A stretch of 64,000 nt of DNA from Tribonema minus (lineage: Eukaryota > Sar > Xanthophyceae > Tribonematales > Tribonemataceae). Below the pieces are notes generated by a model. The model saw only the letters and a list, made by a program, of their open reading frames with translations. It was not told the origin of the DNA and did not search any database. The stretch covers positions 52,491 through 116,490 of the forward strand of contig JAFCMP010000177.1 in assembly GCA_017506865.1 (NCBI GenBank), in the 5' to 3' direction. Shown piece after piece: positions 1 to 64,000 of this stretch. A program made the position numbers and the translations under genes. Numbering within the stretch: position 1 is the first letter of the stretch; the number at the start of each line of letters is the position of its first letter.

Positions 1-686
1 GCGTGTATGCATTTCCTCATGTGCAGTAGAGCGCCGTGATGACATGTTTGTCGCAGCGCTCTTTCCGCAATTCTACAAAAGGAGGCACTTGAGTGTTGAG
101 CTCGAGTGGTGTGAAGCAGGCGCAAGCGCAGCTCGTAAAGCGTTACCGTTATCATCGGGCACGTCCCTGCACTTGCACACACATTATCACGCATTGACCA
201 AGGACATTGTGGTCCTGCCTAGCTCGTGTGTGCCGGTGAATTGCCCAAAGGAAGTCCCTGTGACATGCACGGTGCGAGGCTCCAGCACCACATACAAGTA
301 TACTTGTTGAAAGTTGTTGCGCACTCTAGTGTGAAGGCTATTATGACTACGGAGCACATTTGAGGCACACCTATGAAGTGTGTGAGCAGTGAGCATGTTT
401 TGCAGGTGGGGGAATGTATGCATGTACTTCTATGCTTATTATGGTTGAGGCGCCATCCAGCTCTCCCCATCAGGCATGCGTGTAAGAACTGCCTGGAGAA
501 AGCATGGCCTTTCTCTGCTCAACTTCAATCGCTGCATCCACTTCTAATCGACTTCTGAAGTTTCATATGGTTATATTTGGTGTGACTGCTCGCCCAACAC
601 CCTCAATTTGCCCCTGGGGTAAGCCGGTGCCCCCATGTCTGACCTCTCCGAACGCTTCCTCTCTCAAACACCTTGCGCAACACCAG
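1..686 (+). other. Intron or unassigned sequence upstream of the first visible CSE1 exon
   Basis: No reading frame here resembles the CSE1 sequence expected just upstream of the exon beginning at 687. The open frame running through 504-686 continues into that exon but does not look like exportin. A CAG acceptor at 684-686 splits the frame in phase 0. I infer that this stretch is intron and that the preceding exons lie outside the window. Confidence 0.5.
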
Positions 687-2308
687 GTTCTGGCCCAGGA
701 CGTTGTGGAGTTTGCCCCCTACGTCCTCCAAATACTGGCGCAACTGCTGGAGTTGAGACCGACGGTCACGGGTGGAGCCTCCGGCTTCACACCCGCGTAC
801 ACGGCGCTGTTCCCCCCTTTGCTCAGCCCTGTGCTGTGGGAGCGGAGGGGCAACGTCCCTGCGCTGGTGCGCCTCTTGCAAGGTATGGAAGAACATGATT
901 CGCGTCCATGCGCCTCTCAGAAGGACGTTCCTGCACTGGTATCTTTTAAATAAAACTGGTGCTGCACGGGGCCCGCCATTGGGAAGGTTGCAAGTGCGTA
1001 ACAGAGCATGTTTGACAAGCTCTTTGTACGTTGATGACACAGGAGTACAGACGGTGCAGACATGCGCAGTGAAGGTCTACACTGCAGAGGGGTCAGGCAC
1101 ACACTCACATGTATTCATGTTCCTTCTTGTGTCGCAATCTTGTAACAATGTTTGTGAGTAGTAGTGGTACAGTAGCGGTCGCAACAGCTGCAGTGGCTTG
1201 CAGTTGTCACATCCTTCTCTTAACCTGGCCCTTGTTAAGATGCATGCCATGCGCGCACAGCTCACTTCATCGCGTACACGCCCCTGCCGCTGCTCGCTGC
1301 CACCTCAGCGTACCTGCGCAAGAGTTGGAAAACACATTGAACTTATTTGTTGGATCTATCTTCAGTCATCGTTGTTACCAATTTTCTTGTGCAACGTAAC
1401 AAAGCCAACGTCGCGAACACAGTGACCACAAGCATGCCATGTGTGCGCAGCTCGTATTCATCGCGCGCATGCCCCTGCCGTTGCTCGCTGCCACCTCAGC
1501 GTACCTGCGCAAGGACGCGGCAGCGCTCGCCAACGCGGGCCACCTTCCCGCCATGCTGGGCGTCTTCCAGAAGCTCCTGGCGACGCGCGCAACGGAAGAG
1601 CATGCGTTCGCCCTCCTCAGCTCCATCTTCACCTACTCGCCCGTGGCCGCGCTCGACCCCTACCTCAAGGACCTCTTCAACCTCATGCTGCTGCGGCTGC
1701 AGAGCCACAAGACGGTCAAGTACGTGCGACACCTCACGCACTTCTTTGCGCTGGTGGCCGCGCGCCACGGCGCCGCCTTCCTCGCACGCTGCCTCGAGGC
1801 GTGCCAGCCGGGCCTCCTGGGCATGATTCTCGCGCAGGTCTGGCTGCCCAACTTTGAGCAGGGCCTCGTCCTGAGCTCGCGGGAGGAGAAGGTCTTCTGC
1901 GTCGGCATGACGAAGCTCGCGTGCGAGTCGAGCACGCCGATCAGCGCCAACTCGGAGGTCTTTGCGGGGCTCATGCGCTCCGTGGTCGCGATCCTCTCCC
2001 CGGAGGAGCAGAGCCGCGCCGACAAGAAGAAGGAGGGGGCCCTCGAAGAGCCCCCCCCGGACGCCTTTGAAGACGAGGAGCGCGGCTTCGACTCCACCTA
2101 CAGCAAGCTGCACTTTGCGACGACGGAGGCGGGGCAGGACCCGCTGCCGGACGTGCAGGACGTGCCCGCGTTCGTCGCGCGCGCGCTCGCCGCGGCGTGC
2201 GCCGCCGCGCCGGGGCAGCGCCTCACGGTGCTGCAGCGCGCACTGTCGCCGCAGCAGGCGGCCGCGCTGCAGGGGTTCTGCGCGCAGGCGGGGGCGTCGC
2301 TGGTGTGA
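687..2308 (+). CDS. CSE1: Exportin-2 (CSE1/CAS), C-terminal two exons, partial
   Basis: Exons are 687-882 and 1500-2308, joined in phase 1 (G + CG makes an alanine codon), giving the last 334 residues. CSE1 is the importin-beta family receptor that returns importin-alpha to the cytoplasm with RanGTP. The first exon carries the conserved run around [17 protein letters not shown] followed by [20 protein letters not shown]. The second continues directly with [20 protein letters not shown], the FQKL segment of CSE1, then a HEAT-repeat region and an acidic loop near 2040-2090 (many E/D/P codons). It ends [13 protein letters not shown], matching the LQGYLQAA-type end of the family. The 5' part of the gene lies outside the window. 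The 617-bp intron contains a copy of its own 3' splice site (see 1236-1325). GT-AG splicing is clear. Codon use in 1500-2308 is strongly GC-rich, which supports coding. Confidence 0.9.
1236..1325 (+). repeat. Pseudo-copy of the CSE1 last-exon acceptor inside its intron
   Basis: This block matches about 1430-1516 at high identity. It includes the CATGCCATG lead, the pyrimidine-rich tract CGCTGCCACCTCAG and the first 14 exonic bases CGTACCTGCGCAAG. The copy acceptor is at 1308|1309 and the real one at 1499|1500, 191 bp apart. Using the copy would extend the exon into a frame interrupted before 1500, so it is probably a non-functional or alternative site. Confidence 0.8.
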
Positions 2309-2429
2309 AGAACCTCCCGCTGCTCTTAGGAGTGCCCTGCCCCCCCCCCTTCCTTGAATGCTGCTGAATTCAGTCGCCGCTGCAAGTAGGAGAGCCTCCC
2401 CCCCCCCTTGTTTGCTGTTTTAGTGGGGC

Positions 2430-2451
2430 GGGGGGGGGGGGGGGGGGGGGG
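2430..2451 (+). repeat. Poly-G tract
   Basis: About 22 consecutive G residues sit just downstream of the CSE1 stop, preceded by C-runs. Homopolymers of this length are error-prone in sequencing, so the exact length is uncertain. On a transcript reading through it could form a G-rich structure, or pair with the nearby C-runs. Confidence 0.8.
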
Positions 2452-3399
2452 CACGCCGCGCGCCCTAATGCATACCAGTGGGGATTTTGCTGCACACCCA
2501 CTGCTCTCTGCAGCTGGTTCCCTGTGGGGTTGTGTGCGGTGACTCTGCTTTAGAACTGCGCTGCCACTGCTGAGGTAACGGTAACAGTGGCGGCGGTGCA
2601 GCGCTGAAGCAGCGTCACAGCATGCACTCCCTGCAGAGTATGCAGAGGGGGTAGTGCTGGTCATTCAACAACACACATGGTTCCCCATGGCGGCTGCCAA
2701 GCACCGTCTGAACAACGCAATTGCACAACATGAATGCACAAACACACTCTCCAAGTTGCCTTTGTGATCTGGCTCAGGCAGGCAGGTGTACATGCGACCA
2801 CTGCACCGCTGCTTATCCTCCACGCCTCATCTTACCTTTGATGTGGGACGGCATGCACAACACACCTCATGAGCGAGTGTTCTGATGATTCTGTCCTGCA
2901 CCAGCTTTAGTTTATGCACTGTCAAAACTCGTGTGCTGGGTGTCTGTAGTAGTTCAACCATCACGTGCAACAGCTGATCCCCCGGAGTCTGCTGGAAAAC
3001 GGCGCCAAAAGTTTTGGAATGCACTTGGACTATGTGTAATGTGGCCAACGCCTCATGTGGGGCCTTGGAAATGCTAGCCAGTTTTTCACAACGTGGCAGA
3101 CAAGGGGAGCGCTTTCTGCATGGCTCAGCAATGTCCGTTCACGTCACTTGATGACCTGTGTTGATGCAGTCAGCATGTGACAATAGCACGTCCAGTAGCT
3201 GTTCAGAAACATCATTTCCATGTAGAGTCTGTTTGAGTTGCCATTCCTTGTAGAAATTTGTCAACCCAAGTATACGTGTGTGCAGAGCAGGGTTTAAAGG
3301 CTACAATATGGCTTGCAAGCATCACAATCTTGCTGACCCCCGAACATGGCACGTGGTGCTGACGGAGCGCATTGCGCCAAATTGAATGTGGCACAATCG

Positions 3400-3462
3400 C
3401 TAACCCTAACCCTAACCCTAACCCCTAAATTAGTATGCTAACCCTAACCCTAACCCTAACCC
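3400..3462 (-). repeat. Interstitial telomere-type repeat (CCCTAA)n, two blocks
   Basis: There are two blocks of three to four CCCTAA units separated by about 15 bp (CTAAATTAGTATG). The unit is the TTAGGG class of telomere repeat on the minus strand. Confidence 0.9.
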
Positions 3463-3950
3463 ACTTGACTGCAGGTCCAACGATGCTTTGCAACAGCACC
3501 ACATGTATCCTCTTCATCAGGCACCCTCGTCATGAACCTGCGGCATATGCGCATGTATGATATTGCACCTGTTGGCAATGATCCATGGGTATGTAGCAGC
3601 ACAGTGGCACGTGTCCACTTCTGGTAGACTAGCACCATGCAATCACAATGCTGTGTAGCTGTTTACACACTCATGAGCTCAGAAAGTTTCACAGGGGTCC
3701 ATCGATATGTCAGCCGCTGCCAAGAGTGGTAATGCACTCATGGTCTCGATTTCATACTTTTACAAGATACTGCTGATGCGAGGGTATAGAACTGCCAGGC
3801 TGGTTGGAGCAGCGCAGCATAACCTCCTACACGCACGTTGACCGAAATGACATCTAGAATTTGAAATAGGTCATATTTGTTGACAAGCAAGTCCATGGAC
3901 GCAAGTTTCAGTGACAAGTTTAAGGATCAACAGGAAAGTACACCACTGTC

Positions 3951-5745
3951 ATGAAGTCACACCTGCTGGCCGCCTGCACTGCTGGTGACAATGAGGAACT
4001 TCAAGCCAGTAGTGGCAGCGTGCTGGTACTGCCGCGCTTGGGCCCGCCAGAACTCACGGACATCGCAGTGCCACTGCCGGCGTCACGGTTGCCGGAGCGA
4101 CGAGGCGGTCTGGGCATGCCGCTTTTGGGGCTACTGGCACCAGCCGCATACACGGCCCAGGCATGCACAACACTGCGGCCTGCAATAATTCATGCCACTG
4201 TGGCAGCAGGGGCCCTGAGGCTCGGCGCTGACGAACACGGCGCAGTCACCTGGTTCGCGCAGCACTCATGCGCAATACGCGAGGACCAGGGACTGCCGCC
4301 AATCATCGAGGCCGTGCGACGCGCTACGCGAGCGCTGACAGCTGATGGCGGCGAAAAATCATGCACAGCTGTGGCCGAGCAGCTCCCAGCATCGTTGCTA
4401 CGGTGGGCAGCAGATACGACGGCCGCAGCGTTGACGCTCCCCACTGCGGTGCAAGCGATCTACGCCGCAACTGCCGTCACGGAGACGGGGACCACTGAGC
4501 CAGCCCCACACACCCACGGCATTGTGCCTGGCGCCGAGGCGGCCGCTGCGGCGGCGACCGTACCTGGCCCTCAAGCCGCTGCCGCGGCTGCCTCTTCCAC
4601 GCCCGCTAAAACACAAACTAGCGCGGAAGAAAGCAGCTGCAGCGGCGGGCAGGAGGACGACGACGACGACTGGGAGGCCTATGCTGACGAGATCTGCAGG
4701 AAGGTAGTGCCCCGCCGCCGGCGCGGTCACTTCACGCACGGACTACAAGCCGGCCTTTCAAATGTTCTTAGACGTCAACACGAGGACTGCCTGGTGGAGG
4801 ACCCAGAGGCTGCCTCGGCTGGTGCCGTGGGCAAGCCGACGCAGGCTACACTTATTGGTGACTCGCGTGACACCAGCCGCCGCCGCCAACAGGCTAGCGC
4901 GCGGGTCCTGGCGCAGCTGCGCAGCCAGCGTGCGTCCGGGGCAATGGCGTGGATGAGCGTGCCACCCGCTGCCAATGACCGCCCGGGTGCGGCGCCCTTG
5001 TCCAGTATGGCAGCAGCCACGATGATTTTGGTTGCAATCTTTATAGACGGGTGGGGCATACAGGGCGAGGTGTGCCCATGGCGGTGCAGTGACGTGAGCC
5101 CCACCTCCACGTATGCGATCAGCTGCCCCAGCCAGCACATACGGGGGCACAACGCGACACACACTGCCCAAAAGCGGTGCCTACAGCGCATCTTGAGACA
5201 GCACCATGTCTCTATTGTCCGCAATGAGGACGCTAGCGTCTTCAAGGTACCGGGGTATCGGGGACACAGTCATTGACCCAGGGTGTCTACACTTTAGCAG
5301 TGCATACCGTAACAAGGGAATAGTGCTAGACACAAGTGTGCGCGCGCCCACAGCGAGCTCGTACCTGACAGGCAAAACAAATGCCTTGAACACGGACGGC
5401 TATGCTGCTGGGGTGGGGGAGGACGCGAAGGTCAAGCACCACACCGGCACCTTGACGTCATCTTGGGCTTTTGTGCCATTCGTGCAGGAGTCGTACGGAC
5501 GGCTGGGCAAGCAGACAAGCCTTTTTGTTAAGGAGTTGGCAATGCACTCAGCACTGTGCTCAAAGGGGGGGAAGGCAGAAGTGTTACGCAAGGCCGGGTT
5601 AGCTAAGCGTCAGATCCACATTGAGCTGAGCATATCGCTGGCGCGGGAGTTGGCGGAGCGCGTCATGGCATACACACGTGGAGCGCGAATGCTGGGCTGT
5701 GTTGCGGCGCCGGTATCCAAACTCCTAGGGCACAGCGCAGACTAG
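3951..5745 (+). pseudogene. LINE-like retrotransposon ORF, 3' part, frameshifted
   Basis: Two overlapping frames, 3951-5276 and 5206-5745, together resemble the region C-terminal to the reverse transcriptase in LINE-type elements of algae and plants. The signs are an LPERRGGLGM motif followed by AAY (residues about 48-70), a Cys/His cluster CPWRC...C...H...H near residues 375-400, and a C-terminal part with LDTSVRAPTASSY, AKVKHH, FVPFVQESYGRLG and an arginine-rich helix before the stop. The frame changes between about 5240 and 5270, so one indel breaks the protein. No polymerase domain precedes it, so the copy is 5'-truncated. A second partial copy lies at 53833-54236 on the other strand, ending in the same residues and the same 3' tail. 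Family naming is from motif memory only. Confidence 0.6.
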
Positions 5746-5824
5746 GCTGCTGCGTTGACGCAAGCTTTTCGATTGCATAGGCAACCCGGCCTCCCTTGGG
5801 CCTTTATAAATACAAGTCCATACG
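3951..5824 (+). mobile_element. 5'-truncated LINE-like element, copy 1
   Basis: The 3' boundary is set by comparison with the inverted copy at 53833-54236. Both share the sequence from the stop codon through a GCCTTTATAAATACAAGTCC tail and diverge after TCCATACG. The 5' boundary is unknown; 3951 is only the first ATG of the open frame. No poly-A tail is visible at the shared 3' end. Confidence 0.6.
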
Positions 5825-6000
5825 TACACCACTGTTCAAGCAGCAACAGCAGCGGATAAGCAGTGCCATTGACACGTACAGGTACCTACGCTTACCTACG
5901 CTTACGCTCGGCACTGTCAGCAGCGCTCCACATGGCGTACTCTGGCCGTGTCATGACACACATGGCAGAATCCAGGGGGGGGGGGCACATGGAGGAGGAC

Positions 6001-6170
6001 GTAGGGGAGGATCCCGAGATGCCATTTGGCGGCGGCGGCGTTTGAGTGGTTGTCGTTGAGACACTTTCAGAAGTCACACGACATGCAGATTCCGTACAGC
6101 AACATCAAGTCAGACCATCATCTGGGCTTTTTCGCGCCCTGAGCGAGAATTAATAAAAAGTACCTACTTG
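6001..6170 (+). repeat. Short interspersed repeat (MITE/SINE-like), copy A
   Basis: This stretch matches the reverse complement of about 27930-28097 over roughly 165 bp. Shared landmarks in order are GAGATGCCATTTGGCGGCG, GACACTTTCAGA, AGATTCCGTACAGCAA, GGGCTTTTTCGCGCCCTGAG and CGAGAATTAATA. Identity looks about 80-85% by eye. No coding capacity is apparent. Confidence 0.8.
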
Positions 6171-6525
6171 CAAAAGAAATCGCCAATTGGACGCAAAATT
6201 CGCCGGCGGAGCGAGAACCTTTTAAAAACAAGTTTATTTTGCCATGCATGGCACAATGCGCAGAGCTTAAGAGATCAAAGATGTTGTTTCAGGGTCGCGT
6301 CCCAGCATCGAAATCCATAGTCTACACATTCGCCAGGAAGCTCGTTGGCCGCAATTTCATCATACTTCTATGACATGTGCAGATCATACTTCTAAGACAT
6401 GTGCACAATGGTGTGTCTGTGTCGCCGCCAACTGCGCCTATTGACCATGCAGCCGCTTCCGAAATCACTCTTAAGATATAAGCAGATGTTGACGCTGCAT
6501 GCAGCACGGCAAGCAATGTGATGCT

Positions 6526-6568
6526 TTAGGGTTAGGGTTAGGGTTAGCCCTAACCCTAACCCTAACCT
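6526..6568. repeat. Head-to-head telomere-repeat junction
   Basis: About three and a half TTAGGG units run directly into about three and a half CCCTAA units, with the switch at about 6547/6548. A strand that passes from TTAGGG to CCCTAA has the polarity expected where two chromosome ends, or two telomere-capped breaks, were joined. Confidence 0.85.
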
Positions 6569-6974
6569 TGAACGGTCACACAAGCGGACTGCGCCAAATG
6601 CAGGCACGAGGTGTCATTGGGTACGGACAATGGCATACAAGTATGCACTGCAGCCAACACGACAGTTCAAGCTCCGCATCACGAACAAGCCAAAAACAAA
6701 CAGTGCAGCATGATGGTGTAGTAATAATGCCCTCGCAACACATGTGACGTCAACATACAGCAAACATCAGCAGAAGGCTCGCTCATGCGCATGTTCTCTC
6801 TGCACAGTTTCTTCAAGAGCTGATTCAGTCATGGCCTGATGAACAGTCCACGTGAGTGAGAAAGGGTCAAGAGCACACTGTCAACGAAAGAGTTGTCTTG
6901 ATTCTGATGTATGCACCCTCCGTACGTATGCCATGTATATATGAAGCATGCCGCCGTTGCTCACTGCCGAATTA

Positions 6975-8446
6975 TCACTCGCTTGACGCGTCTGCAGCAC
7001 CCGCAGCGAGCCGATCTAGAGCCAGCCGAGCTGACTGCGCTGCGTCACTATGATTGGAGCATCTGGGGATGGCATTAGCTACTGCTTTGTGGGCGCCTGC
7101 GGTGTTGAGCCGTGCTGCTGCACTTGCATCAGCGCTCAGCGCGCATATCGCTTGCAGCACCGTGGTCAACGCTTTGCTGCTGCTAAGAGCCGGTATGAGC
7201 AGCACCGCGTTCAAAAATGTTGTCGCCGCTTCACACGCTCCAGCCTCCACCAGACTGAGAGCCATGTCCTGCGAGTGTGCCTCGGCTGCTGCGGCCAGCG
7301 CTGCGAGTGCCTCCAGGCCAGGATGGTGCCAGAGCCAACTCGTATCGTTGCGCCTGTGGTGGTATTCTTTGAACAGCTGCACAGCCCTCACGACGGCATC
7401 ACATGCGCCTGCGGCGTAAAACCGGGCGCTGTCGGCAGGCGCCTTTGTCGCAAGCGCTGCGATCGCCATCGCAGCCAAGAGGACCCAAACGCATTCAGAG
7501 TCTGCGCTGAACGTCCCGCCTCTGGTGCACAGCCTGTCTACAGCCGCCATGATGGCCTCAGCGACACCCGCTGCCAGGAAGTGCGCAGCACTGCCGCCGT
7601 GATGTACCAGCGCCGCCAACGCAATGAGCGTGTGTCTGGCAGCACCATGTGCTGTAGATGCTGCGAGAGCCTCCATGAGTGCCTCGCCTGCGCCTGCATC
7701 GAGGAACTGCTGCGCAATGGCGGCGCCGACGCCACCGGTGTTGCGCTGCGTGATCCCTTCAACGGCTGACGCAGCTGCGGCCTGCAGATCCTGCTGAGTG
7801 ATGTCAGTGCGCATGGCGGCGACGACTGCTTGTGCAATCTGCGCTGCATGAAGCTGCTGCGGCAAGGTGATGTCCGCTGGCCCCAAGCAAGGCACAGCCA
7901 GAGTGTACAGGGCGTACAGCGCCTGCTTCGGCACCGTAGCGTGCTGGACATGTGCTCGCACCGCTGCAACCAGAGCATCAGTGGCGCCAACTCTCGCTAA
8001 GTGAAGTGCACGATCAACTCCAGCAGAGCCGGCACAATCAGCAACACTTGCCATTGCCACACATGCGATTGCTTGAACGTCAGCATCGGCAGCGTGTGTG
8101 TGCATGGCAGCAATCAGTGCTGTGCCGATGCCAGCGTCTTGAAATCTGCAGCAGTTTGCGGGGCAATCATCAACCAGACTGCATACTGCTCGGAGGGCTG
8201 TTGTCTGAACGGTGGCGTCAGGGAGTGGGTGACAAGAGTGGTAGCCAGCGCAGCACACGCCCCAGCCTGCCCTAAGCTGCGCCCGATGATACTAATACTA
8301 TCATCGTACGATTCGCCTGCGGTGAGCTCAGTAATAGCATGGGTAGCCCACACCTGAATGCCTGCATCCTCAGGAAACGTTCGCATCATTCGCACCACCT
8401 GTGCCTCACGCGTCAAAGCCGGGTGCAGCTGGGACCCTTCCTCCAT
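6975..8446 (-). pseudogene. Armadillo-repeat protein A, one frameshift
   Basis: The gene starts at the ATG at 8446 (MEEGSQLH...) and would encode about 490 residues of consecutive armadillo-type helices with GAGEALMEALAAS-like repeat cores. The function of this family here is unknown; armadillo arrays are protein-binding scaffolds. The N-terminal frame (8446 to about 8225) and the rest (about 8258 to 6975) are in different frames. Compared with copy B near 9160-9175, one base is missing around 8222. Downstream of the break the frame is clean to the TGA at 6975. The N-terminal half is closest to copy D, the region after LCTRGG is closest to B, and the last residues are closest to C. It is divergent from B; the 5' regions are separated by about 495 bp. 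Confidence 0.75.
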
Positions 8447-8941
8447 GATTACACCTGCTCCTCAAGCAGAAGCTGGCCGCAATGCAAAGCCCCTCGGATA
8501 GCTTGAGAAATGTTGACACCTTTGCGACGCAGTAAGATGCAGGTCAGCGCTGCTGTTTGCTGATGCCAGGAGTGCCATGAATTCTTGAGTGTTATATGAT
8601 TGTGAGACATCATGCAGCAGTCACTTGCGCTGCGGGCTCGTAGCACGGAAAGCGACTTTGTGGTTGGAAAGCGACGACCACTGCCGCCCTGCAGTTCGAG
8701 GTCAGGAAACGTGTCGACGTCAGGAAACGTGTCGAGATGAATGGTGTCGGCCGACGATGTGAGTGAGCTTACCTGAGTTACGCAGCAACCAGCCGCACAT
8801 GCGGCTACTCTTTTCTAGATCTCCGAATCTTCAAGTTTGAAGATCAGAGTTGAAGATTTTTTCTGCGTAGTTCGAACAGAGCACAGCCCAATATCTCAAA
8901 AGGCTGGTTTTTCTCAGTGAGGAGCAGAAGGAGGCTCGCTC
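8447..8941. promoter_or_regulatory. Divergent promoter region between armadillo genes A and B
   Basis: This intergenic stretch separates two outward-reading genes. It contains a near-palindromic block at about 8817-8862 rich in TCTTCAA/TTGAAGA, and a direct repeat GTCAGGAAACGTGTCGA at about 8701-8735. In reverse complement it matches the C/D intergenic region (13829-14360), not in direct orientation. That marks an inversion of the core between the two units. A promoter role is inferred only from position. Confidence 0.5.
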
Positions 8942-10436
8942 ATGGACGATGGGGCGCAGGCGCACGCGGCTTTAACGTTTGAGGCGCAGGTGGCGCGGAT
9001 GATGCGGTCGTTTCCCGCTAATGCCAGCATCCAGGTGTGGGGCGCGCATGCGATGTGTGCGCAGATCATGGACGACGTAAATGATATCGAATTCAAGGAC
9101 AGGTTGGGTCAGGCAGGGGCATGTGCCGCGCTGGTTACCGCTCTCGTCACGCACGGTCACAGCGCCACCGTTCAGACAACAGCCCTCCGAGCAGTATGCA
9201 GTCTAGTTCATGATTGCCCCGCGAATTGCTGCAGATTTCAAGACGCTGGCATCGGTGCGGCACTGATAGCTGCCATGCGCACACACGCTGCCGATGCTGG
9301 TGTTCAAGAGGCCGCATGTTCCGCCATGGCAACTTTTGCTTATAAATAATGTCCGTTCTGCAGAAGTCGATCGTGCGTACAGGACGGCGGCAGCTGGCGC
9401 CATTGATGCTCTGGCTGAAACGCTGCGAGCACACGTACAGCACCCGAAGGTGCTGCGTCAGGCCCTGTACGCACTGGGCGCCATGGTTGTGTGTCGTTAC
9501 CCGCCAGCAGACGTCACCTTGCCGCAGAAGCTTCATGCAGCGCAGGCTGCACAAGCAGTCGCCGCCGCCATGCGCACTGACATCACTCAGCAGGATCTGC
9601 AGACCGCGGCTGCGTCGGCCATTGAAGGGATCACGCAGAACAACAACGGTGGCGTCGGCGCCGCCATTGCGCAGCAGTTCCTTGATGCAGGCGTAGGCGA
9701 GGTACTCATTGAGGCGCTCACAGCGTCCACAGCACATGGCACTGCCAGATTCACGCTCAAGGCGTTGACGGCGCTGGCGCATCACGGCGGCAGCGCTGCG
9801 CAGCTTATGTCAGCGGTTGCCGCTGCGGCCATCATGGCGGCTGTCGGCAAGCTTTGCACCAGAGGCGGGACGTTAAGTGCAGTCTTTGTATGCCTATCGG
9901 TCCTCTCGGCTGCGATGTGGGCGATCGCAGCGCTTGCGACAAAGGCGCCTGCCGAGAGCGCCAGGTTTTACGCGGCAGGCGCATGTCAAGCCGTTGTGAG
10001 GGCTGTGCAGCTGTTCAAAGATGTCCACCGCAGGTCGAGTTGGTTCTGGCAGCATCCTGGCCTGGAAGCGCTCGCAGCGCTGGCCGCAGCAGCTGAGGCA
10101 CACTCGCAGGACATGGCTCTCAGTCTGGTGCAGGCGGGAGCGTGTGAGGTGGCAACGGCCGTGCTGAACGCAGTGCTGCTGGTGCCGCTTTCTGACGCCG
10201 GCTATAGAATGCTGACCTCGGCGCTGCAAGCGATATGCACGCTGAGCGCTGATGCAAGTGCAGCAGCACGGCTCAGCGCGGCAGGCGCTCGCGAAGCAGT
10301 AGCCAGTGCCATTCCCAGATGCCGTGAAGGTGATGACGCAGCTGCACGGGCGGCGCAGCTGGCTCTACACCGGCTGGCTGCGGGTGCTGCAAACGCGGCA
10401 AGCGAGCGAGGTTCATGGCGTAGCAAGCATCGATGA
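8942..10436 (+). pseudogene. Armadillo-repeat protein B, frameshift and lost stop
   Basis: The gene starts at 8942 (MDDGAQAH...). The frame runs to an early TAA at 9347-9349 and the homologous protein resumes one frame over to 10436. At the break this copy reads GCTTATAAATAATGTCC where copy C reads GCTTATACTGTCC, a net four-base insertion that creates the stop. The armadillo repeats otherwise align with A, C and D. At the 3' end, the TGA used by D is CGA here (AGCGAGCGAGG versus AGCGAGTGAGG), so the frame extends by about nine extra residues. The N-terminus is closest to C and the C-terminus to A then D, so it is a mosaic. Confidence 0.75.
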
Positions 10437-12369
10437 CAGGCCGCGTAGCACACATACGAAAGGGACAACTGTATCAGCATCAGAGCATGCACTTGCGGAG
10501 AGGGCACTTTGTCTTGCGGTAGATTTGTGATCCATGCAGTGACGCAACCGCTCGTGTTTGGCCATGACTCAAATCTGTCACCGAAAGACACTCCTGATTG
10601 AGTTTACCTGCATGCAGCTCAGCATGCTGCTGTTGTTTGGGGCTGTTGTGATATCACTGTCTGGCTGCAGAATCTGCTCGTGGTGCATGGTTGGTGCTGT
10701 CATGTTGACTGCAGAGTATCGTTACACCATCACATCTCCAGCCGCTTTCCTGACAGTACTAGTATTTGTGGGTGCAGAGCGCTTCTGGCAACAACATTAC
10801 ATGAAGTGGCATCAGCACGGAACTCCGGCTAAGGTACAGGTATCACAGCATGCTGCCTTGCCCTCTTGCCGGGCATATGTATGAGGTGTTGCAGTTACTA
10901 GTAGCGCAGTGTTTACAGACTGGATGCAATGTCTGCCTTGTTCATGGACAGCTGAGCTGACGCTATCACCTGCAGGTATGATGTCACATGTGTCAAAAAC
11001 GCTGAGCGCATGTTTGCAGCATGCTGTTTTTTAAATGATGTGTGACATCGCAGCACGCATGGGCGCAAAGCTGCGCCCAACAGGCAGTGGCAGGACTGCT
11101 GCATCACTGCACTGGTATCATGTGAACCACAGATCAATCGATTACAGCAGGGATCTGTCTGAACACTATGACTGCAACTCTTGCTGTGCCACTGCGCTGT
11201 TAGAAATGATATGGTTCTAGGCCATTATGTTCACCAGCCTCAGAGGGTGCCCCTTGTTGAGATTGAAGTTTCTTGGACAACGGTCCCATGGGGTCTTCCA
11301 GGCAGGATGCGAGGATCGCCGGGGTGCACAGCCAGCGGGCCGCTTGGCAGCATTGCTCATACAGTATTATTATAGTATGTCATTCTGCCGAATGGCAGCA
11401 GAACATGATCTAGATGTGCAGGACGTGGCAATGACAATCAGGCAAGAATATGAAAGGTGTTGCTCACTATACTGAAGCACTGTCGGATCAAGCAAGTCAC
11501 TCATGTATTCTCACTTGAGGAGCGAAAAACCCTGTATGATACATCAAGCACTGCAACTTGAGCATTGCACACTGGACACACTGGTGCGGCTAGAGATCTC
11601 CCTCACCTGAGGCACAGGGGTGACTTATTGACACCTTTTGTTGAATTGATGTTCGAAAGCGTGTGAAGACGATCAAGACGATAACCCTGAACCACATTGC
11701 CATGGTACCCAGGCAAACTAAGTCGCCGCTCTGTAGACGACGCCATGTGTGTCGTCAGCACGTCACTGCCTAGAGCCAATCCTCTGGCTTTGAAACATTG
11801 TCTTGTACATCATTATCTTATACATGTAGCAATGGCGTGCATCGGCTTCACTTCATCAGCAGCGCCCACAGCAGCGCTCACAGCACTGCACCTCCAACAA
11901 TGGTGTACCTCAAGATGCCTGCTGTGACACTGCAAATACGCAGGCGCGGCAAGCATTGTGGTGCCGCTCATTCACACACGTTGCAACCAACCTGTGTCAG
12001 ATGCAGAGTGAGGTGTGGTGGTGTACAGCTAATGACATGTGCTCTGCCGCCAACACGACAGTACGCGCACTGCATCACGAACATTCCAAAACACGCAGTG
12101 TGTGCAGCTTGATGGTGTAATGGCAATGCCGTGGCAGCACATGTGACGTCAACAGGCAGCAAACATCAGCAGAAAACGCACGTGATGTGCATGGCATTGC
12201 TCAGTCTGCACGGTTCCTTCATAAGGTTCATGGCCTGGTGTGCAGTCCACGTGAATGAGAAAGGGTCAAGAGCACACTGTACATAAAAGAGCTCTCATCG
12301 TTATTATGTATGTGCCTTCCATATGTGAGCTCTATGAAGCATGTCGAGTTGCTCGTGTTGCCACAATCA
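10437..12369. other. Duplicated non-coding flank and 250-bp spacer
   Basis: 10437-11792 is the downstream flank of B and is repeated downstream of D (15833-17272). Open frames here, for example 10558-10884, are interrupted by indels and stops in the other unit, so they are not conserved coding. 11793-12045 is spacer between the units. 12046-12369 is the downstream flank of C, matching that of A. Confidence 0.7.
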
Positions 12370-13828
12370 TTATTCGCTTGCCGCGTTTGCAGCACCTGCA
12401 GCGAGCCGATCTAGAGCCAGCCGAGCCGAATGCGCTGCGTCATCACCTTCACGGCATTTGGGAAGGGCATTAGCTACTGCTTCGCAGGCGCCTACGGCAC
12501 TGAGCCGTGCTGCTGCACTTGCATCAGCGCTCAGCCCGCATATCGCTTGCAGCACCGAGGTCAATACTTTGCTGCTGCTAGAAGCCGGCAGGAGCAGCAC
12601 CGCGTTCAAAGTGGCTGTTGCTGCCTCACACGCCCCCGCCTCCACCAGACTGAGAGCCACGGCCGAGGAGTGTGACTCGGCTGCTGCAGCCAGCGCTGTG
12701 AGTGCCTTCAGGCTCAAGGCCATCAGACGGTCATCCGAACGATCGCACTTGAGTGCCTCTACGACGGCCTCGCATGCGCCCGCCGCGGAGAGCCTGGCGC
12801 TGTCGGCAGGCGCCTTCGTCGCAAGCGCTGCGATCGCCGACATCGCAGCCGAGAGCACTCGAGCGCGTTAAAAAAGCGCCCAAGCGCGTTCAAATCCTAG
12901 AGCGGGCAGCCCGTCTTCGTTACAAAGTTTGGCGATGGCCGCCATGATGGTCTCAGCAGCGCCCGCTGCCAGGAGCTGCGCAGCACTGCCGCGGTAATCC
13001 GCCAGCGCTGTCAACGCTTGGAGCATATAGGGAGCAGCGCCGCCTGTGGTGGACGCAGCGAGCGCCTCCATAAGTGCATTGCCTGCATCCGCGTCAAGAA
13101 ACTGCTGCGCAATGGTAGCGCCGTTACCGTTGTGGCGCTCGGTCATCCTCTCAATTGCTGACGCAGCAGCGGCCTGCAGATCTTGCTGAGTGATCTCAGT
13201 GCGCATGGCGGCGACAACTGCTTGTGCAACCTGCGCTGCATGGAGCCTCTGCGGCAAGGTGATATCTGGTGGCCCGTAACCGCGCACAGCCATGGCGGCC
13301 AGTGCAAACAGGGCATGATGCAGCACCTTCGGGTGCTGTACATGTGCTCGCAGCACTTCAGCCAGAGCATCAATGGCGCCAGTTGCCGCCGACTTGTACG
13401 CACGATCGACTTCTGCAGAACGGACAGTATAAGCATGACTTGCCATGGCGGAACATGCGGCCTCTTGAACGCCAGCATCGGCAGCGTGTGTGGCGCATGG
13501 TAGCTATCAGTGCCGTGCCGATGCCAGCGTCTTGAAAGCTGCAGCAGTTCGCGGGGCAATCATCAACCAGACTGCATACTGCTCGGAGGGCTGTTGTCTG
13601 AATGGCGGCGTTGCGACTGTGCGTGACGAGAGCGGTAATCAGCGCGGCACATGCCCCTGCCTGACCCAGCCTGTATCTGAAGTCGACATCATCTACGTCG
13701 TCCGCGATCAGCGCACGTATCGCATGGACTCCCCAAACCTGGATGCTGGCATCGTTGGGAAAGGACCGCATCATCCGCGCCACCTGCACCTCACACGGTA
13801 GAGCCGCCTCGTGTGCGTGATCGTCCAT
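12370..13828 (-). pseudogene. Armadillo-repeat protein C, one frameshift and one nonsense codon
   Basis: The gene starts at 13828 (MDDHAHEA...). Two lesions are visible. Near 13494 an extra C (ATGCGCCACACACGC versus ATGCGCACACACGC in B) shifts the frame. At 12868-12870 an in-frame TAA replaces the GAA present in D (CTTTTTTAACGC versus CTTTTTGAACGA), and the same frame then continues to the stop at 12370. The three open pieces are 13828-13370, 13446-12868 and 12867-12370. Armadillo repeats fill the whole length. The N-terminal half resembles B, the middle C-terminal part resembles D (GFERA motif), and the extreme 3' end resembles A. Confidence 0.75.
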
Positions 13829-14360
13829 GAGTGGACCTCCCTCTGCTCCTCAGTGAAGAAGTCAGCCATTTTAGATATTGGACAGCTCACGAATGTGCAG
13901 CTACGGGGACTTTGTCTACTTTCGAGATCGGAAATCTTCAACTCTGAAATCTTCAAACAAACTTGAAGATTTCGGAGATCGTTGCCGCATTGCGGCGTGC
14001 TGTCTACCAGGTGAGCATTGCGGCGTGCTGTCTACCAGGTGAGCATCTCTCACATCGTCGGTCGAGACCATTCATCTTGACACGTTTCCTGACCTCGAAC
14101 GGCAGGGTGGCAGTTGTCGTCGCTTTCCAGCAACAAGTCGCCTTCCGTGCTACGAGCCGCAGCGCAAGCGCCTGCAGTGACTGCTGCATAATGTCTTACA
14201 ATCATTTCACTCTCAAGAATTCCTGGCACTCCTGGCATCAGCAAACAGCAGCGCTGACCTGCATCTTACTGCGTCGCACCAGCAGGTCTCAACATTTCTC
14301 AAGCTATCCAGGGAGCTTTTGCATCGCGGCCAGATTTCTGCTTTAGGAGCAGGTGCAATC
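13829..14360. promoter_or_regulatory. Divergent promoter region between armadillo genes C and D
   Basis: Holds an inverted repeat at about 13925-13980 (GATCGGAAATCTTCAA...TTGAAGATTTCGGAGATC) that could fold into a hairpin, and an exact 28-bp tandem duplication (13988-14015 and 14016-14043) ending in CAGGTGAG. It is the reverse complement counterpart of 8447-8941. Confidence 0.5.
13988..14043 (+). repeat. 28-bp exact tandem duplication
   Basis: Two abutting copies of a 28-bp unit that ends TACCAGGTGAG, which resembles a 5' splice site. No coding exon was recognised next to it. Confidence 0.85.
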
Positions 14361-15832
14361 ATGGACGAAGGGCCCCAGCTACATGCGGCTGCGGCGCGTG
14401 AGGCACAGGTGGCGCGGATGTGCGAACGTTTCCCAACGATGCCAGCATCCAGGTGTGGGCTGCCCGTACTATCAGAGAGCTCACCGCGGATGAAGTATAT
14501 GGTAGTACCATCAGGCGCAGCCTAGGGCAGGCTGGAGCATGTGCCGCGCTGGTTACTGCTCTTGCCACCCACCTCCCTAACGCCACCGCTCAGATAGCAG
14601 GCCTTCAAGCAGTACACGCCCTAGCTGAAGGCTGCACCACCAACTGCATCATGTTCCAAGGCACTGACATCGGCACGGCACTGATAACAGCCATGCGCAC
14701 ACACGCTGCCGATGCCGGTACTCAAGTAGCCGCATGTACGGCGATGGCAAGTCTTGCTAATGCTTCCGGTTCTGCAGGAATTAGTTTTGCTGTTCAGTTA
14801 GCGAGATTCGGCGCCACTGATGCTCTGGTTGCAGCGGTGCGAGCACATGTACAGCACCCGATGGTGCCGAGCCAGGCCCTGAACGCTCTGTGCGCTCTGG
14901 CTGTGCCTTGCTTGGGGCCAGCAGACGTCACTTTGCCGCAGCAGCTTTACGCAGCGCAGTTCGTGCAAGCGACTGTCGCTTTGATGCGCACTGACATCAC
15001 TCGGCAGGATCTGCAGTCCGCGGTTGCGTCGGCCACGGAAGGGATCACGCAGGACAACAACGGTGGCGGCGCCGTCGCAATTGCGCAGCAGTTCCTCGAT
15101 GCAGGCGCAGGCGAGGCACTCATGGAGGCGCTTGCAGCGTCCACGGCCAGCTACGCTGCTGCCTCTGCACTCAGTGCGCTGGCAGCGCTGGCGCATCACG
15201 GCGGCTGCGCTGCGCAACTCCTGGCAGCGGGCGCCGCTGAGGCCATCATGGCGGCCATCGCCATACACTGTAATGAAGGCAAGCTGCCCCCTTCAGGATT
15301 TGAACGCGCTCAGCTGCTTTTTGAACGAAGTCGAGTGCTTACGGCAGCACTATTGGCGATCGCAGCGTTCGCGGCGAGTGCTCCTGCCGACACCGCTAGG
15401 CTCTCAGCGGCAGGCGCATGCGAAGTCGTCGTGAAGGCGCTGCAGTGTGATGCTTTAGGTAGGTGTTCGCTGGACTTGAGCCTCAAGGCGCTCGCAGCGC
15501 TGGCCGCAGCAGCCGAGTCACACTCCCGGGCCGTGGCTCTCAGTCTGGTGGAGGCAGGGGCGTGTGAGGTGGCAACAGCCACTTTGAATGCGGTGCTGCT
15601 CATGCCGCTTTCTGGCAGCAGCTTAGTATTGGCCTCGGTGCTGCGAGCGACATGCGGGCTGAGCGCTGATGCAAGTGCAGCAGCGCGGCTCACCGCGGCA
15701 GGCGCTCGCGAAGCCGTAGCCAATGCCATTCCCAAATGCCGTGGAAGTGATGACGCAGCAGCACGGGCGGCGCAGCTGGCTCTACACCGGCTTCAAGTTG
15801 CTGCAGGTGCTGCAAACGCGTCGAGCGAGTGA
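14361..15832 (+). pseudogene. Armadillo-repeat protein D, nearly intact, one early frameshift
   Basis: The homologous start is the ATG at 14361 (MDEGPQLH...). The frame breaks after about 19 codons: this copy reads CGGATGTGCGAACG where B reads CGGATGATGCGGTCG, so one A is missing near 14419. From about 14420 to the TGA at 15832 a single 470-residue frame of armadillo repeats is open. An internal ATG at 14420 could give a shorter intact protein that lacks only the first roughly 20 residues, so this copy might still be functional. The N-terminus resembles A and the C-terminal half resembles C. Confidence 0.75.
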
Positions 15833-17529
15833 GGTTCATGGCGTAACAAGCATCGATGACAGGCTATGTAGCACACATAGGTACAGAAGGGACAATTGTA
15901 TCAGCATCAGAGCATGCACTTGCGGAGAGGGCACTTGTTTTGCGAATCCAGTAGGTTTGTGACCCATTCAGCAATGCCACCGCTCATGTTTGGGCCATGA
16001 CTCAATGTGTCACTGTAAGACACTCCTGTTTGATTCCACCTGCATGCATGTCAGCATGCTGCTGTTGTCTCTGTGTCATTCGGGGCTGTTGTGATTTAAC
16101 TGACTGGCTGCAGCATCTGCTTTTGGATGATCGTGGTGGGTTGCTTTAGATTGCTGGCGGCGCATTGCTGGTGCTGTCATGTTGACTCAAGAGTATGGTT
16201 ACACCATCACATTTCCAGCCGTTTGCCTGACAGTACTAGTATTTGTGGGTGCAAAGCGCTTCTGGGAACAACTTACATGAAGTGGCATCAGCACGGAGCT
16301 CCAGGCTGCAGGTACCACAGCATGCTGCCTTGCCCTCTGGCTGTTGATCATCATAAATGTGCGTAGGTGGTAGTATGGTGTGTACAAATTGGATGCCACG
16401 CCTGCCTTGTTCACGGGCTACTCGGCAGCATCATTGCTACTGCCGAATGGCAGCAGCACATGATCTAGATGATCACCTGCAGGTAAGCTGTCACATGTGT
16501 CAAAAGCATTGTAGCGCATGTTTATGGCATGCTGTTCGCAATGATGTGTGACAGTGCAGCGCACACGTTTGCCGAGCTGTGCCCAACAGGAATTGGCATG
16601 ACTGCTGCGTCACTGCATTGGTATCATGTGAACCACAGATCAATTGATTACAGCACGGATCTGTCTGAACATTATGACTGCAACTCTTGCTGCGCCACTG
16701 TGCTGTGGGAAATGATATACTCTTAGGCCATTGTGCTCACCAGCCCCAGAGGATGCCCTTATTGAAGTTAAAGTTTGCTGGACAACGGTCCCATGGGGCT
16801 CCCAGGCAGGATGAGCGGACCGCCGGGGTGCACAGCCAGCGGGCCGGTCGGCAGCATCGCTCATACTGCCGTTGGCAGTAGCACTATAGATGTGCGGGAC
16901 TTGGCAATGGCGTCGCTGGCGAGAGTGTGATATGTGTTGATCACTACACTATAGCACTGTGTCACGGTGATCAAGCAAGTCACTCAGTTTCTCACTTGAG
17001 GGGCGAAAACCCTGTATGATATATCAAGCACTGCAACTCAAGTATTGCGCTGGACACACTGGTGCGGCTAGAGATCTCCCTCACCTGAGGCACAGGGGTG
17101 ACTTATATTGACACCTTTTGTTGAATTGATTTTAAAAGCGTGTGAAGACGATCAAGACGACAAGTACCCTGAACCACATTGCCACGAAACCCAGGCAAAC
17201 AAAGTCGCCACTCTGTAGACGACACCATGTGTGTCGTCAGCACGTCACTGCCTAGAGCCATCCTGGCTTTGAAAGACATAATAAGCGTACATTAACTTCC
17301 CTGCTCTTCTGTTGCACGTCAAAGTCAGCTTTTTCAAATGATTTTTGCCTTTCTTTCAAGTCACAACCGGTGACTCGACAACTTCTTTTTTTCAAATATG
17401 CCAACTGTCACTGGTGGTGTATGCACGTGCTCTTGTCTGCAGACGACTGCCAGACGTTCTGCATACACAGCTTTTAGGTACAAACTTCCATAGCATCGTT
17501 GCCAATCCTCTACTGAAGCGGCACAGACG
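15833..17529. other. Duplicated flank and upstream region of the TPR/HhH gene
   Basis: 15833-17272 repeats the flank downstream of gene B, with scattered indels. 17273-17529 is unique and precedes the next gene. No coding frame is conserved between the two copies of the flank. Confidence 0.6.
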
Positions 17530-20500
17530 ATGCTGACGACAACAACACCCGGGAGGCCGGGCATCAGCACTGGTAGGCGCCTATGCAGCGACACCCCAGC
17601 CATTTTGGAAGAGCTGCGGGAGCTTTTGCTAGCTGGCAAAGCCGCTGAGACGAAACAGCTGTACCGCAACGCGCTGGACTGCTACGTTTCGGCGTCCGTG
17701 CTGCTGCCTGGTGATGAGAGGCTTGTGAATAAGGTGGCAAGGCTAAAGGAGCTGGCTGGCGTAGACGAGAACTGCACTCCCAATGCAGACGCCACAGCCG
17801 CTTCGGAGCAGCAGGATGGAGAAGAGGAGGATATTGCTGAGCTGCTCTTCAGGTAATGAAAAGCCGTCATGGTGCTTGCAACATCATCTCATCAACTACC
17901 ACCGTCGACGCAAACGTGGAGCTGATGCCGGCGGCGTGCAGGAGCTTGTTGCTTCAGTAGAACGCCGTTCCTAACCCTTACCCTAACCCCAGGTGTATGC
18001 CAGAGATTGCCAGCCCATCTCTGATTTGAAACGGCGATGCTGTCTACCGGCAGCACGGCTCTGCTAATGTTGAGGCTTAGGTCCTGTTGAGCACGTGCTT
18101 CTGGCATCACACACCACTCAGCTGCAAGTCTCGTTTTCCTGAGTCCCTTGGTTGTCAATGTCTGGCACAGCGGTGAGCTGTGCGCTCTCGTGAGAAACCG
18201 GCACTTTGGCGCCGTTGAAAGACTTCTGCCCATTGTAACAGCTTAAGTAACAGCTTAAGCTTCCCATGGTTTTGTGCCTACAGAACTTTATCTTACAAGT
18301 ACCTCTGTGCGTATGTTGTGTGGCGCACTTGACACAAATCTTTCAGAGGCGTGAAGTCCACTGACTGTGACTCGCGATGTTCTGGTGAAAATGCTACTGG
18401 TACTATATCTCAAGTCCTCCTGTAACTTCAAGCACTGTGACGGTTGTGGGGTGAGCCACATGAGTGTGTGCGCACCGTGGCGCAGCAAGCGGCCATCTCA
18501 ATTCGCCGTTAATGCATCATTGTTGTTTAACACAGCAGTCAATGCCTCAGCTGCTGCTTTGTCGCACTAGGGATTGGTTGGCTTTCTTGACATGCATGCA
18601 ACGCATGCGTCATCAGTGCTGCGCGCGAATCACTCTACTATACTTCGAAGTACTAGGTGTCGCAAGGTTGCGAGGCCTGCTTTTAACACTTGTGATAAGT
18701 GAGCACACATTGGAACAGCCTGTAGCCTTCAACCCGCAATTCACCTCTTCCGCCCTGGGGTGAGGGTTGGGTGCCCTGTGGCATGCGGTCAGGGTTGAAA
18801 AATAGGGTAGCAAGTAGTCCGCTGAGCAAGGGTCATGTGTAACTGCCGGTGTGGCGACCTGCCTGTACATCGCTGCAAGACACAGCACGTAGTGACGACG
18901 CCAGCAAGGGTGTCTGTTACTTCAGCATGATGCTTTGAGGCCTCGTATCCTGACAATACCCATGGCCATGCAAACAAAAGGTCTAGCCGGCAGCGCCAAC
19001 GCCGCACATACCAGTGCTACACACTGCTGGTGCCTCTGTGTACCTCTCACACCCTGCCATGGTTTTCACCGTTTTCAAGTGCGTTACAAGTCACACATGT
19101 CTTGCCTAATGCCCCCTGCGCTTCAGGTCTGTGCATGGAAAGCCCAGCCTGCGCACGCCGTATGTAGGCGCAGTACGGCGCCCTCGGCTTCTGTTCAGCG
19201 AGAGCCACAGCAGTGGTACTACATCTGTCAAAAGCGAGCCTTCGAGTACAAATGTCGATGATCAAATGATGCAGCCACCATCACCAGCTGCCGCAGTCAA
19301 AGGCGATGTTTGGACACCAGAGAGCTGTTGCGGCCATGCAGCGCACTCCAGTGGTGATGGCGAGCAGACGTTGTCAGGTGCGTTCACTTCAACTTGAACT
19401 ATTATTCACCACTTGCAGATAGTTGTGTACTGTTACAGATCTATGTGTAAGTGAAGTTGGAGTTTGAGGGATGATCAAGCAACAGCCTAGCCCAATCAAG
19501 CAAGGAGAAGGGCAGTTCATACCGTGTGACCAGCTTGGAATGCAATGAGCGAGAGCAAACCCTGTAGCCCCTGCAAATTGCAACGCAGCTTTGCTGCCAG
19601 GATGCCGACGATGCGTGTTGGCATGAACAGTACCACGGCTTCACATCTTCACATATATAGCAACCCATTCAGGATAACCATGGGCATGTAAGAGCAGCAA
19701 TGCAGATGCTGATGGTGGGTGATACTGCGTTTTGTATGCACCATTTGCAGTCACCTGACTCGCAACTGAGCAGTGAGGTTGCGGCTGGAAATCTCAGTTG
19801 CATCATGGTGCCACGTTGACATTTGCCTCAAATGCTGCCCTTGAGTCAACTTGAGTCAACAACATAGGGTTAGGGGTAGGGTCAGCAATGGTGACCTAGC
19901 CCTAGGAGCTGCACATCCACGTGTGTGGAAATCCTCTTGTCATTTGACACATGATGCTAGATGGTCATGGCCTGACAGGAGTCTATGTAGAAGTATGCCT
20001 TTAATGTATCACTGCAGCATGCAACAGCAACTGAGGACTCTAGGACCCATCCCTAGCCCTAGGTGTAGTCAGGCAGCAGCTACTATTCCTGCTGACATGC
20101 AGACAGCAGGCATTTACAAAAGCCCATCAGCCTGCATCTCTGCTCAGCAACTTGTGCACCTCGGCGCATGGGCCAAGCAGGCATTTTCAGCATGGCTGAT
20201 CGTTGCGATGAATCCGAGGAGGGTCAAAAATGCAAACAACGTCGAAGCGCTTCTGACTGCTCTGCGCGTATTTTTTCAGGTGTGTAATAACATACTGGTG
20301 ATAATTTGAACAGGGTCCCTTCAGACCTCACGTCCAGTGGGGTAATGACCGACATGCGTTGAAGAAGGCAACCTACGTGATCATGAAAGAATGCAAGGCA
20401 ACACATAGTCCAGTGACGTTATATAATAACTGTGCCGTATTTGTCTTGTGCAGGGGTGGAGGACCAGGTCACGGCACGGCTTGGTGAACTCAGCTTTGCC

Positions 20501-21963
20501 TCAGACAGTGAGTCTGAGTCTCCTGACGTCAACCACAGCGACAACAACTCAGCGCAGCCACCAGCAGCTGATTGCGAGCAGCGCGTTGTCACAAGACTGG
20601 AAGGCACTGCGGTTCGGACAAGCCACAACTGGTGCGACGGTGGCGATGGCAATGGTGGCAATGCCGTGCACGCGGCGTCAGCTGCGGCAGTTACATCCGA
20701 AACTGCCAAATTTGGGGGTGCAACGGTGGTGGAGGCGGGCGGAACGCTGGACGTGCAGGAGATCAAGATGGAGATCAAGAGCGAGGTGGAGATGCGGGTA
20801 TGTATGTATATGTATGTATGCATGTTTGAAGTAACACATAGGGGTATCAGGGTACAGCTGGTGTGTGCTTTGCGGCAGAATGTGTGCATGAGTCTGCTCG
20901 TGCTTCTGACTAGCCATGTGGCCATCGAGGTTTGATAACCTACTTGTCCAACAAATATATCTGTGCGCCACCGCAACGCACTGTGATCATGTCTCTGCTC
21001 CGCCAAGGTCGGGGTCACATACCTCATACGTGGCATCATAAAGACATATATACCTGAGAGGGGGTCGCACACGTGACAGCAGAGCTGGGTGTGAGCACTG
21101 TTAACTTTGATACTGTACGCAGATCATGTTTTGCTACGAAACATGCTGCATCATGATTTAAAGAGCTAGACTATTCAATTATGTGCTGCATCGTACTGTT
21201 CAAAGCAACACGCAACTGGCTTGAACGTGACACGCTCTGCGCACTGACCCTCGCAGCTGCTTGATGTGGTGAACAACGGAGATGAAGCGCAGCTGCGGCA
21301 GCTATGGGGCATAGGCCCCAAGAGGGCATGCCTCATCATGGAGGCCAGGACCACTTCCCCCTTCAGGTGATTTTGCCAGCTTCAATTACATGCACATTAC
21401 CATCTGCCAGTGCGTGCCAGTGGATGGCAACGGTGGATGCCAGGAAAAGTTAGCGATGACATGGGCGACCATTGCTGAATCATCGTGGTGGTGGCTTCTT
21501 CTTCAAAATCTACAAGAATCCACTTCTGCAGTGATTTGGTATTTCGGTATGCTCGCAAACGGCTAGCCTGTATGTAGGAGCTGGTACAAGTGAACCTTAT
21601 CATCACCCATATCCCACAGGCTGAGAACCCGATTCAAGCCACATCAACCTGAGAGGTTGTGAGACCATTGTACATACATGCATACTTCTACAAGGCTTGC
21701 TTCTCTCTGGAGTCATTGTGTTTGAAGCAAGCAGGGTCTTGGAGCACAATGTGATGCGAACGGACGTGTAATGCATTGCATGACCTGCTGCGGCATCCAT
21801 GGAAACTTGCAGCCATTCATGAATGAATTCACTCACTCACATGCCCCAACTGCGCCCGCCAATGTGCCCGTGCAGAGCGTTGGAAGATCTGGAGCGGATA
21901 GGCATGTACCGCACACAAGTCATCAAGGCCACACAGGCTCTGCTCTCTGACGACGCGTGCTAG
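17530..21963 (+). CDS. TPR-like / helix-hairpin-helix protein with KIF22(Kid)-like C-terminus
   Basis: Five exons by frame and splice consensus: 17530-17852, 19127-19377, 20454-20797, 21257-21366 and 21876-21963. All junction phases agree (2, 1, 0, 2) and the total is about 371 residues. Residues about 25-75 form a TPR-like helical pair (LLLAGKAAETKQLY...ALDCY...LLPGDERLVNKVARLKEL). The middle is acidic, serine-rich linker. The C-terminus (LLDVVNNGDEAQLRQLWGIG, then PKRACLIMEAR and ALEDLERIGM) matches the helix-hairpin-helix DNA-binding tail of the chromokinesin KIF22/Kid, including the IGPKRA turn. No kinesin motor domain is present in any exon found, and the ATG at 17530 looks like the true start. 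Chromatin association is an inference. An alternative is that an upstream motor exon was missed, but the upstream DNA is duplicated armadillo flank. Confidence 0.7.
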
Positions 21964-22056
21964 CGCCCATGAGCCCTACGTGTATTAGGGTCAGCTGGCT
22001 CTGCTCTCTGACGACACAGCTAGCGCCCGTGAGCCCTAGGTGTACTAGGGTTAGCT
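21935..22056 (+). repeat. Tandem copy of the last-exon end and 3' flank
   Basis: The stretch GGCTCTGCTCTCTGACGAC, the stop and the following roughly 40 bases (GCGCCCATGAGCCCTACGTG) occur twice, at about 21935-21995 and 21996-22056, with few differences. The first copy contains the real stop codon of the TPR/HhH gene. Confidence 0.85.
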
Positions 22057-23787
22057 GCGGCGCACGTGTACAGAGCGGGGGTTGTGTTCTGCAGCCCAGA
22101 AAGTTGTAGTTTCAGCATATGGGCGGTGCCTACTGCAACAGTGCGTGCTTGGGAAGAGCATTCGCAATCCATTGACGTTATGGAGGGATCAGCATGTTAC
22201 CTTCTACATTGGTGATGATGTCTCTGCTGACATGTTTTGGGGGGTTGAACCAGGGGGTCTTAGTCTAGACCCCCTTCGTTGAACAGTGACGAGCGTCATT
22301 TGTGTGTGTACGGCTGCAGTAGCTCGATGAGTTACTGCATGTCTTCGTTTCCGTTTGTGAATGCAACACGCGGAGTCCATCGTCCGCCAAGGCCATGCTG
22401 GAATGCTTCTGAGCTATTGCTGCCTGTTGCTGGTTTGCCAGGCAATATATATCTTTGCGATGCTCGGGGTATGCCGTTCGCATGAATGCTGGATGTGCGG
22501 AACATCAAGCGTCACTTGCGCACAGAGGGTGGACAATGACACACTGCCTGCACACATGGTCTTCAAACATCCTCAGTTGGCAAAACCGTGCGCTTTTGTG
22601 AGGAGGGGGACCTTTCTATGTGCTCAAGCCATTCAGCGTGAGAACATTTGAACAATGCCAGCATGTCAGCGTGCAGGAATGTGCTGCTGTGCCGGACGGG
22701 GGCTGCATGCATCAGCTGCCTTGCTCAGACACAGCATACACTTCAGCTGCAAGGTGTGCGCATGCTTTAGCTCAGACACAACAAGCACCTGTTGCTTCAA
22801 CAGTCCGCAGCATGAGGAAACAAAACAGTGCAGCAGAAGGACGAGAGTGGGGCTGGCCATGCTGCACTGCGATCAGGAACAGCATGCCTCAGCACAGATG
22901 GTGATTGTGGGCCGCATGCTGTCACCTGTGCCGACTAATTGCATGTGCACCAAACTCTGTTCTTTGAAGGTGCATCATCATCTTAATCAGACTGTTGGCC
23001 GCTGCAGACAAACAGAACCAACATCAGCCAGAGCAGCATGACCAGCACGGTATCTGTGCACAGTTTCAACTTGAAACAGCTCCGAGTTCAACAAGCAAAA
23101 ATCAAACCAACAGCTTGCGCACAACACACACCAGCATAGACAACGCACACGTCTGAAGGCAGAAAGGCCACAAGAGCAAGTGCGTATTGCAGTTGAGGGC
23201 GCGGAAGGCACCCCATCAACTTCAACTTGGCGTTGACCCATGTGGCAGTACGCACGAGTCTCGTCTAATCCTAAAGAGGGGTCCCGCACGGAGGGTTGGT
23301 ACATACCCCTGCCTAACCGCCAGCAGCACAGCTCAGCAATGTACGTGTACAGCAGCGCTGCCTGTACTGTGCTCCGCCGGCGCTCACTCTCATGAGCTAG
23401 CTTTTGCAGCACAAGGATTGTGGCGCTACAGCTGGTGCTATTGCTGGATTCTCTGTCTGTAACTTGTTGAAGAACGGGGCACAGGCTCAACGACGAGGAA
23501 AGAAGAAAAGGTCAACCGTCGAGCCAGCAGTCAGGACGGGGCTGTGCTGGCTGCTGCTTTCACTATCACATGTGCTGCCCCAGATGCCAACTCCAAGTGT
23601 AGATGCGCATCCGACGTCAGGACCAGTCATTGCCAACCGCACCTCGCTTCACTGAGCTGCAGCCCATTCGCACCGAGCCTTCGCAGTAAGACGTGCTTGA
23701 CTCTCGCGGATGCACGCCCCCCCAGAGAAGGAGAAGTTCAACCTTGAAGTTGAACCAAAAAGCGCGGTAGTCTGGTGGCTGCCAACC
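22057..23787. other. Intergenic between convergent TPR/HhH and CKS1 genes
   Basis: No recognisable coding region. Frames such as 22987-23490 (-) have no family features. A short CCCTAA/AGGGT patch lies near 23785-23815, overlapping the possible 3' end of CKS1. Confidence 0.5.
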
Positions 23788-26109
23788 CTAACCCTGGATC
23801 TGGCTAGGGTCAGCGACCTTACCCTGCAGCGAGCGCATATATTTCTCTTTCTCCGCAGCTCGCATCTGCTCGTTGACGATTCCCGTATTGCCATCGCAGC
23901 CAAGGGGGCGCTTGAAGAGCAGCACGTGAGGCTCTGGTCTGCAGTGTAGACAAAAGAGGAGACAGTATGCACGCAGCAAAGGCGGGAGCTTGTTTGAGCG
24001 TGCTAACAGTATCATGGGATGATGATGTTGAAGTACTGCAACCATAAGGGCAATTCTCAAGTACTGCGTTGCCAACACTTCCGACGCCAAAAACCGCACA
24101 GTGCGTCAAATTGTGTCAGGGGACAGTATCATATGACGAAGCCTGACTTTTTTGAAACTCGCAACATTGACACCAATCAATTGTCGCAGGGTGAGCAGAT
24201 CGTGCATACTTCTGAGAGCAGAAGGCTAGCACAGGCATTATGCTTCAGAGAGGTTTGTGAATGTTTTTGAGACACTTCAATAGTAATTGGCAACCGGCGT
24301 GAGCCCTAAAGTGTGCTCAAGTTTTTGATGTCGCACTTCTGATAGATCAGTGGCCTTCCCGCCTGCCATCACTGCTTCCAACAACGTCACGTAAGAGCTG
24401 AGCGCTGTTGTGGTACACAGCGTATGTGGCAACGCCAACTTGTTGGGATAGTAGTGGGGTTCTGAGGCAGACGAAGTCCTCCTGGAAGCCCTTCTGTAGT
24501 TGGCTTGGCGATCAGTGACCGTGTGATAGTGCAGATAGCGCATGAGTTACACATTTGACACAGCACATGTATACACGAGTTGCATATTTTGTGTTTCATA
24601 GGGTTACCGCCCCTCAAGCGGAAGTAAATCAAGTACACGTTGTACTTCATGCGTGCATCTGCAGTACAGTACCGTCTGTCGCAATTAAGGTCGGCGGGAT
24701 GCCTAATGGAAGTGCACCTTGCGCTGAAGCGTTTCAAGCCTAGGCAATACAATTTTTTTCAAAAAGGAGGCCAAAGCCGTCCCCTACTTATGGTGACACT
24801 TGCGCCATGTGCACTACAGATTCTGCACGCAACGACGGCGTATGGAGCACCAGGCAACGACAGCTGCAGCAAACGCACGCAGCATACAGGTCAACAAATG
24901 CCATCGTGGACAGCCACTGCTTTGAACAGAGCGATGAAAACACAAAACTTCAACTAGGGCAAACTTCACTGATGAAGTGTGCACAGGAAGGCTGGGGTTA
25001 GGGGGGGTCTGGTGTATTGTCGAAGAGGGTCTCATACAGGCCGATTTCATTCAGGCTTGAGTAGGTATACAATGGCTCTGTAAGTTACATGTCCAATGTG
25101 TACAAACGTCGCGTGTATTTAGGTGCCTCTCCGGCCTCAAAAGCGACAAGTCCGTACTTTAGGGTTAGGGCCGTGGGAGAGGCGCGGGGGATGAGCACTG
25201 GGGCGGGGCAGCCCAAACGAGCACTGCTGCTTGTGACCCTAGACCATGGCTCTCACCTGTGAATAGCGTAATGTACCCATCCGCGGCTCTGCTGCACCCC
25301 CAGCCCCCTCCACTCCGCCTCCGTCATGCAGCGCGACTTGGGCACATTCCTGGCCAGCTCTTTCGGCAGTATCACATGCCTGTGACGTATGACAGAATGC
25401 AAAGGGGAGAGGCAAACGCGATGATGAATGAGAGGTAAGCTTATGGGAGACGCGATGACGAATGAGAGGCAAACTTATGGGCCACTGATCGCATTTGACA
25501 AGTACTATCGAGATACGTTGGGCTGCTTGAGGCATCAGCATTGCTGCGCAGTGCATGTATCAAGCGGCACATGCGTGCCTAAGCCCAAGCACCATATTGC
25601 TGAGGAAGACAGATGCAGAAGCGTGCAGGCAGAGTTGGACTTTGTTTTTGCATAACATGTGTTCCAGGCCTCTTAATATACATATTCTCACAGCTGGGAG
25701 TAACAACACACAAGCGCAGCATATAGCATGGCCACCGCTGCAAACACAGGTCGCCAGCAGAACTCAAGGCGCATCCAACATCACCAACAGTGTTGTACGT
25801 TCATTGCTGCACAGTAGAGGCCATCGCGAGTGACGGCGACTCTCAGGCACTGGACCAGACGCCAACACCCGGTGTCGCACACTTGCACATGCATCGAGAC
25901 GTCGCACCTGTATTCGTAGTCGGAGTCATTGTATCTGCAGATGTTGGCAAGTGCACAAGGGCAGGTAGGGCAGCAATAGAGCGGAGGCAGCATGAAATGA
26001 AACCCGTCGCAAGAAGCATTCCAGAACAGATGCTGCAACAGCACATGATGCTCCAACAAACGCAGGAAGGTATAACTCACTTGTCTGAGTACTCGATGCG
26101 CGACGACAT
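23788..26109 (-). CDS. CKS1: CKS1/CKS2-type cyclin-dependent kinase regulatory subunit
   Basis: Four exons on the minus strand: 26109-26081, 25934-25908, 25379-25257 and 23938-23788, with consistent phases (2, 2, 2). CKS proteins bind CDK and phosphorylated substrates in cell-cycle control. The spliced protein begins [19 protein letters not shown] and continues with [18 protein letters not shown], the invariant [16 protein letters not shown] segment and [17 protein letters not shown], which contains the HxPEPH hinge used for strand-exchange dimers. The family normally ends about here; this copy adds a charged C-terminal extension of about 38 residues. The last exon either runs to the TAG at 23788 or is cut by a possible donor (GGTAAG) near 23821, so the 3' end is uncertain. 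The first two exons are very small (29 and 27 nt). It is divergent from CFAP58, with 370 bp between start codons. Confidence 0.9.
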
Positions 26110-26479
26110 GCCTCACTGCAGCGTGCTGCCTTCCCAGACTGCTGGCACAACGCTGTTGCAGGCCCAGAAAGATTTGATTTTTCGTCCGATCACCCGCGTC
26201 CCCCCTAGCCACCCTGCACCGATCGTGATCGCTCCTTGCAGCAATGCTGAATGTGCACTCCTGGCAGACTTTCACTCACAGCCTCGTCGTCGTGACAGCG
26301 AGAGCTTTGATCATCATTTGAACACGGATGGCGCCCGACATCCTTTGCCGGAAGTAGAGTAATCGCGATGTGTAACTGTAAATTCTCTCTCTCTAATGTT
26401 GAGGTTAGTGTGCTTTGCTTGAGTGTGTTGTGCTTTGTACGCACAAGTGATTGCTTTGGTTTGACCAGCAGCGGCAAAG
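26110..26479. promoter_or_regulatory. Bidirectional promoter region between CKS1 and CFAP58
   Basis: This 370-bp gap separates two opposite start codons, so it should hold both promoters. A CTCTCTCT run at about 26385-26394 is present. No TATA-like element stands out. The call rests on position. Confidence 0.5.
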
Positions 26480-29400
26480 ATGCACGACTCAGATGAGAGA
26501 GGCAACAGGATGTCCTCCTTCCTGGACACTACAGCCACTATGAACCTGATCAGCGAGGCCTTCGAGCAAACGAACGACAAAATGGATGCCTATGGCCATG
26601 GCGTCGACGTGTATCGCAGCGAGTACAGGGAAATATATGATGCCGTGGTCAATTCCATATCGGGCCACAGCAATGCGATAGTCAAGACCGAGCAGCTGTC
26701 GCAGACCCTTGCTTCTCATCGGGAGAAGCTTGCTGCGTTGGCCACCTACGAGGAAGATGCGAAGCTGACACGCATCAACCAGGAGCAGGCTCTGCAGGAG
26801 CTCCAAACACAGGTCAAGACTTTGCTGAACATGCCAGACTCCTTCGTTAAGCTGACTGCCTTCTAGGGAAGCATGATGTAGGCACCACAGCAGTTGCTGC
26901 TGTAACACTCGGTCTAGCCAGCCATTTCTACAAGTGAAGTGGCTAACATTGCCCATCAGCATTCTGTTGACAAGTGTGCATTGCTTGCGTTTTATTTGCA
27001 CAGGTTGAGGAGATGCAGCAAAGGGGCGAGCAGCGGCGGGCGACAGCAGCGGCGTACCGCAACGAAATCGAAGCTTTGAAGGAGGAGCTGGCAAAGGGCT
27101 CTGTGTGGACGGAGGAGCAGCAGGAGCAGCGCAAAGAGCTCATGTCAGACATCACTGACCTGCAGCATGAGCTGGAGCTCAAGCAGCACGACCACTTGGC
27201 CCTTGCATCGGACGTGGACAGACTGCTAGGTGTGCGTGTAGGTACTCCAATCAGCTGCTCGATTCACAACTGCTCAAGTGTGGCAACTGTTCTGTCCTGG
27301 ACTGCAAGCAGCATACACGCCTTGGCACTTGCATCATATGCGCTCAGACTTCTGTGTAGACGCATCATCATCAGCATGATGTGAAATTGTGCGCACCGGT
27401 TGTCGGCATGAGCGCACCAGTCGCCAAGCAGCGGGACGGCAATCGCTCTTGCATCCAGGGTATGCAGACGCAAGAGGACCATGTCTTGGGGTTGACCTGT
27501 TGTGCTTGTCATGCCATGCACACTTCACTGCATCAGGACCGTATCATACATGCTGTAGCTGTTGAATGGCAGCACCCAGCAATTGACGGCTGTCGTGTGA
27601 CGGTAACCATGATCATGATTCACGGAATGTGTGCATACATACGAGATCATGTGCGCGACAACCACCTGAATGACCAGTGCATGCATTCAACACATTTGCA
27701 AGTGCCTTTGCTACTTCACATTGCCCCTCTGCGTCTACACACTTCCACCAGGCATGATGGAAGTGGAGGACAGCAAAGTGGCGCGCCTGACAGAGCAGGT
27801 GAGCGAGGTGGAGGCTCAGCGCACGCAGCTCAAGGAGGCCACGTGGCGCGAGCAGACGCGCAAGGTGCAGCAGGAGGAGGAGCTGCACGCGTGCCAGGAG
27901 GCCATGCGGCATGGGCAGGTGAAATACTTGAAGTACCCTCTATTAATTCTCGCTCAGGGCGCGAAAAAGCCCGGATGAATGGTATCTAAGCTTGCTGTAC
28001 GGAATCTACATGTCATGTGTCAGTCTGAAAGTGTCCAGATGACAACAACTCAAACGACGTCGCCGCCAAATGGCATCTCGAGATCCCCCCCTACTTGAAG
28101 TACTTGTACTTCTGTTGAAGTATCGCAGAATGTCTCATGCAGGTTCCGTTCATAAACCACGCGACTGAAGGGTTTGTACGGGTGCTACTCAAAGCGGGGC
28201 ACTTAAGACTGTGCAGCAGCATAGTCGCGGTCTGCAGTAGTTGCATGCACAGTGGTCGAGGACTATACGAGGGTGGTGTGGCGTGCAGCAGAGGGAGAAG
28301 CTTTTTCGGGGGGAGGGTCCAGAAGCCCAGCACCCCAATGCATGCATGTCAAAGCTATATACTGGACCGCAAGGGCTCCGTTGCGATCCTCAGCAGTGCG
28401 TACGAGAACCTGTAACCGCCTCCACTTGTGCTGACTTTGTGCTGACTGCCAGGTTTTCAAGCTGACTTTAATCTCATGTTCAGGGGGTAGGGTTAGCGTG
28501 AGGGATTGTCGTCTAAGCTGAAACCCTTGCGCCTCCGAGGTTCTGCCATAAAGGCGGTGCCGGTCGCGCCAGCTGGAAGCCAACGTGACTCATGGCGCAA
28601 CTCGCACAACTCGCCGGTTTACTCGCGAGTTTCATTGTTGACTCACGAGTTTACTCGTGGGTCTTGCCTAGGGTTACGGTCCCACCTAGGGTTAGCACGG
28701 ACTCTGACCTAATCCTGGCCCTTATGTAAGCACAATGGGCTCTAACAAGGGTTGCGGAAGCCTTACAACTATTGCGCCAAGGCTGCGGGGTATAGGCGCT
28801 AGCCCTGTGATTGAGGCTTGCGCACTTTAAGGGGAGCAAGAGAAACCGTTGACTACATTCTCAGCACACTGAACAGTGTAGACCTTGTGCCATGCAGACG
28901 TGATGTTTTAGTGATGGACAAGAGCTGACTTGGAGCATCAAGGTTAGGGTTAGGGTTAGGGTTAGCGGACTTGAGCGCATCTGTCCAGCGGCACCACTTT
29001 GGCATGTTTTCTGTGGCCAGATGTGACATCATGCTGTGCATTCTGTTGTGTATGCAGTTGACAATCGGTTGGTGTCCCACTACAGTAATGCATTGACAGC
29101 CGTCATTAAACCCATGTCATGAGTATGGAGCCCGTACGCTTTTGCACCATTTGTGCGAGACTCCACAAAGGCGCACCATCCACTGGTACATATCAGTGAC
29201 TTGCCGTAACCACTGTAATGACATGCTGCACATAATGCTGCCTTGCAACTCAAAACCTCGGCAGCTGACGAACATCGAGCGCCAGGCCGCGCTGAGAGGC
29301 GAGACACTATAATGACATCTGGTGCATAATGCTGTTTTGTGAATCAACTCTGGCAGCTGACGAACGTCGAGCGCCAAGCCGCATTGAGGGGCGCGATAAT

Positions 29401-32400
29401 TGTAATTTCACCTCGTGCATAATGCTGTCTTGCAACTCTCAAAACCTTGGCAGCTGACGAACGTTGAGCGTCAAGCCGCGCTGAGGGCGAGACAACTGTA
29501 ATGGCATGTCGCGCATAATGCTGTCAAAGTTTTCGGCAATTTTGGCACAAAGGGAGCCGAAAACCAGGAACCAGCCAAAGGCACACAGAGAGAGAGGAAG
29601 CGTGTGCCACGTGTCAAGTGCCACGTGTTCGAACACCCTTGTGGCAATCAGTCAATCAGACTTCGTTGGCACGGGCAGCTCGAGTCGACAGGCGAACCTG
29701 CGCTCTGCAAGGCTGCTGCCACGTCAAATATGACCCACTGCGCCTGCCATGACAGTGTGTTCTCAACTCTCCTGTGCACTGCTTGCCCATATGGCATTGC
29801 ATGTTCATCATGGCATGTCCAGCACAATCCCTGTGCGTCAGGCATCGCATTCTGTCGACCAGCCTGTAGGCTAGTTTTGTGTGAATTAACTCTGGCAGCT
29901 GACGAATGTCGAGCGTCGAGCAGCATTGAGAGGCAAGTCACCTGTAATGACGTGTCGCATATAATGCTGTTGTGTGAATTAAATCTGGCAGCTGACGAAT
30001 GTCAAGCGTCGAGCAGCATTGAGAGGCAAGTCACCTGTAATGACGTGTCGCATATAATGCTGTTGTGTGAATCAACTCTGGCAGCTGACGAACGTCGAGC
30101 GCCAAGCCGCGCTGAGGGGCGAGACAGAGGCCATGGCGGCCATGGAGAAGCTGCTGCGCGACAGCAAGGACTCCATGGAGGCGTACCTGGCGCAGTACGA
30201 CGCGCTGTTCCGGACCATACAACACCTCAGCGCTGACTTGGAGAAGCAGCTCGCCGCCAACGCCGAGCTCAAGCAGGACAACGCGCACAAGCTGCAGGTG
30301 CGAACTCATCGCGTTGTGCTGCCATGTTTGCTAGTCTACACTCTGCAGAGGTTTGGACAGCCCACACTCTAAGATACTGCCGTAATCACGGCGTAATGGG
30401 ATGCCCCCAAGTGACAACGCGCACAAGCTGCAGTTCATGTGGGTCACAAACAGGTCTTGCCCCAAGCCGCCAGCACCGGTCCCTCAGATCGGGTATTACT
30501 TCACACATTGGTATACACTATGCAGTGTGATGCGATGAGATTTATCGTTAACCATGTTGGTGTCCAAAAGACAGCTGATGCCACGAATGACTCTTACCCC
30601 AGCTGCCTGATTGGAGCCTGCCGTAAGGCTAGGTTGACGTGCGTGTTTAATGTAACCCTAGGGCAAGGTATCGGTCACAAACACGTCTTGTTCCCAAGCC
30701 GCTTGCACAGCCCCTCAGAGAAAGTATAAGTCCAGATTTGTCCTGGCAGCTCGGAAACAGCGCGGCACTGAACATTGTAGTCATTTGGTGTGATGATAGT
30801 TGGTCTGGTCTTCATCTTCGGGTTAGGATAAGGGTCAGGGTTAGGGTAAGGGTTAGGGTTAGGGTAAGTGGTAGGGTTAGGGTAAGGGTGAGATTAGGGT
30901 TAGGATTAGGGTTCGTCTTTGGCTGATCATCCACATCTCACTCAATGCATGTATCTGAGAGTGCATTGCTTGTTGCGCTGTACTTCAGAGTACCTTGAGA
31001 GCAACTATCGTGCCTCTCACCTACACAAATTGCTGCCTTAATCTATACGGTAGGTGGTCCAGGAGCACCAGGCAGGCAGCAGTGAATACTGGTGCCATCC
31101 TCCGTAGCTGCTACTGTATCCTCCATCGCAGTGTGCCTCACCTACGTACACCACTTGCCACCGCATACTTGTCAACTTGACACCATACGGCAGGTGGTTC
31201 AAGAGCGCCAGGCGCAGGCAGCAGCGAGCCGCGCAGAGGCTGAGCAGCTGTCGCGCCTGCGCGCCGCTGCCGTCCGCAAGATAGAGTCCAGCGAAGCGGA
31301 GCGCCAAGACCTAGAGGGCACACGTGACAAGATCAGGGCAGAGATCTATAGAGTCAGCGGGGGGGAGCTCAGGGGGGCCCGGCGGCAGGGGGAGGGGCTG
31401 CAGCGGCAGCTAGGGGATCTGCAGCGCGAGAAGGGTATTCTGGAGCGCAAGTACACGGCCAGCGACAAGGCCAGCAACCTCATGGCGGACCTCACAAAGG
31501 TATTAAAAACGAATCAAAAGATTGTAGAGCTCTAGGTGATAAGGGATGGTTAGCCGCAAAGCCGCAAGTGTCTTCCACCAATAACCGTGGTCTCCACTGC
31601 TGCAGCAATTGGCCACGAGTCAAACAGTACCACCATATCCACAGTATGTATGTCTGCAGTTGGTAAAGTGTCATCACTGGGGTTGCTCGCAGGTATGTAG
31701 AGGTGGGGTTGGGGTTATGGTCAGGGTTAGGGCTTGATACACCGCAATGCTTGAAGTATGCGGCAGTGGCGGGCGATGGCGTTACAAAAATCATCACAAC
31801 AACTGCAGCCTGGAATGATGGAGACTGCAGTGCTTGATAGCTTCTCTGGGTCTGCATCTGCTTTGTGCACGCCACTGACGGTAGCCTCACTGATACTGCA
31901 TCTGTGCTCAATCATCACGGCAAAAGGACAACCATAGCATAGAACACCTAAATGTGCCATCAATCCTCACCGCTCAAATGCATGCACATGCCCCCCTGTT
32001 GTCTTTACGCTAGGTCAATCAAATCGCCTGCCGGAACCTACGCGACGAGATCACCATGTTCAAGTCCAGCGTGAGAGAGAAGAGGTCGCTCATTGAGCAG
32101 CTCGTCGTGGAACGTAAGCGACACGAAGCTGAGGCTGAGGGGCACAAGGCACGTCACTCCAGTCGCATGGAAGAGCTCAAGTTCCAGGAACTTCAAGTCA
32201 GCGACCTGCAGCGCAAGATCCTTGCCTCCACGACCAAGCTGAAGCAGCAGCAGAACCTCTATGAAGCCGTCAGAAGGTGAACACCAAAATTTCCTCATGT
32301 TTTGACTGATGCGGAAAGCATGGGCATGTACTCGCAGGCAAATGTATATTGCGCATGACTTATGCTGCTTGAGAGGATGCGATTTGCATTGCCCCTCTTA

Positions 32401-35400
32401 CTTCAACCATGACTTCAAGAGTGCCTAACCCTAACATTACCCCATAGTCATGCCATGTACGTGTCAGCAGTGCACATACACCACACTCATTCGCATATAA
32501 CGCACACGGAGCTCCATTTATGTACATACACCTTCAAGTTCTTTGACGTGCATGCAAATATGTACACAGGATTGTTTGCCAGCTCATTGAGAAGCGGTGT
32601 CGCGCATGAAAGGGGGGTGCAAGCAGAAGACTTGCATGATGTCAATGTGTACTTCTATGTCAGTCCAGAAATTGGCAGCTTAATTCAGATCCTGGCATCT
32701 GGGCAATGTGCAACAGTCAGCATGCTGTTGAGTCAGTCAGTTTCAGATTGCTACCTTGTGGGCCCAACGCTGATCAATCACCCTTTACCTGCCAGTTATG
32801 TTAGTCGTGCGATAAACAAGCATGTGCCCCAAGTCGCCACACATTTAACCCTAACCCTATGGAGAACAAACCGTCCTGTACTTAGCATTGCACCAGTGCT
32901 TGAAGTGCGAGGGTGCTGCTGTACTAGCCAACGTCCGCCAATGCACACTCTGTTATTGTCACGTCATCTGCTGTGAAGTTCCTGCTTGGCATTGCCGCCA
33001 CGCCTGCAGAGACCCTGGTATGTTCTTGCGTCCTCGCTTGCTTAGGGTAAGGGTCAGGGTTAGGGTCAGGGTTAGGGTTACGGTTAGGTCTAGAAATAGG
33101 GCTAGAGTTAGGGCGAACCCCACTATTGCTGCGGCGCACAAGTGTCATGAAAGCAACCAACTGGGCTGCGCTTCACTGTACCACTCAACCCTGGCTCACT
33201 TTCAATGTAGAGCACTGAGCAGCTCTCAGACCTCGACCGACATGGCACCCATGATTGCTAGCTCAGCCTGCGTGCTGCCCTCCATTGTCGCCATTCGCCG
33301 TGCAGCGACCGCAACGTCCGCACTTGTAGTGTACTACTCGACCTGTACTACTCATCTGCACATGCAAAGCAATGGCACCCAGACCAAGTTGTTGAGCTTG
33401 ACCAATGCAAACACACGACTGCTCGCTCAGCCTGCGTGCTGCCATCCGTCGTCGCCGTTCGCCGCGCAGCGACCGCAATGTCTACTCTTGCAGTGTACCA
33501 CTCAACCCTGGCTCTTTTCCAATATAGAGCGCTAAGCAGCTCTCACACCTTGATAAATGCAAACACACCGACTGCTCGCTCAGCGTACGCAATGCCCCGC
33601 TGCCGCTCCATTGCTGCCGCACAGCGACCGCAACGTGTACTCCAAGACGCTCGTCGCGACGCAGGACGAGATCAAGGAGATGCGGCGGCGCTTCAAGGTC
33701 ATGAACCACACCATCGAGCAGCTCAAAGAGGAGATCACGCTGCGCGACCACGCCCTCGTGAAGGAGCACTTCCGACACCACAGTGCCGACAAGGAGAAGG
33801 AGGTGTTGAAGAACGACGTCATGAAGCTGCGCAAGCAGATTGCGAGCTCCGGGGGCATCGTGTCTGCGCAGGGGGCGGAGATTTCCAAGCTGGCACAGGT
33901 GAGTGTCGTGTACACGCAGTTGGTTCACCCTAATGCAAACCGGAGTGAGTGCCTGTTTTTGATGTTTCACGGGCATTTGTTGTGTCAAGATGCTTCAAGA
34001 TGATACTCAAAGTATCATGCTGGCATGAACTACAACTTCCTCAGGGTGGTGAAGCACAGGTGAAGCAGGGCGCGGAGATCTCAAAGCTGGCACAGGCGAG
34101 TGTCATGTAGCTAGCGCTACAGGCTGGTCGACAGAATGCGATGCCTGACGCGCAGGGATACTGCTGGGCATGCCATGGTGAACATGCAATGCCGGGTGGC
34201 CAGGCAGTGCGCATAAGAGTTGAAGTACATGCAATTGGCTAACAAACCGCAGCGCCTGTATTTTATGTTTCAAGGGCAGCTATTGTGCAGCACACACACC
34301 AATTGACTGTCGTGAAAGTATGTATAAGCGTAGCTGCCACATTGACTACTGGGGTTGATGTGCCACTCCAAGAGACGCCTTTGATTTCTACTTCAGGATG
34401 ATACTTGTATACTCAGAAGTATCATACTGGCATTTAAAACTTCGTCAGGGTGGTGAAGCACGTTTGAACTTATGCAGTACTCTGCTGCACTCTTGCCCAC
34501 CAATAATCAGAAAAGAGGGCTGTCACAGGCAGGTGCCGCTGGCACAGGCAGTTGCGAAAAGTACAGACACTGACGCTGTGCAGCTGCAGCGGAGCTGTGC
34601 AGCTGCTCAGAGATGGTTAGGCTCAGCCTAACTTCAGCTTTAACCCTAACCCTTCTGGTCGTTGGCGATTCAAGAGGCTCATCCGTTCTGCCGGAGGAGC
34701 TTGTGGTGACATGTGCCAACATCCCCTTATGGTCACATACAACTGGTAGAGCCACCGCAGCATGTACTTTCGATGGGTCGGAACTGCTGTAGCAAGTGCA
34801 GCTGACAATGGTGGGTGAATAGAAGGCAGGCATCATTTAAGCTTACAGTCAAGGGCTGACACTTATTGTCGTGCACTTGAAGCACACGTGAGAGCTGTGT
34901 GTCATGTGCGTATACTTAGGTGACAAAAAAACATATAGTATGAGGTTTGAAAGTTTGACATCCTCATTGATGTTACCAGTGCGCTGACAAGTCATCTGAT
35001 CCCACATTCCAATCCCATATGCGTGCTCACGCCCGTACACCCCTAACGGCACTCACATGTTGTCTAATCCAAATCCCACTCTTACACCTAATTTGCCCTC
35101 GTGTTGATCACATAACGAGCAGCGGTGGCACACCACATGCCATAAAGCCTTTGTACTCGATCATGCCTAATCAACGCTGGCGACACCTGCGTGATTGACC
35201 GCACGATGATAATTAGAATGCAGCAGATTTGTGGCAATGGTGTGTGCATGCCTAAGTTGGTGCTTAGGATGGAAGTTAGGCTAACCCAAACGCTACCCTA
35301 TCCCTTCTTCGGTTAGTTGACATGCGCGCCGTGTAGCTCTGCAGATTGTTGGTCTGGGTTAGGGTTAGGGTTAGGGTTAGGATTAGGGTTAGGGTTAGGG

Positions 35401-38400
35401 TTAGGGTTAGGGTTAGGCATGCACGCATCAGCCTTATGCTCCAGGTTGCTACCACCATTGACATCAACACAAAACACTTGCTCCATGCTTCGTGCCCTCT
35501 CGTCATACATGAAGCTAGAGTTTGGGTGGTTGCATGTCATGAATCATCTCATGATGAGGTCATTGCATACAACCAATGAACACTGAACGCAGCACGCAAT
35601 GAGAAACACAATCTAATTGTCGCCTCAACAAAAGTACCATATGGATCATGACAGAGGATGCCGACGAAATGTCAGGCTGCACATGATTACGAGCACTGCC
35701 ATCACCAACCTAACCCCAACCCTAACCTAAACCTGACCTTTGCCCAAACCCTGCAAGCCCATTTTTACGGCGTGTTGTGTGCTACACCGCTAAGCCCTGG
35801 TCCATAGGTTTGCTATCTCTAATCTGAACCCCAACACACACAAACATAATGCTCATTGCGTATCTACGCCTGTTTGGCTTGCGCAACTGACAAAGGTCCA
35901 ACTGCATTGTTGCAGTCGTTGTCGGTGGATCGTACTGATGCAGCTTCTACACTGTGAACGCAATCCTGATCATCATCATCAGACACGACCTTGAAGATCC
36001 TTCTTTGAAGTACAATCATAAATGGTTCCATTTCATGCTCTGCAGGCGGCATTGGCAGTTTGCAGAGCATGCGGTCATTATCTGAGGCGTGTGCTATGCG
36101 CTATCACCCTAATCCTAACCCTATCAGCAGATGTACTACTTAGCTGCTGTATTTGCGAACTACGTTGAGTTAGGTCGTCGTGATCTCTCACTTGTTGTGT
36201 GCCAGCGACTCCAATGCAGTACAGTCACCTAGTTAGGTTAGGCCTAACCCTAACCCTGATGATGCTCAACAAAATCTGATGACAGATTAAACTTTTGTGC
36301 TGATGCTCCGTATCCAATCACACTCATACAGTCCCCAAGCTGATGATGCCTTGCGAAGACTGAAGAGAGCGTACATGGTCGCATTATGAGACTATGTTGA
36401 AGTAGGTATGGCAGTTGCGGAAAGCATCACCCTCCTTGCGCAGCCATCACCTGACACCCCCCCCCCCACCTCTGCCCTCTTGCCTACAATCTGCCCCCGT
36501 CCTCTCCTCTTCCTCCACAGATCATAGCAGAGGCCGACGAGGAGCGGCAGCGGCAGCTCAAAGAGCACGAGGCCATAGTGGGCGAGCGCCGCGTCCTGCA
36601 CGCTCAGCTCACCAAGCGCGGCGCCGAGCTCACCGACCTCTACAGCAAGATCCAACTTCAAACCGCATCGCTGCACCAGGGCGAGGTCCTCTATCAGAAG
36701 CTCTGCACGCAGGTGGAAGGGGGCGACGGCCTCGCGGCGCAGGTCAAGTCGATCGAACGCGAGCTGGCGAAGGGGGCGCAGAGCGCGCAAGACCCTGATG
36801 AGTTGCGGCGTGTCGAGGGAAAACTGGAGGCGGAGCTGCTCGCGGAGAAACATAAGGTCCGCGCGCTGATAGACGAGCTGGAGGTGCCACTGAACCTGCA
36901 CCGGTGGCGGCGGCTCGAGAGCAGCGACCCGGAGCGGTTTGAGATGCTGAGCCACATACAGGGGCTGCAGGTATGTATGCTTGTCTTCGCTATTTGTAAC
37001 TGCATTTCAAACACAGTGCATAAGAGCGCATGCCTTCTTCGAGATGCTGATTCACACACAAGGTTGCATGGCATGTATGCATGCGGGCCGTTGCTTATGA
37101 TACCAGCATTCCTTTCAGAAAACTTCAGGAAATGCACGGCACAATGTCAGCCAACATTTACGCAGCCACCTCTCACGTATCTATGACATCAAAACCTGCA
37201 CGATGACCTGCAATTTTGTTTGTGGTAATACCAACGCCAATCTCAGATGAACCACCATGCGTGAACGTGCGGTGAAGCTTAGGCTGGGGCAGACAGCATA
37301 TGCGCCCAGCTCATGTGCCTCGGAAGTGTTCTGCCAAGCTTCACATTGTCAGCCAAGTTGACGTGCCATGCCCAATGTTTGAGGTCGGGCATACCTCATA
37401 GGATGCATTAAAAGGTGGCGTAGTGCCGTGTCAACTCGGGATTTCTTCATGGCAAATGAGCTCCACTCCTTCTTCATGGCATATGAATTTCATTCCCCGT
37501 TATTGCAGGCAGCCGCTTGAAAGCTGCATCAAGGTGTTGCACCCTCATTACAGTGGTTCCATTGAGCCCCCTCCCCCCCCCCTTCCCTCGTGGTCCTCAC
37601 CAGTCATCGTCGATAATTGATCAAGCAAGGAGCATTGCGCCGCAAATCAGACCTGACATTAGACCTAACATAAGGTTCAGATCGCCATGGTATATTTGCA
37701 GTGCTACTGTATTGCGATTTCAATGCCTTCTCAACGTGCGTGCGTGTGCGGCAGGGGAGAGTGGCCACCACTACGGAGGCCATTGCGGCCAGAGAGGCAG
37801 CCATCAAAGAGAAAGAGAAGCTGTACGAAGACCTGCGTGCGGCGCTCGCCAGGCAACCCGGTGCGGAGGTTGCAGCACAGCTCGGCACATATCAAGAGAA
37901 CCTCAAGGACAAGGTCAAGCAGCTCAAGGCCATGGAGGGGGAGCTGAGCATGTACCGCCAACAGGTATGTATGTATAGGTATACTCGTGCGGCAATGCAC
38001 GCGTTGATGCTTCTTGACGTCAAATATGGCGGCAACCACATTAGATGTGTACCATGCAGCAGCATGTACCGCCAACAGGTATGTATAGGTATACGCATGC
38101 GGCAATGCACGCGTGATGGTAACATCAAATGACAAATCTGGTGGTTGATATATGCACATGCGGCAATGTATGCACATGTGGTAATGCATGCGTGATGGTA
38201 ACCTCAAATGTCAAATATGGCGGTCAACCATACATGTTGTGTACCACGCAGCTATCTCATCAACCATCGCCATGCTGTCAACTAGCCCTGCTTGTTGCGG
38301 TGCCTTGCATGCCTAGCCTCGCTCCTGAGCAGGGCGATGAACGCCTTGTTGAGCCTTATGCGGCGTACTGTTTAAAAGTTTCTTGCTTGAGCATTGCGGA

Positions 38401-38997
38401 GTTTGTGACCTGTGCACAGGTTACATGAGCCCCGCGATCCAGGCAGCAGTGAAGGCAGGACGTGCATTTCTTGAAGCCACATGCAATGTATTCGTCGTCT
38501 GGTGCAAAGCTGGGCAACTTGAACATACTCACAGCTGCAAATAGTGCCGTCTGGTCTCACAACTTGGGAGTGTGTGCCGCTGGTTGCGCGACACAACAGA
38601 AGGTGCATCGAAAATCGAGATGAACACCAAAGCATGTGAATACACATGCGCTGAATGCCGATTGACTCAACCGCCTGCAACCACCGTAAGATTAATATGC
38701 ACCCAAGGCTAACACTAAGCTGACATCTCACAATGCAGCTGTAACCGCAACTGACTTGTGCTGGCCAATGCACAGGTCGGCCTCTTCAAGGAGGAGATTG
38801 ACGTAGCAAACGGCGAAATGCGCGCGCTGAACGCGGACTGGCTTGCGCGCATGGAGGCCAGGTGGCGCGAGCAGATGATGACAGGTGGCGCTGGTGGCGC
38901 TGCTCAGCAATACGGCAGCGCACAACAGGGCAGCGCCGAGACGAGCACAGTCGGCGGCAGCAGCACAGTGGCGCCCTCATTGGGCCCATGGAGCTGA
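26480..38997 (+). CDS. CFAP58: CFAP58 (CCDC147), flagellar coiled-coil protein
   Basis: Ten exons: 26480-26845, 27004-27229, 27752-27918, 30085-30297, 31194-31499, 32014-32276, 33625-33898, 36521-36970, 37755-37964 and 38776-38997. All phases agree, giving about 898 residues against about 870 in animals. CFAP58 is an axoneme/flagellum-associated coiled-coil protein needed for motile flagella. Diagnostic stretches are KLKQQQNLYEAVR joined to SDRNVYSKTLVATQDEI across the exon 6/7 junction, IIAEADEERQRQL at the start of exon 8, VPLNLHRWRRLESSDPERFE near its end, and KEKLYEDLRAALARQPG in exon 9. The whole protein is predicted coiled coil, rich in E/K/Q/R. The tail after MEARWREQM is a short G/S/T-rich extension. 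Start choice: 26480 is the first ATG, 26510 (MSSF) is an alternative. The exon 1 donor (TTC|GTTAAG) was chosen by alignment to the family; an in-frame CAG|GTCAAG donor upstream is possible. Confidence 0.9.
27926..28100 (-). repeat. Short interspersed repeat (MITE/SINE-like), copy B, in CFAP58 intron 3
   Basis: Inverted relative to copy A (6001-6170). It begins only about seven bases after the exon 3 donor. It is bracketed by an 11-bp direct repeat TACTTGAAGTA (about 27927-27937 and 28091-28101), which could be a target-site duplication. Because the 11-mer is almost its own reverse complement, it could also be part of the element ends. Confidence 0.75.
28942..28967 (+). repeat. Interstitial TTAGGG repeat in CFAP58 intron 3
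   Basis: Four tandem TTAGGG units on the plus strand, matching the telomere-type unit seen elsewhere in the window. Confidence 0.9.
29210..30130 (+). repeat. About 93-bp repeats each carrying the CFAP58 exon 4 acceptor and exon start
   Basis: The acceptor plus first roughly 40 exonic bases (GGCAG|CTGACGAACGTCGAGC...) occur six times. Copy starts lie at about 29265, 29357, 29454, 29899 and 29992, with the real exon at 30085. Spacing within blocks is 92-97 bp. Each unit also carries the upstream intron sequence with TGTAATGAC and ATAATGCTGT. A 350-bp unrelated insert (about 29530-29870) separates two blocks. Only the last copy continues into the full exon. Confidence 0.9.
30819..30917 (+). repeat. 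Degenerate TTAGGG array in CFAP58 intron 4
   Basis: About 100 bp of TTAGGG units mixed with variants such as GTAAGGG, GTCAGGG and GATTAGGG. The variants suggest an old insertion that has drifted. Confidence 0.9.
31047..31093 (+). repeat. Pseudo-copy of CFAP58 exon 5 acceptor and start
   Basis: CTATACGGTAG|GTGGTCCAGGAGCACCAGG resembles the real CCATACGGCAG|GTGGTTCAAGAGCGCCAGG, 140 bp upstream of the exon at 31194. Similarity covers about 45 bp and stops shortly after CAGCAGTGA. Confidence 0.75.
33042..33090 (+). repeat. Degenerate TTAGGG array in CFAP58 intron 6
   Basis: About 50 bp of TTAGGG-related units (GGGTAAGGGTCAGGGTTAGG and similar) on the plus strand. Confidence 0.85.
33200..33645 (+). 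repeat. Tandem copies of CFAP58 exon 7 acceptor and start
   Basis: A unit of about 155-164 bp ending in GC(C/G)(G/C)CA(C/G)-CAG|CGACCGCAACGT occurs three times. Copy exon starts are at 33306 and 33470, and the real exon starts at 33625. Each copy includes the GCTCAGCCTGCG lead and about 20 bases of exon; only the third continues. Confidence 0.85.
34022..34110 (+). repeat. Pseudo-copy of CFAP58 exon 7 end and donor
   Basis: CAGGGCGCGGAGATCTCAAAG and GCTGGCACAG|GCGAGTGTC repeats the real exon end and donor at 33868-33907 (GCTGGCACAG|GTGAGTGTC). In the copy the donor dinucleotide is GC. The donors are 197 bp apart. Confidence 0.8.
35357..35418 (+). repeat. Interstitial TTAGGG array in CFAP58 intron 7
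   Basis: About ten TTAGGG units with one ATTAGGG variant, the longest near-perfect array in the window. Shorter CCCTAA patches lie at about 35705-35745, 36103-36122 and 36243-36258 in the same intron. Confidence 0.9.
38055..38110 (+). repeat. Pseudo-copy of CFAP58 exon 9 end and donor
   Basis: AGCATGTACCGCCAACAG|GT with the following ATGTATAGGTATAC intron bases repeats the real exon end at 37947-37985, 114 bp upstream. Parts of the intron flank (CGGCAATGCACGCGTGATGG) recur again near 38160-38210. Confidence 0.85.
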
Positions 38998-40049
38998 TGC
39001 AATGCCATCTCATACATACTTCGAAGTATACATAATGGTACATCAAACACAGCTGTACTTTCTTAATGACTGTGTTTGGTTGCGACCTTGGGGCTTGATG
39101 TCGCAGTGGCCGCCTGGCCAGTGTCTCACAGCATTGCATTCTGTGACCGCTGGTCAAAGGAGTGCTTGTCAGAGCGATGCTTCAAGCGCTTTTACCAACA
39201 CACCTTTTTGCAGCAGTACCCTTGTCAAGACTTGGCTGGTGGAGATGACATATTAATTGGCGTTCAACCAAGCTACTTGAGCAAACAGGCACACATGTAC
39301 TGCACAATATCAGCAGACCTTGTTGTGCTGCTCTTGCGCACAAACCTTGCATGTTCAGATCTTGTGTGGTCTGCCTGCACCATCTGTCCAGGCATTACAA
39401 CTGTATTGCCAGTATAGAATGTGCTGCACCACAGCCGTCGAGCTGCACTGCCACCGAAAGCCAGCCTAGCTCTTACCTTGATCCTCGCCGACAGGCTGCA
39501 AGCCCTGCGCCAAAGTGCTGTTTAATTATGACCACAAGGCTAGGTTTAAGTCGTGACCACAGGAGTTGTGGTAAATTGCGCCAAAGTGCAACAAAAAGCA
39601 TTCAGGTCTCTTACCACAGACTTTAACATGACCAGAGCATTGCAAACAGAAGTTTGTCAATGATTCAACGTTACACGAAGTCGCGCTGCAGCGCACTGGA
39701 GGCACTCAAGGCAAGCAAGCATTGCAGTACAGAGCATGCACCAACAAAGAGTCTTCCTCCTCCTTCGTGTGCGTTGGTGTGCAATCAAACAAGCCCACGG
39801 CTTCAGCAGCGAGGTGTCAAGCAAAAAGGCCTGGCGTCAGCGCAGACCAATATCTACAGATGCGCTGCCGCAATGCACCCATGAAGGCTGCAGGCCATGA
39901 AATGCTTGACATTTGCGGTGAGATCAGAACAACGCAGCCAGGCAGGGTGCCACGGTCAATGTTGCTGTACGCATTTGCAATGAGTGTATGTACACAGTTT
40001 TGTTGCCATTCTCAATTTGCTCATCCCATGTGTTGGGCTCCACAGCGCT
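38998..40049. other. Intergenic between convergent CFAP58 and kelch genes
   Basis: No coding region recognised. Open frames are short and have no family features. Both neighbouring genes end toward this region, so it should hold two 3' ends. No clear polyadenylation signal was picked out. Confidence 0.5.
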
Positions 40050-41228
40050 TCAAGCGTCAGCTACAACAGGTGATGCCGGCTGCACACTGCCGGCGACGCT
40101 AGCGAGGTGAGTGCTGCTACTGCTGCCGCTGCTGCTGCTGCTGTGTCTATGCAGTTCCATGACCAGCAAGTCGGACAGCGCCTGCTGCGCATCCCAGCCG
40201 CCAAACACAAACACCGTACTGCCTACGACGCAGCACGTGTGACCGTGCCTCGACACTACCTCACCGCCCACCGTGGCTGGCACCTCAACATCTACAAGTT
40301 GAGGTTCCTCCGCTACGTCCATCACGGCAACGCTGCTTTTCTTTGCCGTACCTCCCTTGACGCTCGCGGCCTGCAGCCCCCCCATCCCCCAACCCCCGTA
40401 TAACACCAGCGACACCCCCCCGCCCCCCTTGTTTGAGCTCCCGCCGTCCTGCCCCTGCCCCCCCTCCTCTCCCTGCTGATGCTGTAACAGCGTTAGAGTG
40501 TGGCCGTAACGCCCCGCCGGCACGAGCCCCTGCGTGCGCGGCTTGCTCCACGCCATGGTCTCCGTGTCTAGCTGCCGCAGGTCGCTCTGGTACTCGGGCA
40601 CGGGCTGCTGAGCGCTGGTGCTCGCGCCTCCAAAGCACAGCAGACGCCCGTCGGGCACAAGCACCAGCTGATGGCCGAAACGCGCGCAAGGCGCTATCCC
40701 CCCCGTCTTGGGCTGCAGCCAGGAAAAGGACTCCGTATTGAAGACCCAGAGGTCCCCGTAACACGTGTCCGAGCCGTTCCACCCGCCGTGCACGACGATC
40801 TTGCGTCCGACGAGCGTGCTTGCGTGTCCGAAGCGGGCGGTGGGCCCGATGGTGGTGGGATGTACGGGATACCATGTCCACGACAGGAGGTCTAGGAACC
40901 AGACATCGCGGAAGAGCTTGGAGCCGCGACCCTTGCCGCCAATTACGAACATGCGGGAGCCTACAAGCTGGCAGCAGTGGCTATAACGGGGCTCCGGAGG
41001 CGTGCCACTGCATTGTACAGGCTGCCACGACAGCTTCTCAGCATCGACTAGCCAGACGTCGTTCAAGTACTCGAACTTATGCGCCCCCTCGTAGTAGTGG
41101 CCCCCAAACACCACAAGTTGCATGTCAGCTGAGACGCAGCTGTGACCACCTCTGGCTGGAATGCGCACCCCATTTGTTTGTGTCTGTGCTCGTGTCCAGC
41201 GCGCCTCCCAGCGTGGCGCTGGCGCCAT
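40050..41228 (-). CDS. Kelch-repeat protein
   Basis: A single open frame of 392 residues starts at the ATG at 41228. About six kelch repeats of 50-60 residues fold, by family knowledge, into a beta-propeller used for protein binding. Each has the (R/A)xGH...V/L...GG pattern: RGGHSC...VVFGG, RYSHCC...FVIGG, RFGHAS...VVHGG, RFGHQL...LCFGG, RYGHTL...VLYGG and RHGHTC...FVFGG. A low-complexity Q/G/N insert (QQGEEGGQGQDGGSSNKGGG) interrupts the fifth blade, and the C-terminus is serine-rich. No catalytic or BTB domain is seen. The binding partner is unknown. It is convergent with CFAP58. GC-rich codon use and the length support a real gene. Confidence 0.85.
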   Translation of the reverse strand: MAPAPRWEARWTRAQTQTNGVRIPARGGHSCVSADMQLVVFGGHYYEGAHKFEYLNDVWLVDAEKLSWQPVQCSGTPPEPRYSHCCQLVGSRMFVIGGKGRGSKLFRDVWFLDLLSWTWYPVHPTTIGPTARFGHASTLVGRKIVVHGGWNGSDTCYGDLWVFNTESFSWLQPKTGGIAPCARFGHQLVLVPDGRLLCFGGASTSAQQPVPEYQSDLRQLDTETMAWSKPRTQGLVPAGRYGHTLTLLQHQQGEEGGQGQDGGSSNKGGGGVSLVLYGGWGMGGLQAASVKGGTAKKSSVAVMDVAEEPQLVDVEVPATVGGEVVSRHGHTCCVVGSTVFVFGGWDAQQALSDLLVMELHRHSSSSSGSSSSTHLASVAGSVQPASPVVADA

Positions 41229-43002
41229 GGGAGTAAAATATGGTTTGAAGAAGCTGCTGTCCTAAGCGAAAGACAAGCTTCCTTGACCTGACTGGTCCGA
41301 GAACACAAGCTACCAATGGTTGGGGCGGTCGAGTTCCAACTTAACTTCAACCGTTTCACATGAGCAAACGTGAAGAGAAAGGTGGGAGACTACAAGCAGC
41401 CCCCCACACACAGGCGTTTGGGTGTCATTTGCAAGACATTTGCAAGACAATGGAGCGCCTCGAGAAGGCACTTGCAAACATTGCATGGCACCTTCAGATT
41501 CATCCAAGTAGCTTCAACACAAGTGTGCTTCATGAACTACAGTAACTGCCACAAACGTCGTGCTCATTGCCAAGTGCACCTGTGCAGCTTTCCAGGAATG
41601 CAGGTCAGAGTATACGTGCGCATTGGCACGCGCACCTGTGCAGCATCAACGCTAGGAATGCGGGTCAAAGTACATTGCATCAGCAGCGGAGCAAGCAAGA
41701 CACATGGCAGCGCAGACAGATCAAAGTTATGATGCAAAATATGTAGGATTCAGAACGTGCATCAAAACATGCAGCACAATAAAATTCTGTGAGTGACCAT
41801 GAGCAGCGATTACGCACTGCCATAACAAATGCTGATTGCTGTTCAGATGACTGCATCGTTTAAAATTAACCTACACGCGACAAGCGGTTTGAATGCCTGG
41901 CATGTGCCCCTGCCTTGCGCCTGGGCACCACTCACACAACGGCCACCGTCTCACTGCAGGCTGAAGAGAAGTTGAGCATGGAAGTCAAACAGAGCACCAT
42001 TGCATGCTGTGTACTTCTATTCAAACAGTCATTAATCAGCAACCATACCAGAGTATTCAGCAGTCACTAGCCGCAGAAGTGGGGTCATGCCATGGTCAAC
42101 ACCAAGGAGACTCTCTCGCCTATGACTACAGTGAGGCCCAGAGCTGGCATGTGGCTGAAGCAGCTACAGCTGCGTTGGCACGAAAGCAGTCCACTTGCCA
42201 AGCAGTTGCCGAGGAACATCATGCTGTCTGCTGGTTGCTGTGCGGAGTGTCCAACGGCAGAGTGCCAATCATCAGCCTAAAGCCAGCCATCGCGAGTTTT
42301 AATCGGCACATAGATGCTACTTGAATTGTGACACACATGGCAAGGCTAGGCAGCAACAAAAAATGACAGACACCATAATGCTGTCGTAATGGGTAAATCA
42401 CCAGTGATGCTGCATGTTTTACTCTGCGTAGTAATTGAATCTGGCCCCTTCATGCCAGGAGTTTGCTCGAGGGCAATGTCAAGCAGGCACCGCGCAATTG
42501 CGCAGACTGCAAACCCCCACGGAAACCTCAACCGCATGGTGTGTGTGTCTTGTCATCTCAGAATCACAAAGAAAACCCGTAAACCTGTGTCCGACGGAAA
42601 ATGCTGTACTTGTGTTGAAGGTGTGGCCTGCGGTGAGCAATGCTGAGGCTGCAATACTATATCACCACCGCTTCATATGGCTGCGCGTCACCATGCCATC
42701 ACTGGCAGCACAGGGAAGTGACGTGGTTTCAGGCAATGTATAATGCAACCGCAGAAGCCGGCATTTGCCATATCTGACCACAGACTGCAAAAACCGCGCC
42801 ATAGCTATGCAGTCACTTCGCTCGTAGATGTGGTGCTGCCTTGACAGACTACGGTATAGAGTGCAAACTGCAATGCAATAAAACCCTGTGCTGCAGGAAC
42901 AAGACTGCCATAATGCACCGCAACATGTGCCATGCGCCAATGGCCACTGAGATGACACACGAAGCACAACCACAAGCAGCGTGCCGGTGACTGCCGCTGA
43001 TG
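41229..43002. other. Intergenic between kelch and PfkB genes
   Basis: No recognisable protein. Around 42781-42800 there is a 20-bp near copy of the last codons of the PfkB gene (compare 43006-43025). Otherwise I see nothing distinctive. Confidence 0.5.
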
Positions 43003-44199
43003 CTATGCAGACTGCAAGAACCGCGCCACCGCCTCTGCGGACGGCTGCGGGCCAATGGCGCCATCACCTGTGCACGACAGCGCTCCGACAGCGGACGCAA
43101 ACCGCACCGCCGCGTCCACCTCCCCCCTCTCCTCAGCGCTCAGCGCCCCCTGCCTCGCCGTCCCCGCCCCCCACTCAAACGCGCGCATGGCGTGGATGAA
43201 CCCCGCCGTGAAGGCGTCGCCCGCCCCGGTCGTCTCCATGACGTCCACTTCGAACGGCGGCACGAAGCCGGCGTGCCCGAGCACGTCAAAGGCAGCGCCT
43301 TTTTCGCCCCCGGTCACGAGCACCGCCTTGCTGGCGGGGAAGAGCGCGCGTACGTCCGAGGGGCGGCGCAGCGCGTCGCTGGCGCTCATGCCGAACAGCC
43401 AGTGGGCCTCTTCGTCCGTGAGCTTGACGACGTCGGCAATGCGCGCAAACTTCAGGATCTCGCTGCGCGCGTGCTCTTCTGGCACGTTCGGCCAAAAAAC
43501 GGGGCGCCAGTTGACGTCGCACAGGTGCCGCACGCCGGCGTTGCGCTCGCGCAGCAGCGGCGGGAGGCGGCGGTGCGTGGCGGCAGAGGTCGGCGCTGCC
43601 AGGCCCAGTGTGCCCTGCACAAGCCAGTTGAAGCCCTTCAGGGCGTCGGGGGATGGCACCTGAAGCTGGTGGAAGCAGTCTGCGAATCTGTCGGTGGGCA
43701 GCCCTTTGTGGAAGCCCGCGAATGTCCTGTCTCCGTTCTCGGCTCTGGTGACCATGCAGCGCCTGGTGAGGCCACCCGGTACTGTGCTGACTAAGGACAC
43801 GTCAACGCCGCTGTCAATCAGCACCTGCTGCAGGTCAGCAGCATCCGCATCCTCGCCTACTGCGCCAGCAAAGGCCGCACTGGTGCCAAGCTTGGCCAGT
43901 GCACAGGCGACATTGGCCGGTGCTCCCCCTGCGTATTTCTTCCACTTTTGGCTTGTCGTGACTTCCTCCAATGAGAACCCGGCCGCTTCCGGCAGAGCAA
44001 TGCAATCGTACAGCAGCTCTCCATGGCAAAGCACGCGCGTTTGCAAGTTCGGCACCGCGAGTGCATTGCTGCTCCGAGACAGCAGCTGCTGGGTAAGCAC
44101 AAGCAAGAGCAGAGTCAGCTGCCGCCCTTGCCGCCCCAGCGCACTCATTGAAAGTGCTGATCTGCTCAGCAAGCTTTTTCGCTTCGGATAGATCTTCAA
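43003..44199 (-). CDS. PfkB-family sugar kinase, fructokinase-like, with N-terminal leader
   Basis: A single intact frame of 398 residues. PfkB kinases phosphorylate sugars such as fructose using ATP. Visible family signatures are the N-terminal glycine motif YAGGAPANVACALAKLG (residues about 89-105) with G-E-D shortly after, DVNWRPVFW in the middle, VLVTGGEKGA, and the C-terminal signature with the catalytic GAGD (about 325-328) in TTGAGDAFTAGF. The first roughly 50 residues precede the domain and contain a basic stretch followed by a hydrophobic segment (LTLLLLVL) and SSNALAVP, which looks like a signal or organelle-targeting leader. Targeting is inferred. It is head-to-head with the ankyrin gene, 111 bp between start codons. 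Substrate is not fixed by sequence; ribokinase-like activity is possible. Confidence 0.88.
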   Translation of the reverse strand: MKIYPKRKSLLSRSALSMSALGRQGRQLTLLLLVLTQQLLSRSSNALAVPNLQTRVLCHGELLYDCIALPEAAGFSLEEVTTSQKWKKYAGGAPANVACALAKLGTSAAFAGAVGEDADAADLQQVLIDSGVDVSLVSTVPGGLTRRCMVTRAENGDRTFAGFHKGLPTDRFADCFHQLQVPSPDALKGFNWLVQGTLGLAAPTSAATHRRLPPLLRERNAGVRHLCDVNWRPVFWPNVPEEHARSEILKFARIADVVKLTDEEAHWLFGMSASDALRRPSDVRALFPASKAVLVTGGEKGAAFDVLGHAGFVPPFEVDVMETTGAGDAFTAGFIHAMRAFEWGAGTARQGALSAEERGEVDAAVRFASAVGALSCTGDGAIGPQPSAEAVARFLQSA

Positions 44200-44310
44200 T
44201 GTTGAAGTGTCAAAAGTTGAAGTTTTATTCTTGTAGGTGTAGGTGTAGTGTATGTGGTGTAGTGTACGTATCTACACGTGATAATCACGTGTGTAGCCAC
44301 TGCAGCACAC
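44200..44310. promoter_or_regulatory. Bidirectional promoter with paired CACGTG boxes
   Basis: The 111-bp gap between two divergent start codons holds two CACGTG motifs (44275-44280 and 44286-44291) in a near-perfect palindrome ACACGTGATAATCACGTGT. It also holds a TTGAAGTGTCAAAAGTTGAA block at about 44207-44228. A closely similar block lies in the other divergent gap at 62732-62756. CACGTG is a known bHLH/bZIP site in eukaryotes; its use here is inferred. Confidence 0.6.
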
Positions 44311-47300
44311 ATGGCTGACCGATCTACAAAAGAGTGGGAAACCGACGAATACGCATCCGACCAGTTTGACTTTGGAGACGAGAAGAAGCCGAAGGACCAC
44401 AAGTGGCTTACTGTGCCGCTGGAGAGGCAGCTCCAGAGGCTCTTGGAGTTGCAGTGGCTGACGCTGCCGCATGAGACGCTGTTGAGCGCTGCAGGTGAGA
44501 TTGATGTGAGATTCTCAAGCGCCTAGGGTCAACCGAAAAACATTTCCACGGATTTGCATAGCACCCTCACCTAGTGCGGAATAGAGAGCACAACACCGGG
44601 TGAGGCAGTATTTCAACAGCGTGGGGCAAAATCATCAGCGGACACATCACGGCACACGTATTTTGAGCAAAACTTGAGAGAAGGTGGCGTCGACTTGCAG
44701 TTTGAGTGAGGCTGCGTTTTTGGGTCGTATTGCCACAATGACATGCTTTGGTGTCAGCTGTAGAACTGTGTTACCTGCTGATGCTGCTGCCACTGCCACT
44801 GGTTACTTGAGCTCAGGGTTGACATATACAGCCTATGCCGTACCAACCGTATATACCGTATGAGCGTACGTATGAGGCACGCCAGGACGAACATACGGAA
44901 TGGTGCTTGCAACAGGCAAGCGCAGCTGCAAGGCAGCACAGCCGGCACACAGAGCACATATGGTTGTACAATGACTGCATTCAGCAATCACGCAGGACAT
45001 GTAGTGTGCAGCTCGTGCAAGAAAACCAAGCCATGCTCGGCAACCGCACACAGCACTCACGCGAGCGCAAAAAAAGTCAGAAGTTCAAGCATGCGCAAAA
45101 AAAGTCAGAAGTTCAAGCATGCAGTTCATGTGATGTTGAATGTGAAGAAAAGGGTGACCGTATATTGCGTGCGGAAGTATGTAATAGCCTCTCAGGGCGG
45201 TATTCGTATATCACGAACGTATGACATAGCACGACCGTATTTGCCAACCCTGCTTGAGCTACATGATGCTGCCTCATCGTCAGACAGCTCCCCCCCCCCC
45301 CTTCCTCTGGCAGTAGGCTTCATCGCTTACTGCACAGACACCTAGCAGCAAGCGGCTGTGCGTGCAGCGGTTCCGCAGAGTATTCTCTTTGTTCGGCATA
45401 GTACATTGTTACCGGCAGTGCCATTTTGCAACCCCCTTTTTTGAGACATGGACATGGATGCACTCTAACACATTGCCAAAACAATCAGTGAGGTAGCTGG
45501 TAGAGGTGCTGCAATGACCTTAGCTGATAGCAGCATACCACACCGCAGAAATCGCCAACTCCACAGATTGTAAGTTTGCCGCCCAGCATATCAGGCTGCT
45601 AAAAAAATTAAAGGCTACACAGACTGACAGACTGATTTCTTCGCGCTGCGGACACAGTGATGCGCGTGCAAGTAAGGCAAACATTCGGCCTGCAGGCGGA
45701 TAGCGCTTCACTCTGCTGCTGTTGCTGCTGCTGCTGGTGCCTGCTGGCATGTATGTACATATGAGATGGGGGGCCGGGGGTCAGCCAGGCCATGGGGGTT
45801 GGGGGGAGGAGGGGGGGAGGCACTTGCAGGGGGTGGGTGATTGTCAATGACCACAGGCAGCCTGAGCATCATGCATGGTAGCCCACGTAGTCAGTGGCAG
45901 TAGCAGTAGCAAGGAGAGAATTATTTGGGGCAATCCCTGGATACTAAAAGGCACCACAGGACATTAATGCAATGATCAAGTTGAAGATTGCACAACCATT
46001 TGACCGAACATCAACAGTTCGCTTCAGCTCGCTCTGCGGATGATGGTGCAATCTTCAAACTTCAAATTGGACAAACTTGACTCGAGACGCTACTGTAATT
46101 GAAGTACAACTTCAAGTTGAAGTTTAACATCAACTGTCACGCTCAGTATTGACCATCATCTTCAATTTGAAGTTTGACGGTTGCATCACCGTCCGCACAG
46201 CATCCTGAAGCGAACTTTTGCTGTTCAGTCAAATGATTGTGCAATCTTCAACTCGATCATTGCATTAATGTCCTGTGGTGCCTTTTAGTATCCGGGGATT
46301 GCTCCAAAAAATTCTCTCCTAGCAGCAGCAGCAGCAGGCGTGCACATAGGTCGGGCACATCATGATGTCCATTGGCATATTGCCATGGAACGGGCGTCCC
46401 GTGTTCAGTCTCGTATGTGAGGGGCTGCACCAGGTCGTGCACTCCAAGGTTGGTGTGTGATGCCAACCCACACTGTGAGGGCCCAGAGTCCGAGGCGAGT
46501 GACTCGTCAAGGCGTGCATGAGTGTGCGCCGAGCGGTCTTCGATCAAAGAGTTCTTGATGCCCTTAATACACGATGTTTGTGGTGCAGGCACTGATATGA
46601 TAACACCTGTCAGATTACTCATGCATGAAGTCGTTAAACAGCGATAACTGGGATGCAAACAATGTTGAGATTTGAGTGCCGACGCACCACCCAGAAACTG
46701 AAACATGTAATCACTTCAGAGCTTTTGCCCTCAGCTAAACTTGCCGTACAGGTCGTCATTCTCATCCTTGATGCATCCGTGCTATCCAACTGCAGTCCTG
46801 GAGGGCGCAGCGGAGCAGCTGCATGTCGTCACGGCAGAGGTGGAAGCCTTGTGCGCTGCGGCAAACGCCATACCAGATTGCCTGAGCATCAAAGGTATGA
46901 CAGCGCTGCGTGCTACTGCGGCAACGCTGATGGAGCGTGTTGAGCATGTGACGCGCCTGTGTGCGGACCTCAAGCAGCGGCAACAGCAGCAGCAGGAGCA
47001 ACAAGGACTGCTGCCACAGCAGCAAGCTGACTCAGAGGCTCGTACTCCCCCTGCCGCAGTTGTGCTCAACGACAAACAGCTTCTAACGCATGTGCTGGGC
47101 TTTGTCGGGCCAAAGCTCTGGCTCTACATTGCGGGCGTCAGCAAAGTGTTCCGCGCACGCTACATGATTGCAGTCTTGGATGGGTGGCACAAGCCATACG
47201 CTGCTCCTGCAATGCTCTTCAAAACGCAATGTGCGAGGCTGCAGTGCAGTCACCAAGCACGCTCAGCATGGTGGCCAACCTCCGCGGTAGTGTCAGGCTG

Positions 47301-48341
47301 CTGCAGCTACACCGCGCGCGTAGTACTGTGGGCCGCATAGCCTCATTAGAGCTTCTTGATGTTGCTCAAACACAGACGTGCATGAGGATCGACCGCATAA
47401 TGCTGCTGGGGGCTGCTCCTACCGGCGATGAAGCCTTTGTCAACGAGCTGCTGAGACGTTGCAGACACCGCCCGGGCCGCGGCCTCACTGGCAGCGTTTG
47501 GGCTCGGTTTGGCATTGCAGCTGTGGGCTATTCCCACTGGCGTGCAGTGCTGCCGTGGCTTGCGCACAACGCCCACCGAAACTCCTGGCCAGGATGGTTC
47601 ACTGCGGCACTCTGTTGCTGAGCTGCCATGCTAGTACGGCTGGACGCGTTGCAATGGCTGCTCCATGACGGCGCACAACTATTCGGGCCATTAATGCCAG
47701 AGGTCAGCCGCTGTCTCTCTCGCATGCCTCTGTGTAGAATCGCCTTCACGTGCTTTCAGCCCTATCCAGGAGAAGTCCAGATGCTGACGCTGTTCGACAC
47801 GGCAGTGCATGCTGGCCACCTAGACATTGCAAAGTGGCTCTTCTCTCAGGGGCATACGTTCACAGCTGAATCAGCAAACATAGCCGCGGAGGAAGGCCAC
47901 CTAGAGGTGCTTCAGTGGTTGCGAACTATGACTGCCTGCGCTTTTGACACAGAGGAACTTGTTCAAATCACCTTAGACTCTATTCGCACCGTCAGTGTGC
48001 GTCAGCTTGCGTGGCTGCATGAGGTTGGTGAGCTAGGCTGGGCCAGTCCTGCGCATCGCACACAGCTTCTTGTTGGTGCCATTTCGTGGCACAGAGCAGA
48101 TGTGGCCCAGTGGTTACTACAAGAAGGAGCAGAGTGGCCAGAACACCCCAGCGCGCTCGTGAGAGCAAGGAAATGGGACAGTGCTGCTCTACTTCAGGCG
48201 ATCAGATTTGGTTGCCACTGGGGTGCCTGGCCACCACAGGCATGTGCCACTCTTCAGCAGGAGATCTATGATTCTGAAGAGGAAGAGTCTCAGTATGATG
48301 AGGTGCACCGGCTCGGCTGCCCTTGCGATTGCACAAAGTAA
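44311..48341 (+). pseudogene. Ankyrin-repeat protein with F-box-like segment, frameshift and nonsense codon
   Basis: Exon 1 is 44311-44494 (MADRSTKEWETDEYASDQFD...). The intron is 44495-46795 and exon 2 runs from 46796. The phase-1 junction is consistent (G + TC). Exon 2 encodes a helical, Q-rich linker, then an F-box-like helix (QLLTHVLGFVGPKLWLYIAG and VSKVFRARY), then ankyrin-type repeats (LDALQWLLHDGA, GHLDIAKWLFSQG, GHLEVLQWLR, ADVAQWLLQEGA). Two lesions interrupt it. The frame shifts near 47220-47235, and TGA at 47619-47621 lies in frame between two homologous halves (position AALCC*AAML). The frame then continues to the TAA at 48341. Ankyrin proteins of this layout are common in algae with unknown partners. 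Sequencing error at one lesion cannot be excluded; two make decay more likely. Confidence 0.7.
45912..46320. mobile_element. Foldback (long-TIR) element in the ankyrin gene intron
   Basis: About 115-bp terminal inverted repeats (45912 to about 46030 and about 46203-46320) begin AGGAGAGAATT and end AATTCTCTCCT, with roughly 90% identity by eye. The roughly 170-bp centre also contains shorter TTCAAGTTGAAG palindromes. There is no coding capacity. The flanks are GCAGTAGCA and AGCAGCAGC repeats, so a target duplication cannot be read clearly. Confidence 0.85.
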
Positions 48342-48681
48342 AAGTACCTGTGAGTTTGGCCGCCTCAACACGTGACAAAGTGTTGATGACGCCATGTGCC
48401 CGCCGTTGATTGTAGCGCGTTCGTTCAGTGAGCGGTGCTAAAATGCTTTGTTTCATGCTGAGCGAATGCTGTGTGCAGGTGTACCACAAATAAGCTGCTT
48501 TCTGCACCAGAGCTGTCATCACATGAAACATTGAAAAGCCGCTGCGGTTCCGATATTGCAATGCTGTTGCTGTCTGTGTCATTTGCGTCGCGCCTGCTCT
48601 GGATCTGCTGCTTATAATGACAGCCTGAGTTCCATTGCCTGCCTGCTGCTGGCATTTGTGTTCATTTAGGTTCACTTGAAA
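48342..48681. other. Short intergenic, no gene seen
   Basis: Follows the ankyrin stop and precedes the composite element. Nothing recognisable. Confidence 0.5.
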
Positions 48682-49627
48682 TGTGCGCCCAGGTGTTGTC
48701 GATGCAACGCATCTCGGTACCTGTACGACATTCCTGCTTCGAGTGCCAATGTGGGAACTGGGGTGCGCCAGTCTCCTGTGTGTGTGTATGCCGTGTGTGT
48801 AGCTACCAGTCGCTGTTGACTACCTGACCCGCTCCTACCTCGACCCAGCAATGACCCGTGTGCCGTGAGAAAGGGTGTGCCCCCTAACTCCCATAATAAC
48901 CCAAGTAGGCCACCATGGTTGGCAAGTACAAGCAGAGCAAGGCGCTAAGGCTTATAGCATGGTTTTACAGGTGTCGAAGTGATTAGCATGAAGCATCTGC
49001 AATGGCAGAATACGGCATAAAGCCAGTGTGGCAGAATATGGCTAAATAGCCCCCTCTAACCCAGGGGTCGCCTCACAACACACGCCCCCTGCATGGCGCA
49101 TCCACGCACAAGTGGTAAGCCATGTACAAGTTTGAGGCGCCCTGGCATCTATCAGCTACACTGTGGCTGCAAAGAACTTGAATACGTGCTGGCTGCACAC
49201 CCGACATGATGGCGCTATGCAGCTACCGCTACAGTACATATGTATGCGCCCCCAACATCATGGTGCTGCGCAGCATCTCCGTTGTATGCGCCCCCGACAT
49301 GATGGCACTGCGCAATTTGTCTCCCCCCCCAGCGCTTGTGTCACACGTGCTGAAAAATTGCGCATGACATTGTGCTAACAAAGCAAGAGGGTGGGCGGGT
49401 GGGTTTGTGCGCCCAGGTGTTGTCGATGCAACGCATCTCGGTACCTGTACGACATTCGCCCCCAGACACTACACTGCTGATGCTATCCAAGCAGTGTGGT
49501 GTCTAAAGCGTACAGGCCCAACAATGAACCTGCAAACACGCTACTGTGCACAGCCCACTACAACAATGGGCTGAGCGCTGCCATGTGCAATAGACACAGC
49601 TGAAAGCGCCCCCATGAGCGAAGCTAC

Positions 49628-50782
49628 TCAAGCTGCGCTGGTGAGACACATGGCGCATAAGAGAGCTGCTGCCGTCTGTGTCTCACAAATGTCAGCGCAA
49701 TATGCGCTAAGCACAGCCTGATTGCTGGTGGGAGACAGTGGTGTGCTAGTGTAAGCACCGCCGCGCATCTCCGCTGCGTCCGGCGGCTGCGCACCATCGC
49801 CACGCCTCTCCTTGCTTGAGCGCCGCCTGTGCAGCGCCTTATGCCGCGCCTGCCAGTCGCGGAGGCGCTGCTGCTCCTCGGGCGTGTGCGCCGCCCAGTA
49901 CTCCCGCCTCTTCTGCTGCCGCCGCGAGAGCGGCCGCCCAAAGCTGCGGCCTGCGGCGCGCATGCTGCGCCGTGCAGCGCTAATGCCGGCGCGCGGTCGC
50001 GCAGGCGCCGCTGCCGCCGCAGTCGCCGAGCTCGCCGCACCAGCGCCGCCGCCCTTGTAGCATGCGTCGCTACTGCCGCTGCGTGCTGATGTAAGCGCTG
50101 TAGACCGCGCAGTGCGCGCAGCCGAAGTGAAACGGGTGTGCGCGCCTCCATCGCGCGCGCGCCTGAATGGAAGCGCCGCCGCTGCTGGCGCTGAACATGC
50201 GGCTGAATCGCCGCTGCTGTCGTGCGCGCCCCTGTTGCAAGCGCGCACAGATGGAAGTGCCGCTGCTGCTGGCGCTGAAAGCGCAGCTGACACGTCACCG
50301 CTGTCATGCACGCCCTTGCCGCAAGCGCTTGTAGCTGAACGCGCTGGCATGTCACCGCTATGCGCGCCCCTGCCGCAAGCGCGCGCAGATGAAGGTGCCG
50401 CTGCTTCTGCCGCCGAAAGCGCAGCTGCTGACATGCCGCCGTTGCCGTGCGCGTCCTTCCTGCAAGCGCGCGTGGTGCGCACAGCTGAAGTGCGACGGCT
50501 GTCGTGCGCGCTCCCATTGCGCACGCGCACTGCTGAAACTGCCGCCGCTGCTGGTGCCGAGAGCGCAGCTGCAGTGCTGGTGCTGTCCTGCGCGCCCCCG
50601 TCGCCAGCGCACGTAGATGAAAGCGCTGCTGCTGCTGGCGTTGAAAGCGCGGCTGAGCTGCCGCTGCTGCCGTGTGCGCGCATGTCGCAAACGCGCACAG
50701 ATGGAAACGCCGCTGCTGTCGGCGCTGAAACCGCGGCTGACATGTCGCCGCTGCCGTGCGCGCGCCTGTCGCAAGCGCACAT
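49628..50782 (-). CDS. Alanine-rich tandem-repeat ORF in the composite element
   Basis: A 384-residue open frame of low complexity. The N-terminal two thirds are about eight or nine imperfect repeats of roughly 28 residues with the pattern RACxRGAHDSGDMSAALSAP followed by AAAALPSV, matching roughly 84-bp tandem DNA repeats. The C-terminus is basic (SRRQQKRREYWAAH, then TPEEQQRLRDWQARHKALH). A related repeat unit closes the plus-strand ORF at 52984-53628. I do not recognise the family. The open frame could be a by-product of GC-rich 84-bp repeats. Confidence 0.35.
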   Translation of the reverse strand: MCACDRRAHGSGDMSAAVSAPTAAAFPSVRVCDMRAHGSSGSSAALSTPAAAALSSTCAGDGGAQDSTSTAAALSAPAAAAVSAVRVRNGSAHDSRRTSAVRTTRACRKDAHGNGGMSAAALSAAEAAAPSSARACGRGAHSGDMPARSATSACGKGVHDSGDVSAALSAPAAAALPSVRACNRGAHDSSGDSAACSAPAAAALPFRRARDGGAHTRFTSAARTARSTALTSARSGSSDACYKGGGAGAASSATAAAAAPARPRAGISAARRSMRAAGRSFGRPLSRRQQKRREYWAAHTPEEQQRLRDWQARHKALHRRRSSKERRGDGAQPPDAAEMRGGAYTSTPLSPTSNQAVLSAYCADICETQTAAALLCAMCLTSAA

Positions 50783-51108
50783 AGATGGATGCGCCGCTGC
50801 TTCTGGCGCTGGGAGTGTGTTGTGAGGCGACCCCTGGGTTAGAGGGGGCTATTTAGCCATATTCTGCCACACTGGCTTTATGCCGTATTCTGCCATTGCA
50901 GATGCTTCATGCTAATCACTTCGACACCTGTAAAACCATGCTATAAGCCTTAGCGCCTTGCTCTGCTTGTACTTGCCAACCATGGTGGCCTACTTGGGTT
51001 GTTATGGGAGTTAGGGGGCACACCCTTTCTCACGGCACACGGGTCATTGCTGGGTCGAGGTAGGAGCGGGTCAGGTAGTCAACAGCGACTGGTAGCTACA
51101 CACACGGC

Positions 51109-52510
51109 TAGGGTTGGCAACACCGTATTCCGTAGATACACCGTATATCCGTATATACGCCGTATCTACGCCGTATGTCAATTTCTGGCGCGCCAAAATT
51201 CGTATTTTGCCGTATTTCCTTCTTTTAAATCACACAAAGCAGTGCAGCATGGCGGATGCCATCGATCCTGGCCCGGACCTGGCCAAGCAGGCCAGAGCAT
51301 TGTATCAAAAGCGTTGTGATCAAAAGCGCCAAGGTCAGGCGGGCTGGTGGGGGTCCTTCAGTGTCGAGCTGGACTCAGTGAAGCACGAGGTGCGGCTTGT
51401 TTGCTTTCGTTGTTCAGCCAAGCTAGGTGCCAGCAACCCTTCGCGCGCAGCGAACGACCATCTTAAGAGCAAGGCATGCCTCAGAGCGACTGCTGCCAGT
51501 GCAGCAGCTGCTGCTGCTGCCGAAGCAGCAGCCGCTGCTGCTGCTGCTGCTGGCGATGGCGAGGAGGAAGTAGAGGTGACTGGCACTAAACGCCACCGCG
51601 GTGCTGCTGGCATTACACCTTACATGGCTACATCAGGCCAGATAACTCAAGCACGGAACAGCCTTGCCCGCTTCTTCTACAAGTCCGGGGTAGCGTTCCA
51701 CCTGATTGAGCAGGAGGACTTGGTTGCAGCATTCGCTGCCCTTGGCGCCGACCTGCCTAACCGCAAAGCCTTGGCCGGGACAATGCTGAACAAGGAGCAC
51801 GACCGCGTCAGCCGCGACGTCTGGGAAGCGATCGATGCCTTGCACCTTGTCCAGCTTGCCAGCGATGGGTGGAGGCGCAAGCATTGCGGAGACGGCACTC
51901 CGCTGGTTAACCTTTGCGCACTGTTGCCAAAGGGCGGTTCCTACTTCGTGACAACGGAGCCAGCGCGAGGCATTTGCAAGAATGCGGAGTGGATCGAGGA
52001 GCTGCACATGCGGTGGGCGAAGAAGGCGTTCCACGTGACTGCATGTGCAACCGAGCGCAACTGGTCCCTGTGGGGCAATGTGTACCCTAAGTGCCGCAGC
52101 AGGCTTGCAGTTGAGCGTGGTGAGAAGCTAGTGTTCATTAAAGGCAATGATAAGGCTGCTGAGCGCAAGACAGATGAGGAAGTCATGCTTACAGTGATGG
52201 AGGCGGCGGAGGAAGAGGTTGTCAACATGTAACATGCAGATGGGGGGATGAAGGAGTAGGGCAATATCTACACTAGGCTAATTATGCACATACATGATGT
52301 TATTTTCAAGTGTGTTTGCTTGTGTGTATGTTTTACAAGTGTCTGGTTTAGCATGATTCACTTTTGAAGTTGAAGTTGAAGTTTAAATGCCTGTACTGGT
52401 GATATGCGTTTGTCAGATACGGTTTAGAAATACGTATATACGGAAAATACGGCAAAATACGGTATTTTATCAGTATATGGTTTTCAGAAATACGGATTTT
52501 GCCAACCCTA
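51109..52510 (+). mobile_element. hAT-superfamily element, internally deleted
   Basis: Terminal inverted repeats are TAGGGTTGGCAA at 51109 and TTGCCAACCCTA ending 52510. They are bracketed by perfect 8-bp target duplications CACACGGC (51101-51108 and 52511-52518). Eight-bp duplications and this type of terminus are hallmarks of hAT elements. The pre-insertion site is preserved in the other arm of the host inverted repeat (near 48789-48796 in reverse orientation), confirming a clean insertion. Subterminal GTATATACGG/ATACGG motifs are repeated at both ends. Confidence 0.92.
51249..52232 (+). CDS. hAT transposase derivative lacking the catalytic core
   Basis: A 327-residue frame from the ATG at 51249 to the TAA at 52232. 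It has a BED-like zinc finger (CFRCSAKLGASNPSRAANDHLKSKAC, C-x2-C...H...C), a poly-alanine stretch, a DUF659-like segment (LASDGWRRK and PLVNLCALLPKGGSYF), then at about 52015-52040 a direct jump to the hAT C-terminal dimerisation motif (FHVTACATERNWSLWGNVYP). The segment that normally carries the remaining catalytic acidic residues is absent, yet the frame is continuous. The protein should bind DNA and dimerise but not cut. Whether it is expressed is unknown. An upstream in-frame ATG (51114) lies inside the terminal repeat and is less likely the start. Confidence 0.8.
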   Translation: MADAIDPGPDLAKQARALYQKRCDQKRQGQAGWWGSFSVELDSVKHEVRLVCFRCSAKLGASNPSRAANDHLKSKACLRATAASAAAAAAAEAAAAAAAAAGDGEEEVEVTGTKRHRGAAGITPYMATSGQITQARNSLARFFYKSGVAFHLIEQEDLVAAFAALGADLPNRKALAGTMLNKEHDRVSRDVWEAIDALHLVQLASDGWRRKHCGDGTPLVNLCALLPKGGSYFVTTEPARGICKNAEWIEELHMRWAKKAFHVTACATERNWSLWGNVYPKCRSRLAVERGEKLVFIKGNDKAAERKTDEEVMLTVMEAAEEEVVNM

Positions 52511-52983
52511 CACACGGCATACACACACACAGGAGACTGGCGCACCCCAGTTCCCACATTGGCAACCGAAGCAGGAGCTAGAGCCTGTTCCAGCTTTCGC
52601 CGGTACGAGCAGGGGCGGAGGAGCGTCCGAGGTTTTCGGCTTATCTTGGAAAGCAGATTCCGCTTTGCCACAGCTCGCTGGATGAGGACCTTGTGCTAGT
52701 AAAGCGCAGTTGCCTCGCTCATCGAGCTTCCATAGTCGGCCTGGAGCTCTCCTGGTTGGCTCAGCTTCTCGTGGAGCTTCGCATTTTCAAAACAAGGGGC
52801 GTGCTTCTTCAAGTTCCCTTGCTCACAGCAGCACGAAGGAGTTCGGCTTCCCTCTGGCGGTCGCTGCTTTTCATTAGGAGTGGAGCCTTGCCGCTCATCT
52901 CTTGTTAGCAGCAGCTCGTCCTGCTCTCTACGTTACCTACAGCAGCAGCACAACAGCAACAGCACTGCTAACTCAGTAACAGC

Positions 52984-53628
52984 ATGGACGCCACCACCCT
53001 CAAGCTGCGCTCGAGAATGGAGGCGGGGGGGGAGAGTCTACCCTACCACTGTCACCTCCACGGCATGTTTCAACACAAGCGGCACGAGCATGTCGCTAAG
53101 CGTGCTCTGATCGAGTCACAACTTTGGGCGTGGGGAGAGCCGATGCTCGACGTACTGGATCTGGCCGGCTGCAGTGGCGTTTCTGTTACGGAGGTGCTGG
53201 GCATGCACGACTTCGAGCTGCACAGCAAGTTGCGCGAGGCAGCCACAGCTTTCAGGGAGACAAAGTATAGAGCATTACGGCTCGAGGCAGCTCTGGAAGC
53301 AGCATATAGCAAAAAAAAGCTGCTTCAGGCGCGGATTGCAGAGTTGGAGAGCAAGCTTCAGCAGGTTCAGCAACTGCTGCAGCGGGAGTTGGCGACGGTT
53401 TCAACGCAGGTTGAGCTGGCTCCGGTGTGCTCAGCGTCCACGCAGGTCGAGCTTGCGCCGGTTTGCTCGGTGTCGACGCAGGTACAGCTGCATGAGGCGC
53501 TCACCGCAGCACCAGCGGCGGCGCCTTCATCTACGCGCGCTGGCAACAAGGGCGCGCGCGGCGGCGGCGACATGTCAGCTGCACTTGTGCGCCCAGGTGT
53601 TGTCGATGCAACGCATCTCGGTACCTAA
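52984..53628 (+). CDS. Coiled-coil ORF in the composite element, unrecognised
   Basis: A 214-residue frame begins MDATTLKLRSRMEAGGE. Residues about 85-135 are predicted coiled coil (LEAALEAAYSKKKLLQARIA, then ELESKLQQVQQLLQREL). A duplicated STQVELAPVCS motif follows, then one alanine/glycine unit like those of the minus-strand ORF at 49628-50782. The last residues are encoded by the 50-bp terminal repeat. A histidine/cysteine patch YHCHLHGMFQHKRH near residues 21-34 could bind metal. No family is recognised. It could belong to the element or be captured host sequence. Confidence 0.4.
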   Translation: MDATTLKLRSRMEAGGESLPYHCHLHGMFQHKRHEHVAKRALIESQLWAWGEPMLDVLDLAGCSGVSVTEVLGMHDFELHSKLREAATAFRETKYRALRLEAALEAAYSKKKLLQARIAELESKLQQVQQLLQRELATVSTQVELAPVCSASTQVELAPVCSVSTQVQLHEALTAAPAAAPSSTRAGNKGARGGGDMSAALVRPGVVDATHLGT

Positions 53629-53677
53629 TGTCGTACAGGTACCGAGATGCGTTGCATCGACAACACCTGGGCGCACA
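53586..53677. repeat. 92-bp near-perfect palindrome at the right end of the composite element
   Basis: A direct copy of the element end (53586-53626) meets the inverted terminal copy (53627-53677) with only a few bases at the centre. It looks like two joined element ends and would extrude as a strong hairpin. Confidence 0.85.
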
Positions 53678-53832
53678 GAAAGCATGCTGCAGTGTTTGCT
53701 CGCATGTTTCAAGTGTCATGATCGAACACGCTTGAGCATGCATGCAGTGCATCCTTCAGGCGTATGTATGCCCATGCACAAGTCAGCACACCTTTAGATC
53801 TGTTTCATTGTCATTTGACGATTGCACTCATC

Positions 53833-54236
53833 CGTATGGACTTGTATTTATAAAGGCCCAAGGGAGGCCGGATTGCCTATGCAATCGAAAAGCTTGCGTC
53901 AACGCAGCAGCCTAGTCTGCGCTGTGCCCTAGGAGCTTGGACACCGGCGCTGCAACACAGCCCAGCATTCGTGCTCCGCGTGTGTACGCCATGACGTGCT
54001 CCGCCAACTCCCGCGCCAGCGATATGCTCAGCTCAATGAGGATCTGACGCTTAGCTAACCCGGCCTTGCGTAACACATCTACCTCCCCCCCCCCCCTGAG
54101 CACAGTGCTGAGTGCATTGCCAACTCCTTGACAAAAAGTCTTGTCTGCTTGCCCAGCCGTCCGTACGACTCCTGCACGTATGGCACAAAAGCCCAAGATG
54201 ACGTCAAGGTGCCGGTGTGGTGCTTGACCTTCGCGT
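53833..54236 (-). mobile_element. LINE-like element, copy 2, strongly 5'-truncated
   Basis: Matches the last roughly 400 bp of copy 1 (about 5428-5824): AKVKHHTGTLTSSWAFVPYV, ESYGRLGKQT and the C-terminus ending LLGHSAD, then the same 3' tail. A C-run length change near 54083-54092 shifts the frame relative to copy 1. Severe 5' truncation with an intact 3' end fits target-primed integration of LINE-type elements. Confidence 0.8.
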
Positions 54237-54995
54237 ACAACATTCGCATCGGCTGACCCTCGGCAATTAAGCCAAAGCACATGTAACAAAGATTGTGTGC
54301 GAGGACCATGGGCTGTGCTGCAAAATGAGGCCAGGGTTACCATGAGCTCTCAAAGTTGCAAATGCTCAGCTGCTCTACTTATCACGACACCACTTTCTTG
54401 TAAGGCTTCGGCTGCCTTGCCGTTTTCCTCCTCATGATTGTTACCATTGATGCTGCGACCCAATGCAAAGTGCAGAACAGCACTAGACCAGGGCAGGCTG
54501 GTATTGCAAAGAAGTGATTATTGTGCAGGTGCTTGTGCAAGCGGAGAAATAACCCTGAGTCAGGGGCGGAACAGTACCGGACTGGTGCTGGAACATGCAG
54601 TGGTGGACGAACAGGAGAAACTCCCAGAATGGAGAAACCTGTGTAGGTATGCATGCACATGCAAGTAGGGCCCGGGTATGTAGGTATCATACTCCGTCAC
54701 CCTCCCTCAGTACGAAGCCGTGTGCTGAAGTACTGAAATGCAAACATGAAGGTATGAGCCGGGTGTGCTCCTTCATGTGCAACGGTGTGCATGCTAACTG
54801 GTGTAGCAACCAGTATGGACTCTGAAAACTGGATTAGGCACCAGTGTGTACTGCAAGTGTAAACGGCGTGCCGCCGTGTGAAACTTGAGTGGGCGCCGCT
54901 TGATCCCTGCGGTGTTGACGAAGCTGATGGAAGCTGTCGTTGAAGTTGCTGTTGAAGCTGTAGTTGAAGCTTGACGTTGAAGCTGAAGTTGCCGC
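54237..54995. other. Intergenic or retrotransposon flank
   Basis: No gene recognised. The stretch 54920-54995 is rich in GTTGAAG units and lies just downstream (on the minus strand) of the copia pol stop. It might be part of that element, but no LTR could be identified. Confidence 0.45.
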
Positions 54996-57447
54996 CTAGT
55001 TGCCCATGATGAAGGCGGTGTGTGTGCGGTGTGCCGGCTTCGGCAGAGGCTTGGTGAAGCCGTCCGCGTACTGCTGATGGGTAGACATGGCCGTGACGTC
55101 GATGACCTTGGCTGCCACTTGCTCCCTGGTGAAGTGGTACTGGACGCCAATGTGCCTAGTACGCTGCTGTGCGTACGGGTTGGACGCTAGCTGTAGCGGC
55201 CCCGAGTTGTCCTCGTACAAGGGCATGGGCTGCTGGCCGCTCACCCCTAGAAAGGCAAGCAGGCCCAGCAGTGGTACCGCCTGTTGTGACGCATGGTAGA
55301 GCGCCACGTACTCTGCCTCCAGGATCCGCTCCGCCCATCCGCGACCCTGAAACCCAAAAAGCAACCGAGCACTTATGCTATAGTGAGGTCAGTCAAGACC
55401 CTCAAACTGTTGAAGTTAGATAATAGAAGGTTGTTGGCCTCACTCAGACGCACCAGAAGAGCTCTTGGTTGTTGAAGTTGAGATTGGTGGAGCCATGCTA
55501 TTGCACGTTGAGCAGTGATATGACAGTTGAAGTTAGCATGAAGTTGAAGTTTGAATATCACCGTTGAAGTTCAATACCACATCAGGATCAATATCAACTT
55601 CAACAAGCGAGTAGTCGGCAGATGCCCCTGACATAGGGCTACAGCATGCCATAACCCATTGGCAACTTCAATACCAGTTCTGTCCTGGAGACTTTACTAC
55701 TGGACAAGCGCATCGGTTGCTTCTTGGCTTTCAGGGTCGCGGATGAGCGGAGCGGATCCGCTCCGTCGTTGAAGTGGTGACGAGGCTCTGCTTCTTGCTG
55801 CGCCACGCGACCACCGCTCCCGCCAGCATGAAGACAAGGCCCGATGTTGAGCGCCTGTCGACGGGGTCGCTGGCGTAGGACGCGTCTGCATAGCCGATCA
55901 GTTGAAGCTGCTGGCTGGGCCTGAACGTAAGCTTGTAGTCCTGTGTGCCCTTGAGGTACGCCAGTGCGCGCTTCGCGTTGCGCATGTGGTGCTGGCAGGG
56001 GTTGCCCATGTGCTGAGCCAGTTGAGCAACTGTGTAGGCAAGGTCGGGGCGCGTGCTCGTTGACAGGTAGAGTAGGCCCCCGACCATGCTCCTGTAGAGC
56101 TTGGCTTGCTCCGGCTCCAAGGTTGCTGAGGTGATGAGCTTGTCACCTTGGTAGATGGCTGGCGTTGGAGCGGGGTTGCAGTTGGCCATGTTGTGCCTGC
56201 TGAGCAGTGTGGACGCATAGCTGTGCTGGCCAAGGGTGTTGCTGTGGCCGGTGGTGTCGTGGGCGATGTTGATCCCCAAGAACCACTTGAGCTCTCCTAG
56301 ATCCTTGATGGAGAACCGCTGCTGCAGCTTGCTGATGGCGCCTGTGATGAGCTGGCCGTTGCTCGTGCCGGTGAAGAAGATGTCATCGACGTAGATGAGC
56401 AGGATGACGCCGGTGTCGGCGTCGAACAAGACGCACGGGTCGTAGTCGCAGCTGGTGAAGCCCTGCTGAAGCAGGTAGTCTGACACTGTACGGTGCCAGG
56501 TGCGGGGACTCTGCTTGAGTCCGTAAAGGCTCTTGTGAAGCCGTAGCACGAGTTGTGTGCCGTCTGCTGCGCGCTGCTCGTACCCCTCGGGCTGCTTGAC
56601 GTAGACCTCCTCCTCCATGTAGCTCTGGACGAAGGCGTTGTTGACGTCGATGTGGCATAGCTGCCAGCCGTTGTGAGCTGCCAAGGCAATGACGGTGCGC
56701 AGTGATGCCATGTGCACTACTGGCGCGAAGGTGTGTTGGAAGTCGACGCCGGGCTGCTGCGAAAAGCCCTTTGCGACAAAACGAGCTTTGTGTACCACTA
56801 CCTCCCCCAGCTCGTTGCGCTTCTCCTTGAACAGCCACCAGAGCTTACCACGTTCATGCCGGTGGTCCGCGGCACTAGCTCCCAGGTGTTGTTGTCGATG
56901 AGGGCGTCGTACTCCTTCTGCATAGCTGCGCGCCACTGCTCAGATTCTCTCGCCTCGCCGTAGCTGCTAGGCTCCGATGAGCTGGCCTCAGCTGCTGCTG
57001 CGAACGCTTCGAAAGCGGTGATGCTGCTGGGCTCCTCTGAGCTGACGCCGGCAACAGCTGCAAATGCCTGAAAAGCATTGAGGTCGGCGCGCTTGGCCGC
57101 CCGCTCGTCGCGGAGGGCAACCTGCGTCTGAGCGCGGGTGAGCGGCCCAAATGCTGGCTGCTGTTGAGGTAGCTGCGGCTGAGGAACCTCGTTCTGCTGC
57201 GGTGGCTGCTGCGGCGGCGGTTGCAGAGGCGGCTGCGACGGCGCTGCGAGTTGCTGCGCCGCGGCGGCAGGCTCAAGCTGAGGTAGCTGCTGCTCTGGCT
57301 CTGGCATGCTGATAGTGATGTACTGCTGCTCGAGCTGCACGCCGGTGGGAAGTGTAGGTGCGTCGCGAGGGTCCTCGATGAAAGTGACATGTCGCGTCTC
57401 GATGATGCGCCGCGTGGTCTCGTTGTAGACGCGGTAGGTGTTGCTCT
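54996..57447 (-). pseudogene. Ty1/copia pol fragment (reverse transcriptase and RNase H), interrupted
   Basis: The minus-strand reading runs from 57447 to the TAG at 54996. It starts within the segment between integrase and RT (YRVYNETTRRIIETRHVTF), passes a P/Q-rich linker, then RT (WELVPRTTGMNVV, DVNNAFVQSYMEEEVYVKQP, LYGLKQSPRTWH, YVDD at about 56382-56393, RPDLAYTVAQLAQH) and RNase H (YADASYASD, TTE|AEYVALYHASQQAV, QRTRHIGVQYHFTREQV). Damage: a one-base frameshift near 56852, and an inserted 440-bp element (55321-55760) splitting the RNase H TTE/AEY motif. Integrase and gag are missing, so it is 5'-truncated at about 57447. It is not an active element. Confidence 0.9.
55321..55760. mobile_element. 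440-bp TIR element (MITE-like) inserted in copia RNase H
   Basis: Ends are inverted repeats of about 31 bp: (A/C)GGATCCGCTCCGC at each end, extending through CATCCGCGACCCTGAAA. It is flanked by 4-bp CTCC direct repeats (55317-55320 and 55761-55764). Removing it with one CTCC rejoins the RNase H coding sequence exactly, which supports the boundaries. The interior is rich in TTGAAGTT and has no coding frame. Confidence 0.9.
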
Positions 57448-58164
57448 GTCATCGGGAAAATCGACATGTCGTTCTGGGCTTCGTTCTGCCCAAATTCTGC
57501 AGGGGGGTAATTCTGGGACGGATCTGCTCAAAAACTTTCCGAGACCGCGGGATTTGGGCAGAGTGGGCGTTCTGGCCAGAATTTCATGCTGGGACAACTC
57601 TGGACGCCATTCTGGGCCACTTCTGCCTTGCGCTCTGCCCACGCCACGAGCGCAGAATGCCCGTTCTGCATCGATTCTGGGGTGTTTTCTGGTCTGGACC
57701 TGCCCAGAACAAGGGGGCAGACTTTGTTTTCTGCCCAGAGGTGGCCCTAGAATAATGCCAGAAAACTCATTCTGCCTTGACTACAACGTGCTGCTGTTGC
57801 AATGCATGCGATTGGATGAAGCACACAGTATCAGCAGCCTGACGTCAAGTCACCAAACAAGTGCATGCAAAGGTGTATGCATCATGATAGAGTGGTATGA
57901 TAATATTGACTGTGTACATTGAGCCCTTGTTGTCTATAGACTGCCCAGAGTGCTGTGTTGCAGCTTGCACGCAGCTACATACCAAGTTGCATCACCAACA
58001 GGCCATCTCTCCCACGACCACATGCCTTGCTGCAGCAGTGCCACTATGGCTGACCACTGAGCATTGTGCAACCACAATCACCTTTCATGCACCAACTACA
58101 GAAACGCCATGAGAAGTAGCCAGCATGGTAGCCCCCGCCCCCCCCCCCCTGGTTCAGCATGTTC
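57448..58164. other. Non-coding, with a TTCTG-rich cluster
   Basis: From about 57467 to 57775 the sequence contains a dozen TTCTGCCC/TTCTGGGC-type words, with partial inverted copies, suggesting a degraded tandem or foldback repeat. 57776-58164 shows nothing, apart from a C-run near 58135-58149. Confidence 0.5.
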
Positions 58165-61100
58165 TTACTCGCCATCCTCGCAGTCAGCATCGGATTCCTT
58201 GTCCTCCTCTGGCTCTGACTCGATGAGAACATCAAGCTCCTTGGGCATGCGTGGGGCGGACTCTTTAGCAGCTGTCGCTCTGATGAGGTTGGCGACAAGC
58301 TTGACATGCGGCGGCAGTCCCACTCGCTCAATCGCTGAATGCCCCTGCAGTGTCTGCGCAAGCGCAAGAAACATTGTGCAGCAATTGAGCCACAGCAGCT
58401 GCCATTGCACCATGCCATCTTAACTGAATTGAATGTGAGGGCTCTACATATCTACTGATGCAACCTTGACAAAATACTGAAGCGATCCACCAGTGCAGTG
58501 TGAATGTCAATCGCCAACTGGGATACAGTGTTGGCTAGCTTTGAAAGCTGCTACCATTACTTGCAGGCTTGCATATGATGATGAGAGTGGCAAATACTAG
58601 AATTGACATGACAACATACCAGGGCTCAGTGAGTATGCCTGGAGCTGCCTTGTTGCTGCCATTTGCCATGGATGCACAGAAACAGCCTCTGCGAATCTAC
58701 GACTAGTCTGGCAATTTCAATTCCACTCACCATGTGCCAGGCAAGGAACACCAATGCCTGGGTATGCGGTGCAGCCGCCTGCTTCGCCTTGGATTTCTCC
58801 GGCAACGTGAGCCGCATGATTAGCTCGCCGAGCTCCTTCTGTCGCCTGGAACGGGGTGCGCCATGATCGGCGATGTGCGCGCTGGACAAGCGCTCCAGCT
58901 CCCCAGTGAGAGTGGGCATCTCCAGCGTATATGGCATGGCCGTGGAGATTGCTGCCGCAAAAGCACTGGCCTCCTCCAGCTTCTGGCGAAAGAAAGCTGA
59001 AGCTAAGGCCAGTCGCGCCTCAATGCTGGTTAGAGGCACCGCCAGGCCTGTGTCACCCGCACTGTCCCCTGCATCCTCTTTCTTGACTGCACCCTCCTTC
59101 TTGATGCTGATGGGAGGCGTGTAAGTGGCAGATGTGCCTCTCTTCACCCACAGGCAGCTCGGGTCTGCGAGTTGACAGTGAAAGAGTAGCTATCATGGGA
59201 CTGAGAAGGTAACAACACAAGGTGGTGATTCACTTTGCAGACGCTGCACACATGTATCACACGCGAACAAAGCTGAGCTCAAATCTCATGGAAACAAACG
59301 GTGGCCATGTGACAGTCTCGGGCAATGAACGCAATTTTCAAGCGCCAGAAGTTGCTGCACCCCTCTGCCGTTTCTTTTGTGCTCGTGTTGGTCATGTATC
59401 GCGACCACGGAACAAGTGATAATTTGCACTGTACTATCACTTGAAGTTGAAGCTGAAACAAAAGTCTGCAAGATTGCCACAATGCCATGCGACAAATGTA
59501 AAGGGCATCTGCACAAATGTAAAGGGCATATGCACTGTAGCACACTGAACTGGCTACTCGCGCCAAAGCATGAGTTGCGTAATGAGCTGGTGCCATGGCG
59601 TAGATTAAGATTTGTGACTGCCATGGTGTGAGTACTGTGACTTGCCTTCGCAAGCGTCAAGTGCGCCTCCAATGGCCAGTGCCTCAGCAAAGAAAAGCTC
59701 CCGCAGTTTCTTCACATCGGCGCTGCTCCTCTCGGTGCCCTCGCGCAAGTAGCCCACCACTTTGCGTGCATCATTGGCTAGGGATTGATAACGGCTGATA
59801 ATGCGTGCCCTGCAGGATGCTCAACCAGAGAAAAGCAGTGTGGGGTATGTGCATTCAGTGGTAGCACAGCATGAGCATCTTGTGTGACTCATCGGATGAT
59901 ACTCTAAAGTTTGGATACACTGAGGATGTAACCTACACTCGAGGGTCACAGTTGAAGTTTGGGCAGGTGCTGTGAATCATGCAGGTTCTACACCAGCCTG
60001 AGCGAACAGATGATACTTGATGCTTGGCAGTCCAAAAGTCCAAATGTACTAAAAACTACATTTGCACTGGACCAGGTGCTTGAAAGGATTGGAAGTCAGC
60101 AAGCCAGGTCGCAGAGCCAGTGCGATTGCGCTGCGCATCGATGAAAGTAGGACTGTCCGTTGCTAAAATTGCCCTCCAAGTCCAATCAGGTGAGTGAGCG
60201 AAGTCATGAAGATGAGAGCATAAGTGCAGAACTCACCCAATGCTAGATTTTTTGCCTGGTGCAGCCCGTGAGCACTCCTGGCTGAGCACTGCCAAAGTCA
60301 CGTGCTTGAGTTTGGAGACACCCTCCGGCAGAGCGCCTCCGGTCTTGCCCCCACAGACCATGCCCAACAAAGTTTTCGCCTCCGAGTTCTTGACGAGGTA
60401 CTCAGCAACAGGTCCATGCAGCCACTTGATGAAGGCCGTTGCCATGTCGTCCGGCCCCGAAACGCCGAGTACGGTGGGTGATCCGAATATGAACCTGCAC
60501 ACATCAATGAATGCCGCAGCCGATGTGATGTGAGCACAGAGCAGTCGAGCATATGTATTGTACAAGTGCAGCATATGGGCATCTCCAGCGCATGCCAACG
60601 TCGCATGCCAACGTATGGCAATGCTGAATGTAAATAATCACCTTCACAGCTAGCCTGAGCACTGGTGTACGTTCGTGCTAAACGAGCCTCAGGACATGAT
60701 GAACGGAGTTTGCAGCAAAGCTTCACTGGTACGACACAGAGTCACAACAAGAAGCCCGCTTGCACTAATGCTTACCAGTCAGTAAGCTCGCACTTGCTAG
60801 CGCTCAGCAGGTTGGCAAGCGGGTGCAACTCCTGCACGGCACTAGCAGCCTTCGCGTTGACCTTAGCACGTCCACTGGCAAGAGGTTTAATGGCAAGACC
60901 TGCACTCAGGCGCGTCAATGGTGTGGCAGCAGCAAGACAGCAGTCACGTCACCGTGGTGCGTACACCAGCATCAAGAGAGAGTTCTTCATCTATGTTCTT
61001 CATCTATAATTTAGTGATTCAATGTAGCAACGCACATGAATCTCAAAGCGTCATATGTTCAGGTCCTCAATCAAGGGTAAAGCGCAGCTGCGATGCGGAC

Positions 61101-62673
61101 AGTCTATCACCAAGTAATCACTAGTGCTTGGCAGTACAAGCAGAACATCAGTGCTAGGCCATGGTGATCATGAAGATGGTACTGCAACAATGTGGCAATT
61201 GATTCCAATTATCCAGTGGCGCTCAGAGTGTCAAATAATGAACCACACATCTAGCAGCCGCAGCTTACCTGCCAGTTTGGCCTGAACCTCTTCCAGCGCC
61301 GCCTGCATGCCAGCCACCTGCGTGCGCAGGTCCTCACACTGGGCCTGCTGCCGCGCAAATTGCTCCACGATCAGTGTTGCCAGACTCAGCACCACAGACA
61401 CTACTGGCGCCAGAGGTTCAAGTTCAGAATCGGTGATAGCTGCGCGTGCGCCCTCCGTGCCAGCAGCGCAGAGGTCAGCGCGCAGTGCTTGCAGAGCGGT
61501 GCTGACGGCCACTACCAACGTGGTGCTGGTCACTGCATCGCTCTGAGGTGGGGCCGTCTCCATTGCCGCAGACGCTGGCGTCTGCGATGCAGAGGCCGCT
61601 GGCGTCTCAGCGCCAGTGCCCATCACTTGACCAATCAAGCCATCATCATCAGCCAACAGCGCCGAGGCACGGCGAGCGCTGACACCCTGAGGCTCGTGAT
61701 CTGCAGGGCATATATGGTGGAGCACGAGCACGCAGGGGCAACGTGTGAGTACCAAGTAAACATTCTGCTTTTATTCATTATGTGCAGAACCACTTAATGT
61801 GCTACACTTTGTGGTTGTTCTCGGCTATGGAACGCTGGGCACACACGCCAGGCCATTCCTACAGTATCTTTGTTGGCAAGCGAGCCGGTGCAGTGCTCGG
61901 CGGCAATGTTTGCTATTCGTTTGGTGCTGGCTTCAATCGTGAGGCTGTACAGCACCCAAGGGGGCTTGTACTGGATTATAATATACACTAACTGGCAGTA
62001 GCACAGTTCATGTGCTTGCTGGTAGATGAAATTTCGAATCATCAGCAGCTTGACGCTCGTGGCAGCGCGGCCAAGCATTGGTGCTGTGCGCTAAGTATGC
62101 TTTACAGGGATGTTGCCCCCCCAAAAGCATAAAATAAATGGACGTGTAAAGCATCATCTGCTGCGCGAAGTTTACAATAAGAGCCAGGCCCTTGCTTTGA
62201 AAAATCAGGGCATCAAATGCGGCGGTTGCGCGTTTGCCAGCTCTACCGTCCAGCAGACATCGCAGAAGAGATTGTGCAGCTCGCTTCTCACACCAAAGCC
62301 GTCTTGTATGATTGTATTTGAATTCGATTCGTTATTGGACAGCGAACACCAAGCTACAAGCATTGTCAAATATCAATGCTTACCGGCAGCAGCTGGTGCC
62401 GCACGCTGCTTGCCCTGCCCAGAATCTGCACGAGTGAACAGCAATGATGGGACGAATAACAAAGTTTTAGTTAATAAGGACGTTGTGGGGGGCAGGTGGC
62501 TTGTGTCTGTGGCAATCAGAGCACCAACGCTTTTGAAAATGGCGGTTGGCCTCACCTGTCCTGGATTTCTTGGCAACTGGCGCAACAGACAGCTCCGACA
62601 TTGTAGGAGCTGGTTCCCTAGCGCGGCTTTTGTTGCGAGTCGAGGCACTTGGTGCGGAAGCGTCGTTTGCCAT
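58165..62673 (-). CDS. Unrecognised seven-exon protein with nuclear-type N-terminus
   Basis: Exons on the minus strand: 62673-62556, 61700-61269, 60899-60776, 60494-60237, 59809-59646, 59164-58731 and 58344-58165. All phases agree (1, 1, 2, 2, 1, 0) and sum to 569 residues. The exon 5 donor is GC (GAAG|GCAAGT), a GC-AG intron. The N-terminus is basic (STRNKSRAREP, KKSRT). A coiled coil follows in exon 2 (ARQQAQCEDLRTQVAGMQAA). The middle has KWLHGPVAEYLVKN and a helical RYQSLANDARKVVGYLRE. A lysine/glutamate linker (ISIKKEGAVKKEDAGD) precedes an alpha-helical C-terminal region, and the protein ends with an acidic tail (ESEPEEDKESDADCEDGE). I do not recognise a domain. The phase consistency across six junctions is the main support. 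It is head-to-head with the gene at 62791. Confidence 0.65.
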
Positions 62674-62790
62674 GGTGAGGAGATTATCTGTCCTTTGTGT
62701 GGGCTAACTGCAACTATCAGTTGAACTTGTCAAAAGTTGAACTTACCTTGACAGCCGGCGCATGTAACGGTCTGACCGCTCAGTGGTAGC
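62674..62790. promoter_or_regulatory. Bidirectional promoter between two unrecognised genes
   Basis: A 117-bp gap between opposite ATGs. It contains TTGAACTTGTCAAAAGTTGAA at about 62732-62752, very close to the TTGAAGTGTCAAAAGTTGAA block in the PfkB/ankyrin gap (44207-44228). A promoter role is inferred from position and the shared motif. Confidence 0.55.
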
Positions 62791-63955
62791 ATGACAGATG
62801 CATTTTCCTCAGATGAGGAGGGTAGCGGTGCTTCATCTTCAGATGCGGACGGCAGCGATGCTTTGCCATCCAACATTCACGAGTTGCAGCGAGCACACAA
62901 CATAGCGCGGAACCAGGCCAAATTGGCAATCCTGATGCCTGCTATGATTGCAGCTAAGCGGGAGCTGGAGAAAACGGACGTGCAACGGCGGTCACACCTT
63001 GCCGAACGCGCTGCCGCCAGAAAGGCAGCCAAGGAGGCTGCCACACAACATCCTCCAAGGCGCTCAGGACGGGTGATTGAAGTGAAGGAGGCGGAAGCCA
63101 AGAAGGCAGCAGCCGAAAAAGATGCTACAGAAGCTGCTTCTTCTTCTTGTGGTGCTTCTGGGGGTGGAAAGGGTAAGCAAGAACGTACTTTGTGCAATTA
63201 TGGCCACTTCTAATTTCATGATTTTTTTTTTGTGTTCATGGCATCACATGCAAATGTTTTTGCACATGTGATGCTGTGGCGTGCATGATGTCAACTATCG
63301 ACGTCATCAGCGTCGCCAGTTGTGCTTTTGCCATACCTTGTTTCATACGGTGATTCTGGCAGTCAGCCTGTTCAAGTCATGAAGGGCAATTTCAGCAGCG
63401 CCACTTTTGTAAAGGTTGCACGTGCCATTCTCAGGAGGTGAAAGACCAACTTGTTGCTTGAGCTCGATGGCCATAGTTTTTCTCTCGAATTCGCAAACGG
63501 CATTTGTCCCTTGTCATGGAAAGCCTTCCTGGAACTTTTATGTATATTGAGGCAGCGTAGTGCACATTCCTGTCTTGCTTTGTGATGCTGTTTATGACTT
63601 TGCAGGCCGGCGACGCTCTGCAAGGAGCGGCTTAGCAGGGGGCGCCGTGGTGGATTGCGAACCGATTGGGGGACTGCTTGGGGGCACCACTCCCATGGTG
63701 CATGGCGGAGCGGTCGAAGGCCTGGAGACCCTGTCAACTGAGCGCTGCTGCACGCATAGCGAGCAAATTGGCGTAAATGTTGATCCACTGCTGCGAGACG
63801 TGCTGAAAATAGTACAGGAAGGCAAGCAGTGGACTAGGTACACACCGCAGCAGCTTGTGCAACTACACCTAGAAGAAAGCAGCCAGCAGTTGCTGCCGGT
63901 GTTTGATGCCAATGCGCCTGTGGTACCTTTCAAGAATGTTGTTTTGTGTACTTGA
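62791..63955 (+). CDS. Unrecognised two-exon basic/acidic protein
   Basis: Exons are 62791-63172 and 63606-63955, joined in phase 1 (G + GC), 243 residues. The N-terminus is acidic and serine-rich (MTDAFSSDEEGSGASSSDAD). It is followed by a long charged helix with ERAAARKAAKEAATQHPPRR and SGRVIEVKEAEAKKAAAEKD, likely coiled coil. The RRSGR and GRRRSARSG patches could be nuclear localisation or nucleic-acid contacts. The C-terminus (WTRYTPQQLVQLHLEESSQQ) is helical. No known domain recognised. Its divergent arrangement with the seven-exon gene suggests shared regulation. Confidence 0.6.
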
Positions 63956-64000
63956 ACAGCAAGCCTCAGGAAGAGGCTGCCGGGAATCGCCTCACCGATG
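63956..64000. other. Window end, 3' flank of the two-exon gene
   Basis: Too short to assign. Confidence 0.4.

Follow-up and report, generated by a model that had tools for sequence, protein, structure and literature searches.

Probable core inversion and arm-to-arm gene conversion in a tandemly duplicated pair of divergent armadillo-type genes of Tribonema minus

In Caenorhabditis, divergent paralogous gene pairs with inverted repeats duplicate as an entity, including into direct repeats, and passages of the paper describing them (PMC1803023) depict head-to-head homologous pairs in which the first parts of the genes are kept alike and the C-terminal parts diverge. For the human Y palindrome P6, passages of PMC3723533 report conversion between the arms in tracts of kilobases, and inversions that reveal infrequent intrachromatid crossovers. 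In yeast, template switching at short inverted repeats is described in parts of PMC8604942 as homogenising arms, inverting the spacer and affecting coding sequence. The locus described here resembles all three systems in these respects. It lies in a window of 64,000 nucleotides of Tribonema minus and consists of two direct units of ∼5.4 kb, each a head-to-head pair of armadillo-type genes with a left (L) and a right (R) arm. The features are as follows (window coordinates).

6644-6974, minus strand: outer L flank of unit 1, 3′ of gene A; direct match to 12040-12374, and match to the L flanks of the C511 and C548 pairs
6975-8446, minus strand: armadillo-type gene A; flank, core and most of the N-terminal half of L type; frame broken
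7216-7824, minus strand: putative conversion zone in gene A; 52/60 sites pair A with B and C with D; partner in B at 9560-10162
8447-8941, no strand: intergenic core of unit 1; probably ancestral orientation, with the L promoter side at A and the R side at B
8942-10436, plus strand: gene B, armadillo-type; R type at the N-terminal half and 3′ end; frame broken
9560-10162, plus strand: putative conversion zone in gene B; partner of 7216-7824 in A
10437-11795, plus strand: R outer flank of unit 1; direct match to 15833-17274
11907-12369, minus strand: outer L flank of unit 2, 3′ of gene C; matches the L flanks of unit 1 and of the C511 and C548 pairs
12370-13828, minus strand: gene C; R-type core side and N-terminal half, L type from ∼13007 to the 3′ end; frame broken
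13007-15752, no strand: putative inverted segment of unit 2, between the C and D switch points; approximate
13829-14361, no strand: unit 2 intergenic core, opposite in orientation to core 1
14362-15832, plus strand: gene D; L-type core side and N-terminal half, switch to R type near 15750; frame broken
15833-17274, plus strand: R outer flank of unit 2; direct match to the R flank of unit 1

Several lines of evidence support a history of unit duplication, inversion of the core of unit 2 and gene conversion within the palindromes, which we regard as the best explanation, with a probability of about 0.85. First, in BLAST searches of the region against the window, the outer parts of the units match in direct orientation (6644-8421 with 12040-13806, and 8940-11795 with 14359-17274), while 6975-10405 aligns to 15832-12374 as a single collinear reverse-complement alignment of 3569 columns at 77% identity that runs through the intergenic core. 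Thus, the spacer differs in orientation between the units while the flanks agree, and core 2 is the reverse complement of core 1, as a preliminary description of this DNA had read it. That description had also recognized two direct units with divergent gene pairs in tandem, which stands, but had put the unit at 5.2 kb; matched ends are spaced 5385 to 5479 bp apart, which gives 5.4 kb. Inverted arms surround the spacer in both units, with 80.7% identity over 1491 columns between A and B and 77.5% over 1437 columns between C and D. The L and R sides of the intergenic core are not alike, and the core itself is not palindromic.

Second, 286 quartet-informative sites fall into three blocks along the four genes. 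In the core and N-terminal half (A 8620-7856), A pairs with D and B with C at 85 of 94 sites; in the middle block (A 7824-7216), A pairs with B and C with D at 52 of 60; and at the 3′ ends and flanks (A 7190 outward), A pairs with C and B with D at 112 of 132. The site patterns form 59 runs; when the order of the sites was shuffled 1000 times, the mean was 185.8 (sd 7.7, minimum 159). With the 13 close copies, AU tests reject different clades in each block: in the core and N-terminal half, AB, CD, AC and BD (p ≤ 0.000127); in the middle, AD, BC, AC and BD (p ≤ 0.00104); and at the 3′ end, AD, BC, AB and CD (p < 1e-50). Thus, no single tree is consistent along the gene, and the three-part pairing that had been noticed from the sequence is confirmed. 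The paired genes are not strict sisters throughout. In the core and N-terminal half, A groups with E3L, a copy from the C511 pair, and AD is weakly rejected as a strict pair (p 0.0245); BC is absent from the best tree, yet not rejected (p 0.39); at the 3′ end, AC is likewise absent from the best tree because A groups with E3L, yet it is not rejected (p 0.162). Grouping by type is firm: A and D join the left-type copies at the core and N-terminal half (support 100/100), and A and C join them at the 3′ end (support 100/99).

Third, arms within one unit are more alike in the middle zone than the rest of the gene predicts, and this holds for both units. The K2P distance between A and B is 0.139 in the middle zone versus 0.319 in the N-terminal half and 0.585 at the 3′ end, and that between C and D is 0.224 versus 0.340 and 0.523. 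In the middle zone, the five R references form one group (support 100/99) that leaves out A, B, C and D alike; A and B are sisters in columns 1300-1700 of the alignment (support 100/99), and support for C and D as sisters is moderate (88/90). Among the 13 copies, a 24-column gap is present only in C, D and E3L, and A lacks this gap though it groups with E3L on both sides of the zone. The sharing between C and D and between A and B is, therefore, marked independently of substitutions.

Fourth, the mosaic can be polarized with other loci. The 158 Mb assembly of the same genome contains four other complete pairs (U3, U4, U6 and U7), which we used as references. The assembly is that of a photosynthetic eukaryote and also encodes light-harvesting proteins; a comparison of one of these with solved structures pointed to no particular lineage, and a second had no match there at E 1e-10. 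Among these, left/right identity switches in none of six comparisons and is uncrossed from core to flank in all six; core 1 has the same orientation relative to its flanks as in these four pairs, and its L side also matches the core of the C511 pair. By contrast, unit 2 is crossed at the core and N-terminal half relative to all five other complete pairs. Thus, the orientation in unit 1 is ancestral and the core was inverted in unit 2, which is where the other loci now place the inversion that the preliminary description had proposed.

Switch points in unit 2 were placed in window coordinates by interpolation from alignment columns. In four comparisons, gene C switches at columns 1289-1328 (∼13007) and gene D at columns 1827-2056 (between ∼15186 and 15752). 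The two arms thus switch type roughly 600 bp apart, an offset that one crossover with an attached conversion tract explains; the difference within the D-side range would be that tract. We infer that inversion and tract arose in one event, which would make the separate conversion originally invoked for unit 2 needless. There are also minor irregularities: relative to U3, unit 2 has a short uncrossed stretch inside its crossed part (columns 644-711, 7 of 8 sites); relative to U7, unit 1 has two short odd stretches; and the types are indistinct at columns 600-800. A crossover between C and D fits the pattern, by reasoning over some of the arm combinations. A crossover between the A and D arms of different units was also considered; it predicts chimeric A and D and whole B and C with swapped flanks, and this was not observed.

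Altogether, we suggest the following model. The head-to-head armadillo pair would be an imperfect palindrome whose L and R arms represent old, distinct lineages, and it would have spread as a unit, with a tandem duplicate in this window. In unit 2, intrachromosomal recombination between the inverted arms, resolved as a crossover, would have inverted the core together with both N-terminal halves, and roughly 600 bp beside the crossover would have been copied from arm to arm, most likely from the L arm. The products would be reciprocal chimeras, C with an R promoter and N-terminal half and an L 3′ half, and D with an L promoter and N-terminal half and an R 3′ end; in the past, the inversion did place the promoter and N-terminal half of each type in front of a 3′ end of the opposite type. 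In unit 1, arm recombination without a crossover would have homogenized A and B over about 600 bp, and the sequence of this unit points to conversion between arms without inversion. Here, B looks L type in the first part of the zone and A looks R type later, by small margins. Conversion from A to B only is doubtful: A looks R type at columns 1400-1700 and keeps the 24 columns that are missing in C, D and E3L, so that B was the likely donor there, and A was the likely donor at about 1100-1350; the differences per window are small. The L reference nearest to these genes, E3L, is itself ambiguous, as in 11 of 24 windows it lies slightly nearer to an R reference than to a further L copy; therefore, L/R calls in the middle zone are weak and so is the direction of copying.

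The strongest competing explanation, which we consider improbable, is that no physical inversion took place and that a single long ectopic conversion tract (or a template switch), copied in inverted orientation from another pair, replaced the core and N-terminal halves of unit 2. The arms are all homologous to one another, and in the L arm A and the C511 pair are closer to each other than either is to unit 2, so that exchange between loci has also acted. However, such a tract would need a length of about 2 kb or more and would run through the core, whose L and R sides are not alike. Moreover, the core-side material of unit 2 is no nearer to unit 1 than the flanks are: normalized distances are 1.18 for A-D in the N-terminal half versus 0.98 for A-C at the 3′ end in the L lineage, and 0.62 for B-C versus 0.63 for B-D in the R lineage. 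Core and flank of unit 2 are, thus, about equally far from unit 1, which fits a plain inversion and not a later copy-in from unit 1. The normalized C-D distance in the tract is 0.91, between the R-side (0.62-0.63) and L-side (0.98-1.18) distances of the two units. This intermediate value does not fix the order of events, and the inversion may predate the tandem duplication, in which case unit 1 would have flipped back later. We also dismissed the idea that the array is specially linked to the repeat at 5899-6163: this is a high-copy element, and its nearness to other family copies therefore proves little.

All four window genes are interrupted in the assembly. A has a 1-bp loss near codon 75 and a stop at codon 111, B a 4-bp insertion and TAA at codon 136, C a 1-bp insertion and a further TAA downstream, and D a 1-bp loss and TAG at codon 55. 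Altogether, 11 of the 13 close copies examined are interrupted, including G4L with a TGA inside a 6-base insertion, and only the C511 pair reads through. The lesions are insertions or losses of 1, 2, 4, 6, 8 or 16 bases at differing places and, thus, not introns; sequencing error may lie behind those of 1 base. Of the distant family matches in this assembly, four (one on C123, one on C53 and two on C542) lie in stop-free open frames of 534-575 aa, while others contain a single stop, e.g., those on C148 and another on C123. For most of the history outlined above, the genes probably retained their reading frames, with each copy broken later by a lesion of its own.

These observations bear on whether the palindromes act as a switch. 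The pairs could serve as reciprocal domain shufflers, in which crossovers, at a time when the genes were still under selection, swapped promoter and N-terminal half between old lineages while the flanks stayed in place, both orientations segregating in natural populations; we regard this as a long shot. Still less credible is that the core flips repeatedly, with both orientations coexisting, to switch promoters or make new protein combinations, close to the preliminary suggestion that the palindromes generate protein diversity or switch expression. Each unit does have palindromic arms, at least one flip occurred, and passages of PMC3723533 report three independent inversions of P6 in the sample studied. 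However, only one core among six complete pairs is flipped, and we found no second copy of the locus in the assembly. The arms are old and divergent (77-81% identical), and perfect matches between the arms of a unit reach at most 42 bp (unit 1) or 33 bp (unit 2). A switch that can still invert today is, therefore, not supported. Because all four genes are broken, a present role in protein diversity is also unlikely, and a flip would alter no uninterrupted gene among the four as assembled. Finally, repeated inverted copies are hard to assemble, but an assembly error is the least plausible reading of all, since long perfect arm matches are missing (none above 33 bp in unit 2) and the switch points of C and D lie at separate positions within diverged sequence, where an assembler has little reason to join.

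The D frame is predicted to fold as an armadillo solenoid of tandem helices. Its best AlphaFold2 model has a pLDDT of 72.9 and a pTM of 0.71 and contains helices only (other four models, 51.9-63.1). In Foldseek against the PDB, an engineered protein takes ranks 1-3, followed by a designed armadillo protein, importin alpha (Kap60p) and beta-catenin, with TM-scores on query length of 0.57-0.70 in the top five rows. Profile matches are weak: ARM_ARMC5 gives 29.3 bits for D (cut-off 79.9), 17.6 for B and none for A, and ARM_LRRK2 gives 13.3 for the intact C511 copy (cut-off 26.2; E 0.025). The genes thus resemble the armadillo solenoids of importin alpha, beta-catenin and designed armadillo proteins in predicted fold and weak profile matches, but differ in that no curated ARM profile or other Pfam family reaches its cut-off, and they form a subfamily without assigned function. 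Literature searches on alga, tandem duplication and gene conversion topics gave no paper whose title concerns this armadillo family.

We conclude that this locus is an ordinary, well-preserved case of palindrome inversion and gene conversion, a known process whose mechanism our finding leaves unchanged. Its value is that recombination between inverted copies can be read unusually clearly in adjacent units in both of its forms, one ending in a crossover and one not, that four further pairs of the same genome polarize the record, and that a divergent gene pair can exchange promoters and N-terminal halves reciprocally. Compared with the Caenorhabditis pairs, in which arms and intergenic arms are often nearly identical according to the passages of PMC1803023, the core here is non-palindromic, the arms are 77-81% identical and one core is inverted; the Results passage of that paper makes no mention of core inversion. 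In P6, arm similarity exceeds 99.9% and conversion is rapid in the account given in those parts of PMC3723533, whereas here few, old events took place between diverged arms. Template switching in yeast, in the parts of PMC8604942 concerned, acts on short repeats and alters up to five adjacent residues, whereas the arms here measure kilobases, and we infer recombination rather than template switching as the cause.

Between 6.6 and 17.3 kb, the window holds two direct units of ~5.4 kb each, slightly larger than the 5.2-kb tandem duplication of the preliminary description. Each unit contains a head-to-head pair of armadillo-type genes, A and B in unit 1 and C and D in unit 2, around an intergenic core of 495 bp (unit 1) or 533 bp (unit 2):

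6975-8446, minus strand, gene A (unit 1)
8942-10436, plus strand, gene B (unit 1)
12370-13828, minus strand, gene C (unit 2)
14362-15832, plus strand, gene D (unit 2)

The two units align directly with each other at their outer parts, and 6975-10405 aligns with 15832-12374 as a single reverse-complement alignment running across the core. Read outward from the core, the four genes have 286 pairing-informative sites. Segmentation into three states (concordance 0.70 and switch rate 0.01, both set by us) gave three blocks, pairing A with D and B with C (85/94 sites), then A with B and C with D (52/60), then A with C and B with D (112/132). The sites form 59 runs, compared with 185.8 ± 7.7 in 1000 shuffles. 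Trees of 13 copies and AU tests agree with this mosaic in the main; AD, BC and AC fall short of strict sister pairing within their own zones, mostly because A groups with E3L, one of a pair of close copies on contig C511. The main points of the three-way mosaic proposed earlier hold.

Further copies show where the inversion lies. DNA and protein searches of the species' own genome (158 Mb in 554 contigs, with 92 matches to the light-harvesting family PF00504, and therefore that of a photosynthetic eukaryote) gave nine further close copies long enough for use, which with A-D make up the 13: pairs on C511 (U3) and C548 (U4, U6 and U7) and a lone R-type gene on C548 (U5; L011, C548:346001-355000), for which BLAST found no L-type partner within that interval. 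A 0.93-kb fragment on C544 and C430, more distant C24 copies and weaker protein-search matches (from a search with 67 matches in all) were omitted. The fragment has equal scores at C544 769795-770721 (L015) and C430 2680-3606 (L016), and contig C430 (14.8 kb) is perhaps redundant. We call the side of a pair with the A-type flank L and that with the B-type flank R; BLAST matched these flanks on partner genes in U3, U4 and U6, while in U7 it matched the A-type side and trees assigned the other. First, among U3, U4, U6 and U7, L-L/R-R pairing continues without a break all the way from core to flank in 6/6 comparisons (from 126/186 to 275/299 concordant sites). Second, unit 1 agrees with these four pairs at the core, N-terminal half and 3' end, except in the middle zone and in two short stretches against U7. 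Third, unit 2 is crossed at the core and N-terminal half against 5/5 other complete pairs and uncrossed at the flank, with one short uncrossed stretch (7/8 sites) within the crossed part against U3. Therefore, the oppositely oriented cores noted in the preliminary description reflect an inversion that is derived and located in unit 2.

Against the four other pairs, the R-to-L change in gene C lies at columns 1289-1328 and the L-to-R change in gene D at columns 1827-2056. A clean crossover alone would be expected to place both changes together. A crossover between the arms, accompanied by a conversion tract ~500-750 bp long, would offset them, and a single event could in this way account for both the inversion and the zone in which C and D are alike. 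In unit 1, which shows no inversion, A and B resemble each other across columns ~1060-1700; the early part of this zone looks L and the later part R, so A-B copying may have run in both directions, although L/R calls in the middle zone are weak, since E3L is slightly nearer an R reference than another L reference in 11/24 windows. The types are also blurred at columns 600-800. Two observations are firmer: the middle-zone tree groups the five R references (100/99) with A, B, C and D all outside, and a 24-column gap is present only in C, D and E3L among the 13 copies, which, independently of substitutions, supports sharing between A and B as well as between C and D.

Normalised against a 12-pair panel, distances are 0.56 (A-B) and 0.91 (C-D) in the middle zone and, between units outside it, 0.62-0.63 (R) and 0.98-1.18 (L). 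A-B homogenisation looks the youngest event, although the normalisation is rough, the panel ratios themselves being uneven between zones. The distances are compatible with a unit 2 event either before or after the tandem duplication, partly because A groups on the L side with the C511 copy and not with unit 2, suggesting that sequence was exchanged between loci.

Translation from the shared ATG runs into a stop somewhere within codons 46-393 in 11/13 copies. The exception is the C511 pair (L009, C511:138001-148000), which reads through, its R copy F3R ending ~9 codons early. There are few lesions, and almost every one has a position of its own; column 782 carries an insertion in both C (1 base) and the close copy M7L (2 bases). 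A, B, C and D have one frameshift apiece, and C also one in-frame stop. dN/dS between copies is 0.46-0.65 (19 comparisons). In eight pairs, ~1560 coding columns contain 1-4 gaps per pair that are not multiples of three, compared with 3-8 (of 5-9 gaps) in 450 columns of 3' flank. Provided that the lesions are not sequencing errors, this suggests that the frames were held by selection through most of their history and lost recently. Structure prediction for the open frame of D, using only sequences from the window, gave an all-helical solenoid as its top model of five (pLDDT 72.9, pTM 0.71; others, pLDDT 51.9-63.1), with an engineered protein, designed armadillo proteins, importin alpha and beta-catenin as top PDB matches. 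Pfam matches of family proteins were all below cut-offs; in a search of solved structures, a five-member family profile matched two designed armadillo proteins (E 2.9e-6 and 1.2e-5). Peptide binding is the usual role of armadillo solenoids.

As for the earlier idea of an invertible palindrome, frequent flipping today is unlikely: the longest perfect arm-to-arm matches within units are 42 bp (A/B) and 33 bp (C/D), arm identity is 77-81%, the core is flipped in 1/6 complete pairs, and the genes are broken.

Repeats were also noted outside the array. Just beyond its left end, 6526-6565 is a telomere-like palindrome of TTAGGG repeats followed by CCCTAA repeats; the pattern gives 37 strand matches genome-wide, at ~33 distinct places, and 0 when read backwards, and seems to represent a class of interstitial telomere motifs arranged head to head. 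A short dispersed element (5899-6163) had 1774 first-look candidates, and of the 40 that were scored, 39 are other copies with 97-98% identity and one has 91%; copies also lie close to family members on C544/C430 and C548. An inverted repeat at 5423-5824 and 53833-54236 (404 columns, 95% identity, 48 kb apart) is perhaps a transposable element.

The armadillo-pair locus is a new and very clear instance of an already known kind of event. An account of Caenorhabditis describes divergent paralogous pairs duplicated as whole entities, with first parts kept alike (PMC1803023); one of human palindrome P6 describes conversion between arms, with inversion rare (PMC3723533); and one of yeast describes template switching that leads to arm homogenisation and spacer inversion (PMC8604942).
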